In this document: positions 1 to 64,000 of the stretch, one piece after another
Numbering within the stretch: position 1 is the first letter of the stretch
Layout of the letters: each line of letters starts with the position of its first letter
Origin: Chitinophagales bacterium
GTDB lineage: Bacteria; Bacteroidota; Bacteroidia; Chitinophagales; JADIYW01
Reading direction: 5' to 3'
Assembly (NCBI GenBank): GCA_019694955.1
Contig: JAIBAX010000012.1
Coordinates: forward strand, 1 to 64,000
Length of the DNA: 64,000 bases
Position numbers and translations under genes: made by a program
Notes under the pieces: model-generated
The model's database searches: none
The model's input: the letters and a program-made list of their open reading frames with translations, nothing else
Told to the model about the DNA's origin: nothing

Positions 1-171
1 AAAATAGTTGTAAAAAATTTCATTTTCATACTAAAAGGACTTAATTGCAAATTTAAGTCAAAAAAATCGATATTTTACCTATTAATTTTTAGTGATTTAT
101 AAAATTAATACATATATAATATTTAATATATGTTATATTGGTTTCGTGTCATGGTGTTTTTTTTGCGAAAA
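1..171. other. Gene-free AT-rich left edge
   Basis: Only AT-rich sequence is visible before the stop codon of the first minus-strand gene. I see no RNA gene, strong hairpin or coding frame here. Confidence 0.5.
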
Positions 172-1176
172 TCAAACCGAGAATTTTTCAGATTGATAGA
201 ACTTACTTAATCGTTCCCGTATTCTTTTTTCAATAAAACCGTCTTTGCGCATTTTTTCGATAAGTGGTAAGGCAAATACAGTAGCTTCCACTTTAATCTT
301 TTCTCTATCGATATTAATGTCTTTCAAAAAGTCTTGTACAGCCATATCACCACAGTATTCAAAGAAATGGTTGATGACAATATGTCCAATTTCTTTTAAA
401 ACACCATCTTTTCTCAGTTCTTCAAAAATATCCTCGATGATGGGTGTATAGGCGTTTGCATCTTTAGGTTTTAAGAATTTTGCCAATTCCGCTAACTCGA
501 TGTCTTCAATTTTGTCCCAAGCATCTGTAGCCATCTTTTGTATGTTTTGGTCAGAAAGCTGTTCTTTAAGATAGCTTTCACTTTGACTGATGGTTTTCTG
601 GAGATTATTGGAGAGGAATTTTTTTACGTTTTTATCAATGGTGTCTTCCATTCCGGAGAGGGCATTGCCTAAAAGTCCCGACCCAATCTTAAACAATGAC
701 GAACCAGTGATTTTGGACGCCGGACTATCCTCGGAAGAGAGGAAATTCTTGATGCCGTTATACAGGGTATTAGAAATCATTTCTGCGTAAAAGGGGTTGG
801 ACACTGCTCTTTTGATGAGGTCTTCCCTCAACTCCTTCATGCCTGCAATTCTTTTTACCAGTTTATCATAGTTCTTTCGGGATAGAAAATCTTTTACGGC
901 ATAATCGCTTTCCGTTGATTTTTGATGTAATTCGCGGTATAAATCCTGAAAGTAGTCCTTTTGTTCTTTGGTAATCTTTACTTCTTTTAGATTTCTGTCA
1001 TAGGCTTCTATAATTGTTTGTTTCTTGATGAGATCTTTTATTTTCTTTTTGCTGAAATATTCCCACGCCGCATCTATCTCATTATTCAGACCGGATATAA
1101 GGTTACTGCCCTCCCATTGTTCCAATTCGAAGGCAACATGCGCCTCTAGTAATTTTTTGCTTAGTTCTTTAGACAT
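172..1176 (-). CDS. Conserved-looking helical protein, function unknown (334 aa)
   Basis: I do not recognise this protein. It is strongly charged and almost entirely predicted helical, rich in K, E, L and I, with no signal peptide at the N-terminus (MSKELSKKLLEAHVAFELEQ). A short Gly/Ser-rich, mildly hydrophobic stretch around residues 155-175 (SSLFKIGSGLLGNALSG) interrupts the helices. No catalytic motif is evident. It stands alone, divergent from thrS, with about 180 bp between the two starts. The open frame of 1 kb with bacterial codon use and no good competing frame supports it as a real gene. It is probably cytoplasmic; a peripheral membrane or scaffold role would be guesswork. Confidence 0.75.
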   Translation of the reverse strand: MSKELSKKLLEAHVAFELEQWEGSNLISGLNNEIDAAWEYFSKKKIKDLIKKQTIIEAYDRNLKEVKITKEQKDYFQDLYRELHQKSTESDYAVKDFLSRKNYDKLVKRIAGMKELREDLIKRAVSNPFYAEMISNTLYNGIKNFLSSEDSPASKITGSSLFKIGSGLLGNALSGMEDTIDKNVKKFLSNNLQKTISQSESYLKEQLSDQNIQKMATDAWDKIEDIELAELAKFLKPKDANAYTPIIEDIFEELRKDGVLKEIGHIVINHFFEYCGDMAVQDFLKDINIDREKIKVEATVFALPLIEKMRKDGFIEKRIRERLSKFYQSEKFSV

Positions 1177-1315
1177 TTGAAAATATTTTGTCGAAAAATA
1201 AAAGAATTTTCCCTATAATTTACTTGCTACATGAATAATTCAACATTTCTTTCAGAATTATTTTTTTTGGTGGCATGAATTTTAATTCAGATTTTTATAT
1301 TAGAACATGTATAAC

Positions 1316-1324
1316 TAACTTTGC
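1316..1324 (+). promoter_or_regulatory. Bacteroidota -7 promoter element upstream of thrS
   Basis: TAACTTTGC matches the Bacteroidota -7 consensus TAnnTTTG and ends about 31 bp before the thrS ATG. No convincing -33 TTG lies at the usual spacing, so the call rests on the -7 box and its position. Confidence 0.55.
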
Positions 1325-1355
1325 ACCCTGATATTAAGAATATAAGTATACAATT

Positions 1356-3278
1356 ATGATTATTACCTTCCCCGATGGTGCGCAACGTACGTTTGAAAAT
1401 GGGTCGACTTCACTGGATATTGCCAAACAATTGAGCAATAGTCTGGCGAAGAAAGTATTATCCGCAAAAGTTAATGGTGAAATTTGGGACATTACCCGTC
1501 CAATTACGGCTGATGCTACGTTGCAATTATTGACATGGGGAGATACAGATGCGAAGAGAACTTTTTGGCATAGTTCTGCACACTTGATGGCAGAGGCTTT
1601 GGAAAGTTTGTACCCCGGTATTAAATTTGGCATTGGCCCGCCAATAGAAAATGGATTTTATTATGACGTAGACCTTGGTGACAGGGTTTTATCCAGCAAT
1701 GACTTTGAGTCGATTGAAAAAAAGATGAAGGAATTGGCCGGAAAAAACAACGCTTATATTAGGGAAGAAATCTCGAAGAGCGACGCTGTTGCCTATTTTA
1801 CCGAAAAAGGCGACGAATACAAGCTAGAGTTATTGGAAGGTCTTCAAGATGGTGACATTACTTTTTACAAGCAAGGCAATTTTGCAGATTTATGCAAAGG
1901 GCCACATATTCCCGACACGGGCGCCATCAAAGCCATAAAATTATTAAAAGTTGCAGGCGCCTACTGGAAGGGTGATGAAAAAAGAAAGCAGCTGACCAGA
2001 ATTTATGGTATCACCTTCCCCAACCAGCAGGAATTGGATGATTATCTGAAATTATTGGAAGAAGCACAAAAAAGAGACCACCGCAAGTTAGGTAAGGAAC
2101 TGGGATTATTTACATTTTCTGACAAGGTAGGTGCCGGATTGCCTTTGTGGTTACCCAATGGCACATTCATTCGCGAGAAACTGGTAGATTTTCTGAAGGA
2201 GGAACAGATAAAAAGAGGTTACAAACCGGTGATCACGCCACATATTGGCAAAAAGGATTTGTACATCACTTCTGGGCACTATGAGAAATATGGTAAAGAC
2301 AGTTTCCAACCGATAAGAACACCAGAAGAAGATGAAGAGTACTTGTTAAAGCCTATGAATTGCCCACACCACTGCGAGATATTTAAGGCATTTCCGAAAT
2401 CTTATAAGGAACTCCCCTATCGTGTAGCGGAATTTGGCACCGTTTACCGTTTCGAGCAGAGTGGTGAATTGCATGGTCTAACCAGGGTACGTGGTTTTAC
2501 GCAGGATGATGCCCATCTGTTTTGTACAGCAGACCAATTGAAAGACGAGTTTAAAAGCGTCATTGAATTGATAAGGTACGTCTTCAAGCGGTTAGGGTTT
2601 TCTGAATTTACAGCGCAAATTTCACTAAGAGATCCTGAAAATAAAGAGAAATATATAGGTTCTGATGAGAACTGGGAAAAGGCAGAGCGCGCTATTGTGG
2701 AGGCTTCCGAAGAAATGGGATTGTCAACAGTGACCGAATTAGGGGAAGCCGCTTTTTATGGACCGAAGTTGGATTTTATGGTGAAAGATGCTATCGGCAG
2801 AAGTTGGCAGTTGGGCACCATTCAAGTAGATTACAACCTTCCGGAGCGTTTTCAGCTAGAGTATATCGGTGCAGATAACGAGAAGCACAGACCAGTGATG
2901 ATACATCGTGCACCCTTTGGGTCGTTAGAGCGTTTCATTGCCATTTTAATAGAAAATTGCGCCGGAAATTTTCCGTTATGGATAGCACCTAAACAGGTGG
3001 CCATTGTTCCGGTGAGTGAAAAATTCATTCCTTATTGCGAAAAAGTTTTAAATTTCTTGGAAAGTTCCGATATTAGAGGCTTTATTGATTATAGGAACGA
3101 GAAAATCGGAAAAAAAATTCGAGATGCAGAAACTTCAAAGATTCCACTCATGCTTGTAATCGGTGAAAAAGAAGTGGATGCGGAGACCCTTTCGGTGAGA
3201 AAACATGGAAGTGGCGATATCGGAAGCATGGATTTTGAAGCGTTTAAAACGTATTTTGACAACTTATTAAATAACTAA
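1356..3278 (+). CDS. thrS: Threonine--tRNA ligase
   Basis: Charges tRNA-Thr with threonine in the cytoplasm and edits mischarged serine. At 640 aa it has the full bacterial length and order: N-terminal TGS domain (about 1-62), the editing domain with [11 protein letters not shown] near residue 70, the class II catalytic core, and a C-terminal anticodon-binding domain starting near [11 protein letters not shown]. The three zinc/substrate ligands of the family are present at Cys336 (in MNCPHHC), His387 (QDDAHLF) and His517 (MIHRAPFG). The ATG lies 32 bp after a -7 box. It is followed after 12 nt by infC, so the two are probably co-transcribed, the same gene order as thrS-infC-rpmI-rplT in many bacteria. 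Confidence 0.97.
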
Positions 3279-3290
3279 AACAAATTAAAT

Positions 3291-3845
3291 TTGGCATTAC
3301 CAAGAAGAGGGTTCATTCCTAGAGGACCAAAAAGAGAAGCAGAACACAGAATCAACCGATTCATTACAGCGCATGAAGTGCGCGTCGTAGGCGAAAACAT
3401 AGAGTCAACAGTTATGTCTTTAGAAAAGGCATTGGCTCTTGCGGCAGAATTAGAAGTAGATTTGGTAGAGATTTCACCAAATGCCGCGCCGCCGGTATGT
3501 AGACTTACGGACTACAACAAATTTCTTTATGAAAAGAAGAAGAAAGAAAAGGAGATAAAGGCAAAAGCACAAAAAACGGTATTAAAAGAAATACGCTTCA
3601 CTCCCAATACTGACGATCACGATTTAGACTTTAAGAAGAAACATGCAATAAAGTTTTTGGAGGAAGGCGCAAAAGTGAAGATATACGTTCAATTTAAGGG
3701 GCGTGCGATTGTATTTAAGGATAGAGGAGAATTGCTATTGTTACAGTTTGCCAAGAGCTTAGAAGACTATGGACAACTGGAATCGCTGCCGAATTTAGAG
3801 GGTAAAAGGATGATTGCATTCCTTGTTCCGAAAAAGAAAAAATAA
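3291..3845 (+). CDS. infC: Translation initiation factor IF-3, TTG start
   Basis: Binds the 30S subunit, keeps subunits apart and proofreads start-codon pairing. The 184-aa product has the conserved N-terminal domain ([16 protein letters not shown]) and the C-terminal domain with [25 protein letters not shown] split by the usual lysine-rich linker ([14 protein letters not shown]). The frame is closed upstream by the in-frame thrS TAA at 3276-3278, no ATG lies between, and the first internal ATG is at residue 42, inside the conserved N-domain. The start must therefore be a non-AUG codon, most simply TTG at 3291. Rare start codons on infC are a known autoregulatory device (AUU in E. coli), so TTG here may serve the same purpose; that is inference. 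Confidence 0.95.
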
Positions 3846-3894
3846 TTATCCACATGATTAGGGTAATTAAATCAATCTTAACACTAATTTCTCA

Positions 3895-3925
3895 TTGAAA
3901 AAACGGAAATAAAAATTATCTTTGC
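3895..3925 (+). promoter_or_regulatory. Promoter for rpmI-rplT (-33 TTG, -7 TATCTTTG)
   Basis: TTG at 3895-3897 and TATCTTTGC at 3917-3925 are separated by 19 nt, the ideal Bacteroidota spacing. The predicted leader to the rpmI ATG is about 20-25 nt. This gives the L35/L20 pair its own promoter in the gap after infC. Confidence 0.75.
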
Positions 3926-3951
3926 ACTCGCATTTTTAAAAGCAGAATATT

Positions 3952-4149
3952 ATGCCTAAGAAAAAAACAAATTCAAGCGCAAAAAAACGCTTCACCATTA
4001 CTGGGTCGGGAAAGATTAAAAGAGCAAAAGCTTATAAACGCCATATCCTTACTAAAAAATCAACCTGTCGTAAGAAAAGGTTGGCAAAAGCAGGTATCGT
4101 TGATAAAACGGATATGTTCAACGTAAAGAAAATGCTTGTATTAAACTAA
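3952..4149 (+). CDS. rpmI: 50S ribosomal protein L35
   Basis: A 65-aa, very basic protein beginning [20 protein letters not shown], with the L35 signature of [17 protein letters not shown]. It is a structural component of the large ribosomal subunit. It sits between infC and rplT as in most bacteria, 30 nt ahead of rplT, and follows a dedicated promoter at 3895-3925. Confidence 0.97.
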
Positions 4150-4179
4150 TAATTATTTAAACGAAAAAAAGATAAAGTC

Positions 4180-4524
4180 ATGCCAAGGTCGGTCAATCAC
4201 GTAGCTTCGAGGGCAAGAAAAAAGAAAGTATTAAAGCTAGCCAAAGGATACTTCTTATCTCGTAAGAATGTATGGACAGTAGCAAAAAATGCTGTCGAAA
4301 AGGGTTTAGCGTATGCATATAGTGGTCGTAAGCAAAAAAAGAGAATCTATCGCGGAATATGGATTACCCGTATCAATGCGGCAGTACGCCCACACGGTTT
4401 GAGTTACTCAGTATTCATCAAAAAATTAGCAGATGCTAATATTGAGTTGAACAGAAAAGTATTGGCAGACTTAGCACTTCACAATCCTGCAGCTTTTGCT
4501 GAAGTAGTGAATAAAGTTAAATAA
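4180..4524 (+). CDS. rplT: 50S ribosomal protein L20
   Basis: A 114-aa basic protein with the typical start [21 protein letters not shown] and the conserved [20 protein letters not shown] segment. L20 nucleates 50S assembly and in several bacteria represses its own operon by binding the mRNA leader; whether it does so here cannot be told from the sequence. It closes the infC-rpmI-rplT block and is followed within 22 nt by an intrinsic terminator. Confidence 0.97.
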
Positions 4525-4545
4525 GCTAACAACATATATTCGGAA

Positions 4546-4570
4546 AGCCATCACCATGATGGCTTTTTTT
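4546..4570 (+). terminator. Rho-independent terminator after rplT
   Basis: AGCCATCA, loop CCA, TGATGGCT, then a run of seven Ts. Stem of 8 bp immediately downstream of the rplT stop codon. Confidence 0.9.
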
Positions 4571-4638
4571 GTTTAGGTAAAGGAAAATTGCTTTAGCCCA
4601 TTTAAAATTCTAAAATGTTATAAATTTTCGTGAGTTGG

Positions 4639-5112
4639 TTAATTCCAATTAGGTAACTTCGGTTCTTTATTAAAGAGTTTGCAAATTTTTTCAAAATTTT
4701 CTGTACTTGTTGGTTTTAGTAAATTAAAATCAAAATTGTTTGGAAAGTTTTCTTTTAGATACCCAATATCGGTTAATAAAATCAAATAAGGCAATAATTT
4801 TGACTCTATGACTTCAAATAGTTCCTTAATTACATCTTCACTTAATGTAAAGCTTCTTCTAAATTTAATATCTATATTCCCCAGAACGCAATCCAATTGC
4901 ACCTGACTATATTTTGTTATTCTTTTCATTGCATTCAACTCTGCAAAATATACACCATAATCGATATAATAACCTATCCACCTAGTATCTTTCCTCAACC
5001 TTACAATGGCTGAAATATTATCTTTGCTATAAATAAACATATTGTATTTCTTCTCAAAATTATATTTTAAAAGAAGACGTTCTAGTAATTCTGTAAATTC
5101 TAATAATTCCAT
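4639..5112 (-). CDS. Unknown protein, DUF4304-like in feel (157 aa)
   Basis: I do not recognise this gene with confidence. The pattern of an N-terminal helix, FEKKYNMFIYSKDNISAIVRLRKD and a following beta stretch (WIGYYIDYGVYFAEL) resembles the small DUF4304-type proteins often found beside toxin-immunity loci, but that is impression only. There is no signal peptide or membrane segment. It is the last gene of an AT-rich minus-strand cluster (4639-7453) and is separated from its neighbour by 138 bp, so it may be transcribed alone. Confidence 0.6.
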   Translation of the reverse strand: MELLEFTELLERLLLKYNFEKKYNMFIYSKDNISAIVRLRKDTRWIGYYIDYGVYFAELNAMKRITKYSQVQLDCVLGNIDIKFRRSFTLSEDVIKELFEVIESKLLPYLILLTDIGYLKENFPNNFDFNLLKPTSTENFEKICKLFNKEPKLPNWN

Positions 5113-5250
5113 TTGTCTTTTTTATGTAATCGAAGATTTTGTTTAGATGTCGACATTTTTTTTAAGGAATTGGACAGAGGATACTTATTTCTTTCCCCTA
5201 TATACTAAGTAATATTAGCAATATGAATATATGTATTTTAATGTAATTCA

Positions 5251-5667
5251 TCAAAAATTATTTAAATGATCATCGCACAGTTCATCTATAAGAGCATTAG
5301 TATCAAAGATAAATTTATCAAAGTTAAAATCCTTAAGTGCCTTTTTAAATTGGGATAGCGATGAGAATGTTTCTTTAAGTTTTATAAGCAAAAATTGTTT
5401 TCTATTACTTTTTTCCAATTCCTCAATTTTATTAAAATCAAGAATACAGTCGATATATAAATACTTATTCTTTTTATCATATTTTTTTCTAACGCGATAA
5501 TTTGACGCGGCTTGTCTACAAATCAGTAGTATACATATCTGCTCAATGTCAGAGCCATAATCGTTTTTTGATAGCTGTATAGATATAGTGTTTTCTAATA
5601 TGTTACGGAAATACTTGCCTAGTGCTTCAAATTCCCACCAAATTTCTAAATATCCTTTGATTTTCAT
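5251..5667 (-). CDS. Unknown small protein, possibly immunity-like (138 aa)
   Basis: Not recognised. The product opens with MKIKGYLEIWWEFEALGKYF and contains NKYLYIDCILDFNKIEELEK followed by two helices. The short cytoplasmic alpha/beta form and the AT-rich composition are reminiscent of polymorphic-toxin immunity proteins, but no toxin gene lies nearby and no specific family can be named. Codon use is heavily AT-biased compared with the neighbouring thrS and porP blocks. Confidence 0.55.
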   Translation of the reverse strand: MKIKGYLEIWWEFEALGKYFRNILENTISIQLSKNDYGSDIEQICILLICRQAASNYRVRKKYDKKNKYLYIDCILDFNKIEELEKSNRKQFLLIKLKETFSSLSQFKKALKDFNFDKFIFDTNALIDELCDDHLNNF

Positions 5668-5816
5668 ATATCGCTAAACTGTATTGTCTTTAATTTTACT
5701 GGTACTTTGATAAATCTTTCCAAAAATAAATGGTTTTTTACTCTAATAAAGATAACAATGGTTAAAACATTTATGTACTATGCATCTTTTCAAAATAGAA
5801 AAAGTTGCAGCACTGT

Positions 5817-6713
5817 TTAGTCATTACTACTAGGTATAAAAGTAGGATATATAACCTCTGGCTCTGACACCATACCCAAGTTTTTAAATACGCTTGTTTC
5901 ATATTGTGTTATCGGTCTACGGGGTATTTGTATGAGCCTCTTTTGAATATCAAGAACATCATTCCAATAAGAATCAATATAATTTCTTGAAAATCCATGT
6001 ACGAAAAAAACATAATCATGAATATAGCCTAAATTAGAATAGCCATAATAAGAAAATTCCAAATTACTTGAATTGCCTTTTTCATGAATATTACTATAAA
6101 AATCATATAACCAAAATTGCGATTTTGATATTATATTCCTAAAGGTATCAATATACTGTCTGTCGAAAGCAAAATCTTTCTTTCTTATATCTTTTATATA
6201 TTCACTCGACAAGTAATTAGGATTGCCTTTTCGGTTAAAATCATTCTTCATTTTAAAGGTTATCTCTTGCCCTATAAAAAGGGTGTCTACAACTCTAAAA
6301 AAGTTAATCTTTACACTCTTGTATATAGCATCCGTAATATATTGGTCGATGATTTTTAAACTATAATAACTATTGCTCTTCTTGGTGCTATCTCTATCAT
6401 AAACAAATACTTTTCGCCCTTCCCATAATTTATAATAGTTTTTATCTTTTAGGATAATGGAATCGATTAGTCTATCTTCTAAGATCTTGCTTTCTAAAAT
6501 TTTACGGCAATCCTGTATCTTTTTTCTAAATGCAAAAATATTATTTTCCAATACTAACGTATCAATATCAACCATGTTTTTGTAATGGGAATAATCATTT
6601 GTGATATTGATTATTTTCTTAATGCTTCTTAGCTTGAAGTAGGTACATGACAATAATATGAATGCAAGCAAACCTATTATAGATATAGTCTTTATAAAAA
6701 ATTGTTTGATCAT
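5817..6713 (-). CDS. Putative lipoprotein or membrane-anchored protein (298 aa)
   Basis: The N-terminus MIKQFFIKTISIIGLLAFIL followed by LSC gives a lipoprotein-type signal with Cys23 as the likely lipidated residue; a plain membrane anchor is the alternative. The remainder is soluble, rich in Tyr, Asp and Lys, with no motif I recognise. It starts 44 nt downstream of the 231-aa secreted protein gene on the same strand and the two probably form a transcription unit. The function is unknown. Confidence 0.6.
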   Translation of the reverse strand: MIKQFFIKTISIIGLLAFILLSCTYFKLRSIKKIINITNDYSHYKNMVDIDTLVLENNIFAFRKKIQDCRKILESKILEDRLIDSIILKDKNYYKLWEGRKVFVYDRDSTKKSNSYYSLKIIDQYITDAIYKSVKINFFRVVDTLFIGQEITFKMKNDFNRKGNPNYLSSEYIKDIRKKDFAFDRQYIDTFRNIISKSQFWLYDFYSNIHEKGNSSNLEFSYYGYSNLGYIHDYVFFVHGFSRNYIDSYWNDVLDIQKRLIQIPRRPITQYETSVFKNLGMVSEPEVIYPTFIPSSND

Positions 6714-6757
6714 GGGCGTATTTTAAAGTAATTGTGGTGTTGATATGCAATACCAAA

Positions 6758-7453
6758 CTATGGTTCTCCCCACCAAAAATAATAATCAATAGTAATTTTT
6801 TTTATATAATTTTCTTGGTTATAGATTTTATTTTCACTAACAAATACTTTATAACTTGTGAATGACGCAAATCCATCGTCTTTAAACTCTACTTTTTCCT
6901 CCCATTTAATATATGGTTGAATCTTTATCTCCTGGTTGAAGTTTTTTGTAATTAAATCTTCATCCTTTAATTTTAAATTCTCATAGATATAGTTTGTATT
7001 TTGAATGATATTACCGAGGTATTTTTGTTCATAATATTTAACAATGAACTTATTCTCCTTATCTTCATTAGGGACTTTAATAACATATGTTTTAATAACA
7101 TTTTTTGAATAAAATTTATATGACTTTATTATCCCTTCTTCTTCAACTACATAATTTTCACTGTAAGTATAGCCCTCATCATTATTATTTAATTGGGTTA
7201 TTGTATCTTCTCTAAAATTATCTTCTCCAAAAGATGATTTTATAATTAATTTATTTTCTTCTTTTCGCAATTCAACATTGGGAAAAGAATTACAATCCGT
7301 AGCAATTAATCCCTCTTGATTATATGGGTTAAAGGATTTAAAACATTTGCAAAACTGGTTCTTGGTATTTGATTTCAACTGACTCTTATCACAATTTAAA
7401 CATACACTTGATGAAATTATTGAAATTAACAATATGAAGACTAATTTTTTCAT
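6758..7453 (-). CDS. Putative secreted or lipoprotein of unknown function (231 aa)
   Basis: MKKLVFILLISIISSSVC at the N-terminus is a classical export signal; Cys18 in SSVC could be lipidated. The mature part has four further cysteines close to the N-terminus (LNCDKS, QFCKCF, TDCNS) and then a beta-rich region with many Tyr, Asn and Lys residues. It resembles no family I can name. It is the first gene of the AT-rich minus-strand cluster; a promoter probably lies in the 230 bp between it and the terminator at 7636. Confidence 0.6.
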   Translation of the reverse strand: MKKLVFILLISIISSSVCLNCDKSQLKSNTKNQFCKCFKSFNPYNQEGLIATDCNSFPNVELRKEENKLIIKSSFGEDNFREDTITQLNNNDEGYTYSENYVVEEEGIIKSYKFYSKNVIKTYVIKVPNEDKENKFIVKYYEQKYLGNIIQNTNYIYENLKLKDEDLITKNFNQEIKIQPYIKWEEKVEFKDDGFASFTSYKVFVSENKIYNQENYIKKITIDYYFWWGEP

Positions 7454-7635
7454 GGAGTATACAGCCTTATTTAGATATTTTATTCAGTTTTTACTAGTAT
7501 ATTATAGGAGGTTGAATATACTGTTTCCATTCTATTGGAAGCATCCTTATATTCTCGAAATTTAATTAAAAACTTATCTGATGTCGCAATACGAATGTCG
7601 CTGTACTAGTATAAGGAGGTTCTCATTTCTTAAAT

Positions 7636-7667
7636 AAAAAAGGGGTTGACTTTGCCAACCCCTTTTT
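7636..7667 (-). terminator. Hairpin terminator downstream of the PorP/OmpA gene
   Basis: AAAAAAGGGGTTG and CAACCCCTTTTT form a 12-bp stem around a 7-nt loop. Read on the minus strand the GC stem is followed by a T-run, as expected for an intrinsic terminator 18 bp after the stop codon of the gene ending at 7685. The structure is symmetric and could also stop transcription from the other side. Confidence 0.85.
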
Positions 7668-7684
7668 ATTTGATTATGGTAGTA

Positions 7685-9391
7685 TTACTTAATGCTGATA
7701 GAAATCACTTCCACTCTTCTTTCAGCCGCCGCACTTGGGCTAAATACTGAGTTTTTGGAGTCAGAAGGATTATCACTTACATTAACAGGTGCTGTACTTT
7801 CTCCCATTGGGCTGTGTTGAATCACTAGTTTTCCGGAGGAAATATAGCTATTCAAGGCACCATTTTGATAATTCTTAATTTCATTCTCAACAGATTTTGT
7901 ACGTCTGTCAGATAAAGCCTGATTATACGCTGTTGGTGCAAGTGGGGAAGCAAAACCTTTGAGATCTAATGTCACCGATTTACCATTTTCCAATAAAGTC
8001 TTCACATATGACATGGCTAAGTTAAACTGATCATATCCTTTTATTACTTTTCCGGTAAAGAATGCATCAACATCATTTCCATACTCTTGTACATATTTCA
8101 GCCTACGCAATTTATACTGCTCATACGTTTCGCCATAGCGCAATCCAGGATTCGCCGTTGATTCTGCTACTTTTGGTTTATCATTATCGAAATATAAAGT
8201 AAGTGGCAACATGGATTTCAGTTTCTGAATCAAATCCTGCATTTCCTTTTCTTTCTTGGCAATAGGGTCTTCTTTTGGAGGTTCTACTTTCGGTGGATCT
8301 ACTTTTGGTGGATCTATTTTCGGTACAACAGTATCTTTCTTCACTTCAACTTTTGGTTTCTCAGGCTCAGGCGTTACCTCAACTTTGCTGGTATCGATTT
8401 TGATTTCGATATCCTTTTTCTTCTTCTCCCATTCATAGTTCAGCGTTACTTCATAAGCACCTCTTCCACTCGTGGCTGTTCTCAGATCAGAAATATTGCC
8501 ATCAAATGCAAAGCCTAACTTCAGGTCATTCCATTTCATACCCAAATAGCCGATAACAGCATCATCCATTCTGTAACCAGGACCAATAGAAAATTTCACC
8601 TCATCTTTGGTATCAAATGTGTAACTAACCAAAGTTTGAAACAACGTTTCATTATTTTTCCTTTGTTGTTGGAAGAAAATGCCCGGGCTAAGTTCCCAGC
8701 GTTTGGTAGAACCCAACTTAATATCTGCTTTGGTATATGCCATTATTCTTGCAGGCAACTCTTCTGATGAATTGCTGAGAAAATTATATGATGGAGAATG
8801 AGGATTGTAATAAGACGCACCCACATCAATTGTACCGCTTTCCTTCAATTGACTATTAAAGTTCAAACCGAAGCCGAAAACAGGTATTTTGGCATTTTCA
8901 CCTGCCAACGTCTCACCACTGGGTAAGGTAGGATCATACGATGTTCCATTATATTGGTTCTCGAAGGTTAAGTTTGAAAAATTCAATGTTTTTACGTTCA
9001 ACCCTCCTTGAATACCTAAAGAAAGGTACTGCTTATTATTGTGGAAATACTTTCCAAAAGCTGCTGACAATTGCGGTACAAACTGACTTAAAGCACCATC
9101 GCCACTTTTGTCATATAAAAATTGTACGCCTAATCCAAAACGAATGCCTTTTTCTTCATTGAAAATGACACGGCGATCATAGCTAATATTTGTTGTGCTG
9201 AAAGGAACGGGAATAGCACGCCACTGATCTCTGTAAATACCAGTGATTCTATTGGCTTTCTGTGCAAACCCGGTGTTTGCCGGATTTAAATAGAGAGGAT
9301 TCCATTGAATCATACTCCAGTGAGGGTCCTGAGCGTGGATTAACGTAATGGGCATAGCCATTAATAAAATCCAGAATAATTTTTTCATCAT
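7685..9391 (-). CDS. PorP/SprF-family outer-membrane protein fused to a C-terminal OmpA domain
   Basis: The first 20 residues are a signal peptide ending in HAQ. Residues about 21-325 have the PorP/SprF hallmark (HWSMIQWNPLYLNPANTGF) and alternate beta strands expected for an outer-membrane barrel; family members serve type IX secretion and surface anchoring of gliding or cargo proteins. A Pro/Lys-rich linker follows (about 335-380, with repeated PPKV units), then an OmpA-like peptidoglycan-binding domain marked by GFASPLAPTAYNQALSDRR and ERRVEV near the end. At 568 aa it is much longer than a plain PorP/SprF (about 300-350 aa). It starts only 5 nt after the stop of the upstream PKD/type-B cargo gene, so the two are co-transcribed and likely work together, the barrel handling that cargo. 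Confidence 0.9.
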   Translation of the reverse strand: MMKKLFWILLMAMPITLIHAQDPHWSMIQWNPLYLNPANTGFAQKANRITGIYRDQWRAIPVPFSTTNISYDRRVIFNEEKGIRFGLGVQFLYDKSGDGALSQFVPQLSAAFGKYFHNNKQYLSLGIQGGLNVKTLNFSNLTFENQYNGTSYDPTLPSGETLAGENAKIPVFGFGLNFNSQLKESGTIDVGASYYNPHSPSYNFLSNSSEELPARIMAYTKADIKLGSTKRWELSPGIFFQQQRKNNETLFQTLVSYTFDTKDEVKFSIGPGYRMDDAVIGYLGMKWNDLKLGFAFDGNISDLRTATSGRGAYEVTLNYEWEKKKKDIEIKIDTSKVEVTPEPEKPKVEVKKDTVVPKIDPPKVDPPKVEPPKEDPIAKKEKEMQDLIQKLKSMLPLTLYFDNDKPKVAESTANPGLRYGETYEQYKLRRLKYVQEYGNDVDAFFTGKVIKGYDQFNLAMSYVKTLLENGKSVTLDLKGFASPLAPTAYNQALSDRRTKSVENEIKNYQNGALNSYISSGKLVIQHSPMGESTAPVNVSDNPSDSKNSVFSPSAAAERRVEVISISIK

Positions 9392-9396
9392 AGTAA

Positions 9397-12300
9397 TTAA
9401 CGTATTAAAGTTATATTTCCTTGTTTAATAATTTTTTCTCCATTGGCACATTTGCCTTCGAAATAGTATGCGAAACTATCTCCTACCGCATCCTTGCCTT
9501 TAAATGTACCGTCCCAACCAAAACTTTGGTCATTCGACTCAAACACCTTCTCGCCCCACCTGTTAAAGATAATTAACGTCATACTTTCTAATGGTTGATT
9601 GGACCTCACTTTGTACACATCATTCCTATTGTCGCCATTCGGAGTAAATGCACTTGGCAAAAATAAACTTTCTCCGAAACATTCTAACTGTTTTTTAATA
9701 ATATCTACAAAAATTGAATCTATTCCCTGACAACCCGTAGCATTGGTGACGGTCACATAGTACCAAGTTGGAACATTTACAACAGAAGTTGGGTTGAAAA
9801 TGCTGGAATTTGAAACAATATCTGCCGGCTCCCATTCGTAGGTATAATTTCCTTGCGGTGTTACTTCGGCACCTAATTGAACGGTTGTACCTGCATCCAC
9901 AAGGGTTTGATTTACGGTAGCGTTTACAACCGGATTATCATAAACAACTACTAACGCTGAATCATAATAATTACATGCTACTTGTTCTGTAACGATATGG
10001 AAAGGTATAAATCCGGATTGCGTTTGATTAGTAGTGAACACGCCATCACTATTTGCATCAGGAATCTCTTGCCCGTTCACGATCCAAAACAACTCATAAT
10101 CACCATTAAAGCTAATTTGTACTGCCACATTTCCTTCACCACCGCTACAATAAGCAGCATTTGTAACTGACCAATTTATGATATTAATAGTAGACACAAC
10201 TGAATCTATCTTTTCAAAGCAAGCACCTGATTTCACCATGAAGTAATATGTTTGAACTGGGCTTGTTTGGTTGATGTTCAGTACAGGTTGAGTTGTATCA
10301 ATATTTAATATATTGGAAAAATCACTGGAAGTTGACCATAAATATGTGTAACCTTGTGGAGCATTCGGTTGAATAACAACTGGATTGCCACAGTTTTGTA
10401 CAGAATCAATCAATGTAAAATCGGGAATGGAATCAAAAACACGATATGGAATAGAATCTATATATGTACAGACAATTCCCTTGGTTTCCACTTGAAATAC
10501 AACGTAACCGGATGTTTGCTCATTTATATCTAAAATGCCGTCGCTTCCGGCATCAGGTACCACATTACCATTTATCAACCAATTTAAGTCGTAATTTCCA
10601 TTATAATTGACAATCAACTTAACAAACCCCGAACTGCCTTTGCAATATTCTCCCAACGTTTTATCAAATGAAATTATATTGACATTTACTGTTACAGAAT
10701 CTGTTTTTGAGTAGCAATCCCCAATTTTTATCTTAAAATAGTACTTTTTTGTAGCTACATTTTGTGTAATGTTTAATACTGGAGAACTTAGATTGGCATT
10801 TAAGGTATCTGTGAAATTGCTATTACTAGACCATAAAAACAGTTCTCCCTGCGCATTTACTGGATTGATGGTGATTTCTCTTACACAACTATTGATAACA
10901 TCTTCTAAGTTATAGGTGGCAAAAGTATCCACCACTATAACCTTAACAGAGGCGGTTTGTATACAGGTATCACCTCCTGTCTTGGGTGTTTTTATGGTAA
11001 CCGTATAAGTAGTTGTGGTATCTGGTCGGGCTATTGGATTTTTGATATTTGGGTTGTTCAATCCTGCTGATGGTGTCCATTTGTAAAGATTATTTCCTGT
11101 AATCTGAAGTGGCAATTGTACACCCGAACCGCCATTGCAAATACTGAGTGATGATGGAAGCGTAAATGCAGGTGCATAACTCACCTTTATTACTTTGGTA
11201 ATTTCGTCTGTACATCCATTTACTCCGGTCACTGTTAATATAACACTATACGTACCATCAGTATTATACACATGTCCTGGATTTTGTAAAGTAGAAACGG
11301 TACCATCACCAAACCGCCATCTCCAAGAGGCAATACCAATGGTATCTCTGGATAAATCCGTAAATTGAATGGTATCTGTTTTCTTGATGCAGAGCAACTC
11401 CTGATCATAGGTGAAGTCTGCTTTTATTAATTTCTTTTGAACACGCACTGTTTTTGTTAATGTGTCGGCACATGGGAGTCCTTTGTTTACTATTAATGTC
11501 ACCTGATAGGATCCTGTGTCCGGAAAGGTATGACTTGGGTTAATAGTAGTATTGATGGCACTACCATCGCCGAAATTCCATTCGTACGTAATACCGCCAA
11601 TAGAGGAATTGATAAACTGAACGGTATTAGAACGACACTCCGGATCTGGTGCTGTGAACCTTGCTTCTACGACTGGATTACAATTAGCAATATTGAATTG
11701 GAAATCGCGCTTGGTCTCTCCTATTAGCACGCCATTTCTATACTCTTCTACGCAAACACCCACAACAAACTGTCCTTCAGTATTGGGCGTTCCTGTCAAC
11801 AATCCTGTTTTAGAATCAATAGCTAGCGGGACGCCTCCTAAAATATTACTCAATGAATATGGCGGACTAAATTGAACTTCATTAAAAGGTGGAGATGTAG
11901 GGGATTCTGCTGTTGGGTCGAAAGTAGAACCTCCTTCGAATGGTGTACACAGTTTATATACTAAACTATCCCCATCTGGATCTATTGCGGAATGGTCAAA
12001 TATAATAGGTCGATTGGCACAGATAGCCACGGGAGGAAAGTTTCTATATACTGGATTTCCATTAGAACCGATACCGGAATTTGTGCCCGGTATTTTACAA
12101 TAATAGGTGCCGCCGACGTCACCGGGAATTTCTATATTTAATATCGTATTATTTCTGCAACAACGCTCATAAGATAAAATATACCCATTTTCTGCCGGAT
12201 TCAAAGTAAGTGTTGTCTTGTACTCTACCCGTTCCACACAAACATCTGGAGGTGCTACTAAACATGGGTCGTTTAATTGTACAGGAATTGTATCAAAGGG

Positions 12301-12543
12301 AGGCAGACTAACAAATATACTTCCTAAATATGTGCCGTCGCCACCATCAAAAATATTAATTTTCGCCGGGTTATCAAAAGGAGGAACGCCCAGAAAGCAA
12401 TCACGATACACCTTAAGTGATATTTCATAACGATTATTCCCTAAATCCTTATAATTCATCTCACCACCAACAATATGTGTCGCATGAAGCCTTAAAACGG
12501 GCATTAAAGCAACTAAAATTATAAGGAATAATAACTTTCTCAC
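9397..12543 (-). CDS. Giant PKD-domain surface protein with T9SS type-B C-terminal sorting domain
   Basis: A 1048-aa exported protein. The signal peptide covers about residues 1-21 (ends LHA, followed by THIVGGEM, a common start of mature proteins of this kind). Two PKD domains are visible around residues 290-460 (each with the WxFGDG motif: YEWNFGDG, WRWRFGDG), followed by several Ig-like/SprB-like repeats with recurring phrases such as NYDLNWLINGNVVPDA and DYELFWIVNGQEIPDA. The last ~90 residues (FLPSAFTPNGDNRNDVY to the end) are the gliding-motility-associated type-B sorting domain, which sends proteins through the type IX system. The adjacent PorP/SprF-like gene fits the known pairing of type-B cargo with a dedicated PorP/SprF partner. 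Probably cell-surface or secreted; adhesion is the likeliest role but is inferred. Confidence 0.92.
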   Translation of the reverse strand: MRKLLFLIILVALMPVLRLHATHIVGGEMNYKDLGNNRYEISLKVYRDCFLGVPPFDNPAKINIFDGGDGTYLGSIFVSLPPFDTIPVQLNDPCLVAPPDVCVERVEYKTTLTLNPAENGYILSYERCCRNNTILNIEIPGDVGGTYYCKIPGTNSGIGSNGNPVYRNFPPVAICANRPIIFDHSAIDPDGDSLVYKLCTPFEGGSTFDPTAESPTSPPFNEVQFSPPYSLSNILGGVPLAIDSKTGLLTGTPNTEGQFVVGVCVEEYRNGVLIGETKRDFQFNIANCNPVVEARFTAPDPECRSNTVQFINSSIGGITYEWNFGDGSAINTTINPSHTFPDTGSYQVTLIVNKGLPCADTLTKTVRVQKKLIKADFTYDQELLCIKKTDTIQFTDLSRDTIGIASWRWRFGDGTVSTLQNPGHVYNTDGTYSVILTVTGVNGCTDEITKVIKVSYAPAFTLPSSLSICNGGSGVQLPLQITGNNLYKWTPSAGLNNPNIKNPIARPDTTTTYTVTIKTPKTGGDTCIQTASVKVIVVDTFATYNLEDVINSCVREITINPVNAQGELFLWSSNSNFTDTLNANLSSPVLNITQNVATKKYYFKIKIGDCYSKTDSVTVNVNIISFDKTLGEYCKGSSGFVKLIVNYNGNYDLNWLINGNVVPDAGSDGILDINEQTSGYVVFQVETKGIVCTYIDSIPYRVFDSIPDFTLIDSVQNCGNPVVIQPNAPQGYTYLWSTSSDFSNILNIDTTQPVLNINQTSPVQTYYFMVKSGACFEKIDSVVSTINIINWSVTNAAYCSGGEGNVAVQISFNGDYELFWIVNGQEIPDANSDGVFTTNQTQSGFIPFHIVTEQVACNYYDSALVVVYDNPVVNATVNQTLVDAGTTVQLGAEVTPQGNYTYEWEPADIVSNSSIFNPTSVVNVPTWYYVTVTNATGCQGIDSIFVDIIKKQLECFGESLFLPSAFTPNGDNRNDVYKVRSNQPLESMTLIIFNRWGEKVFESNDQSFGWDGTFKGKDAVGDSFAYYFEGKCANGEKIIKQGNITLIR

Positions 12544-12664
12544 TTGGTTAAATATTATTTAGTTAAATAACTCGATAAATGTAGTATTTTTTTACAAAAT
12601 AACATCACCAAACCTTAACATTTATACTAAAGCAATATTTTTTTAATTTGGAGGCAGATTTACT

Positions 12665-12672
12665 TACTTTTG
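12665..12672 (+). promoter_or_regulatory. -7 element abutting the prfC start
   Basis: TACTTTTG fits TAnnTTTG. Its last G is only 9 bp before the A of the prfC ATG at 12681, so the predicted mRNA has a leader of a few nucleotides at most. A TTTG at 12647-12650 could be the -33 element but is somewhat close. Confidence 0.65.
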
Positions 12673-12680
12673 CGCTTCTT

Positions 12681-14270
12681 ATGGCAGATATAAAAAACGA
12701 AATTAGTAAAAGGAAAACCTTTGCAATCATCAGTCACCCGGATGCGGGTAAGACCACTTTAACAGAAAAATTTCTTCTTTATGGTGGCGCTATTCAAACT
12801 GCCGGTGCGGTAAAATCTAATAAAATTAAGAAGTCTGCAACTTCCGACTTTATGGAAATTGAACGTCAAAGAGGAATCTCTGTGGCTACTTCTGTTATGA
12901 CATTCGAATTCAAGGGCATGTTAATCAATTTGCTCGACACACCCGGCCACAAGGATTTTGCGGAAGATACTTATCGGACATTAACGGCTGTTGATAGTGT
13001 GATTCTAGTAATAGATTGTGTAAAAGGCGTTGAAGAGCAAACGGAAAAACTGATGGAGGTATGCCGCATGCGGGATACTCCCGTAATTGTTTTTGTCAAC
13101 AAATTGGATCGAGACGGAAAGGATCCTTTTGACCTAATGGATGAAATTGAAGCGAAATTAGACATACGACTACATCCCTTAAGTTGGCCGATCAACCGCG
13201 GTCCATTTTTTAAAGGGGTATACAATATTTTTGACCGAAACCTGAACCTATTCAGGGCCAGTTCCCAAAAAGTTGAAGAAGAATATGTCTCTATCTCCAA
13301 TTTGGACAATGAAGAATTGGATCGCCAGATAGGCAGAGATGCAGACCAATTGCGGACAGATATCGAATTGATAGAAGGAGTATATGGCGATTTTGATACA
13401 AGCACCTATTTATCCGGTAAAATTGCGCCTGTCTTCTTTGGCAGCGCCATTAATAATTTCGGAGTGAGGGAATTGTTGGAAACTTTTATTAGGATTGCAC
13501 CCAACCCCCGCCCACGATATACCGACACCAGATTGGTGGAACCGGAAGAGAAAAAATTCTCTGGTTTTATCTTTAAAATCCATGCTAATATAGACCCTAA
13601 CCACAGAAACAGGATTGCCTTTTTAAGAATCTGTTCAGGTGTGTTTGAGCGGAATAAATTTTATAAACATGTACGACTCGATAAAGAAATGCGGTTTAGC
13701 AGCCCTGCAACATTTATGGCTTCCGAAAAAAATATTATTGATGAAGCATACCCCGGCGATGTAATTGGTTTGTACGACACTGGCAATTTTAAGATTGGCG
13801 ACACACTTACAGAAGGTGAAAAAATGACTTATAAGGGTATTCCAAGCTTTTCTCCTGAAATATTTAGGGAACTAATTAACAAAGACCCTATGAAAACCAA
13901 GCAGTTAGAAAAAGGAATCATGCAACTCACAGAAGAAGGGGTGGCGCAGGTGTTCACCATATTACATGGAAGCACCAAAATCATCGGTACGGTGGGTGAC
14001 TTACAATTTGATGTCATTCAATACCGCCTTAAAAATGAATACGGCGCTTCCGCTGAGTTTAGACCCATCAACTATTACAAGGCTTGCTGGATAACCGCCG
14101 AAGATCCCACTGAGATGAACAATTTCATTCGCACTAAAGCCAATTATATGGCATACGATAGAGAAAATAATCCTGTTTTTCTTGCATCTTCTGAATGGAT
14201 ATTGAAACTTACGCAACAGGACTACCCTGCCATCCAATTTCATTTTTCCTCAGAATTTAAAACAGACTGA
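12681..14270 (+). CDS. prfC: Peptide chain release factor 3 (RF3 GTPase)
   Basis: RF3 is the GTPase that removes RF1/RF2 from the ribosome after peptide release. The product (529 aa) shows the translational-GTPase motifs: P-loop [13 protein letters not shown], switch I/II region [12 protein letters not shown] and [14 protein letters not shown], and NKLDRDG for guanine recognition, followed by domain II and the RF3-specific C-terminal domain ([18 protein letters not shown]). I chose the ATG at 12681 over an upstream in-frame TTG (12648) because the TAnnTTTG promoter box lies between them and [21 protein letters not shown] aligns with known RF3 N-termini. The stop codon overlaps the next ATG by one base (TGATG), implying translational coupling. 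Confidence 0.95.
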
Positions 14271-14695
14271 TGAACGAACGTGTATTGCTTTTAAGGGAAA
14301 AAATTGGAGAAGATATTACGCATTTTTCCGTATCACCATTTGCAAGGTGGATGGGTGGAACTTTGTTAGAAGTGGATGAAGGCTATGTAAAAATAGCCAT
14401 CAAAATCCGCAAAGAAATGTGTAATCCTATGGATATTCTTCATGGTGGCGTGGCGTCCGCTTTCATGGACGAACTCATGGGTTGGGGAATATTTCTGCTA
14501 AATCGCTCCACTCGGTTTACCACCATAAACCTACATGTCGAGTTTCTTGCGACGGTAAAAAATGATGAAGAAATCTTTGTGGAATCCAAGGTAATTCGAG
14601 CAGGAAAGAAAATCGTTTTCAATGAGGCTAAAATTATTTCCGGCAGTGGCAAAATAGCTGCAAAAAGTACTTCTTCCTTCTGCGCTGTCGATTAA
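14270..14695 (+). CDS. PaaI-type hotdog thioesterase
   Basis: A 141-aa single hotdog domain of the PaaI/YiiD type that hydrolyses acyl-CoA thioesters. Visible markers are the family core NPMDILHGGVASAFMDELMGW (helix with His-Gly-Gly), followed by the strand TTINLHVEFLATV and the KSTSSFCAVD end. Active-site positions of this family (Asn and Asp near HGG) are in place. The substrate cannot be read from the sequence. It overlaps prfC by one nucleotide and is translated from the same mRNA. It converges on the DUF445 gene with 7 bp between stops. Confidence 0.88.
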   Translation: MNERVLLLREKIGEDITHFSVSPFARWMGGTLLEVDEGYVKIAIKIRKEMCNPMDILHGGVASAFMDELMGWGIFLLNRSTRFTTINLHVEFLATVKNDEEIFVESKVIRAGKKIVFNEAKIISGSGKIAAKSTSSFCAVD

Positions 14696-14702
14696 TTCAC
14701 AC

Positions 14703-15929
14703 CTACTGAACCCCAAATACCAGCAATAGCTGAATCAATCCGGCAACGCCGCCTAAGACTGCTCCAACCAATATTAATATCCATTCATCCTCTTGAAAAA
14801 CAGGGCGAAGCACTCCAACGAACTCATCAGGCGACAATGAGCGAAGTTTATTGCTTATGGAATTTTTCAAATCAAAGGCTTCATCTGTGTATGATTCAAT
14901 GCTTTTAAGGGAATCAGGAAGCTCCTTAACAAAAGTTCTGATTACTTTTCCTTTCAGGCTAAGGTACTTTTTTGTTCCAATAGATAACGTGATAAGTGGC
15001 TTTGCGTTGCCAAAACCACTATCGATGGCTAGATGAATGTTTCGCTCGATAACATCCAACAGTTTATAAGAAGTTGGCCCATTGAGTAAGGCTTCGAAAA
15101 CATTTTGAGCATTCAGGACTTCTTCAGCCATAATTTTACCATACTCATCAGATACCTCCGGTTGCCTTTTGATGAAAAGTCCCTGAATGTTCCAAAAGAG
15201 GAATTTTCTTGGTGTGGCAGGTTCAAAGATTAACTTTAGCGCCAGCCAGTTGGTGGCATATCCTACCAACACCCCAAAAAATGGCAACACCCAATTTCCT
15301 TTGTAGAAATACCAAATTACGGCCTGTATTAATCCGAACAACATGCCAAAATACCAACCGGAATGTTCGATAAAGCGAAACTCATTTTTCCCACACCGCA
15401 GAAATATCTCGTTCATAAGTTTTTTATCCTTCAGCAAAGCGGCGACAACCATTTGCTTAAAATCTATGAGGTCGTGGATATTATTCTGTATATCTTTGAA
15501 CATTTCTTCGATAACAGTAGGGAGTTCCCGTTCCACACGATCATAAATTTGCTTTTTTATGTTGATAGGAATCCGCTCCCAAACGGCAGGTGCTTCCTCC
15601 CTCATGATCAGATGAACGATGTTTTCAGTAGTTTTCTGCAAGGCAGGCTCCATGATTTTCCTAACTTTCTGCGGATCTAACTGCTTAAATAAATCATCTA
15701 CATTTATCAACTTTGACATCAGCATATCTACTGTCAAACCGGCCATTTTTGGCGCTTTTGCAGGAATGATACCTTGCCAACCTAGATATATTTTTTTGAT
15801 GCCGAAAAATTCAATAGGATTAAAAGTCATCCAAATGGCCACCCAGTTGGTAAACCAACCAATGAAACCACTGATAAGTGGAATGGAGACATACTGCAGA
15901 ATTTCTATGGTTTGCGTACTAATGGACAT
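14703..15929 (-). CDS. DUF445 family membrane protein
   Basis: The N-terminus (YVSIPLISGFIGWFTNWVAIWMTFNP) and the repeated form later (FFGVLVGYATNWLALKLIFEPATP) are the two hallmark DUF445 segments, each a hydrophobic stretch ending in TNWxAxxxxFxP. A final membrane helix (WILILVGAVLGGVAGLIQLLLVF) ends the protein. The region between is soluble and helical. The biochemical role of DUF445 proteins is not established. The longest frame begins at 16052, but the extra 41 residues are not family-like, so I place the start at the Met at 15929 (MSISTQTIEIL), giving 408 aa, the usual length. Confidence 0.85.
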   Translation of the reverse strand: MSISTQTIEILQYVSIPLISGFIGWFTNWVAIWMTFNPIEFFGIKKIYLGWQGIIPAKAPKMAGLTVDMLMSKLINVDDLFKQLDPQKVRKIMEPALQKTTENIVHLIMREEAPAVWERIPINIKKQIYDRVERELPTVIEEMFKDIQNNIHDLIDFKQMVVAALLKDKKLMNEIFLRCGKNEFRFIEHSGWYFGMLFGLIQAVIWYFYKGNWVLPFFGVLVGYATNWLALKLIFEPATPRKFLFWNIQGLFIKRQPEVSDEYGKIMAEEVLNAQNVFEALLNGPTSYKLLDVIERNIHLAIDSGFGNAKPLITLSIGTKKYLSLKGKVIRTFVKELPDSLKSIESYTDEAFDLKNSISNKLRSLSPDEFVGVLRPVFQEDEWILILVGAVLGGVAGLIQLLLVFGVQ

Positions 15930-16081
15930 TTCAAATTGTTGGAAGTACACAAAATAAGGTTTTTTTGAAAAACCTCCTAATTTCAAATAAAAAATAGCTG
16001 TTCTAAGGTCTGCTATATTTTTATCCCAGATTAGATTTTCATATTGTTGCAATGCGTTTGGTATGAATGATTACTGTCTTT

Positions 16082-16142
16082 GAGCCTGAAGGCTCCGATA
16101 GCATTCGGAGGCTTCACCGATTTTTACCTAACGGCTAAAATC
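16082..16142. repeat. Cluster of three short hairpins between divergent genes
   Basis: Three overlapping inverted repeats occur in 60 bp: GAGCC-TGAA-GGCTC (16082-16095), CTCCGA-TAGCAT-TCGGAG (16093-16110) and GATTTTTA with TAAAATC (16119-16142). There is no T-run to make any of them a clean terminator. They look like the remains of a REP-type palindromic element, but I have only this one copy. Confidence 0.45.
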
Positions 16143-16258
16143 TGTATTTCCGAGTAAATATGACTTTTTTTTGCACTTTCCTATTGCTCAGGGTGCATAA
16201 CTTTTTATTGTTATCTGTCATTAAATGATTTTTTTTACTACTTTTAATCTAAAAAAGA

Positions 16259-16810
16259 ATGAACGATTTAATAGACCATATTTCTCCATTTGACCTACCA
16301 ATGAAGTCAAAAAAGATTGTCGGTTCAGCAGTAAATGCGGGTTTTATTACAGGTTTGGCGATGATAGCCTATACCCTAATTGTAAACATTTCCGGCTTTC
16401 AATATGAACAAGGAATACAATGGCTGGGTTTGTTGCCATTGATATGTATCAGCACTTATTTTGCAATGAAGTTCCGACAATCAACTGAGCCGTCAGGCTA
16501 CCTTACTTTTGGTCAGGGCTTTAAGTACATTTTATATTGTATTGTAGTGTCTTCGATAATTTCGACGCTTTTTTTCTTTATTTATATAAGTTTTATTGAT
16601 ACAGAATATGTATCCGGTCTTTTGGAGGCTACTAAGGAAAGACTGGCGAAAAAAGGTATGGAACCTGAACAAATTAGTGCCAGTATTGAAATGATGAAAA
16701 AATTCACTTCCCCGATAAAAATGTGTTTGATGGGTTTAATTTCTAGTTTTTTAACGGGGGCAATATTAGGACTAATTGTTGGCGCCATCATACGTAAAGA
16801 GCCGAAATAA
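16259..16810 (+). CDS. DUF4199 domain-containing membrane protein
   Basis: A 183-aa integral membrane protein with four predicted helices: about residues 25-45, 55-70, 90-115 and 155-178. The arrangement, the loop DPTG-like LTFGQGFKYILYCIVVSSIIS between helices 2 and 3, and the closing GLIVGAIIRKEPK are typical of DUF4199, a family common in Bacteroidota with no known activity. It is preceded by a weak -7-like box (TACTTTTA about 20 bp upstream) and followed after 61 bp by a separate promoter for the next gene, so it is likely monocistronic. Confidence 0.85.
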   Translation: MNDLIDHISPFDLPMKSKKIVGSAVNAGFITGLAMIAYTLIVNISGFQYEQGIQWLGLLPLICISTYFAMKFRQSTEPSGYLTFGQGFKYILYCIVVSSIISTLFFFIYISFIDTEYVSGLLEATKERLAKKGMEPEQISASIEMMKKFTSPIKMCLMGLISSFLTGAILGLIVGAIIRKEPK

Positions 16811-16845
16811 TTTAGTGATTTGAAATTAGAATTAGAAAATAACGC

Positions 16846-16853
16846 TATCTTCG
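16846..16853 (+). promoter_or_regulatory. Probable -7 element for the gene at 16872
   Basis: TATCTTCG differs from TAnnTTTG at one position; a TTTG at 16819-16822 lies about 23 bp upstream. Predicted leader is about 12-15 nt. Confidence 0.45.
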
Positions 16854-16871
16854 TGACATTAATTTAACATC

Positions 16872-17315
16872 ATGCTTGAGGAAATATTTAAGAATATAGA
16901 ACAGTCGATAAAAAGTCAGATGGAGGAGAAATTTGGCTTGAGTAAGGAACAATCCAACCAAAGTACGTCTATCATCAATGAAGAAATCAAAAACACCATC
17001 ATGGAAGCCTTTTCTAAAGGTAACTTTCAAGAGTTGATGTCGAGTGTAACTTCATCTGTAGAAAATAATCCCATCATACAAAAACTGAATACCACCATCG
17101 TTCCGCAATTGGTGGAGAAAGTTGGGCTTTCACAGGAAATGGCGCAGAAAGTCAAGGACTTTTCGCTAGTAACCATATTTGAAAATATAAAAACGGAGTT
17201 CACCAATGAGCAAGGAGGTTTTGATTTGTCGAAGGTTTTAGGGAAATTAAACCTTGGCGGTATACCTGGGGCACAAAATTTGCTGGAATCATTTAGTAAA
17301 ATATTTAATAAATAA
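16872..17315 (+). CDS. Small helical protein of unknown function (147 aa)
   Basis: The sequence MLEEIFKNIEQSIKSQMEEKFGLSKEQ suggests an amphipathic helical fold with two similar segments, each having a 'GLS..(M/Q)..K' helix-turn (residues about 22-30 and 85-95). The C-terminus is Gly/Leu-rich (LGKLNLGGIPGAQNLLESF), recalling DUF937/DUF2780-like proteins, but I cannot assign a family. There is no signal peptide. It sits 12 nt upstream of the YegP-like gene and is probably co-transcribed with it. Confidence 0.7.
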   Translation: MLEEIFKNIEQSIKSQMEEKFGLSKEQSNQSTSIINEEIKNTIMEAFSKGNFQELMSSVTSSVENNPIIQKLNTTIVPQLVEKVGLSQEMAQKVKDFSLVTIFENIKTEFTNEQGGFDLSKVLGKLNLGGIPGAQNLLESFSKIFNK

Positions 17316-17327
17316 AATTTTTAAACA

Positions 17328-17660
17328 ATGGGAAAGTTTTTAGTAACAACACGTAAAAATGGAGAATTTCAGTTTTCTTTAAAAGCCAGTAATGGTCAAG
17401 AAATATTGGGAAGTGAAGGCTATACAACAAAAGCAGCCTGCCTAAACGGCATCGAATCTGTAAAGAAAAATTCACAAGATGAAGCACGTTTTGAGAAATT
17501 AACCTCAAAGAACGAAAAATACTACTTTAACTTAAAAGCCAGCAATGGTCAGATTATCGGCACTAGTGAAATGTACGAATCAGAAGCAGCGAGAAACAAT
17601 GGCATTGCTTCTGTTATGAAAAATGCTGCGGATGCTTCTGTGGAAGATCAGACGGCGTAA
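17328..17660 (+). CDS. YegP-like DUF1508 protein with two tandem domains
   Basis: A 110-aa protein made of two copies of the DUF1508 unit: residues 1-50 (FLVTTRKNGEFQFSLKASNG, then GYTTKAACLNGIESVKKN) and 55-105 (KNEKYYFNLKASNGQIIGTS, then EAARNNGIASVMKN). The repeated F-x-LKASNGQ-I and NGI-SV-KN motifs identify the family, which is widespread and of unknown role. It is the last gene before the CRISPR leader. Confidence 0.9.
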   Translation: MGKFLVTTRKNGEFQFSLKASNGQEILGSEGYTTKAACLNGIESVKKNSQDEARFEKLTSKNEKYYFNLKASNGQIIGTSEMYESEAARNNGIASVMKNAADASVEDQTA

Positions 17661-17791
17661 AAACTTGGGCGAGTTATCAAATTTTCAAAAATATTAACAA
17701 AAAACAGATTGAGTTTTAGAAGAAAATGGCGAGTCAAAATGTTAAAAAACGCTGTAACTTATTGTAAATAAGTTTATTACAAAAAGTTGCG
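17661..17791 (+). promoter_or_regulatory. Probable CRISPR leader
   Basis: 131 bp of AT-rich non-coding sequence between the YegP-like gene and the first repeat. The opposite end of the array carries the degenerate repeat, which places the leader on this side and the transcript on the plus strand. A small inverted repeat (TTGTAA at about 17763, TTACAA at about 17777) lies just upstream of repeat 1. No anti-repeat resembling a tracrRNA is visible. Confidence 0.6.
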
Positions 17792-18656
17792 GTTAGAGAT
17801 ACCATTTAAAGAATATAGGATTGCGACTTTGTCATGCCAATATATCTTCAAACTCTGTTTCGTTAGAGATACCATTTAAAGAATATAGGATTGCGACAGA
17901 ATATAACATACAAATTTCTTTTAGTTCATCAGAAAGTTAGAGATACCATTTAAAGAATATAGGATTGCGACTCCAAATCGTCAAAATCTGGTACGCCTTC
18001 CGGAATGTTAGAGATACCATTTAAAGAATATAGGATTGCGACTTTTTTGTCCTTGACCAATTCTAGTCCAAGTTTGTGTTAGAGATACCATTTAAAGAAT
18101 ATAGGATTGCGACTCTAGTCTGGTTAATATTAAACTTTGTATATAGTTAGAGATACCATTTAAAGAATATAGGATTGCGACAAATTCCACTTTCCATCTT
18201 TTAAACAGAGAAGGAGTTAGAGATACCATTTAAAGAATATAGGATTGCGACTGAATTGTGTGCTGTATTCTGTTAAGCCAGACTGGGTTAGAGATACCAT
18301 TTAAAGAATATAGGATTGCGACAATTTTTTGCAAACTCATACTCTTTTTTAAAATTTGGTTAGAGATACCATTTAAAGAATATAGGATTGCGACTTATTA
18401 TGTTTCCTGATTTTGGAGAAAATACAACTGTTAGAGATACCATTTAAAGAATATAGGATTGCGACGCATATATTGCCGAGAATTGGTGATTTTCAATGGA
18501 TTGTTAGAGATACCATTTAAAGAATATAGGATTGCGACTTAAAAATTTTAAACCCTTGGTCCGTCTGGGGGTTAGAGATACCATTTAAAGAATATAGGAT
18601 TGCGACACATAATAATGTTTGTCAACATCATTTGAAAATAAGTTAGAAATACCATT
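17792..18656 (+). CRISPR. CRISPR array: 12 intact 36-bp repeats, 12 spacers, truncated 13th repeat
   Basis: The 36-bp repeat begins GTTAGAGATACC and ends ATAGGATTGCGAC and is identical at 17792, 17862, 17936, 18007, 18078, 18146, 18216, 18287, 18359, 18430, 18503 and 18571. Spacers are 32-38 nt (34, 38, 35, 35, 32, 34, 35, 36, 35, 37, 32, 35), all different. A 13th copy at 18642-18656 retains only its first 15 bases with one substitution (GTTAGAAATACCATT). The repeat ends in ATTGCGAC, comparable to the 8-nt ATTGAAAC handle left by Cas6 in type I-B and type III systems, and the 35-nt spacers fit a class 1 type. That typing is inference. No cas gene is present within the window on either side, so any processing proteins must be encoded elsewhere. 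Confidence 0.97.
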
Positions 18657-18665
18657 CCTTGTGCT

Positions 18666-18788
18666 CTTCGACATGTTAAGCGACAGCGCATGTCGAAGAA
18701 GTAACGTTGGGGATTTGCAATCCCAGTACAGTAAAGTTTATCGAGAAGATGTAAAATTGGAGGCTGTTGAAGCGGATTACAAATCCGC
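18666..18788. repeat. REP-like palindrome cluster next to the CRISPR end
   Basis: Three perfect palindromic stems lie in 123 bp: CTTCGACATG with CATGTCGAAG (18666-18698, 13-nt loop), GGGATT-TGC-AATCCC (18710-18724) and GCGGATT-ACA-AATCCGC (18772-18788). A further ACATGTCGA at about 18818 repeats the first arm. GGATTTGCAATCC- and GCGGATTxxAATCCGC-type hairpins are characteristic of REP/BIME elements mobilised by RAYT transposases in Bacteroidota. No transposase gene is present. The open frame at 18619-18885 across this region is spurious. Confidence 0.7.
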
Positions 18789-18892
18789 CCTGTCGGGAGT
18801 GCGACATGCCTTTCAGAACATGTCGAACAGCAACTATATTTTTAAGGCAAAATTAATAGAACAAAGGTTTACTTACTACAACTAAAAACTTT

Positions 18893-20764
18893 CTATTCAC
18901 TCTTAACAATAATCGGTATCTCAATATTTATTTCCTTGGTAAAGGCATTTGGGGAACTCTCCATGATATCTCCCTGCAAAACGTCAATAATGGTTTTTAC
19001 AGCAGAAAAATCAGGATGTGATAAGGTATAACTGGCTCCTTGTGTGTTGAGTTTAATGATGGCTTTTTCCGTAGCATAGAAAACAATCAACCGCAACTCC
19101 AAGAAGTCGATTTCCCTGCTCCAAACCTCCGTCAGCAAACCTTTAGAAATGCGGTATATGGTACTCTCGGAAATGCTGTTTAACGAATCAGGACGTATGT
19201 TTTGTCGGAAGATGTGCTTAATTTTCTTCTTTTGTGACAATTGCTCCAAATAGTCCCTGATCGTTATTTCCAAACCATATCTTTCCAAAGATTTTTCCCT
19301 CAGGTTATGCGACAGATTGCGCACTTCGGTGCACTGGTTATCGATTTTCTTTAGGATAGGTCCTAATTTTCTAATCAGCTCTAAATCTTCTGTTTCTGAC
19401 ATCATCAGGCTAAACTTCATTTTTAATGCCGCCAATGATATCCCGATGCCATCATGTAGTTCTTCGGCAATGCGCCAGCGCTCCTTCTCTCCTCCTTCCA
19501 TCAGGTTGAAACCATATTTTTTGTTGAGCGTACTAAGCACTGCCTTGTTTCGCTTACTTGCTTTCAATAGCGCCTTCGAACGATACAGCACCAAAAAAAG
19601 GATTAACATGGCAACCACCCATCCACTGGCATACATGGCTGTAAGGTATACTTTACTCGCCGGAGAAACCTGATTTAGAAAAAATGGATTGGTGATGATA
19701 AGGCTCATAATCAGATAAAATGCCATCGACATGAAAAACAAGGCCTTTTCCTTGATTTTTAAAATAATGACGACTAAAAAGCAAACCACTACAAATGTAT
19801 GTACCAACAGATAGACATGTTGCGAAAAAAGAAATATCCGCTGCCCACCCAATGGCATCCATTGATAAAACAGGTTCAAAAATATAAATGTTATTGACGT
19901 ACCATACAGCAATCTCCAAGCCCAAATCCATTTTCCAACTTTCATCCTGAATCGCACAAATTGACTTAAGAAATAAATAGTAGAAATTAGAAACAGCTGC
20001 AAGCATATAGCTGTTACAATCACTTGCGTATCCGGCTTTTCCATCCAAAAAAACTCAAGCCCAATACCTTCATATAAAAAATAATAAAATGTCCCTATGA
20101 ACACATGGATGGCGTATACCATATAATTCCAAATTTTCATAATAACGGAAAGGTATATGGCGATTGAAAAGAATGAAATGACTACTCCTATCAATATTCC
20201 TTTGCTCAGTTCAAGTATTCGCGACTGATGATATTTTTTCTTGGCATCCCAAATGGTTACGGGAAAATTGAGGAGGTTTGCCTGCGGAAATATCTTAAAG
20301 TAATAGGTATATGTTTTTCCCGAAGGTATGGACAACTCGAACAAAAAATTCCTGTCGTAGAGTTGACGGCTGATAAAGCCCCTACCATTTCCGGTATAGT
20401 ACTCCCCCACCAATCGTTTGTTTTCGAAGGTTAAGAAATCCAAACTATCAATTTGGAAATTAGTGACTTCCAGTACCAGTTTCCGGCTATTCTGACCGGG
20501 ATTATTAATAGAAAACTTATACCAATAACACTGATTGGGCCAAACAAATCCCAATGGTGTATTTCTGGCGGCTTGCCACGGTATTTTCGCATCATGAATA
20601 CGGTCAATCGTTACACTACAAGAACTGTCCGTAAACAACTCCACCTCATTTTGTAAGTACAGCGAAGTGAAATGCCTATTCAAAACAATCGTTTTAGACC
20701 ATGCAGTTGCTGACCACCCCAAATGGAGTAATAAAAAGAGTCCGAAATAAAACACCCGCCTCAT
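18893..20764 (-). CDS. 7TM-DISM sensor with intact HisKA_3 phosphoacceptor but degenerate ATPase domain
   Basis: A 623-aa sensor. Residues 1-23 are a signal peptide; about 30-185 form a beta-rich periplasmic 7TMR-DISM extracellular domain; seven membrane helices span about 188-395. The cytoplasmic part has a classical HisKA_3 dimerisation box, EKERWRIAEELHDGIG, with phosphoacceptor His437 (codon 19454-19456), followed by the usual NLSHNLREKSLERYGLE region. The ATP-binding domain is not functional by motif: where kinases show RI.QE..TN..KHA it has YRISKGLLTEVWSREI, and there is no DxGxG or GxGL box; only the final strands (DVLQGDIMESS, INIEIPI) are left. It overlaps by 4 nt the upstream gene, a second 7TM-DISM protein with the opposite defect. 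I infer that it is phosphorylated in trans by that partner. No response regulator is adjacent. Confidence 0.88.
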   Translation of the reverse strand: MRRVFYFGLFLLLHLGWSATAWSKTIVLNRHFTSLYLQNEVELFTDSSCSVTIDRIHDAKIPWQAARNTPLGFVWPNQCYWYKFSINNPGQNSRKLVLEVTNFQIDSLDFLTFENKRLVGEYYTGNGRGFISRQLYDRNFLFELSIPSGKTYTYYFKIFPQANLLNFPVTIWDAKKKYHQSRILELSKGILIGVVISFFSIAIYLSVIMKIWNYMVYAIHVFIGTFYYFLYEGIGLEFFWMEKPDTQVIVTAICLQLFLISTIYFLSQFVRFRMKVGKWIWAWRLLYGTSITFIFLNLFYQWMPLGGQRIFLFSQHVYLLVHTFVVVCFLVVIILKIKEKALFFMSMAFYLIMSLIITNPFFLNQVSPASKVYLTAMYASGWVVAMLILFLVLYRSKALLKASKRNKAVLSTLNKKYGFNLMEGGEKERWRIAEELHDGIGISLAALKMKFSLMMSETEDLELIRKLGPILKKIDNQCTEVRNLSHNLREKSLERYGLEITIRDYLEQLSQKKKIKHIFRQNIRPDSLNSISESTIYRISKGLLTEVWSREIDFLELRLIVFYATEKAIIKLNTQGASYTLSHPDFSAVKTIIDVLQGDIMESSPNAFTKEINIEIPIIVKSE

Positions 20765-22728
20765 ACCTTGTCGTTCGTTTGTAAAGGAATCGTCATTTCT
20801 ACTACTGTGCCGAGAGAGGTGCCGGAAATTTTAAAGATACCGCTCAATCCTTTTACCCTGGATTCCATATTAGACAAGCCAATACCCTTTCCCTTGAAGG
20901 CTTTTACTGAATCAAATCCCTTTCCATTGTCTGCAACACGCATGTATAATTGTTTAGGCTGTATCTCTACATCCACTTCTACCTTGTCTGCTTGTGCATG
21001 CTTTAAAATATTGGTTGCCAGCTCTTGCGCAATTCGGTATACATTTGACTTCTGCAAATTGGTCAGTGTAGCAAAGGGATGAATATTTTCATGGTAGTGA
21101 AAATCTAATTGTGCCGTTTCGGCCATTCGCTCAAAAACATTCTTCACCGCTGAATGGATAGCCATCTGTTCAACTTCCATCGGGAGAACATCCGAAGACA
21201 AGTTTTCCAGATCTTTTAATATTTGATCTATCTCGGATAACCCACTTTGCAATTCCATTTTGGTTAATGTATCGTTTGTCGCCATAAAAGCATCGTTTGT
21301 TATCTTCTTGAGTTCCAATAAATCCTCCTTAATGCGATGGTCCATTTCTGATTTCAATAATTTCCGTTCCTTCTCTTGTCCGTCTATCATCGCATTGATA
21401 GACGTTCGCTGGAGGACGGTCAGTCTTTTATTAGACATATTGTATTCCAAATTCACCTTCTTGAAATAATTAGCCAAAAAAATGGAAACGATGATTACTT
21501 GGGAATAATCAATAAAGAAGAAAATATTGGGTAAAAACACATGTGTTCTTACAATATTAAGGTCGTACAAGTTCGCACCCGGAAAAAGTACTTTATATAC
21601 TTTTGCATTCAGAAATAAAAATAGTACACATTTCACCACATGTAAAAATGGTCCAATAAATGCCCAAAGCACGTCTTTGCGCTTCAATTTAATCCATGTA
21701 AATAAAATCAGGATTAGAAATACGATGCCATACAACACATAAATGAGGTTGAGGATATAAAAAGTAATCCTAAAAGGCAGGCGAATGAATGACGGTTGAA
21801 AGCTTAGGATATTATTCGTCAGGAAGATGATGACTAAAAAGACATTCACCATATTAAATACCCTGTTAAACCTCGGATAATGTATGGTAGTGGTATAGTA
21901 TTTCTTGAGGAAAATATTGGTGATGAACATAAATAAAAAAGCCACCAGTGTTGGCATCAGCTTCTGAATAAAGGGATAATCCGGCCAAAACATTTGAAAC
22001 CCGATGCCAGTTTCAGAGATATAATACAAGAATATTACGAGATTAATGCCCAGATAGTACAGAAATATCCTATTCTTATAAAACTGATACAGGCAAATGA
22101 TGAACAGCAGAAATAAAAAGAATATGCCTGTAAACATCCCTAAGTATAAAAAGTCATTCTTGGCTCTTTTATAGAAAAAAGACTCCGAAGAAAGATATGC
22201 TGTGAGTAGAACCGGCTCCTGCTGTGCCATGATATGTATCCAAAGTGCACAATCACTGCGCGCAGGAACCATTAGCGGAAAGGAAAAATTTCGTGCCGAA
22301 AAGCTGGTCTGTGGATAAGAATAGTTATCACCTACCGGATTAAAGTTGAATGTATCTTCAGGGGTAGTAAAGTAAACATGCACCTCATCTGTATTCGGGT
22401 TTCCTAAGGTTAAGAAATATTTGAATGGTTGGTTTTCCATGTTTTTTACCGGAACATATAACCAATAATTATAGGGATCGAAGCCTATGAGTATTTCCTT
22501 CATTGGAAAATGTGTCTTAAACTTCGCCGTTTTTAGTTGTTCAATTGCTTCAAAGTCAACACTATTTGACTCATCACGCCAATAATATAAATCTTGCCCG
22601 ATGCGCTTATCCTTCCAATTCCTATCTAATTTCAATGTGTCTAAAGCCTGCACCAACGGTGTTTGGCTGATGAAGACAACTATCAAAAATAGTTTTATAC
22701 TTCGGATATGTAGGAACATGGGCTTCAA
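20761..22728 (-). CDS. 7TM-DISM sensor with intact HATPase domain but D-H swap at the phosphoacceptor
   Basis: A 655-aa protein of the same build as its neighbour: signal peptide (1-28), 7TMR-DISM periplasmic domain, seven membrane helices (about 190-415), then a cytoplasmic module. Its ATP-binding domain is complete: N box RIAQELATNILKHAQAD, G1 box ADNGKGF, G2 box GKGIGLSNMESRV and a closing GTVVEMTIPL. The dimerisation helix reads EKERKLLKSEMDHRIKEDLL; aligned to the family ER.RIA.ELHD, the phosphoacceptor His is Asp463 and the following Asp is His464 (codons 21337-21342, GAC CAT confirmed on the sequence). Either His464 serves as a shifted acceptor or the protein phosphorylates its operon partner in trans. 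It follows the MmcQ/YjbR gene by 2 nt. Confidence 0.88.
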   Translation of the reverse strand: MKPMFLHIRSIKLFLIVVFISQTPLVQALDTLKLDRNWKDKRIGQDLYYWRDESNSVDFEAIEQLKTAKFKTHFPMKEILIGFDPYNYWLYVPVKNMENQPFKYFLTLGNPNTDEVHVYFTTPEDTFNFNPVGDNYSYPQTSFSARNFSFPLMVPARSDCALWIHIMAQQEPVLLTAYLSSESFFYKRAKNDFLYLGMFTGIFFLFLLFIICLYQFYKNRIFLYYLGINLVIFLYYISETGIGFQMFWPDYPFIQKLMPTLVAFLFMFITNIFLKKYYTTTIHYPRFNRVFNMVNVFLVIIFLTNNILSFQPSFIRLPFRITFYILNLIYVLYGIVFLILILFTWIKLKRKDVLWAFIGPFLHVVKCVLFLFLNAKVYKVLFPGANLYDLNIVRTHVFLPNIFFFIDYSQVIIVSIFLANYFKKVNLEYNMSNKRLTVLQRTSINAMIDGQEKERKLLKSEMDHRIKEDLLELKKITNDAFMATNDTLTKMELQSGLSEIDQILKDLENLSSDVLPMEVEQMAIHSAVKNVFERMAETAQLDFHYHENIHPFATLTNLQKSNVYRIAQELATNILKHAQADKVEVDVEIQPKQLYMRVADNGKGFDSVKAFKGKGIGLSNMESRVKGLSGIFKISGTSLGTVVEMTIPLQTNDKV

Positions 22729-22730
22729 GA

Positions 22731-23072
22731 TTAGAACCTTAATGCTTTAGGCAGCCCTTCTACCACTAACTTAAAAGAAATATCTACGAAGGTCAATATT
22801 TGGCTATCGTCCAATGTTCCATCGCAGATGATGGTGTTCCAGTGTTTTTTTGCCATATGATAACCCGGTTGTATGGCTGCATAATTTTCCCTGAGGGCAA
22901 TATTCTCATCCGGAAGGTTTTTGCAATTAAATTGCAACACATCTGTATCCAAAGGCAACAAAAGAAACATTTTCCCTTTCACCTTATACACGATAACATC
23001 CGGCCCGAAGGGAAATTCTTCTGTTACAAAAGGTTTTCTGATACAATATTCACGCAATTCCTCTATATTCAT
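22731..23072 (-). CDS. MmcQ/YjbR family protein
   Basis: A 113-aa protein of the CyaY-like-fold MmcQ/YjbR family. Recognisable features are the opening helix MNIEELREYCIRKP, EEFPFGPDVIVYKVKGKMFLLL, and the late motif AIQPGYHMAKKHWNTI (the Y.M.K.HW core). Members are often called DNA-binding, with little direct evidence. It is the first gene of the minus-strand operon with the two 7TM-DISM sensors (2-nt gap) and diverges from aceK with 48 bp between starts, so the promoter of both must lie in that short interval; a near-consensus -7 (TATTTTTA) sits immediately upstream of its ATG. Confidence 0.9.
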   Translation of the reverse strand: MNIEELREYCIRKPFVTEEFPFGPDVIVYKVKGKMFLLLPLDTDVLQFNCKNLPDENIALRENYAAIQPGYHMAKKHWNTIICDGTLDDSQILTFVDISFKLVVEGLPKALRF

Positions 23073-23120
23073 ACCCTAAAAATAAGTGTAATTTCAAATA
23101 TTCAGATAATATAATTTAAA

Positions 23121-24881
23121 ATGAATACCAACAACCTTACCAATCATACCAATACACCGCTGCCGGCATTAGTTGCAGCAGAGATTTGTCGCATTTATGA
23201 TGCCCTTTTGGCAGAATTCATGGAACTTACGTCCTATGGAAAACCTTATTTTGAGCAAAGAAAATTTGCAGAGCTCTTTCAAAAACAACAACAAAGATAT
23301 CGGCTTTATGGCGTTGCAGTAAAAAACTGTATTGCAGCCATTCAGCAAATTTTAGGCGCCGATATACAAAATGAAGCCATATGGGTACTCATTAAAGAAG
23401 CTTATTGCGAAATTATCAAGGAAAGGACATATAAACTGAATAGTGAAACATTTTTCAATTCAATCACCCGAAAGGTGTTTTTTGATAAAAGCTTTAACCC
23501 GGATTATGAATACTTTGATACCGATGATTATAAACCTGTTAAAGTACTTGAAGAAAAAGTATATAAAGAATTTATTATAAATCAGTTATCAGAAGATATA
23601 TTAATTAAAATTTTGCAATCCTTTGATTTTAATATTGATTTTGAAGATATTAAAAGAGATGCAAAACGAATTTTCGATGAAATTGCGCCAACCATCATTT
23701 TTCAAAAGTCGACCTTGTTTCTAGAGCGCATTGAATTTTTGAAGACGGTATTTTACAGGAATCGAGGTGCATACTTAGTGGGAAGGCTCATCTACAGAAA
23801 CTGGACTTTGCCCATCGTAATTGCCGTATTAAATGAAGAAAATGGCCTTTTTGTTGATGCCTGTATCTATAACCAAAGCGATATCAGTATTATTTTCAGC
23901 TTCACACGTGCTTCATTCTTTGCCTATACCAATCAACCTGCACAACTCATCGATTATTTAAAAGCGCTTCTCCCCTACAAAGCTGTCGGTGAATTGTACG
24001 ATTCAATTGGGTTTTACAGACACGGCAAAACGATTTTATACCGTGATTTGATGAACTACATCAATAACCATGAAGATCAATTCATTATTGCTCCGGGTAT
24101 CAAAGGGATGGTGATGTGTGTTTTTACATTAAAATATTACAATTTTGTCTTTAAAATCATCAAAGATAAATTTGACAACCCAAAAACCATCACTAGGGCG
24201 CAAGTAATCAAGAAATATGAAGAAGTAGAAATCAACGACCGTGTTGGGCGTATGGCTTTTGCACATCTTTTTGAGCACCTGGAGTTCCCCAGAAGACTCT
24301 TCTCGGAAGAACTCATTGAAGAATTAAAACTTGTTGCGAAGGAAACCGTAGAATTCAAAGACGATAAAGTCATTGTAAAACACGTCTATTTAGAACGAAA
24401 AATGGAGCCTTTGAATTTGTACATCGAAAAAGCCAACCCTGTAGACATCTGTCGGGTGATTGTAGACTATGGTTTTTGTGTGAAAGAACTGGCTGCCGCC
24501 AACATATTCCCCGGCGACTTGCTTATGAAAAATTTCGGTGTTACGAGGCATGGACGTGTAATTTTCTATGACTATGATGAAATTAGCCAGATTACAGAAT
24601 GTAATTTCCGCCGATTACCACAACCGGATGAGGATGGATACATGCCGGAAATTTCTGTCAATCCAAACGATATCTTTCCGGAAGAGTTTCGCAATTTTAT
24701 GGCACCGGACGGCCCAATCGGTTCCATATTCTTTGCTGAACACGATGAGATATTCGACCCGAAATATTGGCGTGATATTCAGAAAAGAATTGAAAAAGGC
24801 GAATACCTCAGCTTTTATGCCTATGACCAGTACAAACGATTCAAACAAATAGAAAGAATCAATCCGCTAAATCCTAGATAA
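23121..24881 (+). CDS. aceK: Isocitrate dehydrogenase kinase/phosphatase
   Basis: AceK reversibly phosphorylates isocitrate dehydrogenase, switching carbon from the TCA cycle to the glyoxylate shunt. The 586-aa product has the N-terminal regulatory half (LVAAEICRIYDALLAEFMEL) and the kinase-like C-terminal half with strongly family-specific strings: APGIKGMVMCVFTL around the ATP-binding loop, FKIIKDKF with the catalytic lysine region, NDRVGRMA, NIFPGDLLMKNFGVTRHG and VIFYDYDEI containing the acidic metal ligands. Length is normal for the family (about 570-600). It is not next to aceA or aceB, unlike the enterobacterial aceBAK operon. It converges on the ABC ATPase gene and ends in a bidirectional hairpin. 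Confidence 0.95.
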   Translation: MNTNNLTNHTNTPLPALVAAEICRIYDALLAEFMELTSYGKPYFEQRKFAELFQKQQQRYRLYGVAVKNCIAAIQQILGADIQNEAIWVLIKEAYCEIIKERTYKLNSETFFNSITRKVFFDKSFNPDYEYFDTDDYKPVKVLEEKVYKEFIINQLSEDILIKILQSFDFNIDFEDIKRDAKRIFDEIAPTIIFQKSTLFLERIEFLKTVFYRNRGAYLVGRLIYRNWTLPIVIAVLNEENGLFVDACIYNQSDISIIFSFTRASFFAYTNQPAQLIDYLKALLPYKAVGELYDSIGFYRHGKTILYRDLMNYINNHEDQFIIAPGIKGMVMCVFTLKYYNFVFKIIKDKFDNPKTITRAQVIKKYEEVEINDRVGRMAFAHLFEHLEFPRRLFSEELIEELKLVAKETVEFKDDKVIVKHVYLERKMEPLNLYIEKANPVDICRVIVDYGFCVKELAAANIFPGDLLMKNFGVTRHGRVIFYDYDEISQITECNFRRLPQPDEDGYMPEISVNPNDIFPEEFRNFMAPDGPIGSIFFAEHDEIFDPKYWRDIQKRIEKGEYLSFYAYDQYKRFKQIERINPLNPR

Positions 24882-24905
24882 TAGTGGATTAAACGCATTG
24901 ATTCT
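24855..24905. terminator. Nested hairpin between convergent aceK and ABC ATPase genes
   Basis: Outer arms AGAATCAAT (24855-24863) and ATTGATTCT (24897-24905); inner arms AATCCGCTA (24861-24869) and TAGTGGATT (24882-24890), the latter with one G-T pair. It spans the convergent stop codons and probably ends both transcripts, although the T-runs are weak. Confidence 0.5.
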
Positions 24906-25584
24906 ATTGTCTAATTATTCTACCATCTTCCATTTCAATGACACGACTGCATTTGCCTGAGAAATCCAAGTCATGCGTTACAATGAGCAACGTTTGGTTG
25001 AACTCTTCTTTCAGTTGACTAAATATCTCAAAGACAATTTCGCTATTCCTCTTGTCGAGGTTTCCTGTAGGCTCATCACCCATGATAATCAATGGTTGGT
25101 TGATGAGTGCACGTGCGATGGCAACGCGTTGCTTTTCTCCTCCGGAAATTTGCCCCGCCATTTTATGTGATAAATGGTCGATACCAAGTTTCTTCAACTG
25201 CTCCATTGCATGTTCTTCAACTTCTTTTGCGGAAAACTTACCGAGTTTTAATCCGGGCAACATAACATTCTTCAGGACATTGAACTCGTTTAACAAGTAG
25301 TGAAATTGAAAAACAAACCCAATTTTCTCATTTCTTACACGTGCCAGTTCCACCTCCTTCCTACCATTCATCAACTGATTATCAATCAGCAGATCTCCAT
25401 CATAAATGGTATCCATCGTAGAAAGAATATATAGCAAGGTGGATTTCCCACACCCCGATTTGCCGATGACAGAAACAAACTCGCCTTTATCGATTTTAAA
25501 ACTGATATCCTTCAATACCTGTACTTTAACAGGATCGTCAAAACTCTTTTGGATATTTCTGGCTTCTAAAATAGTATCGTTCAT
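24904..25584 (-). CDS. ABC transporter ATPase, LolD/MacB type
   Basis: A 226-aa ATPase with Walker A GKSGCGKST, Q-loop FQFHYLLNEFNVLKN, signature SGGEKQR, Walker B LIIMGDEPTGNLD and H-loop VTHD. The sequence around the Q-loop and signature is typical of the LolD/MacB/FtsE cluster that powers mechanotransmission by FtsX-type permeases rather than classical transport. It is the last of a three-gene minus-strand operon (adaptor, permease, ATPase; 3-nt gap to the permease). The substrate could be a lipoprotein, a peptide or another envelope molecule; the presence of an HlyD/MacA-like adaptor favours MacAB-like export. Confidence 0.92.
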   Translation of the reverse strand: MNDTILEARNIQKSFDDPVKVQVLKDISFKIDKGEFVSVIGKSGCGKSTLLYILSTMDTIYDGDLLIDNQLMNGRKEVELARVRNEKIGFVFQFHYLLNEFNVLKNVMLPGLKLGKFSAKEVEEHAMEQLKKLGIDHLSHKMAGQISGGEKQRVAIARALINQPLIIMGDEPTGNLDKRNSEIVFEIFSQLKEEFNQTLLIVTHDLDFSGKCSRVIEMEDGRIIRQ

Positions 25585-25587
25585 AGG

Positions 25588-26847
25588 CTACTTCCCTCTT
25601 AATATTACCACCGGATCAACCATGCTGGCTTTTCTAGCAGGCAAATATCCGGCAAGAAAGGTGGTGATGAATGAAAATATGGCGCCAATCCCATAAAAAA
25701 CAGGATTATACCTAATGGGAAAGGTTTTTATAGTGGGTAAGGACGCTGTGTTAAATGGGATTTGATCGATGCCCAAGGACAAAAGAAAACCAAAAAACAA
25801 CCCCAACATACCACCTACTACGCCTATGCTTAATGCAATAAACATAAATACTCTTTGAACGTCCTTCCCTGCAAATCCCGTTGCCTTTAAAATCGCAATC
25901 GACTCCATTTTCTCATAAATCATCATATTTAAAATATTATAAATACCAAACCCTGATACGATGAGCAAGGTAACACCAACGGCATATGAAATGATGGTAC
26001 GAACGGAACTTCCTGTTTCAAACTGAGCATTGGCGGTTTTAATATCCTCTGCATCCACGCCAAATCTCTGTTCATATTCTATCGCCTTTGCCGGAGCCAG
26101 ATTGATATCATGTAGTTTTATTTGGATATCTGTAATATAACTATTGCTTTTTCCTAATAATTTTTGAGCAGTAGTAATAGATGCAAAACTCTGTACTTTA
26201 TCATAGTCCAATAAACCGGATTGGAAATATCCAACGACTTTTAATGGAAACCGCTCTCCCTCGGAAGTGGTTACTTGAACGACATCCCCAATTTCTGCAA
26301 GTAATGTCTGCGCCAATCCCTTGCCAAGAATGATGCTATTGCTGACATTTTTAAGATCCGTGGGGTGCCCGTCTGTTACATAATCATTGAAAAAGAAGAG
26401 CTTTCCTTCTGCTTCGACATCAATTCCGTTAATAGATCCGGTAATTTCTATGGCGCCATCATTAAAAAAAACAGGAGCAGTAATTCTCGGTGCAATGCCA
26501 CGTACATTGGGGTCGTGGAGCAAACTTTTCATTATCGAGGCATTATCGTAAATCTCTTTTCTTTTATTGCTCGATTTTACTGAACGGATGAAATTATGCG
26601 CATTCTTATAAGCCTCAGAAAGGTTGAGTGGTTGCTCCGGATTGGGTTTTATTTCATTATATAACCTAACGTGCGCTGTCCTGTTCAAGATTAACCCATC
26701 CAATAAGTCATTCAAACCAGACATAAAACTCAACAGTGTAACAAACATCATGATACTAAATGTTACGCCAATAGCAGCAACAGCCGTTTGTTTTAGCCTA
26801 GCAAACAATAGCGATCCTGCTATACTGATGATGAGCCGAATATTCAT
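25588..26847 (-). CDS. FtsX/LolCE-type ABC permease
   Basis: A 419-aa permease with one membrane helix near the N-terminus (about 15-45, TAVAAIGVTFSIMMFVTLLS), a large periplasmic domain (about 50-275) and three C-terminal helices in the FtsX domain (about 285-405), ending in YLPARKASMVDPVVILRG, the usual closing motif. The topology is that of LolC/LolE/MacB permeases. It overlaps the adaptor gene by 4 nt (26844-26847) and is followed by the ATPase, so adaptor, permease and ATPase are made together. Confidence 0.92.
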   Translation of the reverse strand: MNIRLIISIAGSLLFARLKQTAVAAIGVTFSIMMFVTLLSFMSGLNDLLDGLILNRTAHVRLYNEIKPNPEQPLNLSEAYKNAHNFIRSVKSSNKRKEIYDNASIMKSLLHDPNVRGIAPRITAPVFFNDGAIEITGSINGIDVEAEGKLFFFNDYVTDGHPTDLKNVSNSIILGKGLAQTLLAEIGDVVQVTTSEGERFPLKVVGYFQSGLLDYDKVQSFASITTAQKLLGKSNSYITDIQIKLHDINLAPAKAIEYEQRFGVDAEDIKTANAQFETGSSVRTIISYAVGVTLLIVSGFGIYNILNMMIYEKMESIAILKATGFAGKDVQRVFMFIALSIGVVGGMLGLFFGFLLSLGIDQIPFNTASLPTIKTFPIRYNPVFYGIGAIFSFITTFLAGYLPARKASMVDPVVILRGK

Positions 26848-27926
26848 TTGGGGAGGAATATTTTAGTATCAGCAGACAACCCACTGATGATTTCCACTTT
26901 ATCATAATCTTTCAGTCCGGTGGCAACCTTTACCTTCTTATCATCTGCTATTATCACATATTCATTGTCTACCAAATAATTTCTGGGAATGGTGAGCGCA
27001 TCTTCTTTCTTGTGAATGACAATATTTGCCTCTACGGTGAGGTTAGGATATAACACTTTTGGCTGCTTTGTAAATACCGCCTCCACTTTAAATGACCTAG
27101 AGCGTTCATTCATGATGGAATTGATTTTCACCACTTCTGCTTCAAATAAACTTCCCTTATAACTATCCATAGTAATAAATATCTTCTGACCTAAGGCAAT
27201 ACTGGTGATATCATATTCATCTACTTGTAGTTCGATAATGAATCCTGAGGGGTCTCCCATGATGGCAACAGGTGTTTGTAAGGTGACCATTTCTCCTTCC
27301 TTCTTTAGAATACTATACACCACACCGGGCTTCTCGCTCTTTAGAATATAGTCCTTTTGTTGCTGTCGGGAAAGGTTTACATTGTTTTGAGCTTGTTTTG
27401 CACTGTAAGACAATTGTTTCTTTACATCTTGATATCGATACTCAGCCGTTCTTAGCGCTGCCACAGAATTATCATAAGCGAGCGTCCGTTGTTCCAACTC
27501 CAATTGTGAACCAATCTGTTGTGCCCATAATCTTCTTTGTCGCTCCAACAATACAGAATCATTTTCTAACTTGATGCGGGCAAGTTCAATGGCAGTTTTC
27601 AACTCCAAGAGCTTTTCTCCTCTGAGGTTCTCCAAAGCCTGTTCCTGTGCTAAAACTGCATTGTCAACATTATATTGGATGGCTTCATTTAGCACCTTCA
27701 GTAGGGGTTCTCCCTTTTTAACCGTTGCTCCTTCGCTTACATAAATTTCCCGAATAATGCCACTTGAAGTAGGAAATACCTGAAATTGATTATTGGTTTT
27801 TACAATACCGGAAGCATAAACGGCTTCTGTAATATCCTCTTTCTTAGGAAGTATGCCTACTTCCTGCTTTTTACAGCTAAAGATTGCGCCCAAAAAGGAA
27901 ATTATAAGTAAAAATTGTCGTATCAT
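26844..27926 (-). CDS. HlyD/MacA-like periplasmic adaptor, putative lipoprotein
   Basis: A 360-aa membrane-fusion protein. The N-terminus MIRQFLLIISFLGAIFSCKK has a lipobox with Cys18, then a biotinyl-lipoyl-like half motif (VFPTSSGIIREIYVSEGATVKKGEPLLKV), a coiled-coil hairpin (about 75-180, with long runs of E, L, Q, R), and the second lipoyl half (ILKSEKPGVVYSILKKEGEMVTLQTPVAI). It links an inner-membrane permease to an outer-membrane channel; the channel gene (TolC-like) is not in the window. It is the first gene of the operon, and the AT-rich gap to sdaA carries the divergent promoters. Confidence 0.9.
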   Translation of the reverse strand: MIRQFLLIISFLGAIFSCKKQEVGILPKKEDITEAVYASGIVKTNNQFQVFPTSSGIIREIYVSEGATVKKGEPLLKVLNEAIQYNVDNAVLAQEQALENLRGEKLLELKTAIELARIKLENDSVLLERQRRLWAQQIGSQLELEQRTLAYDNSVAALRTAEYRYQDVKKQLSYSAKQAQNNVNLSRQQQKDYILKSEKPGVVYSILKKEGEMVTLQTPVAIMGDPSGFIIELQVDEYDITSIALGQKIFITMDSYKGSLFEAEVVKINSIMNERSRSFKVEAVFTKQPKVLYPNLTVEANIVIHKKEDALTIPRNYLVDNEYVIIADDKKVKVATGLKDYDKVEIISGLSADTKIFLPK

Positions 27927-28267
27927 AAAGTCTAAAGTTATCTCATTTTATCAAATAAATGCTGAAATGGATATTAATTTGAAATTAAAAAAACGCAAAA
28001 GATAAATATGTCTTAAATTAAATTTTCACATTAACTAATATTTTATAATAAATTATTATTCAATTTTTTATATAACTTTATATTTACTTTTACATTGTTT
28101 AAATATTTATAATAAATTGTATATATTTAATTTATTTAATATAATTAAAGTAAATTATAAAAATAATATATTAATATATTAAATTAATAATAATTAATTT
28201 ATAATTATTAATAAAAATAAATTTATAATAATAATAATAATTGATTATCACATTCAATTATTATTGT
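27927..28267. other. Extremely AT-rich intergenic spacer
   Basis: From about 28010 to 28265 the sequence is almost purely A and T, with TAATAATAATAA-type runs. It separates the divergent adaptor and sdaA genes. No ORF or RNA gene is visible. It may be an upstream activating or nucleoid-protein-binding stretch, but nothing beyond composition supports that. Confidence 0.6.
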
Positions 28268-28275
28268 TATATTTG
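28268..28275 (+). promoter_or_regulatory. -7 element abutting the sdaA start
   Basis: TATATTTG matches TAnnTTTG exactly and ends 6 bp before the ATG at 28281, predicting a leaderless or nearly leaderless mRNA. A TTG at 28241-28243 lies about 24 bp upstream. Confidence 0.65.
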
Positions 28276-28280
28276 TTTTC

Positions 28281-29705
28281 ATGGAGAGCATTTCTGTATT
28301 TGACATGATAAAAATTGGCATTGGGCCTTCCAGTAGTCACACCATGGGTCCTTGGAAATCGATGTTTTATTTCATTGAAACATTGTTACTAAATGATATT
28401 TTAGCCTCCACAAAGCGTGTAGAAATTGAGTTGTATGGATCTCTTGCAAAAACTGGAAAAGGTCATGGCACCGACATTGCCGTGGTGTTGGGATTGTGTG
28501 GGGTAGATTATAGGACAGTGTCTCCAGAAATAATGCAAGATGTTTTACAAAAAGTAAAGACGAATAGAGCGTTATCTATCAACAACACCACTCCTATTTC
28601 CTTCGATTGGGAAAAAGACATTATTTTCAATATGAACCAAAGTCTCCCTTTCCATCCAAATGGTCTTTGTGTTCGTGCGTTTTCTGCAACTACTTTATTA
28701 AAAGAAAAAACATATTTCTCTGTAGGAGGTGGTTTCGTGGTAGAAGAACATGGTCTTTTAGAATCCACCCAAAGGACTCCCTCCCACTATCCTTGCCATA
28801 CAGCCGCAGACATTTATAATTACTGCGAACAATTAAACTGGTCGGTATCAGAACTGGTGGCATATAATGAGTCTAGCTGGAGAACACGCAAAGAAATTGA
28901 GGACACCTGTATGGAATTGTGGGATTGTATGGTAAGCAGTATCTATCGAGGGGTGTATCGTTCCGGTGTTTTACCGGGAGGTTTGCAAGTACAGCGGAGG
29001 GCATCTTTGCTCAATCAACAACTCTTGAAACACGATAAACAATTGGCAACACAGGAAGCATGGATGGAGGAAGTAAAAAAGTGTAGTCCTACTTTTCAAA
29101 ATGTCAATAAGTGGATTGCTTGTTTTGCATTAGCAGTGAATGAGGAGAATGCCTCTTTTGGAAGAATTGTGACGGCACCGACGAATGGTGCTGCCGGTGT
29201 TGTTCCGGCTGTTTTAATGTATGCATATTGCTTTTTAGAAGGAATTGGCAGCGCTCAAATCATACAATACTTGTTGGTGGCAGGAGAAATCGGCACACTT
29301 TATAAGAAGAAAGCCACTATTTCTGCGGCAATGGGTGGTTGTCAGGCGGAAATTGGCGTTTCATCTTCCATGGCAGCGGCAGCATTGACAGAATTATTAG
29401 GCGGCACTCCGGCGCAAGTTCTAATGGCAGCGGAAATTGCCATGGAACATCATCTCGGTATGACATGTGACCCAATTGGTGGCTTGGTACAAATACCCTG
29501 TATAGAAAGGAATGCTATGGGTGCTATAAAAGCGATAACTGCTGCAAATATAGCCATGGAAAGCAATCCAAAAGATGCATGTGTAAGTCTGGATAGCGTC
29601 ATACAAAGTATGTGGGAGACAGCTTTAGATATGAACAAGAAATATAAAGAAACTTCAGAAGGAGGTTTAGCAAATCAAATATCCGTAAACGTAGCCGAAT
29701 GTTAA
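28281..29705 (+). CDS. sdaA: L-serine ammonia-lyase, single-chain iron-sulfur type
   Basis: Converts L-serine to pyruvate and ammonia using an oxygen-sensitive [4Fe-4S] cluster. The 474-aa product has both domains of the single-chain enzyme: the N-terminal beta domain (ISVFDMIKIGIGPSSSHTMGP, GHGTDIAVVLGL) and the C-terminal alpha domain with TAPTNGAAGVVPAVL, MGGCQAEIGVSSSMAAAAL and MTCDPIGGLVQIPCIERNA. The cysteines in those last two strings are the expected cluster ligands. It is monocistronic, expressed from the -7 box immediately upstream. Confidence 0.95.
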   Translation: MESISVFDMIKIGIGPSSSHTMGPWKSMFYFIETLLLNDILASTKRVEIELYGSLAKTGKGHGTDIAVVLGLCGVDYRTVSPEIMQDVLQKVKTNRALSINNTTPISFDWEKDIIFNMNQSLPFHPNGLCVRAFSATTLLKEKTYFSVGGGFVVEEHGLLESTQRTPSHYPCHTAADIYNYCEQLNWSVSELVAYNESSWRTRKEIEDTCMELWDCMVSSIYRGVYRSGVLPGGLQVQRRASLLNQQLLKHDKQLATQEAWMEEVKKCSPTFQNVNKWIACFALAVNEENASFGRIVTAPTNGAAGVVPAVLMYAYCFLEGIGSAQIIQYLLVAGEIGTLYKKKATISAAMGGCQAEIGVSSSMAAAALTELLGGTPAQVLMAAEIAMEHHLGMTCDPIGGLVQIPCIERNAMGAIKAITAANIAMESNPKDACVSLDSVIQSMWETALDMNKKYKETSEGGLANQISVNVAEC

Positions 29706-29843
29706 CCTCGGAGGTTGGTTCTCAATGATACATAGTTATCCAGAAAAACTGCTAGGGTGATGCATTGCGGAAAACAGGAAGAGAACTAGGATATAAACAC
29801 AGTAGTAGAACGATTGAATGAATTTATAATTTATAATTTTAAA

Positions 29844-30242
29844 TTATATGTTGAGCCGTGTTTTGTTCCTAAAACCTTCTACTTTGCTTTCCATGAGTAT
29901 AGCTATAAGCTTCGCTCTTTTCTTAGCTTCCTCAGCTTTTTCGCCTTGGAAATGCTCATCGATATTGCGCTCAAAGATGTCTAGCCACCTTTCGAAAAAA
30001 GCTGGTTCTAATTCCACCTTTTGATCGATAGCAATATGTACATCCATGGGACTTCCGGAATACTTTTGAACGTCAAAGAGGATGGTTTCCCAAAAATTGA
30101 TAATTTTTGGAGCGTGTGTATCCATATTTAACTGTACAATATCTGTAAAAATAAAGCCGATTTTATCATCTAAAAAAGCTTTCTCATAGAATGTTTTTAC
30201 AAACTTTTCTATGTCTGCTCTGTTTTGTATATCCTTTTTCAT
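29844..30242 (-). CDS. Group III truncated haemoglobin
   Basis: A 132-aa single-domain globin of the trHb group III (Ctb-like) type: helix E/F region with VQLNMDTHAPKIINFWETILF, the haem-binding proximal His in MDVHIAIDQKVELEP, followed by FFERWLDIFERNIDEHFQGEKAEEAKKRA. The group is implicated in oxygen or NO handling under low oxygen. It is the final gene of the cbb3 oxidase operon with no gap to the SafE-like gene, so it is probably expressed with the oxidase, where scavenging NO or buffering O2 near the oxidase is plausible but inferred. Confidence 0.9.
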   Translation of the reverse strand: MKKDIQNRADIEKFVKTFYEKAFLDDKIGFIFTDIVQLNMDTHAPKIINFWETILFDVQKYSGSPMDVHIAIDQKVELEPAFFERWLDIFERNIDEHFQGEKAEEAKKRAKLIAILMESKVEGFRNKTRLNI

Positions 30243-30935
30243 CTATTTTGCATTGTGACAGCAACCACTGACTGCTGAGACTTCGTTAACATGAGGACTA
30301 ATATATGGAATTCCCAGATTTAATCCTCGCAAAATGAATAGTGAAGCCCAAACAAACAATAAAACAGGGATTGCTTTTTGAATTTTCCTACGAATGGGAA
30401 ATGTTATGAGGTGTTTATAATAAGCAATAGAAAACATTGCCGGTATGGTACCCATACCGAAAAGGGCTAAAAATGCTGAAGGATGCCACCAGATGGTTAG
30501 CGCAAATGCACCAATAAGTGCCGTATATACTAATCCGCAAGGCAATAATCCATTCAGGAAGCCGATAACAAATAATCCTGTCATGCTGGCATTTCGCATC
30601 CTTGTGCCTATGGCGTTTTTCAAATATTGAAATATTTTTGGTGTTTTGGTAAATTTAAAGGCATAGGGAAATACCAATGAAATCATTAATACAACACCAA
30701 TAGTAATAGACAAAATACCTTGCCATTTGTGCAAATTAAACAGTTGAGATATAGAACTCAGCACAAGCCCTAAAAAAACATATGCCAGAACTCTACCTAC
30801 ATTATATAATAAAGCGGCAAGCATTTTTTGCAAACCACTTTTCTGCGGTATGGGTAATGCCATGGCTATCGGTCCGCACATGCCGATGCAATGCAGACTG
30901 CCTAACAGACCTAATATAAACCCACTCCAAACCAT
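30243..30935 (-). CDS. SafE/TauE-like membrane protein of cbb3 operons
   Basis: A 230-aa protein with six predicted membrane helices, opening with MVWSGFILGLLGSLHCIGMC, where the GSLHCxGMCGP motif marks the sulfite-exporter-like (DsbD-related) family found beside ccoGHIS and implicated in copper supply to haem-copper oxidases. A second motif, GFLNGLLPCGLVYTALIGA, is the paired half. The His/Cys-rich tail (CCHNAK) may bind metal. It starts 2 nt after ccoH, so it is part of the same operon. Copper handling is an inference from family and neighbourhood. Confidence 0.88.
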   Translation of the reverse strand: MVWSGFILGLLGSLHCIGMCGPIAMALPIPQKSGLQKMLAALLYNVGRVLAYVFLGLVLSSISQLFNLHKWQGILSITIGVVLMISLVFPYAFKFTKTPKIFQYLKNAIGTRMRNASMTGLFVIGFLNGLLPCGLVYTALIGAFALTIWWHPSAFLALFGMGTIPAMFSIAYYKHLITFPIRRKIQKAIPVLLFVWASLFILRGLNLGIPYISPHVNEVSAVSGCCHNAK

Positions 30936-30937
30936 TG

Positions 30938-31402
30938 CTAATCAATAAATATGTTTCGCTCCACTTCGTAGGATTTTCCATCAACAACGAAAGAAAGACG
31001 CAACATATATGTGCCATGCTTAAGTTTCTCTGATGTTATCGCAGTTTTTTGCTGTAATGTCTCAAAACTTACATTAACGTCCTTTTTCTTGTCTGAAGGG
31101 CATAAAAAGTAAGCTGTTCCTTCTATTGGTTTTCCTTTGAAATTGTTGCCAAAATCCACAATAATGGCTTTATTTGCAGGTGTAATGGTAATGTTTTCAT
31201 ATAAGAGATTGGCACTGCTTTGTGCATCGATATTTTTTTGGAATGTCAATTCCTTATCGTAATAATCTTCTGAAACAAGGTCTATATTTTGCTGCATACT
31301 TTTTACAACCATCAAAACAATCAGTGCTACAAAAGAAAGATATAGCAATCCAATTCCTTTTCCCCAGTTCCAGAATGGCTTATTTGCAATTGTTGTCTCC
31401 AT
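30938..31402 (-). CDS. ccoH: FixH/CcoH-like oxidase assembly protein
   Basis: A 154-aa protein with one N-terminal membrane helix (GIGLLYLSFVALIVLMVV) and a periplasmic beta domain. NIDLVSEDYYDKELTFQKNID just after the helix is the FixH signature. FixH/CcoH associates with cbb3 oxidase during maturation. It lies between ccoG (5-nt gap) and the SafE-like gene (2-nt gap). Confidence 0.9.
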   Translation of the reverse strand: METTIANKPFWNWGKGIGLLYLSFVALIVLMVVKSMQQNIDLVSEDYYDKELTFQKNIDAQSSANLLYENITITPANKAIIVDFGNNFKGKPIEGTAYFLCPSDKKKDVNVSFETLQQKTAITSEKLKHGTYMLRLSFVVDGKSYEVERNIFID

Positions 31403-31407
31403 AATTG

Positions 31408-32814
31408 TTAATTCATAGGTCCTAAAAATGTAGTTTTCACACTTTCTATTTCTTTTCCCTTCTCATCAAAAACCATTAAATGTAACGTTGTTTTTCTTCC
31501 TGTTAGTCTTTTCTTTGGAAGGATGATGAACAACTCTCCTTCTACGGAGCTACCTTTTTCTAATTTATCTATGGGCTTACCTACCCATTTTATGGTTGCA
31601 TCGGTTTCACTCACTTTAAAATTCGGGTGAATCTCATCATATGTTTTATTAATGAGTTTGATATTATATAGGTTGCTGATTTGGTCATTCTCTAATCTTT
31701 GAAAAAGAACACCAGGTGTACGTAGTAGGGAGGTTTCTACATCGTTTCTGGATATTAACAGATAGGACAATCCCGTTAAAAGAATTGTCAGCACTGCGGC
31801 ATAGCCGTATATTCTTCCGGTGAAGGAGAATTTTTTATTTTGGGAAATACTGTTTTCAGAAGCATATCTTACCAATCCCTTTTCATAACCTACTTTTTCC
31901 ATTACATCATCACAAGCATCCATACAGGCGGTACAGTTGATACATTCCAACTGTGTACCATTTCTGATGTCAATACCTGTTGGACAAACCCGAACGCAAT
32001 GGAAGCAATCAATACAATCACCTCCTTCCCTTTCTTTTGATTTGCTGTACTTCTCTCTTTTTTCTCCCCGAACATGGTCGTAGGCCACCACCATTGAATT
32101 TTTATCCAACATAACGCCCTGAAGTCGGCCGTAGGGGCATACTACTAAACATACCTGTTCACGCATATAGGCAAAAACGAAATAAAATACGCCCGTAAAA
32201 ATGAGTATGCCGACAAAACCACCTATGTGTTGACTGAGTGGTTCGGTAACGATTTTAAATAATTCGTCTACACCAATTAGATATGCGAGGAAAGTATTGG
32301 AGATTAAGAAAGAAATAAAGAAGAAAATGGAATATTTTGCCATCTTTTTCTTGAATTTCTCTGGCGACCAATCGCTTTTAATCAGCTTCCGTTGTTCATT
32401 GGCATCGCCTTCAATCCAATATTCTACCTTCCTGAACACCATTTCCATAAATATCGTCTGCGGACACGCCCAGCCACACCATAATCGCCCTAAAATAGTA
32501 GTAAAAAGTACAATGAAGATGATGAAAGTTATTAATGCCAGCACGAAAAGGTGGAAATCTTGCGGCCAAAATATGTATCCGAAAATGATAAACGTTCTTT
32601 CCAAAACGTTGAACATAAACAAAGGATGTCCATTCATTTTTAGAAATGGCAAGGTAAAAAACACTGCCAAGAGGAAAAATGAAAAATAGGTTCTGTATTG
32701 ATATAATTTACCTTTAGGCTTAAAAGGGTATAGCCATACCCTTTTGCCTTTTTTATCTATCGTTGTTACGGAGTCTCTGAACGATTCATCCTCTAAATAA
32801 AATTCATCTTCCAT
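31408..32814 (-). CDS. ccoG: Cytochrome c oxidase accessory protein CcoG
   Basis: A 468-aa membrane-bound iron-sulfur protein needed for cbb3 assembly (copper reduction in studied organisms). Five or six membrane helices lie at about 40-60, 85-110, 155-180, 195-215 and 335-355. Two ferredoxin-like clusters are marked by CIDCFHCVRVCP and CINCTACMDAC, and GRLWCGWACPQTIFMEMVFR is the family signature. The C-terminal ~100 residues form a periplasmic Ig-like domain. It is 6 nt from ccoP. Confidence 0.95.
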   Translation of the reverse strand: MEDEFYLEDESFRDSVTTIDKKGKRVWLYPFKPKGKLYQYRTYFSFFLLAVFFTLPFLKMNGHPLFMFNVLERTFIIFGYIFWPQDFHLFVLALITFIIFIVLFTTILGRLWCGWACPQTIFMEMVFRKVEYWIEGDANEQRKLIKSDWSPEKFKKKMAKYSIFFFISFLISNTFLAYLIGVDELFKIVTEPLSQHIGGFVGILIFTGVFYFVFAYMREQVCLVVCPYGRLQGVMLDKNSMVVAYDHVRGEKREKYSKSKEREGGDCIDCFHCVRVCPTGIDIRNGTQLECINCTACMDACDDVMEKVGYEKGLVRYASENSISQNKKFSFTGRIYGYAAVLTILLTGLSYLLISRNDVETSLLRTPGVLFQRLENDQISNLYNIKLINKTYDEIHPNFKVSETDATIKWVGKPIDKLEKGSSVEGELFIILPKKRLTGRKTTLHLMVFDEKGKEIESVKTTFLGPMN

Positions 32815-32820
32815 GTATGG

Positions 32821-33972
32821 TTACTTTGTTGCTGTTGTATCTGTTTTGGTAGAATCTGTTGGTGCAGCCGCTGCGCCACCACCTGCAGGGTCACCATTGA
32901 ACAGGTCTCCCTGCGGTGCTTTACCATTTGGCGGGTTGGTGCCATTCAGTGAAATGATATAACTGGCTAATTTTTGCACCATGTCAGGAGCAATTTGCTT
33001 TTCCCATGCCGGCATACCTTTTGCTGTCACGCCATATTTAACTGTTTTGAAGATATCCTGCACCGTACCGCCATGTAACCAGTATTTATCAGTCAGATTG
33101 GGTCCAACGCCCCCTTCTCCTTTAGCGCCATGGCAGGAAGCGCACATGCTTTGAAATATTCCATTTGCAGCGCCATATTTTCCAGCATCTGTCAGTAAAG
33201 TCACATTACTTTCATCGATTCCTCCGCCATTTTTGGCTAAACGTGCTTCCATGGCTTTATCGGCTTGTTCTACTTCTGCCAAATATTCTGCCTCTTGCAG
33301 TTTTCCTCCGAAACCGTGGAAGTACAGCATATAAATCACGGCGGCCACTAAGGAGATGTAGAATCCATATTTCCACCAAGGCGGTAAATTATTATCCAAC
33401 TCTCTAATACCATCATATTCATGGTCTGTCATAATTTCTCCTTCTCTTTCGATAGGAATAGCATCATTCAAAACTACGTTCATTTTTCCCCATGAAATAT
33501 TCGCAAAGGGATTATAGGAATGCTCTTTACCACTTTTTACATCTACTTGTTTGACAATATTGAAAACAAGGATAAGCAAGGCAACAAACTCACCAAATAC
33601 CAAACCAAATAATAGATAGTACCATTCGATGGGTTGGAAAAGTGGGGCTTTAGCTACAGTTTCAGCAGTTGTGGCATCTTGACCCATTAAGTTGGCAGCT
33701 CCTCCTAAAGAAACGAGTAGTAGTAAAGTTTTTAGTGTATTTCCTTTTGATGGCAATTCGCCAATTTTACGACTCACTTTCATGAGGTATAAAATCACTA
33801 AGAAAAGAAATACTGCCAATATCCCTAAGACCATATTAGCGATATCCAAGGGTACACTTTGAGTGATGGGTTCTGTGGCAGTAGCCGTAGCATCCTGCGC
33901 TTGTAGTATATTGATCATGGTTAGCCCTATGATAACCAAAATCGGTTTTATGGATGATTGTAATTTAAACAT
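32821..33972 (-). CDS. ccoP: cbb3-type oxidase subunit III, mono-haem CcoP
   Basis: Carries electrons to the catalytic subunit. With the start at the ATG at 33972 (383 aa) the protein begins MFKLQSSIKPILVIIG; earlier in-frame starts (to 34074) would add residues overlapping ccoQ and are less likely. Features: signal-like helix (1-25), two membrane helices (about 40-60 and 125-150) either side of a repeated QDATxxAE-like linker, a further helix around 205-225 with the CcoP N-terminal motif LPPWWKYGFYISLVAAVIYM, and a single cytochrome c domain with CASCHG. Many proteobacterial CcoP proteins have two c-type haems; only one CxxCH is seen here. The Ala/Thr-rich tail is low complexity. It overlaps ccoQ by 8 nt. 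Confidence 0.93.
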   Translation of the reverse strand: MFKLQSSIKPILVIIGLTMINILQAQDATATATEPITQSVPLDIANMVLGILAVFLFLVILYLMKVSRKIGELPSKGNTLKTLLLLVSLGGAANLMGQDATTAETVAKAPLFQPIEWYYLLFGLVFGEFVALLILVFNIVKQVDVKSGKEHSYNPFANISWGKMNVVLNDAIPIEREGEIMTDHEYDGIRELDNNLPPWWKYGFYISLVAAVIYMLYFHGFGGKLQEAEYLAEVEQADKAMEARLAKNGGGIDESNVTLLTDAGKYGAANGIFQSMCASCHGAKGEGGVGPNLTDKYWLHGGTVQDIFKTVKYGVTAKGMPAWEKQIAPDMVQKLASYIISLNGTNPPNGKAPQGDLFNGDPAGGGAAAAPTDSTKTDTTATK

Positions 33973-34156
33973 AACTTTCATTTTTAATATCTTCATCGTT
34001 ATCCATTGGTAGTGCGGCAACTTCCGCCACGAGTTTTTTATCCATTTTGACAACAAAAAAGAGTAGTGCAACAAAAAAGATAAAGAAAACCAGCAGGGAG
34101 ATGAGCGGGTAGATGCTCACTCCGGTAATATGCTCAAGATAATTTGCAAATTTCAT
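33965..34156 (-). CDS. ccoQ: cbb3-type oxidase subunit CcoQ
   Basis: A 63-aa single-span membrane protein (LISLLVFFIFFVALLFFVVKM) with a charged C-terminus, lying between ccoNO and ccoP. CcoQ/FixQ helps stabilise the assembled oxidase. Its last codons contain the ccoP ATG. Confidence 0.88.
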   Translation of the reverse strand: MKFANYLEHITGVSIYPLISLLVFFIFFVALLFFVVKMDKKLVAEVAALPMDNDEDIKNESYV

Positions 34157-34174
34157 GATTGTCCTTTTTGATTA

Positions 34175-36295
34175 TTATTCTTTATTTTCAGCCTTAATAT
34201 CTGTACCCAATCTTTGCAGATAGGCTATTAATGCAATGATTTCTCTATCTTCTACGATTTCAATACCGTCTTTTTTGAGGTTACCCTGAATGACCTTTGC
34301 TTGCTTCATCAGGTCGTCGTTTGCAATATCCTCATACCCCTTTGGATATGGCACACCCACTTTCCTCAAGGCGTTTATTTTTGCCGGGGTAGATGAAATG
34401 TCTAATTGGTGATCGATTAACCATGGATATTTCGGCATTACAGAACCTGGCGACATGGTATTGGGGTCGTCCATGTGATTAAAATGCCATGAATCTGGGT
34501 ACTTGCCGCCCACTCTTTGCAAATCCGGACCTGTACGTTTTGAGCCCCACAAGAAAGGATGGTCGTAAACATACTCGCCAGATTTTGAGTACTCCCCATA
34601 ACGGGCAACTTCTGAACGGAAAGGTCTAACCAACTGCGAGTGACAAGTATTACATCCTTCACGAATGTAAATATCGCGACCCTGCAACTCTAGTGGCGTG
34701 TAAGGTTTCACGCTGGCAATTGTTGGTACATTTGATTTTATCATGAATGTAGGTATCAACTCCACCATACCACCTATCAGGATAACAACCAAACTTAAAA
34801 TAAGCAATTGTATAGGTCTTCTTTCGATTACCCTGTGCCATGTATCACTGCTATGGGGTACATATACTTTCGCTAAGGCAGGTGCTTCGGCAAATTCTTC
34901 TTTTATAAAGGAACCTAATGCTGCAGTTTTAGCCAAATTATATGTCATAACAATAACACCTGATAAATAGAATACGCCTCCTAAAGCCCTAAGTGCGTAC
35001 ATATTTTTTATTTGCAACACCGTTTCCAAGAAGTTGGGGTATTTCAACATGCCTTCTTCTGTAAATTGATTCCACATTAAGCTTTGTGTAAATCCGGAGA
35101 AATACATTGGTATGGCATAAAACAAGATTCCTAATGTTCCAATCCAAAAATGGAAGTTTGCCAACTTGTTACTATATAGCGGTCTATTGTACAACCTTGG
35201 GAATAACCAATACAACATGCCAAATGTTAGGAAGCCGTTCCAACCCAAAGCACCCACGTGCACGTGTCCTACAATCCAGTCGGTAAAGTGGGCAATGGCA
35301 TTTACATTTTTTAGAGATAACATGGGTCCTTCAAATGTTGCCATACCATATGCGGTGACAGCCACCACCATGAATTTAAGCACCACGCTTTCTCTAACCT
35401 TATCCCAAGCACCTCTCAAGGTTAATAGACCATTGATCATACCTCCCCAAGATGGAGCGATTAAGGTAAATGAAAATACAACGCCTAAAGATTGTGCCCA
35501 GTCTGGTAAAGTGGAATATAACAAGTGGTGTGGCCCTGCCCATATATAGATAAATATTAATGCCCAAAAATGCACAATAGAAAGTCTATAGGAATAAACC
35601 GGTCTGTTGGCCGCTTTTGGAACAAAATAATACATTAAGCCTAAATACGGCGTAGTAAGGAAAAATGCTACAGCATTATGTCCATACCACCATTGCACCA
35701 AGGCATCCTGAACACCAGCGTAAACAGAATAGCTCTTGAAAAGGCTGACAGGTATCTCCATTGAATTGACGATATGAAGTACGGCCACCGTAACGAAAGT
35801 TGCGATATAAAACCAAATGGCAACGTACAAGTGTCGTTCTCTTCTTTTTAGTATGGTGCCGAACATATTCACGCCAAACACCACCCATATAAGTGTTATC
35901 ATAATATCTATCGGCCATTCTAACTCCGCATATTCTTTGGAAGTAGTGAAACCCATGAAAAGGGTTAATGCGGCACATAAAATGATAAACTGCCAGCCCC
36001 AGAAATGCAACCAACTCAATGCGTCATTGAACATCCTTGCTTTCAGCAGTCTTTGTAATGAGTAATAGACTCCCGTAAAAATTCCATTTCCTACAAAGGC
36101 AAAGATGACTGCATTCGTGTGGATGGGTCTTACGCGACCAAAAGTTGTGGGCGCAAAATCAAAATTCAATTGGGGAAATACGAGTTGCAGTGCAACCAGT
36201 AACCCGACGGTCATTCCCACAATCCCCCAAAAAATTGTGGCGACAGCAAAATATTTTACTATTTTATTGTCGTACGAAAATTTTTCTAACTCCAT
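34175..36295 (-). CDS. ccoNO: Fused cbb3 oxidase subunits I and II (CcoNO)
   Basis: A 706-aa fusion. Residues 1 to about 470 are CcoN, the haem-copper catalytic subunit with 12 helices; visible ligand motifs are RPIHTNAVIFAF, WWYGHNAVAFFLT, GPHHLLYSTLP and IVGHVHVGALGWNG. From about residue 505 a helix (PIQLLILSLVVILIGG) starts the CcoO part, a membrane-anchored cytochrome c with NTCHSQLVRPF and the second-half motif MSPGSVMPKYPWL. Fusion of the two subunits is common in Bacteroidota. The enzyme is the high-affinity proton-pumping oxidase used at low oxygen. It follows ccoS by 24 nt. Confidence 0.95.
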   Translation of the reverse strand: MELEKFSYDNKIVKYFAVATIFWGIVGMTVGLLVALQLVFPQLNFDFAPTTFGRVRPIHTNAVIFAFVGNGIFTGVYYSLQRLLKARMFNDALSWLHFWGWQFIILCAALTLFMGFTTSKEYAELEWPIDIMITLIWVVFGVNMFGTILKRRERHLYVAIWFYIATFVTVAVLHIVNSMEIPVSLFKSYSVYAGVQDALVQWWYGHNAVAFFLTTPYLGLMYYFVPKAANRPVYSYRLSIVHFWALIFIYIWAGPHHLLYSTLPDWAQSLGVVFSFTLIAPSWGGMINGLLTLRGAWDKVRESVVLKFMVVAVTAYGMATFEGPMLSLKNVNAIAHFTDWIVGHVHVGALGWNGFLTFGMLYWLFPRLYNRPLYSNKLANFHFWIGTLGILFYAIPMYFSGFTQSLMWNQFTEEGMLKYPNFLETVLQIKNMYALRALGGVFYLSGVIVMTYNLAKTAALGSFIKEEFAEAPALAKVYVPHSSDTWHRVIERRPIQLLILSLVVILIGGMVELIPTFMIKSNVPTIASVKPYTPLELQGRDIYIREGCNTCHSQLVRPFRSEVARYGEYSKSGEYVYDHPFLWGSKRTGPDLQRVGGKYPDSWHFNHMDDPNTMSPGSVMPKYPWLIDHQLDISSTPAKINALRKVGVPYPKGYEDIANDDLMKQAKVIQGNLKKDGIEIVEDREIIALIAYLQRLGTDIKAENKE

Positions 36296-36319
36296 ATTAT
36301 TGATTTATAAATATTTGAA

Positions 36320-36487
36320 TTATAATTGTTTAACATCCTTATCTTCATTTTTCTCTTCAAACAAAATGCGAATAGATGGAGAGAAACTGTCTTCGTATTG
36401 ACCTTTCTTCACCGCCCATAAGAACGCTGCCAAAAAAGATCCGGCAACGACCATACTCACCAATATTAATACAATTAAAGCATCCAT
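36320..36487 (-). CDS. ccoS: cbb3 oxidase maturation protein CcoS
   Basis: A 55-aa gene not captured by longer ORF calls. Translation gives MDALIVLILVSMVVAGSFLA followed by AFLWAVKKGQYEDSFSPSIR and an acidic tail. One membrane helix followed by WAVKKGQYED(D/S) is the CcoS/FixS signature; the protein is needed for cofactor insertion into CcoN. It is the first gene of the ccoS-NO-QP-GH operon, 54 bp downstream of an FNR-like box that overlaps the end of ccoI. Confidence 0.92.
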   Translation of the reverse strand: MDALIVLILVSMVVAGSFLAAFLWAVKKGQYEDSFSPSIRILFEEKNEDKDVKQL

Positions 36488-36540
36488 TCTACACCTATTT
36501 TATTCCTGTCAAAAGTAAAATCATATATAATACCTTCTCA

Positions 36541-36574
36541 TGATGTTTATCAAAGGGAAATATGATTTTTATCA
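36541..36574 (-). promoter_or_regulatory. Two FNR-like boxes ahead of ccoS
   Basis: TGATGTTTATCA (36541-36552) and TGATTTTTATCA (36563-36574) both fit TGATnnnnATCA, the core of the FNR/CRP-family recognition sequence. The first is centred about 60 bp upstream of ccoS and straddles the ccoI stop codon; the second lies within the last ccoI codons. Together with the box ahead of the hemerythrin gene they suggest oxygen control of the cbb3 block by the regulator at 39757-40467. Confidence 0.65.
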
Positions 36575-38991
36575 TCTTTTTTATCTAAATCCTTTAAATA
36601 TTTTCTTCCGGTATAATAGCTTGCAATGGAGGTAAACAGCACAATACTTATTGTACTGGCAGGCATTAAAATGGCGGCTATCATAGGATTCAATATCCCC
36701 TGAACAGCATAGTACAATCCTATAACATTATAAATCAATGATATAAGGAAGCTAATATGGACAATACGCTTGCTTCTTCCGGCTACTTCTATAAAATCCA
36801 TTAAGTGATTCAATCGAGTGCCTTTGAGGATGGCATTACATGCCGGAAGGAAATTATTGGTATTATCTGTCAGTACAATGCCCACATCGCTTTGCTTAAT
36901 GGCGCCTGCATCATTTAATCCATCTCCTATCATGATGACTTTCTTTCCCTTTTGTTGCAATGTTTGTATAAAGGTGCGTTTCTGCATGGGCGTTTGTGAA
37001 AAATACATGCTTTCTCCAAAGGTCTTTTTTAGCAATTTATCCTCTGTGGGTTTATCGCCACTCAATAAATACAGTTGATAATTCCTTTTCTTCAATTGTT
37101 CTGCTAACTCAATAAATCCCGGTCTCCAAGCTGCAAACATTTTGAAATAACCCAATGGAACACCTTCTAACGAAAAATACACACTTGAGGATGGGCATTT
37201 TTCCAATATCCCGTCTATATCGACATATGATTGCTTACCTAATTTAACATGAATACCGCCAACAATGGCTTCTACCCCTTCGTGTGGGATTTCCTTGAAA
37301 TGTTCTACTGGTAATCCTGCCTGTTCATTTAAAAAATGAAGGAGTTGCTTACTATAAATATGGTTGGATTGAAATGCCAATGTGGCAAGTATCTTTTTTT
37401 CGTAGTGCGCCAGTTCTCTGCCATGGTATTCTACAGATGAGTGGGCTTGTGCTGAAATAGTGCCTGTTTTATCAAATACAATTACATCTGTACCGGAAAG
37501 CAGTTCCAAGGTGTTGGCATCTTTGGCAAAAAAACCATTCTTTCTGAGGATGCCCAATATTGCCCCGTAAGTAAATGATGCGGACAGTAATAATGCGCAA
37601 GGACATGCTACAATGAGAATAGAGGTAAGTGCATTCCATAATCGACTTGTATCTACAAATAACCAAAATCCAAGTACGCCTACGCTTATGACCAACAATC
37701 CTAAAGTAAAATATTTATTGATAAAATTGATGTAATGCTGTTTAAAAACATCCTCTTTATAGATATAATGGGCGTTATTCCACAGTCTGGCAAAATAATT
37801 TTTATCACAGACCCTATCTACATAAAGTTCGATGGAACTGCCGAGAAGCCGTGAACCACCATAGATTTGTTCTCCTTTCATACAAAGGATGGTTTCTGAT
37901 TCGCCATTGAGGAAACTACAATCTAACTCTGCGGTCTCTGATAACAAAATGCCATCAGCAGGAACCACTTCGCCATTTCTGATAAGGATGATATCGTTTT
38001 TTTTCACGTCCTCTAATGCGGTCGGATGTATGGCATCCTCCTTTTTAACGTTTACAACGAATGGAAAATAAGAAGATAAATCATTTTGATAGTTTAAGCG
38101 ATTGGTGGCTTTAAACTGGAAATATCTGCCGATGAGCATAAAAAAGATAATGCCGGACATGGAGTCAAAGTATCCGCTTTCGTGCCGCACGAAAACCTCA
38201 TATACGCTCCGGAGGAATGTAATCGCGATGGCTAAGGCAATTGGCAAATCAATCACCAACACACGTTGTTTCAAGGCACTCAAAGCAGATTTAAAGAATA
38301 TTGCTGCCGCCCATAGTGCCGGAAACGACAATAAAAAGGCTGCGATGTTAAACGTCCATTTGAGCTTGACAAAATTTTCCAGATACCCCAACGATAAATA
38401 ATCTGGTAAGCTTAGCATCATGATGTTGCCAACACAAAATCCGGCAACGCCAATTTTCAGAATCATGGAGCGCTCCATTTTAGAAGACTCGTCTGTTTCT
38501 GATTCTTTTGCAAGGCTTAGATTGGGTTCATACCCCAACCGACTGAGGGTAATAACTATTTCCCTGATATTGGTAACGTCTTTATCAAAAACAATCTTTA
38601 TGCGTTTATCTTGAAAGAACACCTCACTTCTAATGATTCCGGGTAGTATTTTATACAAATTCTCCAATAAAAAAACACATGAACTACAATGTAATCCTGG
38701 AATTTGAAAGCTTGTAAACACCTGATTACCATTAGAAAACTGGGTGAATTTGTCTGCAAATTCCTTTTGATCTAGGTAAGCATACTTATCTTGAAAGGCA
38801 GCCGTTTCAATGGTATTACCGGGCAGTTTGTTTAAATCATAGTACTGACAAAGGTTATTTTTATCTAATATCTCAAAGACGGTCTTACAACCATTGCAAC
38901 AGAAGTTTTTGTCTTCGATTTTAATGCCGGAGTCAAAGCAAATATCTCCGCAATGGTAGCATTTAACATCGTTAGAGATAGATTTCATCAA
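36550..38991 (-). CDS. ccoI: Copper-translocating P-type ATPase for cbb3 assembly (CcoI/FixI type)
   Basis: An 813-aa P1B ATPase. The N-terminus is a Cys-rich domain (CYHCGDICFDSG, FCCNGCKTVFEIL), typical of CcoI, then a heavy-metal-associated domain with GLHCSSCVF. The core has eight membrane helices, the CPC metal site (ACPCALLLSASF), the phosphorylation motif DKTGTI and GDGLNDAGAIKQSDVG. CcoI supplies copper to the cbb3 catalytic subunit. It overlaps the hemerythrin gene by 4 nt and lies upstream of ccoS. Confidence 0.93.
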   Translation of the reverse strand: MMKSISNDVKCYHCGDICFDSGIKIEDKNFCCNGCKTVFEILDKNNLCQYYDLNKLPGNTIETAAFQDKYAYLDQKEFADKFTQFSNGNQVFTSFQIPGLHCSSCVFLLENLYKILPGIIRSEVFFQDKRIKIVFDKDVTNIREIVITLSRLGYEPNLSLAKESETDESSKMERSMILKIGVAGFCVGNIMMLSLPDYLSLGYLENFVKLKWTFNIAAFLLSFPALWAAAIFFKSALSALKQRVLVIDLPIALAIAITFLRSVYEVFVRHESGYFDSMSGIIFFMLIGRYFQFKATNRLNYQNDLSSYFPFVVNVKKEDAIHPTALEDVKKNDIILIRNGEVVPADGILLSETAELDCSFLNGESETILCMKGEQIYGGSRLLGSSIELYVDRVCDKNYFARLWNNAHYIYKEDVFKQHYINFINKYFTLGLLVISVGVLGFWLFVDTSRLWNALTSILIVACPCALLLSASFTYGAILGILRKNGFFAKDANTLELLSGTDVIVFDKTGTISAQAHSSVEYHGRELAHYEKKILATLAFQSNHIYSKQLLHFLNEQAGLPVEHFKEIPHEGVEAIVGGIHVKLGKQSYVDIDGILEKCPSSSVYFSLEGVPLGYFKMFAAWRPGFIELAEQLKKRNYQLYLLSGDKPTEDKLLKKTFGESMYFSQTPMQKRTFIQTLQQKGKKVIMIGDGLNDAGAIKQSDVGIVLTDNTNNFLPACNAILKGTRLNHLMDFIEVAGRSKRIVHISFLISLIYNVIGLYYAVQGILNPMIAAILMPASTISIVLFTSIASYYTGRKYLKDLDKKDDKNHISL

Positions 38992-39587
38992 CTCGCTTTT
39001 TGGTTATCAATGGTGGTCAATCTTTTTTCTAAATCTTTGCACCTCGGAAAAAGCACTTTGTCTTCTATATAAATCTGTTGATAATAGTCCATTTCTAATT
39101 GTTGTAGGTTATTGAGGTATAGCTTGGTTAAATCCCCGGCATCCTCCGGAACGATATAATTCCTACATATTTGTCGAATTTTCTCAAAGCCTCCAACAAT
39201 GGCATCATGTTCTTTGCTGGCATTTTCTAAAGCCCTGTCGAGCATTAAGGAAGGTATTTTCTCTTCATTTATGTTCTTTTTGCTATAATGAAATATCGCT
39301 TTGATGTAAGGAAAAATTACTTCATCTTCTTTTCTACGGTGCTCGGTAAGGACATCACTCAATTTACCAAATTCGAGTAGTGCCACTTTCAGATATATGG
39401 GCAGTTCATGGTGGAAAGTACACTGCCGCTCAGGTTTAGATAACAGCACTTGAACTTGACTAAAAATATTATTATCATACTTAAATGAGAGCAAATCCAC
39501 CAACTCGTCAATGGGATAATTGTTGATATAAGGACGAACGTAATCCATACTATTTTGAATGCTATACAAAGGTTCTAATAATAGCAT
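38988..39587 (-). CDS. Hemerythrin-like domain protein of RIC/YtfE type
   Basis: A 199-aa four-helix protein. Putative di-iron ligands are visible in HHELPIYLKVAL, EHRRKEDEVIFPYI, KEHDAIVGGFEKIR and YIEDKVLFPR; in the last one the His that usually precedes IE (HIExxxLFP) is Tyr, so one ligand may be missing. Such proteins repair iron-sulfur centres after NO or oxidative damage or sense O2. The gene overlaps ccoI by 4 nt and lies directly downstream of a perfect FNR-like palindrome, so it is the lead gene of the hemerythrin-ccoI unit. Confidence 0.85.
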   Translation of the reverse strand: MLLLEPLYSIQNSMDYVRPYINNYPIDELVDLLSFKYDNNIFSQVQVLLSKPERQCTFHHELPIYLKVALLEFGKLSDVLTEHRRKEDEVIFPYIKAIFHYSKKNINEEKIPSLMLDRALENASKEHDAIVGGFEKIRQICRNYIVPEDAGDLTKLYLNNLQQLEMDYYQQIYIEDKVLFPRCKDLEKRLTTIDNQKAS

Positions 39588-39614
39588 TCAAGTAAAATGA
39601 CCTATATCAAAGTG

Positions 39615-39636
39615 AAACATGATAATTATCATGTTT
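39615..39636 (-). promoter_or_regulatory. Perfect 22-bp palindrome with FNR core ahead of the hemerythrin gene
   Basis: AAACATGATAA is followed directly by its exact reverse complement. The centre reads TGAT-AATT-ATCA (39620-39631), the FNR/CRP-family core. It lies 28 bp upstream of the hemerythrin start codon, consistent with an operator, and the fnr-like gene is the next gene upstream. Confidence 0.75.
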
Positions 39637-39756
39637 TTGAAAGTCAAGGGACATAGCTACACTATCAAAGTATGATATATCTAAAAAAATAAATATCTAT
39701 TTTTTTAGTACATGTATGAAATTGGTTTGGTTGGTATCTTGTATTAAGTATTGTGC

Positions 39757-40467
39757 TTAATCATGAATATTGGCAATCTTTGTCAACTTCCCGATTTGGA
39801 TGATTTTAATTTTCTTACCATTCAACTCAATTATACCGTCGTTCTTAAATTCTGAAATCAGCCGGATGGTGGTTTCGGTGGCTGTTCCAATAATATTGGC
39901 GAGTTCTTCTCTGCTGAGGACAACGTTGAGGGTTGCATCGTCTCCTTCAAAACCATAGGTTTCCTTTAAGACCAGCAATGCTTCTGCCAAACGCTCTCGC
40001 ACCGGCTTCTGTGCCAAATCTGTAATTTTTTGCTGCGCTACTTTTAAATCTTCAGAAAGCAATTTCATCAGACCGATGGAAACATTGGCATTTTTATTGA
40101 CGAGATTTAAAAATTCATCTTTAGGAATAAAACAGAGAGATGAATCCTCGATGGCTTCGGCATAGCAAGAATATTTATCGCCACTTAAAAGTGCCCTATA
40201 CCCTAAAATATCTCCCGCTTTTGCCAAGCGGATAATCTGCTCTTTCCCTTCATCTCCTGTTCTGGCTATTTTTATCTTTCCGGAGCTAATGCAATACAAA
40301 CCAAAAGGATAGGTATTTTCATGAAAAATTTGTTGCCCCTTTTTATATGAGGTACAGTTTTTCTTATAGTCCATTTCTTTCATCTCTTCTGATGAGAGAT
40401 TACAGAAAACAGAATGATGCCGATTTGTGCAACTTTGACAACTTGGATATTCTTTCAGATGTATCAT
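39757..40467 (-). CDS. Crp/Fnr-family regulator with N-terminal cysteines
   Basis: A 236-aa transcription factor. The N-terminus holds four closely spaced cysteines (C10, C13, C22, C38), which suggests a [4Fe-4S] oxygen sensor, although the E. coli FNR set is spaced differently and the fourth ligand there lies later. It continues with the cNMP-binding fold (GLYCISSGKIKI, GDILGYRALLSG), a dimerisation helix and the HTH_Crp domain (LSREELANIIGTATETTIRLI). It is well placed to bind the palindromes at 39615 and 36541 and control the cbb3 block. That regulation is inferred from neighbourhood and site. Confidence 0.9.
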   Translation of the reverse strand: MIHLKEYPSCQSCTNRHHSVFCNLSSEEMKEMDYKKNCTSYKKGQQIFHENTYPFGLYCISSGKIKIARTGDEGKEQIIRLAKAGDILGYRALLSGDKYSCYAEAIEDSSLCFIPKDEFLNLVNKNANVSIGLMKLLSEDLKVAQQKITDLAQKPVRERLAEALLVLKETYGFEGDDATLNVVLSREELANIIGTATETTIRLISEFKNDGIIELNGKKIKIIQIGKLTKIANIHD

Positions 40468-40539
40468 GATATATTCATATATGATATGTTCACCGCTAAT
40501 TTATGGTAAAAATCAGAAGAAAGGAAATTTGTTAATAAA

Positions 40540-41793
40540 TTATTTCGAACGTATCGCCTCCACTGGGTCTAAATTGGCGGCCTTCAATGCAGGAATAATA
40601 CCTGCCAACACACCTAAAAGAATGGCTAAGGCAACACCATAGAATGCATTTAGCGGTGTAAGCACAAACTTAATACCTGAAATATTGGTAGCAAGTTTTG
40701 CCCCATAATGTACTAGCGCGAGTCCTGCAATACATCCAATCAGACATAAGATTATTGATTCTATTAAAAACTCCGTGAGAATATAGCTTTTCTTCGCTCC
40801 CATTGCTTTTTTTATGCCAATGATATTGGTTCTTTCTGATACGGAAACGTACATGATATTTGCAATACCAAAACCGCCTACCAAACATGCCAAAAAACCT
40901 ATGAATCCACCTACGATATTCAATGCGGAGAAAATCCCTTCAAACCCTTGCGAAATCACGCTTAATTTATTCACTGCGAAATCGTCCTGCTCCTTGGGGC
41001 GCAATGTTCTTACAGCACGCATGACGCTGATGATTTCTCCCTTCATATCGTCTATGGTAACATCCGGCTTTCCTTTTATTATGATCTGAGGATTGGAACG
41101 CTCAGGATCTAAGTCAAGAATCTTGTTCATATATTGATAGGGAACAATAATATTTTTATCGAAACTAAAACCCATCAAATCGCCTCCCTCTTTTTTTAAG
41201 GTACCAACAACTTCTACTTTCCTATCAAATACCTGTATGGTTTGACCAATAGGATTAACACCTTCTTCAAACAGCAGTTCAGTTATCTCTCCACCCAAGA
41301 TACAGACCGAGTTGCCGTTTTCGCTTTCACCCGGTGCAAAATAACGCCCTTTTTCTATTTTAAAACTAAATGCCTCCCCATAGGGATGGGTAGCACCAAC
41401 TGCATAAATATTGTTGACATTCTTGTTGGCAAATTTAATCTCTGCATCGGCTGACCCTACCGCAAACGCTACTGAGGATGCCTTGTCGAGGCGCTTTTCC
41501 AATAACTTTGCGTCTTTATAGGATGCATTGGGTCTGTTGACATATTTCCACCAAGGATACTCACCGAAATCAAATGACCATGGCCATTTCTCCACAAACA
41601 AAAGGTTGTTGCCTAAACTATTAATAGATCCACTGATATCATTTTTCAAGGCTGTAACGGCTGTAAGAATGGCGATAATACTGAATATACCAACGGTAAT
41701 GCCAAATAATGAAAGAAAACTTCGCAACTTATTCGCATAGAGCTGTTGCAACGACAGTATGAGATTTTGTATTATTACCTTTAGGTAAACCAT
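40540..41793 (-). CDS. MacB-like ABC permease (FtsX family)
   Basis: A 417-aa permease: one N-terminal helix (FLSLFGITVGIFSIIAILTAV), a MacB-PCD periplasmic domain (about 55-270, with NLLFVEKWPW and VVGTLKKEGGDLMGF), and three C-terminal helices containing FIGFLACLVGGFGIANIMYVSVSERT and AGIIPALKAANLDPVEAIR. The frame opens five codons earlier with a TTG that is itself part of the TATTTTTG promoter box, so I place the start at the ATG at 41793. No ATPase gene is next to it; its partner may be elsewhere. The substrate is unknown. Confidence 0.88.
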   Translation of the reverse strand: MVYLKVIIQNLILSLQQLYANKLRSFLSLFGITVGIFSIIAILTAVTALKNDISGSINSLGNNLLFVEKWPWSFDFGEYPWWKYVNRPNASYKDAKLLEKRLDKASSVAFAVGSADAEIKFANKNVNNIYAVGATHPYGEAFSFKIEKGRYFAPGESENGNSVCILGGEITELLFEEGVNPIGQTIQVFDRKVEVVGTLKKEGGDLMGFSFDKNIIVPYQYMNKILDLDPERSNPQIIIKGKPDVTIDDMKGEIISVMRAVRTLRPKEQDDFAVNKLSVISQGFEGIFSALNIVGGFIGFLACLVGGFGIANIMYVSVSERTNIIGIKKAMGAKKSYILTEFLIESIILCLIGCIAGLALVHYGAKLATNISGIKFVLTPLNAFYGVALAILLGVLAGIIPALKAANLDPVEAIRSK

Positions 41794-41797
41794 CAGC

Positions 41798-41805
41798 CAA
41801 AAATA
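41798..41805 (-). promoter_or_regulatory. -7 element abutting the MacB-like permease start
   Basis: On the minus strand TATTTTTG ends 4 nt before the ATG at 41793. The predicted transcript is leaderless. Confidence 0.6.
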
Positions 41806-41938
41806 CAAAGGTTTTATTATTATTCTTGTTAATATTCGTTATTGCTACTTAGGTATGTTAACATACTTGTCCTGAATCATCATTCAATCGTTCCAAAAAA
41901 ATAAAAACTGCTCCACTCCCCCACTAAAATCTAGTACC

Positions 41939-42964
41939 TTACCACTTATATGTTTGCACTGTTTCAATGAGGCACTTCACATGATCTGCCGAAATATCCG
42001 GATATACGCCATGACCAAGATTGGCAATATGTCGCTGACTTCCAAATGCTTGCAGCATTTTTGTTGTCTCCTTTCGGATGGTAGGTAAATCGGCATACAA
42101 CATACAAGGGTCAGCATTCCCTTGAAGCGTTTTCGTTTCGCCATATAAATTCCTAGCAGCTTGGATATCCATTGTCCAATCCAAGCCAATAACATCCGCA
42201 CTGGTATTTTTAAAATCGCCTAGCATAAAATGGGCATCTTTAGCGAAGACAATAACCGGTACTTCGGTGATGGCATCACAGATTTGCTGTATACACGGCA
42301 GTGCAAATTTCTTGTATAAATCGTAAGACAAAATCCCTGCCCATGAGTCAAAGACTTGCACCATATCCGCACCTGCCTTGATTTGTGCTTTAAGATAAGA
42401 GATCGTGGCAATGGTGATCTTCTGAAGCAGTTTCTGAGACCATTCCGGCTGTGTATATAAAAATTTCTTTGGTTCAGAAAATGTCTTAGAACCCTTTCCT
42501 TCAATCATATAGGCAAAAATCGTCCATGGTGCACCGGCAAAACCAATTAATGGCACCCGATCATTCAAGGCGCGCTTCGTTAGATGTATCGATTGTACCA
42601 CATAATCTAAGGCTTCTTCCATATTATCGATTCTCAATGCATCAATATCCTGTTCCGTTTTGATGGTATTTGGAAATAAAGGTCCTTTAGCTTCAACCAT
42701 TTCATAGTTCAATCCCATTGCCTCCGGGATAACCAAAATATCCGAAAAAATAATGGCGGCGTCGACCCCTAAAATATCTACTGGTTGTAGTGTTACTTCA
42801 CAAACCAATTCCGGATGTTTAACCAATGCCTTAAAATCTTTTACCTGCGCCCGAACAGCACGATATTCTGGAAGTATCCTGCCTGCCTGCCTCATTACCC
42901 ATACAGGTGTGCGTTCAACAAACTCGCCTTTTGCAGCTCTAAGTACTAAATCGTTTTTTAACAT
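41939..42964 (-). CDS. hemE: Uroporphyrinogen decarboxylase
   Basis: Converts uroporphyrinogen III to coproporphyrinogen III in haem biosynthesis. At 341 aa it has the usual length and motifs: PVWVMRQAGRILPEYR near the N-terminus (anion-binding Arg residues), IIFSDILVIPEAMG, GFAGAPWTIFAYMIEG, VFDSWAGILSYDLYKKF and the C-terminal NLGHGVYPDISADHVK. It diverges from ftsE; a -7 box abuts its ATG. Haem supply fits the cytochrome-rich neighbourhood, but it is transcribed alone. Confidence 0.96.
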   Translation of the reverse strand: MLKNDLVLRAAKGEFVERTPVWVMRQAGRILPEYRAVRAQVKDFKALVKHPELVCEVTLQPVDILGVDAAIIFSDILVIPEAMGLNYEMVEAKGPLFPNTIKTEQDIDALRIDNMEEALDYVVQSIHLTKRALNDRVPLIGFAGAPWTIFAYMIEGKGSKTFSEPKKFLYTQPEWSQKLLQKITIATISYLKAQIKAGADMVQVFDSWAGILSYDLYKKFALPCIQQICDAITEVPVIVFAKDAHFMLGDFKNTSADVIGLDWTMDIQAARNLYGETKTLQGNADPCMLYADLPTIRKETTKMLQAFGSQRHIANLGHGVYPDISADHVKCLIETVQTYKW

Positions 42965-42969
42965 GAGTG

Positions 42970-42977
42970 CAAAAGTA
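42970..42977 (-). promoter_or_regulatory. -7 element abutting the hemE start
   Basis: TACTTTTG on the minus strand ends 5 nt before the hemE ATG (42964), so the mRNA is predicted to be leaderless. Confidence 0.65.
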
Positions 42978-43003
42978 AGCCGTTTGTCGGGGATAAAATA
43001 GTG

Positions 43004-43011
43004 TACATTTG
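43004..43011 (+). promoter_or_regulatory. -7 element for ftsE
   Basis: TACATTTG matches TAnnTTTG and ends 19 bp before the ATG at 43030. A TTTG at 42983-42986 is a plausible -33 element (17-nt spacing). Together with 42970-42977 this forms a compact divergent promoter. Confidence 0.65.
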
Positions 43012-43029
43012 TCTTTGAATTGTAAAAAT

Positions 43030-43722
43030 ATGACAGAAGATATAGTTGTTGATATAAAGAATGCCAATATTTACCAAAACAAAGTCCTTGTTCTGCATGA
43101 TGTGAACTTAACCGTCAAAAAGGGTGATTTCATTTACCTCATTGGTAGAACGGGCAGTGGAAAAAGTAGTTTATTAAAAACGCTGTATGGAGAAGTGGAA
43201 CTGCGTGAAGGTGAAGGAACCGTGACCGATTATGATTTACGCAAACTAAAGCGCAAGGATCTTCCTTATTTACGCAGAAAACTCGGTATCGTCTTTCAAG
43301 ACTTTCAATTGCTGATGGATCGCTCTGTATATGATAATCTTGAATTTGTACTCAAAGCGACCGGGTGGAAGGACAAGGCGCAGATAGAACAAAAAATCAA
43401 TGATACCTTGGCTTTGGTAGATTTGAAAACCAAGCATTTTAAATATCCACACCAACTATCGGGTGGAGAGCAGCAAAGAGTAGCTGTTGGAAGGTCATTG
43501 CTGAATCACCCGCAACTCATCCTCGCCGATGAACCCACCGGAAATCTAGATCCTCGAACCTCTGACGACATCATGCAGTTGCTATTTACCGTACACAGGG
43601 AAACGCAAACGCCCATCTTCATGGCGACACATAATTACAATCTTATAGAAAAGTTTCCGGCAGAAATATATAAATGTGTGGAAGGAAAAATCCTTAAGGA
43701 AGAAGATTTGATGCTGTTTTAA
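43030..43722 (+). CDS. ftsE: Cell-division ABC ATPase FtsE
   Basis: A 230-aa ATPase with Walker A GRTGSGKSS, Q-loop FQDFQLLMDRSVYDNL, signature SGGEQQR, Walker B LILADEPTGNLDPRT and H-loop ATHN. The FQDFQLL string and the YLRRKLGIVF segment point to FtsE, which with FtsX activates peptidoglycan hydrolases at the septum. ftsX is not adjacent, as is usual in Bacteroidota. A longer frame starts with TTG at 43009, but that codon lies in the promoter box, so I use the ATG at 43030. Confidence 0.88.
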   Translation: MTEDIVVDIKNANIYQNKVLVLHDVNLTVKKGDFIYLIGRTGSGKSSLLKTLYGEVELREGEGTVTDYDLRKLKRKDLPYLRRKLGIVFQDFQLLMDRSVYDNLEFVLKATGWKDKAQIEQKINDTLALVDLKTKHFKYPHQLSGGEQQRVAVGRSLLNHPQLILADEPTGNLDPRTSDDIMQLLFTVHRETQTPIFMATHNYNLIEKFPAEIYKCVEGKILKEEDLMLF

Positions 43723-43834
43723 CCTATTTTGTATCACAAAGTTTCTCAAAGAAGGCACTATGTACTCAAAGATGTTGACACGAGAACATGGAATGATGGA
43801 TTTTATCTATAAACTTAAAAACTATATACCCAAG

Positions 43835-44242
43835 TCAGTCTATATAGTTTTTAAGATGTAATACTAACCTATTTAATTCATTTACATTGCTTAAATCAAC
43901 AATTAATAGGCTTTCCAACTTACCTTTCTCTTTTAAAACGCTTTTTTCCGCATTCATTGGGCAATCTTCTAACCAGATAAATTCATTTGCAAAATCTATG
44001 GCTTCTGTTTTGAGCATATCCCAATTAGTTGACCTAATCCTCGACAATTTTTCTAACAAAAAAACATCATAATATTGTGAAAGATATTTAATGGCAACAT
44101 TTGAATCCCCTTTGCAATGAGTTGTTAGCCAAAAGCAATCAAAATGTTCAACAATAAAGCTTATAAACTCAGAAGAACAAGGAGGAATCCTTGTATTTTT
44201 AGTGGTTAACAAAACCCCGTCAATATCCAAGTACAGGTTCAT
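43835..44242 (-). CDS. Small HAD-like protein
   Basis: A 135-aa protein starting MNLYLDIDGVLLTTKNTRIP. DIDGVL is HAD motif I (nucleophile and acid/base Asp residues) and CFWLTTHCKGD resembles motif II with Thr. A later WLEDCPM recalls the acidic motif IV. At this length it is a minimal, capless HAD-type phosphatase or a relative without known substrate. I chose the Met at 44242, 17 nt after the stop of the cation transporter gene; an in-frame Met 24 nt earlier overlaps that gene. Confidence 0.7.
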   Translation of the reverse strand: MNLYLDIDGVLLTTKNTRIPPCSSEFISFIVEHFDCFWLTTHCKGDSNVAIKYLSQYYDVFLLEKLSRIRSTNWDMLKTEAIDFANEFIWLEDCPMNAEKSVLKEKGKLESLLIVDLSNVNELNRLVLHLKNYID

Positions 44243-44259
44243 TTGGGCATATTTAATTA

Positions 44260-45168
44260 TCAACACTCCCTTCCATCACAAATATCACGTTCGAATTCTA
44301 CCTCCAGTGTAATATGGTGGATATTTAAATGGTGGAGTTCATTTTTAATAGCAGCTTTTAAAGCTAAAATTTCTTCATGGGTGCTAGCATTTGAAACAAC
44401 TAAATGTGCTGTCATGGCATTTTCTGTGGTACTAATTGCCCAAACATGTATGTGATGAAGGTCTGCCACTCCATTTAAACCTTTTACTGTTTCTTTGACT
44501 GCCTCATATCGCACATTTTGAGGCACTCCATCTAATGATAAACGAACGCTGTCCTTGAGCAATTGAAATGTACCTACTAAAATAATCAAACCAATAACGA
44601 TACTTATCACTGCATCTAACCAAAACTGCTGTGTGAAATATATTGCGATACCTCCGATAACAACACCTAAAGAAACCATTGCATCTGCCAACAAGTGTAG
44701 ATATGCACCCCTAATATTGATATCCTTATCTTTTTCTTTAAAAAATAAAAAAGCCGAAATACTGTTAACGATGATGCCAACACCTGCAACGATGGCTACC
44801 GGAATGCTTTGAATCGGCTGCGGATGATACAATCGACCAATGGCCTCCCAAAACATTATTCCGACAGAAACAAACAAAAATGCTGCATTCACCAAGGTTG
44901 CCAATATGGTGCTCTTTTTATATCCGTATGTGAAAAATGTATTGGGCTGTATCGATGCCAATTTAAAGGCGAATAAAGATATCACCAAACTCCCTACATC
45001 ACTCAAATTATGTCCGGCATCAGAAAGCAGTGATAAAGAATTTGTATAGAAACCTACTCCTATCTCTAAGATAACAAATAACGCATTTAATACAATTCCT
45101 ATAACAAAACTTTTATTTATGCTAGCATTTATAGGGCGGTGATGGCTATGGTGGTGGTGATGTGACAT
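44260..45168 (-). CDS. Cation diffusion facilitator (zinc-type efflux protein)
   Basis: A 302-aa CDF protein with an His-rich N-terminus (MSHHHHHSHH), six membrane helices and a cytoplasmic C-terminal domain. Metal-site motifs are LLSDAGHNLSDVGSL in helix 2 (HxxxD) and LHLLADAMVSLGVVIGG in helix 5. The HxxxD/HxxxD pattern is that of Zn/Co/Cd exporters of the CzcD/ZitB type. The C-terminus ends in HxxIHHITLEVEFERDIC. It exports divalent metal in exchange for protons. It lies 17 nt upstream of the small HAD-like gene and is probably co-transcribed. Confidence 0.92.
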   Translation of the reverse strand: MSHHHHHSHHRPINASINKSFVIGIVLNALFVILEIGVGFYTNSLSLLSDAGHNLSDVGSLVISLFAFKLASIQPNTFFTYGYKKSTILATLVNAAFLFVSVGIMFWEAIGRLYHPQPIQSIPVAIVAGVGIIVNSISAFLFFKEKDKDINIRGAYLHLLADAMVSLGVVIGGIAIYFTQQFWLDAVISIVIGLIILVGTFQLLKDSVRLSLDGVPQNVRYEAVKETVKGLNGVADLHHIHVWAISTTENAMTAHLVVSNASTHEEILALKAAIKNELHHLNIHHITLEVEFERDICDGREC

Positions 45169-45187
45169 ATCTATTCTTTTCTATTCT

Positions 45188-46300
45188 TTAACACCATAAA
45201 AGGCTGATCAGTGCTTGCGTGTTTTTTTGGTTATCATAACGCCTTAAATACTCCATTCTTTCTTTTTCATGAAGTGAGCTATATTTCATGGGATATACTT
45301 GCTTGATCATATCTTTCCATTGTTCATGGGTATTTGCATAGAAAACGGTGCTTAATCCGGTATTTTCTGTTGTATTTGTAATGATAAATTTACCGCTATA
45401 CAAGGCATTCACCAGTTTTATCTTGGCGCCACACTGTATTTGAAATGGCAAAAGATGTATATGTGCTGTCCTTAAAAGGTGCAACATCTCTTCCTGATTT
45501 GGATTCTTCCGCAACTCAACATTGGGATATTGTCCTATTTTCGCTACCAAATGTTTGGAAGGATTCTTTCCGGCGATGATGATTTTATAAGGTTCATTTC
45601 CCAAAGTATCCAATAGAAATTCTACGGAAGCCCTATTTTCATTTACAGAAAGATTCCCATGATATAAGAAAAAAGAAGCCTCCTCTTTAGTCGGCAAGAT
45701 TTCTTTATTGGCATGAAAGCATGGTATATAATGAACTTTCTTACCGTACTTACTTAAATAATAATGTTTATCAGCTTCGGAGATACAGGCAATTATATCA
45801 GCAAAACCTAACACGTCCTCAAAAAACGCCAGTCTCTTTGCCTCCCGACGAAAATACCACCGCCGAAACAGATTTTTTTCCAATGCTGCCAAACTGCTGT
45901 AATAATCGTGTTCTATATTATGTAACCTTACCAGTTTTTTTCGCTCCCGCAACATTGGATGCGCCAGAAAAAAGCACGTATGTATTCCTTCAAAGATGAT
46001 TGGATAATCGTCCTTAACTAAATTGCGTAAAAGAGTCTCATCAGAACGGGTAGCTACTATAAAAGGCTTTGCATCTAAAAGTTTTAAAGGATGTAGCTTT
46101 CGTGGGTAATAATAGACTTGCTCACACATTTCCGCCAGTCGCTTTGACACTTGTCTACCGTAGATAAAACTATGCAAATGAACCTTAACGCCTGCATTTA
46201 CTAGGCATGCTATTTTATAGTAAATTTCTATTACGCCACCATAATCGGGTGGTGAGGGAACGTCAAAAGCAATAATATGAACATGCTGCTCTTGCAACAT
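45188..46300 (-). CDS. Glycosyltransferase (GT4-like)
   Basis: A 370-aa GT-B-fold protein. The N-terminal half has VPSPPDYGGVIEIYYKIACL, the usual glycine-rich start and sugar-acceptor region; the C-terminal half contains FLYHGNLSVNENRASVEFLLD and KIIIAGKNPS, with an acidic donor-binding segment CGAKIKLVNALYSGKFIITN. The substrate is not predictable. It starts 2 nt before the stop of the AarF-like gene. The left edge of the 5571-bp duplication cuts this gene: this copy is complete, while a second, 5'-only copy lies at 51329-51871. Confidence 0.85.
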   Translation of the reverse strand: MLQEQHVHIIAFDVPSPPDYGGVIEIYYKIACLVNAGVKVHLHSFIYGRQVSKRLAEMCEQVYYYPRKLHPLKLLDAKPFIVATRSDETLLRNLVKDDYPIIFEGIHTCFFLAHPMLRERKKLVRLHNIEHDYYSSLAALEKNLFRRWYFRREAKRLAFFEDVLGFADIIACISEADKHYYLSKYGKKVHYIPCFHANKEILPTKEEASFFLYHGNLSVNENRASVEFLLDTLGNEPYKIIIAGKNPSKHLVAKIGQYPNVELRKNPNQEEMLHLLRTAHIHLLPFQIQCGAKIKLVNALYSGKFIITNTTENTGLSTVFYANTHEQWKDMIKQVYPMKYSSLHEKERMEYLRRYDNQKNTQALISLLWC

Positions 46301-46302
46301 GC

Positions 46303-47973
46303 TTAATCTTGTCTAAGTGCAAGGATAGCGCCCACCACAAAAAGGGCTGTATATGCCTGCCATGGCTGTCCGGTGGCTACCAACATACATCCACCCAGAA
46401 TACAGCAACCACCCAAGATAACATTTTTGATGCCCTCGATTGGATTTTTCTTCTTCTGCTCTACTAAATTGCGTTCTAATATCCTGAATCCTTCCATCAA
46501 TACTGCGGGACTTCTCATAATGACATCGAACAATTCCGGTGCATTCAATAACTGACTTTTTAGCAAATCAACAGGATTGACCTCGTTCAATACCAATCTC
46601 CTTATATGTTTTTTGGAGACTTTAGCAATATTCAAATTCGGTAATATGACGTTTCCAACACCTTCAAAAGTAACGATGGCTTTCACCATTAGTACCAATT
46701 CCAAAGGAAAATACATCCTATACTTGGCCCCTAAAACTACCGATTCAAAAATGAGCTGCCCTAGAGAAAAGTCTGCAAAATTGGGTGAACGTTGCCATCT
46801 ATTGGCTACTTGAACAAACTCTTTTCTAAATCCTTCGATATCGCCTCCTTTCCCGGGCTTTGCTACTAACGACAGGTATCTTGCTGATGCCTGTGGATCG
46901 CCGGCAACTAAACTGCTGTAATAGTACAACATGTTCTTTCTGGTATCTTCCTCGAAACGTCCGACCATGCCTAAATCGATGAAACCACACTTTACACCTG
47001 TATCATCTTTCAAAATGATTAAGTTGCCGGGGTGTAAATCCGCATGGAAAAAACCATCGCTGTACAACATTTGTATGATGGACATAGCACCCAAATCCAC
47101 GACTTTTTCTTTTTCCTCCTGATTGAGAATGGCAGCGAGCTGCGCATCGGGCTTATACCCTTTAAAAAACTCCATGACGATTACATCAGGTGTACTATAA
47201 TCGCGATACATTTTTGGGAAAACGACATCAGGATGTTTCGCAAAATTAGCACTGAATAATTCGGCATTTTCCACTTCCAACCTAAAATCCACCTCTCTGT
47301 TAGTATAATCGCAGAACTCTGTCATCATGTTCTTAGGTTGCAACTGAGGTATAAAATGTTCCAAAATTCCCCCTAAAGACTTGATGATTTTGCTATCTGT
47401 AACGATAATTTCTCTAGTTCCGGGTTTGAGCAGTTTGATGACCACTTCTTCTCCTGACCTTAAAACGGCTTTATGCGCCTGTGCAATGGAAGCAGAACCC
47501 AGCGGCTTCTCTCCAATGCTCTTAAAAATTTTATGGTAGGGTTGCTTCCATTGCTCTTCGGCTTTTTCTAAAAAACGCTCATAAGGCAAAGCCGGAAGGG
47601 AATCCAGCAGTTTCTTCAGTTCATCTGTGACTTCTTTGGGAAGAATATCTTCCCTCAAACTCATAATTTGCCCCAACTTAATATATGTTGGACCCAACAT
47701 CTCAAGTCTTCTTCTTAGCTGTACGGCAAAAGGTTGTCTGAGCAACTTCTTATTTAAAAATGGATAGTGCAACCAAAGAAAAATCTTCAGAAAAGTATAC
47801 CTGAATTTCTTTTTGGCATTCGTTTCCTTTCGGTGCTTCAAAAACGCATAACCACCACCCAATAGCAACCCCGTTAAATGACGAGTGGTAACAATCAACC
47901 TTATCCATAAAGGGCTTGGCTTGCGTTCGATATATCTTTCAAATTCTCTTTCCTGTGTAACCGTAGATTCCAT
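46303..47973 (-). CDS. AarF/UbiB-type atypical kinase, copy 1
   Basis: A 556-aa ABC1/UbiB-family protein. Recognisable are the KxGQ motif in LGPTYIKLGQIMSLREDILP, the Ala-rich loop LGSASIAQAHKAVL, VVIKLLKPG with the ATP-binding lysine, DGFFHADLHPGNLIIL and FIDLGMVGRF. Two membrane helices close the protein (GCCILGGCMLVAT, AYTALFVVGAILAL). UbiB relatives assist isoprenoid-quinone (here probably menaquinone) or lipid metabolism and are ATPases rather than protein kinases. It lies 2 nt upstream of the glycosyltransferase gene. An identical copy lies at 51874-53544. Confidence 0.9.
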   Translation of the reverse strand: MESTVTQEREFERYIERKPSPLWIRLIVTTRHLTGLLLGGGYAFLKHRKETNAKKKFRYTFLKIFLWLHYPFLNKKLLRQPFAVQLRRRLEMLGPTYIKLGQIMSLREDILPKEVTDELKKLLDSLPALPYERFLEKAEEQWKQPYHKIFKSIGEKPLGSASIAQAHKAVLRSGEEVVIKLLKPGTREIIVTDSKIIKSLGGILEHFIPQLQPKNMMTEFCDYTNREVDFRLEVENAELFSANFAKHPDVVFPKMYRDYSTPDVIVMEFFKGYKPDAQLAAILNQEEKEKVVDLGAMSIIQMLYSDGFFHADLHPGNLIILKDDTGVKCGFIDLGMVGRFEEDTRKNMLYYYSSLVAGDPQASARYLSLVAKPGKGGDIEGFRKEFVQVANRWQRSPNFADFSLGQLIFESVVLGAKYRMYFPLELVLMVKAIVTFEGVGNVILPNLNIAKVSKKHIRRLVLNEVNPVDLLKSQLLNAPELFDVIMRSPAVLMEGFRILERNLVEQKKKNPIEGIKNVILGGCCILGGCMLVATGQPWQAYTALFVVGAILALRQD

Positions 47974-48221
47974 TATTATTTATATGAATTCAACGAAAAT
48001 AGGAATTTTTTTAAAAATCAAGGAGAAAATTTTCTCAGACAAAGTCTCGTACAGCGATATGCACATTGCGTATTGCGACGTTAACTGTGGTCTATTGACT
48101 ATATGTCTATGGTCCGTTGACCTGTGAACTGTGAACTTTTTTCTACGAATGCACGAATTAAGTTTTTAGGTATGGTCGTCTGTGGACTGTGGTCTGTTGA
48201 CCAATAACCTGTAACTATTGA
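47974..48221. other. Intergenic stretch with decayed short repeats
   Basis: 248 bp without a gene. It holds a 31-bp motif (GTACAGCGATATGC to TATTGCGAC, 48049-48079) related to four copies at 59478-59936, and many imperfect repeats of CTGTGGTCTGTTGACC and CTGTGAACTGTGAAC (48090-48250). The second duplication copy carries it again at 53545-53792. Confidence 0.6.
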
Positions 48222-50000
48222 CTATAATCTGTTGACATTTGACCATTGACCATCATTAAAGATGGTGATGGTGGCTTTGAACCCCTTCCCTTTTTCTGAA
48301 GAAAATGTAAGTTCGCAGTTAATCATTTGCGCTAGGTCTTGTATGATATGCAAACCCAGCCCGGACTGCCCACTATTGATTTTATTGTTCGAAAGATTCT
48401 TATTAAAAACGTCCATATCTACACCACGCCCATTATCGGTAATGATAAACTGTTGATGGTCTTTATTATATGTCCAAATAATTTCTGGTTTATCTTGTTT
48501 ACTCACCGCTTTGATAGCGTTGGAGGTTAGGTTTTGCATCATCACCTGTAAGATATTTATGTCTGTTTGTACAAAAATGCCTTCCTCTTCATGGAAATCA
48601 AAATGTATGAAAGTTTCATTAACAAAGAATCTCTTTAAATATGCGAAAACATCCGCTACAGTTATCTTTTCGATGGTTGGATTGAAGTGATCTAACTGAC
48701 TTTTACTCCATGTTAACATGGTTTCCATATTGTCCAGTAAATTTTTAGCCTGATACTTCGTTTTTTGGTTGAGTTGCTGCAAGGTCGTCTCATCTAATGT
48801 GTTATCCTCTTTTAAATCCAAGAATGAAATAATATTGGCAATGGGACTTCTCAAATCGTGGCTGATGATACTAAATAGCCTTGTTTTTGTTTCGTTGGAT
48901 TTTTGTAAGGCGCGGTTAAGGTGTTGTAATTTAATATTGTTTCTTTTTCTTGCTAATGCCTGAAAATACAAGAGAAATCCGATAACCGTGACAAGGAAAA
49001 GTCCGATTAACAATCCAATTCTCGTTTTCTTTTGGTTGTCGATTTGGATTTGATTGAGTTGAATTTGTCGATTTTTCTTTTCAATTTCCAATTGACTCTC
49101 TTGATTGGCCAATTGATTCTTCACATCTTGCGAATAAACGGAATCGTTGATATAGTAGTAAGTCCTAAAATTTTCCAAGGCATTTTTGTAATCCCCATTT
49201 AGCTCCTGAAGTTCTGATAAAATTCCGGAGTAATAGCCGTAATCGATGATATTGTTCTGATTTTTTGCCAATATAATGGCATGGTTGATAAAAGACGCTC
49301 CTTTTTCAATGCAAGCTTGCCTTGTTTTGGGAATATTTGGCGAAAGGACACTTAAGCTATCATATAGTTGAAATCGAACAATATCTTTAAAAGTATTGCC
49401 AATATTTCCTTCATTGATGATATAATAGCTGTTGCGGGTATCGCCAAAAAAACGCCTACTTTTTAAACTATAATCGAGGTTATTGACATAATCTTGGTCA
49501 AAAGTGATGCTCCAATTGGCATAAAGTCCGGCTAGGCGAGCTGAATCTATGGTGGATTGCAAATAGCATTTTTCGGCTTTTTTAAACATGATTTTAGCAG
49601 AATCATATTGTTGATTAACGACATGTATATCACCTCTTCTTTTAAAGAAATCTCCTTCAAGCAAAGGTTTTCCTTTCGATAATTGATAGGCTTTTTCAAA
49701 ATATTGGTAGGCCTTTTCATGGTTTTTATGGTAGAAAAATACGCGCCCAATACCATAATAACACGATATTAACAAACTATCATTCCCCAATTGAACCCCA
49801 TATTGCGATGCTTTGAGCAAGTAATTCAAGGCTTGGTTATAATTTGCTTCTTCAATATAAAGGGTGCCAATTCTTTGATTTATTATGACTTTGTCTTCTA
49901 ATTTTTTTACTGTTGGTTCTATTTTAACCAATGAATCGAGTGTATTTGCTTGGATAAAAAACAGCATGGACGAGAAGAATATACACGCCAGAAATCTCAT
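48222..50000 (-). CDS. TPR-containing sensor histidine kinase, copy 1
   Basis: A 592-aa kinase. Signal peptide (1-18), then TPR-like repeats (about 35-290, e.g. GTLYIEEANYNQALNYLLKAS and YYGIGRVFFYHKNHEKAYQYF), one membrane helix (RIGLLIGLFLVTVIGFLLYF), a HisKA domain with FSIISHDLRSPIANI (phospho-His in SHDLR), and a complete HATPase domain (NLTSNAIKAVSK, ITDNGRGVDM, SGLGLHIIQDL, GFKATITIF). The TPR part faces the periplasm and may bind peptide or protein. It overlaps the response regulator by 4 nt. An identical copy is at 53793-55571. Confidence 0.92.
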   Translation of the reverse strand: MRFLACIFFSSMLFFIQANTLDSLVKIEPTVKKLEDKVIINQRIGTLYIEEANYNQALNYLLKASQYGVQLGNDSLLISCYYGIGRVFFYHKNHEKAYQYFEKAYQLSKGKPLLEGDFFKRRGDIHVVNQQYDSAKIMFKKAEKCYLQSTIDSARLAGLYANWSITFDQDYVNNLDYSLKSRRFFGDTRNSYYIINEGNIGNTFKDIVRFQLYDSLSVLSPNIPKTRQACIEKGASFINHAIILAKNQNNIIDYGYYSGILSELQELNGDYKNALENFRTYYYINDSVYSQDVKNQLANQESQLEIEKKNRQIQLNQIQIDNQKKTRIGLLIGLFLVTVIGFLLYFQALARKRNNIKLQHLNRALQKSNETKTRLFSIISHDLRSPIANIISFLDLKEDNTLDETTLQQLNQKTKYQAKNLLDNMETMLTWSKSQLDHFNPTIEKITVADVFAYLKRFFVNETFIHFDFHEEEGIFVQTDINILQVMMQNLTSNAIKAVSKQDKPEIIWTYNKDHQQFIITDNGRGVDMDVFNKNLSNNKINSGQSGLGLHIIQDLAQMINCELTFSSEKGKGFKATITIFNDGQWSNVNRL

Positions 50001-50695
50001 GACAGAAGGTTTTGTATTTGCTGTTTGTACATTCTTCCTACGGGCAAAGCATGTCCTTCTACCAGTATTTCTCCTGATTTAATTGAGCTAACTAAGTGTT
50101 TTGGAACGGCATAACTTCGATGAATTCTAATGAAATTTGCGAATGATTTTTCATTAATAAGGTTACCTAAAGTGCCATAAACGGAAAATACTTTTTGCTT
50201 TGTCACAATTTTCGTATAATCTTTCAAGGCTTCCATGTATTGTATTTCATGCAACTGTATTTTATGTTGCTCAATGCCGTCTTTAATTAAAATACTTTCA
50301 CCAAAATGTGTGTCTAACAAGTGTGCTTTTTCTTGAAGTTGCAGGTATTGCCTTATTCTTTCGACACATACCAAAAATCTTTGTTTGGAGAGTGGTTTAG
50401 AGATGAAATCCAAAGCGTTTTGCTCAAAACCTTCTAAAGCATACTCCGGATGGCTGGTAATAAAAACGCATACTGGCACTTCCGGTAATTTGCTTCTGAG
50501 CGTCAATCCATCCATCTCGCCCATGTCAATATCCAAAAATAGAATATCCGGCTTTTCTTCGAGTATAAAAGTTAATGCCTGTTCTGCTTGCTCAAATTCA
50601 CCCACAATCGTTAATTCGTGCACAGACTTTACATGCATACGCAAGGTAAGCCGATCGATTTCATTGTCTTCAACGATTACACAACGGTAAGCCAT
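49997..50695 (-). CDS. LytTR response regulator, copy 1
   Basis: A 232-aa response regulator from the ATG at 50695 (MAYRCVIVEDNEIDRLTL). The receiver has the acidic pair (VEDNE), the phospho-Asp in DILFLDIDMGEMDG, Thr/Ser in VFITSH and Lys in ISKPL; the C-terminal LytTR domain contains IQYMEALKDYTKIVT and IRIHRSYAVPK. It is the cognate regulator of the overlapping TPR kinase. The longer frame up to 50872 has an unlikely N-terminus and overlaps a lipoprotein gene. An identical copy lies at 55568-56266. Confidence 0.9.
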   Translation of the reverse strand: MAYRCVIVEDNEIDRLTLRMHVKSVHELTIVGEFEQAEQALTFILEEKPDILFLDIDMGEMDGLTLRSKLPEVPVCVFITSHPEYALEGFEQNALDFISKPLSKQRFLVCVERIRQYLQLQEKAHLLDTHFGESILIKDGIEQHKIQLHEIQYMEALKDYTKIVTKQKVFSVYGTLGNLINEKSFANFIRIHRSYAVPKHLVSSIKSGEILVEGHALPVGRMYKQQIQNLLS

Positions 50696-50813
50696 TAGTT
50701 GGATTTGGGATAAAAATAGAAAAAAATGTCGTTTGTCGAAAAAAAATGTCGTTTGTCGAATCATCATTTTTTCAAAAATAATAAAGCAACACTTTTGACA
50801 AAAAAAGTACATT

Positions 50814-51323
50814 ATGAAGAAGATGACTATGTTACTAAGTATTACGGCACTATTACTTTTTTCGTGCTGCAAAAAGGACGAGAACGGCGGTTCGGAAGAG
50901 AATTATTTGAGTTTTAACATCGACGGTGTGTTGTGGGAAGCAGATACTGATATTTTTGGGAGTTATCATTTCAGCGAAGAAATTGGCCCTAAACTCATCA
51001 ATATTGCGGGTTCAAAAGGTGAAGGATCGGCACAGCAGGCTTTCAATATTAATCTCTACAATACAGATAAAGAAGGTAGCTATACCGTAAATATACCCGA
51101 CAACACCTCTGCCGGAGCCAATCAGAATGTAGCACAATTAGGAAATTTAACGCCAACAAATTACCTGTGTGGTGGATTAATGCAAGGCAGTCAGTTCACC
51201 GTTAATATCACCAAAGTTTCTAAAGATCCCCAAATTGTCGAAGCTACTTTCAGCGGGAAAATGCAATGCGTGGAAGGTAATACGATAACAATTACAGATG
51301 GCAAGTTTTCTTATCATGAATAA
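50814..51323 (+). CDS. Putative surface lipoprotein, copy 1
   Basis: A 169-aa lipoprotein: signal MKKMTMLLSITALLLFSC with lipobox Cys18, then CKKDENGG, an acidic lysine-containing tag just after the lipidated Cys like the export signal reported for surface lipoproteins of Bacteroidota. The mature part is beta-rich with one distal pair of cysteines (YLCGGLMQG and MQCVEGN), and the opening FNIDGVLWEAD resembles the DUF6252-type small lipoproteins. It is divergent from the LytTR regulator and could be a target of that pair. An identical copy lies at 56385-56894. Confidence 0.75.
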   Translation: MKKMTMLLSITALLLFSCCKKDENGGSEENYLSFNIDGVLWEADTDIFGSYHFSEEIGPKLINIAGSKGEGSAQQAFNINLYNTDKEGSYTVNIPDNTSAGANQNVAQLGNLTPTNYLCGGLMQGSQFTVNITKVSKDPQIVEATFSGKMQCVEGNTITITDGKFSYHE

Positions 51324-51328
51324 ATGTT

Positions 51329-51871
51329 TTAAAATGAGACAATGGCTAATTGGGTTATTAATACTTGCGCTGTCCTTCTCATGTAAAAAAGAGGGCGAGG
51401 AAAATTTGGCAAATACCCACCCATACAAAGGTACAGTAACAGATTTTTTTCCAATGCTGCCAAACTGCTGTAATAATCGTGTTCTATATTATGTAACCTT
51501 ACCAGTTTTTTTCGCTCCCGCAACATTGGATGCGCCAGAAAAAAGCACGTATGTATTCCTTCAAAGATGATTGGATAATCGTCCTTAACTAAATTGCGTA
51601 AAAGAGTCTCATCAGAACGGGTAGCTACTATAAAAGGCTTTGCATCTAAAAGTTTTAAAGGATGTAGCTTTCGTGGGTAATAATAGACTTGCTCACACAT
51701 TTCCGCCAGTCGCTTTGACACTTGTCTACCGTAGATAAAACTATGCAAATGAACCTTAACGCCTGCATTTACTAGGCATGCTATTTTATAGTAAATTTCT
51801 ATTACGCCACCATAATCGGGTGGTGAGGGAACGTCAAAAGCAATAATATGAACATGCTGCTCTTGCAACAT
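51329..51871 (-). pseudogene. 5' fragment of the glycosyltransferase gene, copy 2
   Basis: The first ~143 codons equal those of the glycosyltransferase at 45188-46300 up to SSLAALEKNL. At the junction the frame runs into the lipoprotein sequence and ends at 51329 with an unrelated ~36-residue tail. The C-terminal donor-binding half is missing, so the product should be inactive. Confidence 0.9.
51334..51570 (+). pseudogene. Truncated lipoprotein gene fused to antisense glycosyltransferase sequence
   Basis: The first ~34 codons (MRQWLIGLLILALSFSCKKEG ... YKGTV) are those of the lipoprotein gene intact at 56905. At 51438-51440 the sequence crosses the duplication junction and reads through the reverse strand of the glycosyltransferase until a stop at 51570. 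It is a by-product of the duplication. If translated, it could yield a lipoprotein signal with a nonsense tail. Confidence 0.85.
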
Positions 51872-51873
51872 GC

Positions 51874-53544
51874 TTAATCTTGTCTAAGTGCAAGGATAGC
51901 GCCCACCACAAAAAGGGCTGTATATGCCTGCCATGGCTGTCCGGTGGCTACCAACATACATCCACCCAGAATACAGCAACCACCCAAGATAACATTTTTG
52001 ATGCCCTCGATTGGATTTTTCTTCTTCTGCTCTACTAAATTGCGTTCTAATATCCTGAATCCTTCCATCAATACTGCGGGACTTCTCATAATGACATCGA
52101 ACAATTCCGGTGCATTCAATAACTGACTTTTTAGCAAATCAACAGGATTGACCTCGTTCAATACCAATCTCCTTATATGTTTTTTGGAGACTTTAGCAAT
52201 ATTCAAATTCGGTAATATGACGTTTCCAACACCTTCAAAAGTAACGATGGCTTTCACCATTAGTACCAATTCCAAAGGAAAATACATCCTATACTTGGCC
52301 CCTAAAACTACCGATTCAAAAATGAGCTGCCCTAGAGAAAAGTCTGCAAAATTGGGTGAACGTTGCCATCTATTGGCTACTTGAACAAACTCTTTTCTAA
52401 ATCCTTCGATATCGCCTCCTTTCCCGGGCTTTGCTACTAACGACAGGTATCTTGCTGATGCCTGTGGATCGCCGGCAACTAAACTGCTGTAATAGTACAA
52501 CATGTTCTTTCTGGTATCTTCCTCGAAACGTCCGACCATGCCTAAATCGATGAAACCACACTTTACACCTGTATCATCTTTCAAAATGATTAAGTTGCCG
52601 GGGTGTAAATCCGCATGGAAAAAACCATCGCTGTACAACATTTGTATGATGGACATAGCACCCAAATCCACGACTTTTTCTTTTTCCTCCTGATTGAGAA
52701 TGGCAGCGAGCTGCGCATCGGGCTTATACCCTTTAAAAAACTCCATGACGATTACATCAGGTGTACTATAATCGCGATACATTTTTGGGAAAACGACATC
52801 AGGATGTTTCGCAAAATTAGCACTGAATAATTCGGCATTTTCCACTTCCAACCTAAAATCCACCTCTCTGTTAGTATAATCGCAGAACTCTGTCATCATG
52901 TTCTTAGGTTGCAACTGAGGTATAAAATGTTCCAAAATTCCCCCTAAAGACTTGATGATTTTGCTATCTGTAACGATAATTTCTCTAGTTCCGGGTTTGA
53001 GCAGTTTGATGACCACTTCTTCTCCTGACCTTAAAACGGCTTTATGCGCCTGTGCAATGGAAGCAGAACCCAGCGGCTTCTCTCCAATGCTCTTAAAAAT
53101 TTTATGGTAGGGTTGCTTCCATTGCTCTTCGGCTTTTTCTAAAAAACGCTCATAAGGCAAAGCCGGAAGGGAATCCAGCAGTTTCTTCAGTTCATCTGTG
53201 ACTTCTTTGGGAAGAATATCTTCCCTCAAACTCATAATTTGCCCCAACTTAATATATGTTGGACCCAACATCTCAAGTCTTCTTCTTAGCTGTACGGCAA
53301 AAGGTTGTCTGAGCAACTTCTTATTTAAAAATGGATAGTGCAACCAAAGAAAAATCTTCAGAAAAGTATACCTGAATTTCTTTTTGGCATTCGTTTCCTT
53401 TCGGTGCTTCAAAAACGCATAACCACCACCCAATAGCAACCCCGTTAAATGACGAGTGGTAACAATCAACCTTATCCATAAAGGGCTTGGCTTGCGTTCG
53501 ATATATCTTTCAAATTCTCTTTCCTGTGTAACCGTAGATTCCAT
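51874..53544 (-). CDS. AarF/UbiB-type atypical kinase, copy 2
   Basis: Identical in translation to the copy at 46303-47973 (556 aa, same KxGQ, ATP-lysine and DLHPGN motifs). It is complete, but downstream it is followed by the truncated glycosyltransferase instead of the intact one. Confidence 0.9.
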   Translation of the reverse strand: MESTVTQEREFERYIERKPSPLWIRLIVTTRHLTGLLLGGGYAFLKHRKETNAKKKFRYTFLKIFLWLHYPFLNKKLLRQPFAVQLRRRLEMLGPTYIKLGQIMSLREDILPKEVTDELKKLLDSLPALPYERFLEKAEEQWKQPYHKIFKSIGEKPLGSASIAQAHKAVLRSGEEVVIKLLKPGTREIIVTDSKIIKSLGGILEHFIPQLQPKNMMTEFCDYTNREVDFRLEVENAELFSANFAKHPDVVFPKMYRDYSTPDVIVMEFFKGYKPDAQLAAILNQEEKEKVVDLGAMSIIQMLYSDGFFHADLHPGNLIILKDDTGVKCGFIDLGMVGRFEEDTRKNMLYYYSSLVAGDPQASARYLSLVAKPGKGGDIEGFRKEFVQVANRWQRSPNFADFSLGQLIFESVVLGAKYRMYFPLELVLMVKAIVTFEGVGNVILPNLNIAKVSKKHIRRLVLNEVNPVDLLKSQLLNAPELFDVIMRSPAVLMEGFRILERNLVEQKKKNPIEGIKNVILGGCCILGGCMLVATGQPWQAYTALFVVGAILALRQD

Positions 53545-53792
53545 TATTATTTATATGAATTCAACGAAAATAGGAATTTTTTTAAAAATCAAGGAGAAAA
53601 TTTTCTCAGACAAAGTCTCGTACAGCGATATGCACATTGCGTATTGCGACGTTAACTGTGGTCTATTGACTATATGTCTATGGTCCGTTGACCTGTGAAC
53701 TGTGAACTTTTTTCTACGAATGCACGAATTAAGTTTTTAGGTATGGTCGTCTGTGGACTGTGGTCTGTTGACCAATAACCTGTAACTATTGA

Positions 53793-55571
53793 CTATAATC
53801 TGTTGACATTTGACCATTGACCATCATTAAAGATGGTGATGGTGGCTTTGAACCCCTTCCCTTTTTCTGAAGAAAATGTAAGTTCGCAGTTAATCATTTG
53901 CGCTAGGTCTTGTATGATATGCAAACCCAGCCCGGACTGCCCACTATTGATTTTATTGTTCGAAAGATTCTTATTAAAAACGTCCATATCTACACCACGC
54001 CCATTATCGGTAATGATAAACTGTTGATGGTCTTTATTATATGTCCAAATAATTTCTGGTTTATCTTGTTTACTCACCGCTTTGATAGCGTTGGAGGTTA
54101 GGTTTTGCATCATCACCTGTAAGATATTTATGTCTGTTTGTACAAAAATGCCTTCCTCTTCATGGAAATCAAAATGTATGAAAGTTTCATTAACAAAGAA
54201 TCTCTTTAAATATGCGAAAACATCCGCTACAGTTATCTTTTCGATGGTTGGATTGAAGTGATCTAACTGACTTTTACTCCATGTTAACATGGTTTCCATA
54301 TTGTCCAGTAAATTTTTAGCCTGATACTTCGTTTTTTGGTTGAGTTGCTGCAAGGTCGTCTCATCTAATGTGTTATCCTCTTTTAAATCCAAGAATGAAA
54401 TAATATTGGCAATGGGACTTCTCAAATCGTGGCTGATGATACTAAATAGCCTTGTTTTTGTTTCGTTGGATTTTTGTAAGGCGCGGTTAAGGTGTTGTAA
54501 TTTAATATTGTTTCTTTTTCTTGCTAATGCCTGAAAATACAAGAGAAATCCGATAACCGTGACAAGGAAAAGTCCGATTAACAATCCAATTCTCGTTTTC
54601 TTTTGGTTGTCGATTTGGATTTGATTGAGTTGAATTTGTCGATTTTTCTTTTCAATTTCCAATTGACTCTCTTGATTGGCCAATTGATTCTTCACATCTT
54701 GCGAATAAACGGAATCGTTGATATAGTAGTAAGTCCTAAAATTTTCCAAGGCATTTTTGTAATCCCCATTTAGCTCCTGAAGTTCTGATAAAATTCCGGA
54801 GTAATAGCCGTAATCGATGATATTGTTCTGATTTTTTGCCAATATAATGGCATGGTTGATAAAAGACGCTCCTTTTTCAATGCAAGCTTGCCTTGTTTTG
54901 GGAATATTTGGCGAAAGGACACTTAAGCTATCATATAGTTGAAATCGAACAATATCTTTAAAAGTATTGCCAATATTTCCTTCATTGATGATATAATAGC
55001 TGTTGCGGGTATCGCCAAAAAAACGCCTACTTTTTAAACTATAATCGAGGTTATTGACATAATCTTGGTCAAAAGTGATGCTCCAATTGGCATAAAGTCC
55101 GGCTAGGCGAGCTGAATCTATGGTGGATTGCAAATAGCATTTTTCGGCTTTTTTAAACATGATTTTAGCAGAATCATATTGTTGATTAACGACATGTATA
55201 TCACCTCTTCTTTTAAAGAAATCTCCTTCAAGCAAAGGTTTTCCTTTCGATAATTGATAGGCTTTTTCAAAATATTGGTAGGCCTTTTCATGGTTTTTAT
55301 GGTAGAAAAATACGCGCCCAATACCATAATAACACGATATTAACAAACTATCATTCCCCAATTGAACCCCATATTGCGATGCTTTGAGCAAGTAATTCAA
55401 GGCTTGGTTATAATTTGCTTCTTCAATATAAAGGGTGCCAATTCTTTGATTTATTATGACTTTGTCTTCTAATTTTTTTACTGTTGGTTCTATTTTAACC
55501 AATGAATCGAGTGTATTTGCTTGGATAAAAAACAGCATGGACGAGAAGAATATACACGCCAGAAATCTCAT
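53793..55571 (-). CDS. TPR-containing sensor histidine kinase, copy 2
   Basis: Identical in translation to the kinase at 48222-50000 and also complete. The intergenic stretch 53545-53792 upstream of the aarF copy carries the same short repeats as copy 1. If both copies are real the kinase is present in double dose. Confidence 0.92.
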   Translation of the reverse strand: MRFLACIFFSSMLFFIQANTLDSLVKIEPTVKKLEDKVIINQRIGTLYIEEANYNQALNYLLKASQYGVQLGNDSLLISCYYGIGRVFFYHKNHEKAYQYFEKAYQLSKGKPLLEGDFFKRRGDIHVVNQQYDSAKIMFKKAEKCYLQSTIDSARLAGLYANWSITFDQDYVNNLDYSLKSRRFFGDTRNSYYIINEGNIGNTFKDIVRFQLYDSLSVLSPNIPKTRQACIEKGASFINHAIILAKNQNNIIDYGYYSGILSELQELNGDYKNALENFRTYYYINDSVYSQDVKNQLANQESQLEIEKKNRQIQLNQIQIDNQKKTRIGLLIGLFLVTVIGFLLYFQALARKRNNIKLQHLNRALQKSNETKTRLFSIISHDLRSPIANIISFLDLKEDNTLDETTLQQLNQKTKYQAKNLLDNMETMLTWSKSQLDHFNPTIEKITVADVFAYLKRFFVNETFIHFDFHEEEGIFVQTDINILQVMMQNLTSNAIKAVSKQDKPEIIWTYNKDHQQFIITDNGRGVDMDVFNKNLSNNKINSGQSGLGLHIIQDLAQMINCELTFSSEKGKGFKATITIFNDGQWSNVNRL

Positions 55572-56266
55572 GACAGAAGGTTTTGTATTTGCTGTTTGTA
55601 CATTCTTCCTACGGGCAAAGCATGTCCTTCTACCAGTATTTCTCCTGATTTAATTGAGCTAACTAAGTGTTTTGGAACGGCATAACTTCGATGAATTCTA
55701 ATGAAATTTGCGAATGATTTTTCATTAATAAGGTTACCTAAAGTGCCATAAACGGAAAATACTTTTTGCTTTGTCACAATTTTCGTATAATCTTTCAAGG
55801 CTTCCATGTATTGTATTTCATGCAACTGTATTTTATGTTGCTCAATGCCGTCTTTAATTAAAATACTTTCACCAAAATGTGTGTCTAACAAGTGTGCTTT
55901 TTCTTGAAGTTGCAGGTATTGCCTTATTCTTTCGACACATACCAAAAATCTTTGTTTGGAGAGTGGTTTAGAGATGAAATCCAAAGCGTTTTGCTCAAAA
56001 CCTTCTAAAGCATACTCCGGATGGCTGGTAATAAAAACGCATACTGGCACTTCCGGTAATTTGCTTCTGAGCGTCAATCCATCCATCTCGCCCATGTCAA
56101 TATCCAAAAATAGAATATCCGGCTTTTCTTCGAGTATAAAAGTTAATGCCTGTTCTGCTTGCTCAAATTCACCCACAATCGTTAATTCGTGCACAGACTT
56201 TACATGCATACGCAAGGTAAGCCGATCGATTTCATTGTCTTCAACGATTACACAACGGTAAGCCAT
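55568..56266 (-). CDS. LytTR response regulator, copy 2
   Basis: Identical to 49997-50695, start at the ATG at 56266, overlapping the kinase copy by 4 nt. The same receiver (DIDMGEMDG) and LytTR motifs are present. Confidence 0.9.
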   Translation of the reverse strand: MAYRCVIVEDNEIDRLTLRMHVKSVHELTIVGEFEQAEQALTFILEEKPDILFLDIDMGEMDGLTLRSKLPEVPVCVFITSHPEYALEGFEQNALDFISKPLSKQRFLVCVERIRQYLQLQEKAHLLDTHFGESILIKDGIEQHKIQLHEIQYMEALKDYTKIVTKQKVFSVYGTLGNLINEKSFANFIRIHRSYAVPKHLVSSIKSGEILVEGHALPVGRMYKQQIQNLLS

Positions 56267-56384
56267 TAGTTGGATTTGGGATAAAAATAGAAAAAAATGT
56301 CGTTTGTCGAAAAAAAATGTCGTTTGTCGAATCATCATTTTTTCAAAAATAATAAAGCAACACTTTTGACAAAAAAAGTACATT

Positions 56385-56894
56385 ATGAAGAAGATGACTA
56401 TGTTACTAAGTATTACGGCACTATTACTTTTTTCGTGCTGCAAAAAGGACGAGAACGGCGGTTCGGAAGAGAATTATTTGAGTTTTAACATCGACGGTGT
56501 GTTGTGGGAAGCAGATACTGATATTTTTGGGAGTTATCATTTCAGCGAAGAAATTGGCCCTAAACTCATCAATATTGCGGGTTCAAAAGGTGAAGGATCG
56601 GCACAGCAGGCTTTCAATATTAATCTCTACAATACAGATAAAGAAGGTAGCTATACCGTAAATATACCCGACAACACCTCTGCCGGAGCCAATCAGAATG
56701 TAGCACAATTAGGAAATTTAACGCCAACAAATTACCTGTGTGGTGGATTAATGCAAGGCAGTCAGTTCACCGTTAATATCACCAAAGTTTCTAAAGATCC
56801 CCAAATTGTCGAAGCTACTTTCAGCGGGAAAATGCAATGCGTGGAAGGTAATACGATAACAATTACAGATGGCAAGTTTTCTTATCATGAATAA
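56385..56894 (+). CDS. Putative surface lipoprotein, copy 2
   Basis: Identical to 50814-51323 (lipobox FSC, CKKDENGG tag). Here it is followed by the intact downstream lipoprotein gene at 56905, whereas copy 1 is followed by the truncated one, so this copy preserves the ancestral gene order. Confidence 0.78.
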   Translation: MKKMTMLLSITALLLFSCCKKDENGGSEENYLSFNIDGVLWEADTDIFGSYHFSEEIGPKLINIAGSKGEGSAQQAFNINLYNTDKEGSYTVNIPDNTSAGANQNVAQLGNLTPTNYLCGGLMQGSQFTVNITKVSKDPQIVEATFSGKMQCVEGNTITITDGKFSYHE

Positions 56895-56904
56895 ATGTTT
56901 TAAA

Positions 56905-57423
56905 ATGAGACAATGGCTAATTGGGTTATTAATACTTGCGCTGTCCTTCTCATGTAAAAAAGAGGGCGAGGAAAATTTGGCAAATACCCACCCATACAAA
57001 GGTACAGTAAGAATTTATGAGACTAAAAGAAATTTAAGCCTCAAATATTATGATAACGGCACTTCTGCGGGGTTATATTTTTCTTTAGGCTCGGAAGAAT
57101 TGTTAGAATTCATGCCCGGAGCTAAAGCTAACCAATACTATATAAGGCCAAAAGACCATCCGGAATGGTGTTTAGATTATAGTACAAAAAATGATATATC
57201 CATTAAACTATATCCTTATTTAGGTAATGATGCGCAACTATTTAATATTATAGAAAAAGGAGATGGTAATATATTCATACAATGTGTTGCAGATACCTCG
57301 CTATACTTACTCAATAATTCTGATAATTTGTCGATTGGCCCAAGTAGTTATTTAAGACCACGCAATTCATACCTCGCTACTTACCCCGGAACTTTGGACT
57401 ACTGGAAAATAGAACAGTTGTAA
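56905..57423 (+). CDS. Lipoprotein with ricin-type trefoil-like C-terminus
   Basis: A 172-aa protein from the Met at 56905: MRQWLIGLLILALSFSC is a lipoprotein signal, followed by CKKEGEE. The mature part repeats short blocks with Tyr/Leu, Gly and an AQxF(x)II(x)xGDGxIFI pattern (DAQLFNIIEKGDGNIFI), which resembles the carbohydrate-binding ricin-B beta-trefoil repeat; I cannot confirm this. Earlier Mets at 56869 and 56887 overlap the previous gene and lack a proper signal. It is the last gene reached by the duplication; the broken copy is at 51334. Confidence 0.72.
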   Translation: MRQWLIGLLILALSFSCKKEGEENLANTHPYKGTVRIYETKRNLSLKYYDNGTSAGLYFSLGSEELLEFMPGAKANQYYIRPKDHPEWCLDYSTKNDISIKLYPYLGNDAQLFNIIEKGDGNIFIQCVADTSLYLLNNSDNLSIGPSSYLRPRNSYLATYPGTLDYWKIEQL

Positions 57424-57523
57424 TTTTATAATAAATCAACCAAAATGTAATGTCCATAAGTTAAACCGCTCTTGAAAATAGTGCATTTATACAAATAGAT
57501 CAAACTTTAAAAATAATATACAG

Positions 57524-58129
57524 ATGAAAAAGATTTTAAATTTAATCTCCATTATTGTCCTGCTTTTTTTTGCTAGTTGCAAAAAGGACGATGCTATCTT
57601 AAAAGACAATACACCCGTTCAAAATTTCCCTTCCATAGTAATGGGTAACCAATCCGCTGCCAGTTTCAATTGTTTCCTCACTTTTGATTCTTGCAAGGTC
57701 AAACCATTAGCTGAAGCTTTTACAGACCAATCCATTGTTGATTTAATCTTCCTCCATAATAATCCTGATAATTTAGCGATGTTGGTTTCTCCTGCTTCCA
57801 TTGCAAGTGCGGTAACCATTCCTCCGGATATTTATACTTTTGCTACTATGGGTGTCACGCATTGGACAAATAAAAACAGTATTCAAATCGGTGTCACAGA
57901 TATTTCTTTAGGCGATTTTAACAACATCGCAACAAATGGCGATTTGCATCAAGCTTATGAGAATGATCCACATGTTACGATTGGATGGGAAATTGATATT
58001 CAAGCCAATAAAGTTTATAAGTTCACTTCCAACAGAACCGGAAAAAGGGGTTTGATAAAAGTACACTCAATCACCGGAAATTATAACACGCCGGGACAAA
58101 TCAATATCGATATTAAGCTTATTAACTAG
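57524..58129 (+). CDS. Putative surface lipoprotein (201 aa)
   Basis: MKKILNLISIIVLLFFASC is the lipoprotein signal, and CKKDDAIL follows. The remainder is beta-rich with no motif I recognise; two further cysteines (FNCFLTFDSCKV) are close together and could form a disulfide. A 100-bp gap separates it from the previous lipoprotein gene and only 17 bp from the next, so it may head its own unit. Confidence 0.7.
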   Translation: MKKILNLISIIVLLFFASCKKDDAILKDNTPVQNFPSIVMGNQSAASFNCFLTFDSCKVKPLAEAFTDQSIVDLIFLHNNPDNLAMLVSPASIASAVTIPPDIYTFATMGVTHWTNKNSIQIGVTDISLGDFNNIATNGDLHQAYENDPHVTIGWEIDIQANKVYKFTSNRTGKRGLIKVHSITGNYNTPGQINIDIKLIN

Positions 58130-58146
58130 AAATAAAATCAACAAAT

Positions 58147-58596
58147 ATGAAATCAATGCTTGCTTATGCTTCCCTGATGATGATACTTTCTGTAGGATGC
58201 AAAAAAGATAGTATAGAAACAAGTATCCAAAATTCCATCACCAATAGGACGTGGAAGTCAACCGGATTTAAGTTGGCTGGAGTCGAACAACCCAGTTGGT
58301 GTTGGAAAAACAGTTTGTTCAATTTTTATGAAGACGGAAAAGTATTTATTACAGAAGGCGACAATGGTGGTGCCTGTTTTGGTACTGTCATCGGTAGAAT
58401 TAAACAATATAATTACAGTATTTCTTCCGATAAAAAACAGTTAATCATCCAATACAATATAGGGATACCCGATGAGGTGGATACCTTCTTCATACAATCA
58501 GTATCGGAAGGAAAACTAAACCTACAACGAATCGTCAACAAAACTACCATGCCGCCCGGTGAATCTTGGGAGGATGAATTTTCTTTAATGCCTTAA
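58147..58596 (+). CDS. Putative lipoprotein, lipocalin-like in form (149 aa)
   Basis: MKSMLAYASLMMILSVGC gives the lipobox; CKKDSIE follows. After it, TNRTWKSTGFKLAGVEQPSWC and FYEDGKVFITEG have the layout of the small lipocalin-like proteins of Bacteroidota (W-x-x-T plus a long barrel). The fold assignment is an impression. It is 17 nt after the preceding gene. Confidence 0.68.
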   Translation: MKSMLAYASLMMILSVGCKKDSIETSIQNSITNRTWKSTGFKLAGVEQPSWCWKNSLFNFYEDGKVFITEGDNGGACFGTVIGRIKQYNYSISSDKKQLIIQYNIGIPDEVDTFFIQSVSEGKLNLQRIVNKTTMPPGESWEDEFSLMP

Positions 58597-58601
58597 AAAT
58601 T

Positions 58602-59465
58602 ATGACAATGAAAATTAAATATTTCTTTCTTTCTATCATCTTACTTGCTGCATGCAAAAAAGATACTGCGCCCATTGTTAATACGAGTGAAGTAACGAAT
58701 CGCACAATTCTATATGATGTAAACAATCCTTTTGAAAGCAATGATGATGATTACTGTTTTATGCTCTTAGGTGCTGACAACTCGGCACAGAAAAAATATT
58801 TCAAAGCAAAAATGATAGATGTAGTTCGTGATTCTATGGAAATAATTTCTGGTCCCTACACACTTGATAGTTTAATAGATTTGAGTACTTTTCCGAGTTT
58901 TATTAAATCTGCTAACTCGGGACTATACTTAACAGATTTTGTATTTGCAGATAGCGTTCGCATTCGTCAAACAGGCTCTAACGCCAATGGTAAAAGAATA
59001 TTTACGCTAGAAAAATGGAACTCAGGAGAAACTAATTTTGTAAAAGATTTTGCTAAAGGCAAACAAGTAGAAGGATCTACACTCAACTTTTTCAAAATTC
59101 CTACCAGCTCAGGTGGATACACCGGATATCAAGTGCACTTTTTCTTCAAACTAGGGAAATGTATAGTACATCAAAAAATCACATCGACATCTTCCTCTAC
59201 AAACTACGACCGAAGCATAGAAAATATTTCTACGGTCGTTGGTGCTTCTTACGATTGGCAAAATGTAGATAATTATTTTCAAGTATTTGGCGCTTCCGGC
59301 ACCACGCAACATTATTTCATCGATTATAAAAACTGGAGATATTTTAGAATTAAAGAATTCAAAACTTCCGTTCCAGGAACGCCGGGTGGGCAATATGCTA
59401 TTGAATATGGCGATTATAAGAGTTTAGACAAATTGTTAAAATGGCCTACAGATTGGAAGCAATAA
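58602..59465 (+). CDS. Putative surface lipoprotein (287 aa)
   Basis: Starts at 58602 (ATG ACA ATG AAA; the second ATG at 58608 is equally possible) 5 nt after the previous stop. MKIKYFFLSIILLAAC is the signal with CKKDTAP following. The mature protein is beta-rich with several Tyr/Trp-lined strands (GYQVHFFFKLGKCIVHQ, YDWQNVDNYFQVFG). It is the last gene of the lipoprotein run and I do not recognise its family. Confidence 0.68.
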   Translation: MTMKIKYFFLSIILLAACKKDTAPIVNTSEVTNRTILYDVNNPFESNDDDYCFMLLGADNSAQKKYFKAKMIDVVRDSMEIISGPYTLDSLIDLSTFPSFIKSANSGLYLTDFVFADSVRIRQTGSNANGKRIFTLEKWNSGETNFVKDFAKGKQVEGSTLNFFKIPTSSGGYTGYQVHFFFKLGKCIVHQKITSTSSSTNYDRSIENISTVVGASYDWQNVDNYFQVFGASGTTQHYFIDYKNWRYFRIKEFKTSVPGTPGGQYAIEYGDYKSLDKLLKWPTDWKQ

Positions 59466-60195
59466 GCGAATGTCTTTAGTACAGCGATGTGCGTATTGCG
59501 TATTGCGACAACTTTGGGAAACTTTGTGTATGCTTAGAGGACTTTGTGATATTCCTTAACCACAAAGTACGCCAAGATTTTTCACAAAGTACACCAAGAT
59601 TCCCACGTCTCCACATTTCCAAATATCTGTGAACTGTGAACTGACCACTGTGAACTTTTTAGTACAGCGATATTCGTATTGCGTACTGCGACATCTTCAA
59701 ATTTTCAAATCCTCACATTTCCTAATGTCTGTGAACTGTGAACTGACCACTGTGAACCTTTTTAGTACAGCGATATTCGTATTGCGTACTGCGACATTGG
59801 TTAAGTTTTATTGTCACTTGTAGCAAGAGCTACATATTCAAATTTTCAAATCCTCACATTTCCTAATGTCTGTGAACTGTGAACTGACCACTGTGAACCT
59901 TTTTAGTACAGCGACATTCGTATTGCGTACTGCGACAACTTTGGGAAACTTTGTGTATGCTTATAGGACTTTGTGATATTCCTTAACCACAAAGTACGCC
60001 AAGATTTTTCAAAAAGTACATCAATTATTAGTGCAATTAATTATTGTCTGTCGTCTATTGACCGTCGTCCGTTAACAGTCTGTGGTCTCATAAACAAAAT
60101 CACTACCTAATTTTGTTATGGCTTTCCCAAATATTAAGTATTCCTTAAAATTAATTTTGGTGAACATTTTAGTAGCAAAAATGTTGTTTTCATTG
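59466..60195. repeat. Gene-free region built of direct repeats
   Basis: A 100-bp block (59696-59795) is repeated at 59837-59936 (offset 141). Each contains CTGTGAACTGTGAACTGACC, CTGTGAACC and the 32-bp AGTACAGCGATATTC to GTACTGCGAC motif. That motif also occurs at 59478-59509 and 59661-59692, with a degenerate copy at 48049-48079. A second block (ACTTTGGGAAAC to CACAAAGTACGCC) occurs at about 59510-59592 and again at about 59937-60020. The ORF at 59629-59823 across this region is a repeat artefact. Confidence 0.8.
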
Positions 60196-60203
60196 TACCT
60201 TTG
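60196..60203 (+). promoter_or_regulatory. -7 element for the suf operon
   Basis: TACCTTTG matches TAnnTTTG and lies 28 bp before the sufB ATG. No convincing -33 TTG is at the expected distance. Confidence 0.55.
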
Positions 60204-60231
60204 TCCTTATTTAGATTTTGTATAAATAATA

Positions 60232-61695
60232 ATGAGCAACGAAAATGAACTTTTAGAGGAAATCACCTCTTCGGAATATAAATACGGCTTTGTCACCGAC
60301 ATCGAGAACGAATCTGCACCTAAAGGTTTGACGGAAGATACTATACGTTTTATTTCTGCAAAAAAGGAAGAACCAGAGTGGATGTTGGAATGGCGACTAA
60401 AAGCATTCAAACAATGGCAAAAGATGACAGAACCCAAATGGCCCAATGTTCACTACCCAGCTATTGATTTTCAAGACATTATATATTACTCTGCACCCAA
60501 GCAAAAAATTGCTTTAGACAGTTTGGACGATTTGGATCCTGAAATCCGCAAGACCTTTGAGAAACTTGGCATTTCCCTGAAAGAGCAGGAAAGGCTGGCA
60601 GGTGTGAAAGGTTCTGAGCAAATGGCAGTAGACGTGGTCATGGACAGCGTTTCTGTGAAAACAACTTTTCAGGAAGCCCTGAAGGAAAAAGGCATCATCT
60701 TTTGTGCTATCAGCGAAGCCATCCGCGAGTATCCTGATTTAGTGAGGCAATATATAGGTTCCGTTGTTCCGGTAAATGATAATTATTATGCCGCTTTAAA
60801 CAGTGCCGTTTTTAGCGATGGTTCATTTTGCTATATTCCAAAAGGTGTTCGTTGTCCGATGGAATTGAGTACTTATTTTAGGATAAATGCCGCCGGAACA
60901 GGACAGTTTGAAAGGACATTGCTCATCGCAGATGAGTCTAGTTATGTCAGCTACTTAGAAGGATGTACCGCACCCGTGAGAGATGAAAATCAACTCCATG
61001 CTGCCGTAGTAGAACTCATTGCCTTAGACAACGCCGAAATCAAATACTCTACTGTTCAAAACTGGTATCCCGGAGATAAAGACGGTAAAGGAGGGATTTA
61101 TAATTTCGTCACCAAAAGAGGTATTTGCAAAGGCAAAAATGCAAAAATATCTTGGACACAAGTAGAAACAGGTTCTGCCATCACATGGAAATACCCAAGT
61201 TGTATCTTGGCAGGTGAAAATTCTATCGGGGAGTTCTACTCTGTTGCCGTTACCAATAACGCCCAACAAGCGGATACGGGAACAAAAATGATACATATCG
61301 GCAATAATACCAAAAGCAGGATTGTCTCCAAAGGAATCTCTGCCGGAAAAAGCCAAAACAGCTACCGTGGATTAGTGCGTGTGTATAAAAAGGCACAAAA
61401 TGCCCGCAATTTCTCGCAATGCGATTCGCTATTGATGGGCGATACTTGTGGAGCACATACTTTTCCCTATTTGGAGGTGCACAATAAATCTGCCGTAGTA
61501 GAACATGAAGCAACGACTTCAAAAATTGGAGAAGATATTTTGTTTTACTTCCAACAGCGCGGTATCAACGAAGAAGAAGCCGTAGCAATGATTGTCAACG
61601 GCTATTGCAAAGAAGTATTGAATAAGTTGCCGATGGAGTTTGCTGTTGAAGCACAAAAATTATTAGCCATTAGTTTAGAAGGAAGTGTTGGATAA
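60232..61695 (+). CDS. sufB: Fe-S cluster assembly scaffold SufB
   Basis: Part of the SufBCD scaffold that builds iron-sulfur clusters. The 487-aa product shows the family strings [57 protein letters not shown] (conserved Cys region) and [27 protein letters not shown], a parallel beta-helix core and a helical C-terminus ([18 protein letters not shown]). It leads the sufB-sufC-sufD-sufS operon, 25 nt upstream of sufC. Confidence 0.96.
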
Positions 61696-61720
61696 AATTA
61701 GAAGTTAGAAATTAGAAAAT

Positions 61721-62479
61721 ATGTTGAAGATTAAGGATTTAAGGGTTTCTGTAGAAGGAAAAGTCATTTTGGACGGATTTTGCATGGAAGTTAATCCGGG
61801 AGAAGTACACGCTATCATGGGACCTAACGGTACCGGGAAAAGTACTTTGGCGAATATTTTGGCAGGAAAGGAAGGCTATGATATTGAATCCGGCACGATA
61901 GCATACAATGGGAAGGATCTACTAGCATTAGAACCTCATGAAAGGGCTTTGGAAGGTATCTTTTTGGCGTTTCAATATCCGGTAGAGATTCCGGGTGTGA
62001 GCAACGCCAATTTTTTGAAGGCTGCCATCAATGAACAAAGGAAATACAAGGGTATGGAACCGATTGCTCCGAACGATTTCTTGAAGTTGATGCGTGAAAA
62101 AATGGCTTATGTGGAAATGAAAAACGACTTCATCTCCCGCTCCGTTAATGAGGGATTTTCCGGTGGCGAAAAAAAGAGAAATGAGATCTTCCAAATGGCG
62201 ATGCTCAACCCACAACTGGCCATCTTGGATGAAACAGACTCCGGGCTGGATATTGATGCGTTAAGAATTGTTTCCGAAGGTGTTAACAAACTGAGAAGTC
62301 AAGACAATGCCTTCATCGTAATCACCCACTACCAACGCTTGTTAAACTATATTGTCCCTGACTTCGTTCATGTGCTGTATGGTGGAAAAATTGTGAAGAC
62401 AGGCGGTAAAGAATTGTCTTTGGCATTGGAAGAGAAAGGATATGATTGGATTAAAAATGAAATGGAGGCACTGGTATAA
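61721..62479 (+). CDS. sufC: Fe-S assembly ATPase SufC
   Basis: A 252-aa ABC-type ATPase: Walker A GPNGTGKST, signature FSGGEKKRNEIFQ, Walker B LAILDETDSGLDID (the ETDSGLD variant is SufC-specific) and H-loop VITHYQRLL. It powers conformational change in SufBD rather than transport. Its stop codon is followed by a single base and then the sufD ATG. Confidence 0.97.
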   Translation: MLKIKDLRVSVEGKVILDGFCMEVNPGEVHAIMGPNGTGKSTLANILAGKEGYDIESGTIAYNGKDLLALEPHERALEGIFLAFQYPVEIPGVSNANFLKAAINEQRKYKGMEPIAPNDFLKLMREKMAYVEMKNDFISRSVNEGFSGGEKKRNEIFQMAMLNPQLAILDETDSGLDIDALRIVSEGVNKLRSQDNAFIVITHYQRLLNYIVPDFVHVLYGGKIVKTGGKELSLALEEKGYDWIKNEMEALV

Positions 62480-62480
62480 A

Positions 62481-63767
62481 ATGGAAACCACAATTGAACA
62501 ACGACTTTCAGAACAGTTTAAACAACAATCAACTGCATGGAACGGTCATAGCCACTTACCCATTTATCAGTTGAAGAAACGTGCCTTCGAAACATTTTTG
62601 CAAAAAGGTCTCCCCGATAGTAGAGACGAAGCGTGGAAATATACCTATTTAAAAAAGTATCTTCAAGAAGAAACTGAAAATTTAAATAAAAACACATATA
62701 TTTTTGATTTAGAATTATTTAAATCAAATTATTTAAATAAAAAAGACAAGTATTTCTATTGGGTACTTATAGATGGTAAACTCGATGTGTCATTGTCTGA
62801 TTGTTCACCCATCAATGGACTGGAATTCAATACATTACATTCAGAATCCGCTGCGCAAAATATTGAACTTCCAGAAAATGCTTTAGAACTCATTGCTTTC
62901 AGTTTAGCCAAAGAACATTTAACGCTTCATATAGATAAAATTTTTGATTCAAATAAATCAATTCAAATAATTGATATTCAAACAAATAAATCAAGTGAAT
63001 TAAATAATTCATTTATTAATATTTTAATCAATAGCGAGGCGATTTGTAATATTATTTATCGTCCTATAACAACAAATGAATATGAATCTAAACTTAATTC
63101 ATTTATAAATATTGAATTGAAAAATAATTCAATATGCAATTTCACTTCAATACAAAATGTAAATAATAAATCATATTTAATTGAAAATAAATTAATTAAA
63201 CAATCAAAAGGAAGTATATTTACAAATAACCAAATAGCACTTTCCGGAGGCTTATTGAGAAATAACCTATATGCAGTACATGTAGAACAGCATTGCGAGA
63301 CAAATTTGTACGGACTAACCTGTATTGCGCATCAAGACCATGTTGACCACAATACTGTTGTAGACCACGCACAACCCAATTGCGTTAGCAATGAATTATA
63401 CAAAGGCATATACGACGAAAAATCTACCGGAATATTTAATGGGAAAATTATTGTCAGAAAAGATGCCCAAAAAACAAATGCATTTCAATCTTCCAAAAAT
63501 ATCCTCGTTTCAGATGAAGCAACGGTAAACGCCCGCCCACAATTAGAAATATTTGCTGACGATGTCAAATGCAGTCATGGATGTACTTCCGCCCAAATTG
63601 ACGAAAAGGAACTATTTTACTTACAAAGTCGTGGCATCTCCCCTACGCTAGGAAAATCAATGTTAATGTACGCCTTTGCAGAAGATGCACTTCAAGGCAT
63701 TAAGAACAGCGATTTGAAAGCCGAAATTGAACAAACTATAGCATCTAAACTCGGACTGGAATGGTAA
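62481..63767 (+). CDS. sufD: Fe-S cluster assembly protein SufD
   Basis: A 428-aa SufB paralogue and its partner in the SufBCD complex. The C-terminal half carries the shared features: HVEQHCETNLYGLTCIAHQDHVDHNTVVDHA, FNGKIIVRKDAQKTNAFQSSKNIL, ADDVKCSHGCTSAQIDE, and RGIS/LGKSMLMYAFAED. Residues about 65-205 are unusually AT-rich in codon use (runs of AAT, TTA, ATT). The frame extends 39 nt upstream into sufC, but the ATG at 62481, one base after the sufC stop, gives the normal N-terminus (METTIEQRLSEQFKQQ). Confidence 0.95.
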   Translation: METTIEQRLSEQFKQQSTAWNGHSHLPIYQLKKRAFETFLQKGLPDSRDEAWKYTYLKKYLQEETENLNKNTYIFDLELFKSNYLNKKDKYFYWVLIDGKLDVSLSDCSPINGLEFNTLHSESAAQNIELPENALELIAFSLAKEHLTLHIDKIFDSNKSIQIIDIQTNKSSELNNSFINILINSEAICNIIYRPITTNEYESKLNSFINIELKNNSICNFTSIQNVNNKSYLIENKLIKQSKGSIFTNNQIALSGGLLRNNLYAVHVEQHCETNLYGLTCIAHQDHVDHNTVVDHAQPNCVSNELYKGIYDEKSTGIFNGKIIVRKDAQKTNAFQSSKNILVSDEATVNARPQLEIFADDVKCSHGCTSAQIDEKELFYLQSRGISPTLGKSMLMYAFAEDALQGIKNSDLKAEIEQTIASKLGLEW

Positions 63768-63781
63768 ACACCAATATAAAT

Positions 63782-64000
63782 ATGGTTCCAACAACATTTG
63801 ATATCACTGCCATTCGGGAGCAGTTTCCGATTTTAAAAACCACCATTCATGGTAAGCCGATCGTTTATCTCGACAATGCAGCCTCCACGCAAAAACCGCT
63901 CCGTGTTATGGAGGCAACGACAAAATACTATAGTGAACAGTATGCTAATATCCATAGAGGAGTGCATACTTTGAGTCAAATAGGTACTGAATTATACGAA
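63782..64000 (+). CDS. sufS: Cysteine desulfurase SufS, 5' part (cut by window edge)
   Basis: The first 73 codons of a PLP-dependent cysteine desulfurase, starting 14 nt after sufD: MVPTTFDITAIREQFPILK, then GKPIVYLDNAASTQKPLRV (LDNAA(S/T)xxKP is the family start) and NIHRGVHTLSQIGTE. It supplies persulfide sulfur to the SufBCD scaffold. The frame continues beyond the window, so the PLP-lysine and active cysteine cannot be seen. Confidence 0.93.
   Translation, partial: MVPTTFDITAIREQFPILKTTIHGKPIVYLDNAASTQKPLRVMEATTKYYSEQYANIHRGVHTLSQIGTELYE

Follow-up and report, generated by a model that had tools for sequence, protein, structure and literature searches.

The window, the whole stretch of 64,000 nucleotides analysed here, belongs to a Chitinophagales bacterium. 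On its reverse strand lie two adjacent genes encoding membrane receptors with histidine kinase regions. The upstream gene encodes protein A, 655 amino acids long from a TTG start (an alternative ATG at 22719 gives 652), and the downstream gene encodes protein B, of 623 amino acids. The two reading frames overlap by 4 nt, as an earlier note, made from the letters of the sequence, had observed. The features of the pair are as follows.

20761-22728, reverse strand: protein A, predicted catalytic subunit; 7TMR-DISM receptor with an intact ATPase (CA) domain and without acceptor His
18893-20764, reverse strand: protein B, predicted acceptor subunit; 7TMR-DISM receptor with a HisKA_3 acceptor and a degenerate CA domain
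20761-20764, reverse strand: ATGA stop/start overlap of A and B, 4 nt; exactly the same overlap in 9 of 13 linked pairs
21601-22599, reverse strand: A, periplasmic DISMED2 and 7TM region (aa 44-376), by Pfam
21337-21348, reverse strand: A, EMDH (aa 461-464) in place of ELHD, with Asp463 in the acceptor column of the alignment
20995-21024, reverse strand: A, N box ELATNILKHA (Asn573); Asn in 14 of 14 A proteins
20914-20937, reverse strand: A, G1 box VADNGKGF (Asp600), by motif
20869-20892, reverse strand: A, G2 box GKGIGLSN, by motif
19583-20650, reverse strand: B, periplasmic DISMED2 and 7TM region (aa 39-394), by Pfam
19448-19462, reverse strand: B, ELHDG (aa 435-439) with phosphoacceptor His437; His in 14 of 14 B proteins
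18914-19228, reverse strand: B, degenerate CA domain (about aa 513-617); alpha/beta fold in the model, N, G1 and G2 residues absent

The earlier note had read the two proteins as complementary: B with ELHD and His437 and without N, G1 and G2 boxes, A with all three boxes and with Asp463 at the acceptor position (codons GAC CAT at 21342-21337 encode Asp463-His464). Both motif readings hold, and the profile searches that it had suggested agree with them. In Pfam, A of the window matched 7TMR-DISMED2, 7TM and HATPase_c (4.8e-10) and not HisKA_3; B matched DISMED2, HisKA_3 (3e-10) and, weakly, 7TM (21.5 bits, below the Pfam cut-off of 29), with no HATPase. The same division was found in the orthologues, with HATPase_c and no HisKA_3 in 13 of 13 A proteins and HisKA_3 and no HATPase in 11 of 11 B proteins, so that neither A nor B carries on one protein the two domains of a canonical homodimeric HisKA_3 sensor kinase. 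The similarity of the sensor parts was also borne out: 7TM is present in all 13 A and all 11 B proteins (E<=0.01) and DISMED2 in 11 and 10 of them, respectively, identifying both as 7TMR-DISM receptors.

Single-chain AlphaFold2 models (mean pLDDT 72 and 71) showed a CA-like alpha/beta fold in A and in B, and DesK was the first PDB match for the kinase regions of both. The model of B keeps the CA architecture and lacks the N, G1 and G2 residues; a normal ATP site in this model would have spoken against the earlier reading.

Upstream of A (22731-24881) there is a YjbR gene on the same strand, followed by a divergent AceK gene (isocitrate dehydrogenase kinase/phosphatase). This neighbourhood is common to the genomes of genus g3 and absent from genus g4. 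Downstream of B, at 17792-18606, we noticed a CRISPR-like array of 12 copies of the 36-nt repeat GTTAGAGATACCATTTAAAGAATATAGGATTGCGAC, spaced 68-74 nt apart; cas1 genes are located on other contigs (C5, C86), not beside the array.

Conservation of the split

Searches of 60 relatives detected the A-then-B pair in the window's family, f1, where 12 of the 13 genomes have it (G002 to G012 among them); it was not found in G001, an incomplete genome of this family. Two genomes of f15, another family of the same order, also have the pair, giving 14 pairs for comparison. Contigs with the pair come from differently named isolates and assemblies of uncultured Bacteroidota and Chitinophagales, making an assembly artefact very unlikely. 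In G007 the two genes lie on separate contigs, away from the ends (A at L067:8389-10338, B at L068:2967-4829), and both are retained.

The N-box Asn, the G1 Asp and Gly and the G2 Gly are present in every one of the 14 A proteins. In B, the N-box Asn is gone in all 14 and the G1 Asp in every protein with sequence at that place, and all 14 have the acceptor His with its following Asp; among A proteins the His occurs once, in G007. The ATP site and the acceptor His are thus found on different polypeptides, and this reciprocal pattern is far beyond chance. In none of the 14 pairs does each protein have both motifs, an arrangement that would have contradicted the earlier note. The nearest approach is A of G007, whose acceptor site reads His-Asp but which is without R431, R482 and H486 (B numbering), residues conserved by B and by complete kinases; its His-Asp may be a matter of chance or a remnant.

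Both genes are under purifying selection. Whole-gene dN/dS in two genome pairs was 0.08 and 0.25 for A and 0.05 and 0.13 for B, rough values in view of the large dS, and 0.08 in the pseudo-CA domain of B. Conservation mirrors the division: in genus g3, identity in the H box is 43% for A proteins and 87% for B proteins, in the N box 77% and 52%, and in the G1-G2 region 63% and 49%, respectively. Core positions of the DHp helices are hydrophobic in both proteins, and the acceptor-side residues R431, H437, D438, R482 and H486 (B numbering) have for the most part disappeared from A, the pattern that should be seen in a partner that still dimerises and no longer accepts phosphate. Private decay in the window genome is ruled out by the conservation of the split in 12 family genomes. 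A functionless tandem duplicate with two unrelated decays, a notion to which the recurrence of tandem HisKA_3 kinase pairs in the order lends some colour, is refuted by this distribution, by the low dN/dS and by the repetition of the pair in a second family, and we give it practically no weight.

The split is not a general trait of tandem kinases. In one collection scan, 80 of 85 other homologues keep both the His and the N/D residues, and nearly all proteins of the tandem HisKA_3 pairs checked in other parts of the order retain both functions; the exceptions are L347, which lacks the His, and L345, which lacks the G1 Asp. The L347 protein is the upstream kinase of a tandem in G023 (L347:2106-5963), reads LNN at the acceptor site and stands beside an otherwise complete partner; such a pair could represent an intermediate stage on the way to the split. 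In a scan of 398 genomes of the order, clear B-type proteins were found in the window's family and in G026, and G085, a genus mate of G026, holds one further pair. Elsewhere in the class, 395 genomes yielded no B-type protein at E<=1e-45, the six best outsiders being complete.

Origin of the pair and its candidate response regulator

In a tree of full-length proteins, A and B of the window's family form separate clades, and A and B of f15 group together; the AU test on these sequences did not reject a single origin (p-AU 0.195 and 0.256). We also built a tree from the sensor part, which does not carry the split trait. Here A and B of f15 are sisters (support 100/99), and the grouping of all A proteins, or of all B proteins, in a single clade was rejected (p-AU 0.0009 and 0.004). 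A tree of the kinase part without the motif columns joined all A proteins in 0 of 200 bootstraps. Sensor identity between A and B of f15 is 21-22%, and between f15 and the proteins of the window's family 11-15%. The sensor-only and kinase-only results thus speak against a single origin, which the full-length tree does not reject, and since the sensor-only trees reject it, the split probably evolved twice, with a second, independent origin in f15. Alternatively, gene conversion of the sensor region could account for the kinship of the f15 sensors, or an odd residue composition of the f15 rows for their placement in the tree. The comparison of orthologous pairs that the earlier note had called for therefore gives a complementary split that is conserved, selected and probably of double origin, and the apparent second origin suggests selection for a division of labour.

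The earlier note had also pointed out that no response regulator is adjacent. This proved correct: the upstream neighbours are YjbR and AceK, and a search of the window contig for GerE (NarL-type) regulators, with the LytTR type outside its scope, found none. The window genome has two HisKA_3 matches only, one of which is a complete kinase beside its own regulator on contig C67. It has three NarL-type regulators; one adjoins this complete kinase and two are orphans. The orphan on contig C103 (G000:C103:163825-164478) has a canonical receiver, with D-D, D, T and K present. Its orthologues, 55-65% identical, occur in 11 of the 12 pair-bearing genomes of the family, counting that of the window, and none was found in the incomplete family genome without the pair; the orthologous group stands alone in 10 of 10 genomes checked. 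By elimination and by co-occurrence, the latter confounded by kinship, the C103 regulator is the best candidate for the partner of the pair. In both f15 genomes a NarL-type regulator, not orthologous to the C103 regulator, lies tail-to-tail with B, 21-26 nt away, which supports the NarL class of the partner.

The second orphan NarL-type regulator (L239:3854-4504) is conserved in the family and has an atypical receiver, its first acidic residue being replaced by Ala. Near an orphan regulator, at L238:1777-2736, there are adjoining genes of 155 and 162 amino acids that by eye look like an Xre-RES toxin-antitoxin system.

A proposed mixed receptor complex and its alternatives

The family-wide split and its apparent re-evolution indicate that A and B most likely function only as a mixed pair. 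We propose, with good though not full confidence, that A and B form an obligate receptor complex, within which A would phosphorylate His437 of B in trans and B would signal to an unlinked NarL-type regulator. An ancestral 7TMR-DISM/HisKA_3 kinase would have been duplicated, and complementary loss of function would have produced A and B, which are probably co-translated. The two proteins would dimerise through their DHp helices, whose hydrophobic core is kept in both. A would bind ATP and phosphorylate His437, and B would pass the phosphate to the regulator encoded elsewhere, of which the C103 protein is the candidate; the pseudo-CA domain of B may be retained in a structural or regulatory role. 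A receptor unit would then combine a single ATP site and a single acceptor with two unlike sensor domains. With one ATP site and one acceptor per unit, output should need both subunits, and two periplasmic inputs could be integrated. The persistence of both genes in G007 despite their separation speaks for this proposal; the His-Asp of A in G007 and the precedent of ChrS/HrrS, discussed below, speak against it.

The alternative that fares best, though we consider it improbable, makes A a regulatory pseudokinase that acts on B as RetS does on GacS, binding ATP or B for modulation of B only, with His437 phosphorylated by another, complete kinase. Inhibition or tuning of a kinase by its heterodimer partner has precedents (RetS/GacS, ChrS/HrrS), and these genomes contain other complete HisKA_3 kinases, one of them in the window genome. 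However, the invariance of the N, G1 and G2 residues of A goes beyond what mere fold would require, we found no third kinase linked to A and B, and the complete HisKA_3 kinase in the window genome lies next to a regulator of its own.

Less probable again is that B serves its regulator as an ATP-independent phosphatase or phosphate sink and that A only tunes B. MaeK, with a degenerate CA domain and no nucleotide binding, still signals (PMC5457438). The phosphatase position of HisKA_3 kinases, where a role of Gln has been described (PMC5231405), holds I, A or S in 14 of 14 B proteins and neither Gln nor His in any, which argues against this reading and gives a weak hint that B may be a poor phosphatase, weakened by the 21 of 30 complete relatives that also lack Gln there. 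A phosphatase role of B would moreover leave unexplained why A has a perfect ATP site and a lost acceptor.

It is very unlikely that A phosphorylates a target other than His437 of B, either its own Asp463 or His464 or another protein, and pairs with B for sensing only. This reading draws on the His464 of the window protein, which follows the acceptor position by one residue. The acceptor column itself holds Asp463 in the window and D, K, K, H, E, D, T, N, G, E, D, N, D and Q across the 14 A proteins, eight different residues; the late His occurs in 2 of 14, and the sole conserved His in the cytoplasmic part of A is that of the N box. Asp463 and His464 are thus ruled out as alternative acceptors, and EMDH, being one of many ways to lose the acceptor site, has no meaning of its own. 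The earlier note had made EMDH a mark of the split; the complementary loss is conserved, but EMDH itself is peculiar to the window genome and incidental.

Taking the proposed A:B complex further, duplicated HisKA_3 kinases may, through complementary degeneration, have given rise at least twice in one order to obligate asymmetric receptor kinases, each unit being a two-input gate with one-sided output. We consider this about as likely as not. If A only donates and B only accepts phosphate, cis and trans action, dimer asymmetry and two-input sensing could be studied without mutants. The pair also carries a warning for annotation, where it would be listed as two incomplete kinases.

Comparison with known systems

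Bacterial receptor kinases are normally homodimers, and to our knowledge there are few reports of kinase heterodimers. RetS has a 7TMR-DISM sensor; GacS functions alone and is inhibited by RetS, and they are not known to form a tandem with complementary losses. RetS/GacS of Pseudomonas resembles A/B in being a heteromer of histidine kinases; PMC12675982 and PMC12189002 cite it as a heterodimer with one kinase inhibiting or tuning its partner. The kinases ChrS and HrrS also heterodimerise, transphosphorylation not being shown (PMC9491836). MaeK of Lactobacillus casei, whose degenerate CA domain binds no nucleotide, is like B in having the acceptor His and a CA fold without ATP boxes; it differs in belonging to the citrate family, in having no reported ATP-competent partner and in having its regulator in the same gene cluster. 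DesK of Bacillus subtilis, a HisKA_3 kinase, is unlike A/B a single homodimeric protein that carries the acceptor as well as the ATP site, and our literature search found nothing on cis versus trans action of DesK-type kinases.

The earlier note knew of no operon-encoded split pair of this architecture. The principle is in fact known, from FasB/FasC and CheA3/CheA4, and for a 7TMR-DISM or HisKA_3 pair our search, which reached few subscription journals, found no such case. FasB and FasC of group A Streptococcus are adjacent, co-transcribed membrane histidine kinases that form hetero- and not homodimers in two-hybrid assays; FasC is a proposed pseudokinase with the acceptor His, and FasB would supply the kinase domain (PMC12675982). 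Like A/B, they are an operon-encoded adjacent pair, one with the acceptor and the other with the kinase domain. They are, however, sensors with six TM helices, have the ComE-like FasA in their operon, and FasB has candidate histidines, whereas A/B are of the HisKA_3 class, have DISMED2 in both proteins, show a clean loss on both sides and have no adjacent regulator in the window; the pair has 7TMR-DISM sensors instead of the six-TM sensors of the FasB/FasC type, and YjbR and AceK as neighbours instead of a ComE-like regulator. CheA3/CheA4 of Rhodobacter sphaeroides is a split kinase of which neither protein autophosphorylates alone, and the same study estimated that 3.66% of SMART HisKA proteins are without a HATPase domain (PMC3591291). 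As in A/B, ATP site and acceptor His are on separate proteins. CheA3 and CheA4, however, are cytoplasmic chemotaxis kinases from which whole domains are missing (P1 in CheA4, P3-P4 in CheA3), whereas A and B, both full-length membrane receptors, have every domain in place and have lost only active-site residues. FasB/FasC and CheA3/CheA4 are the closest precedents, from which A/B differs in class and architecture.
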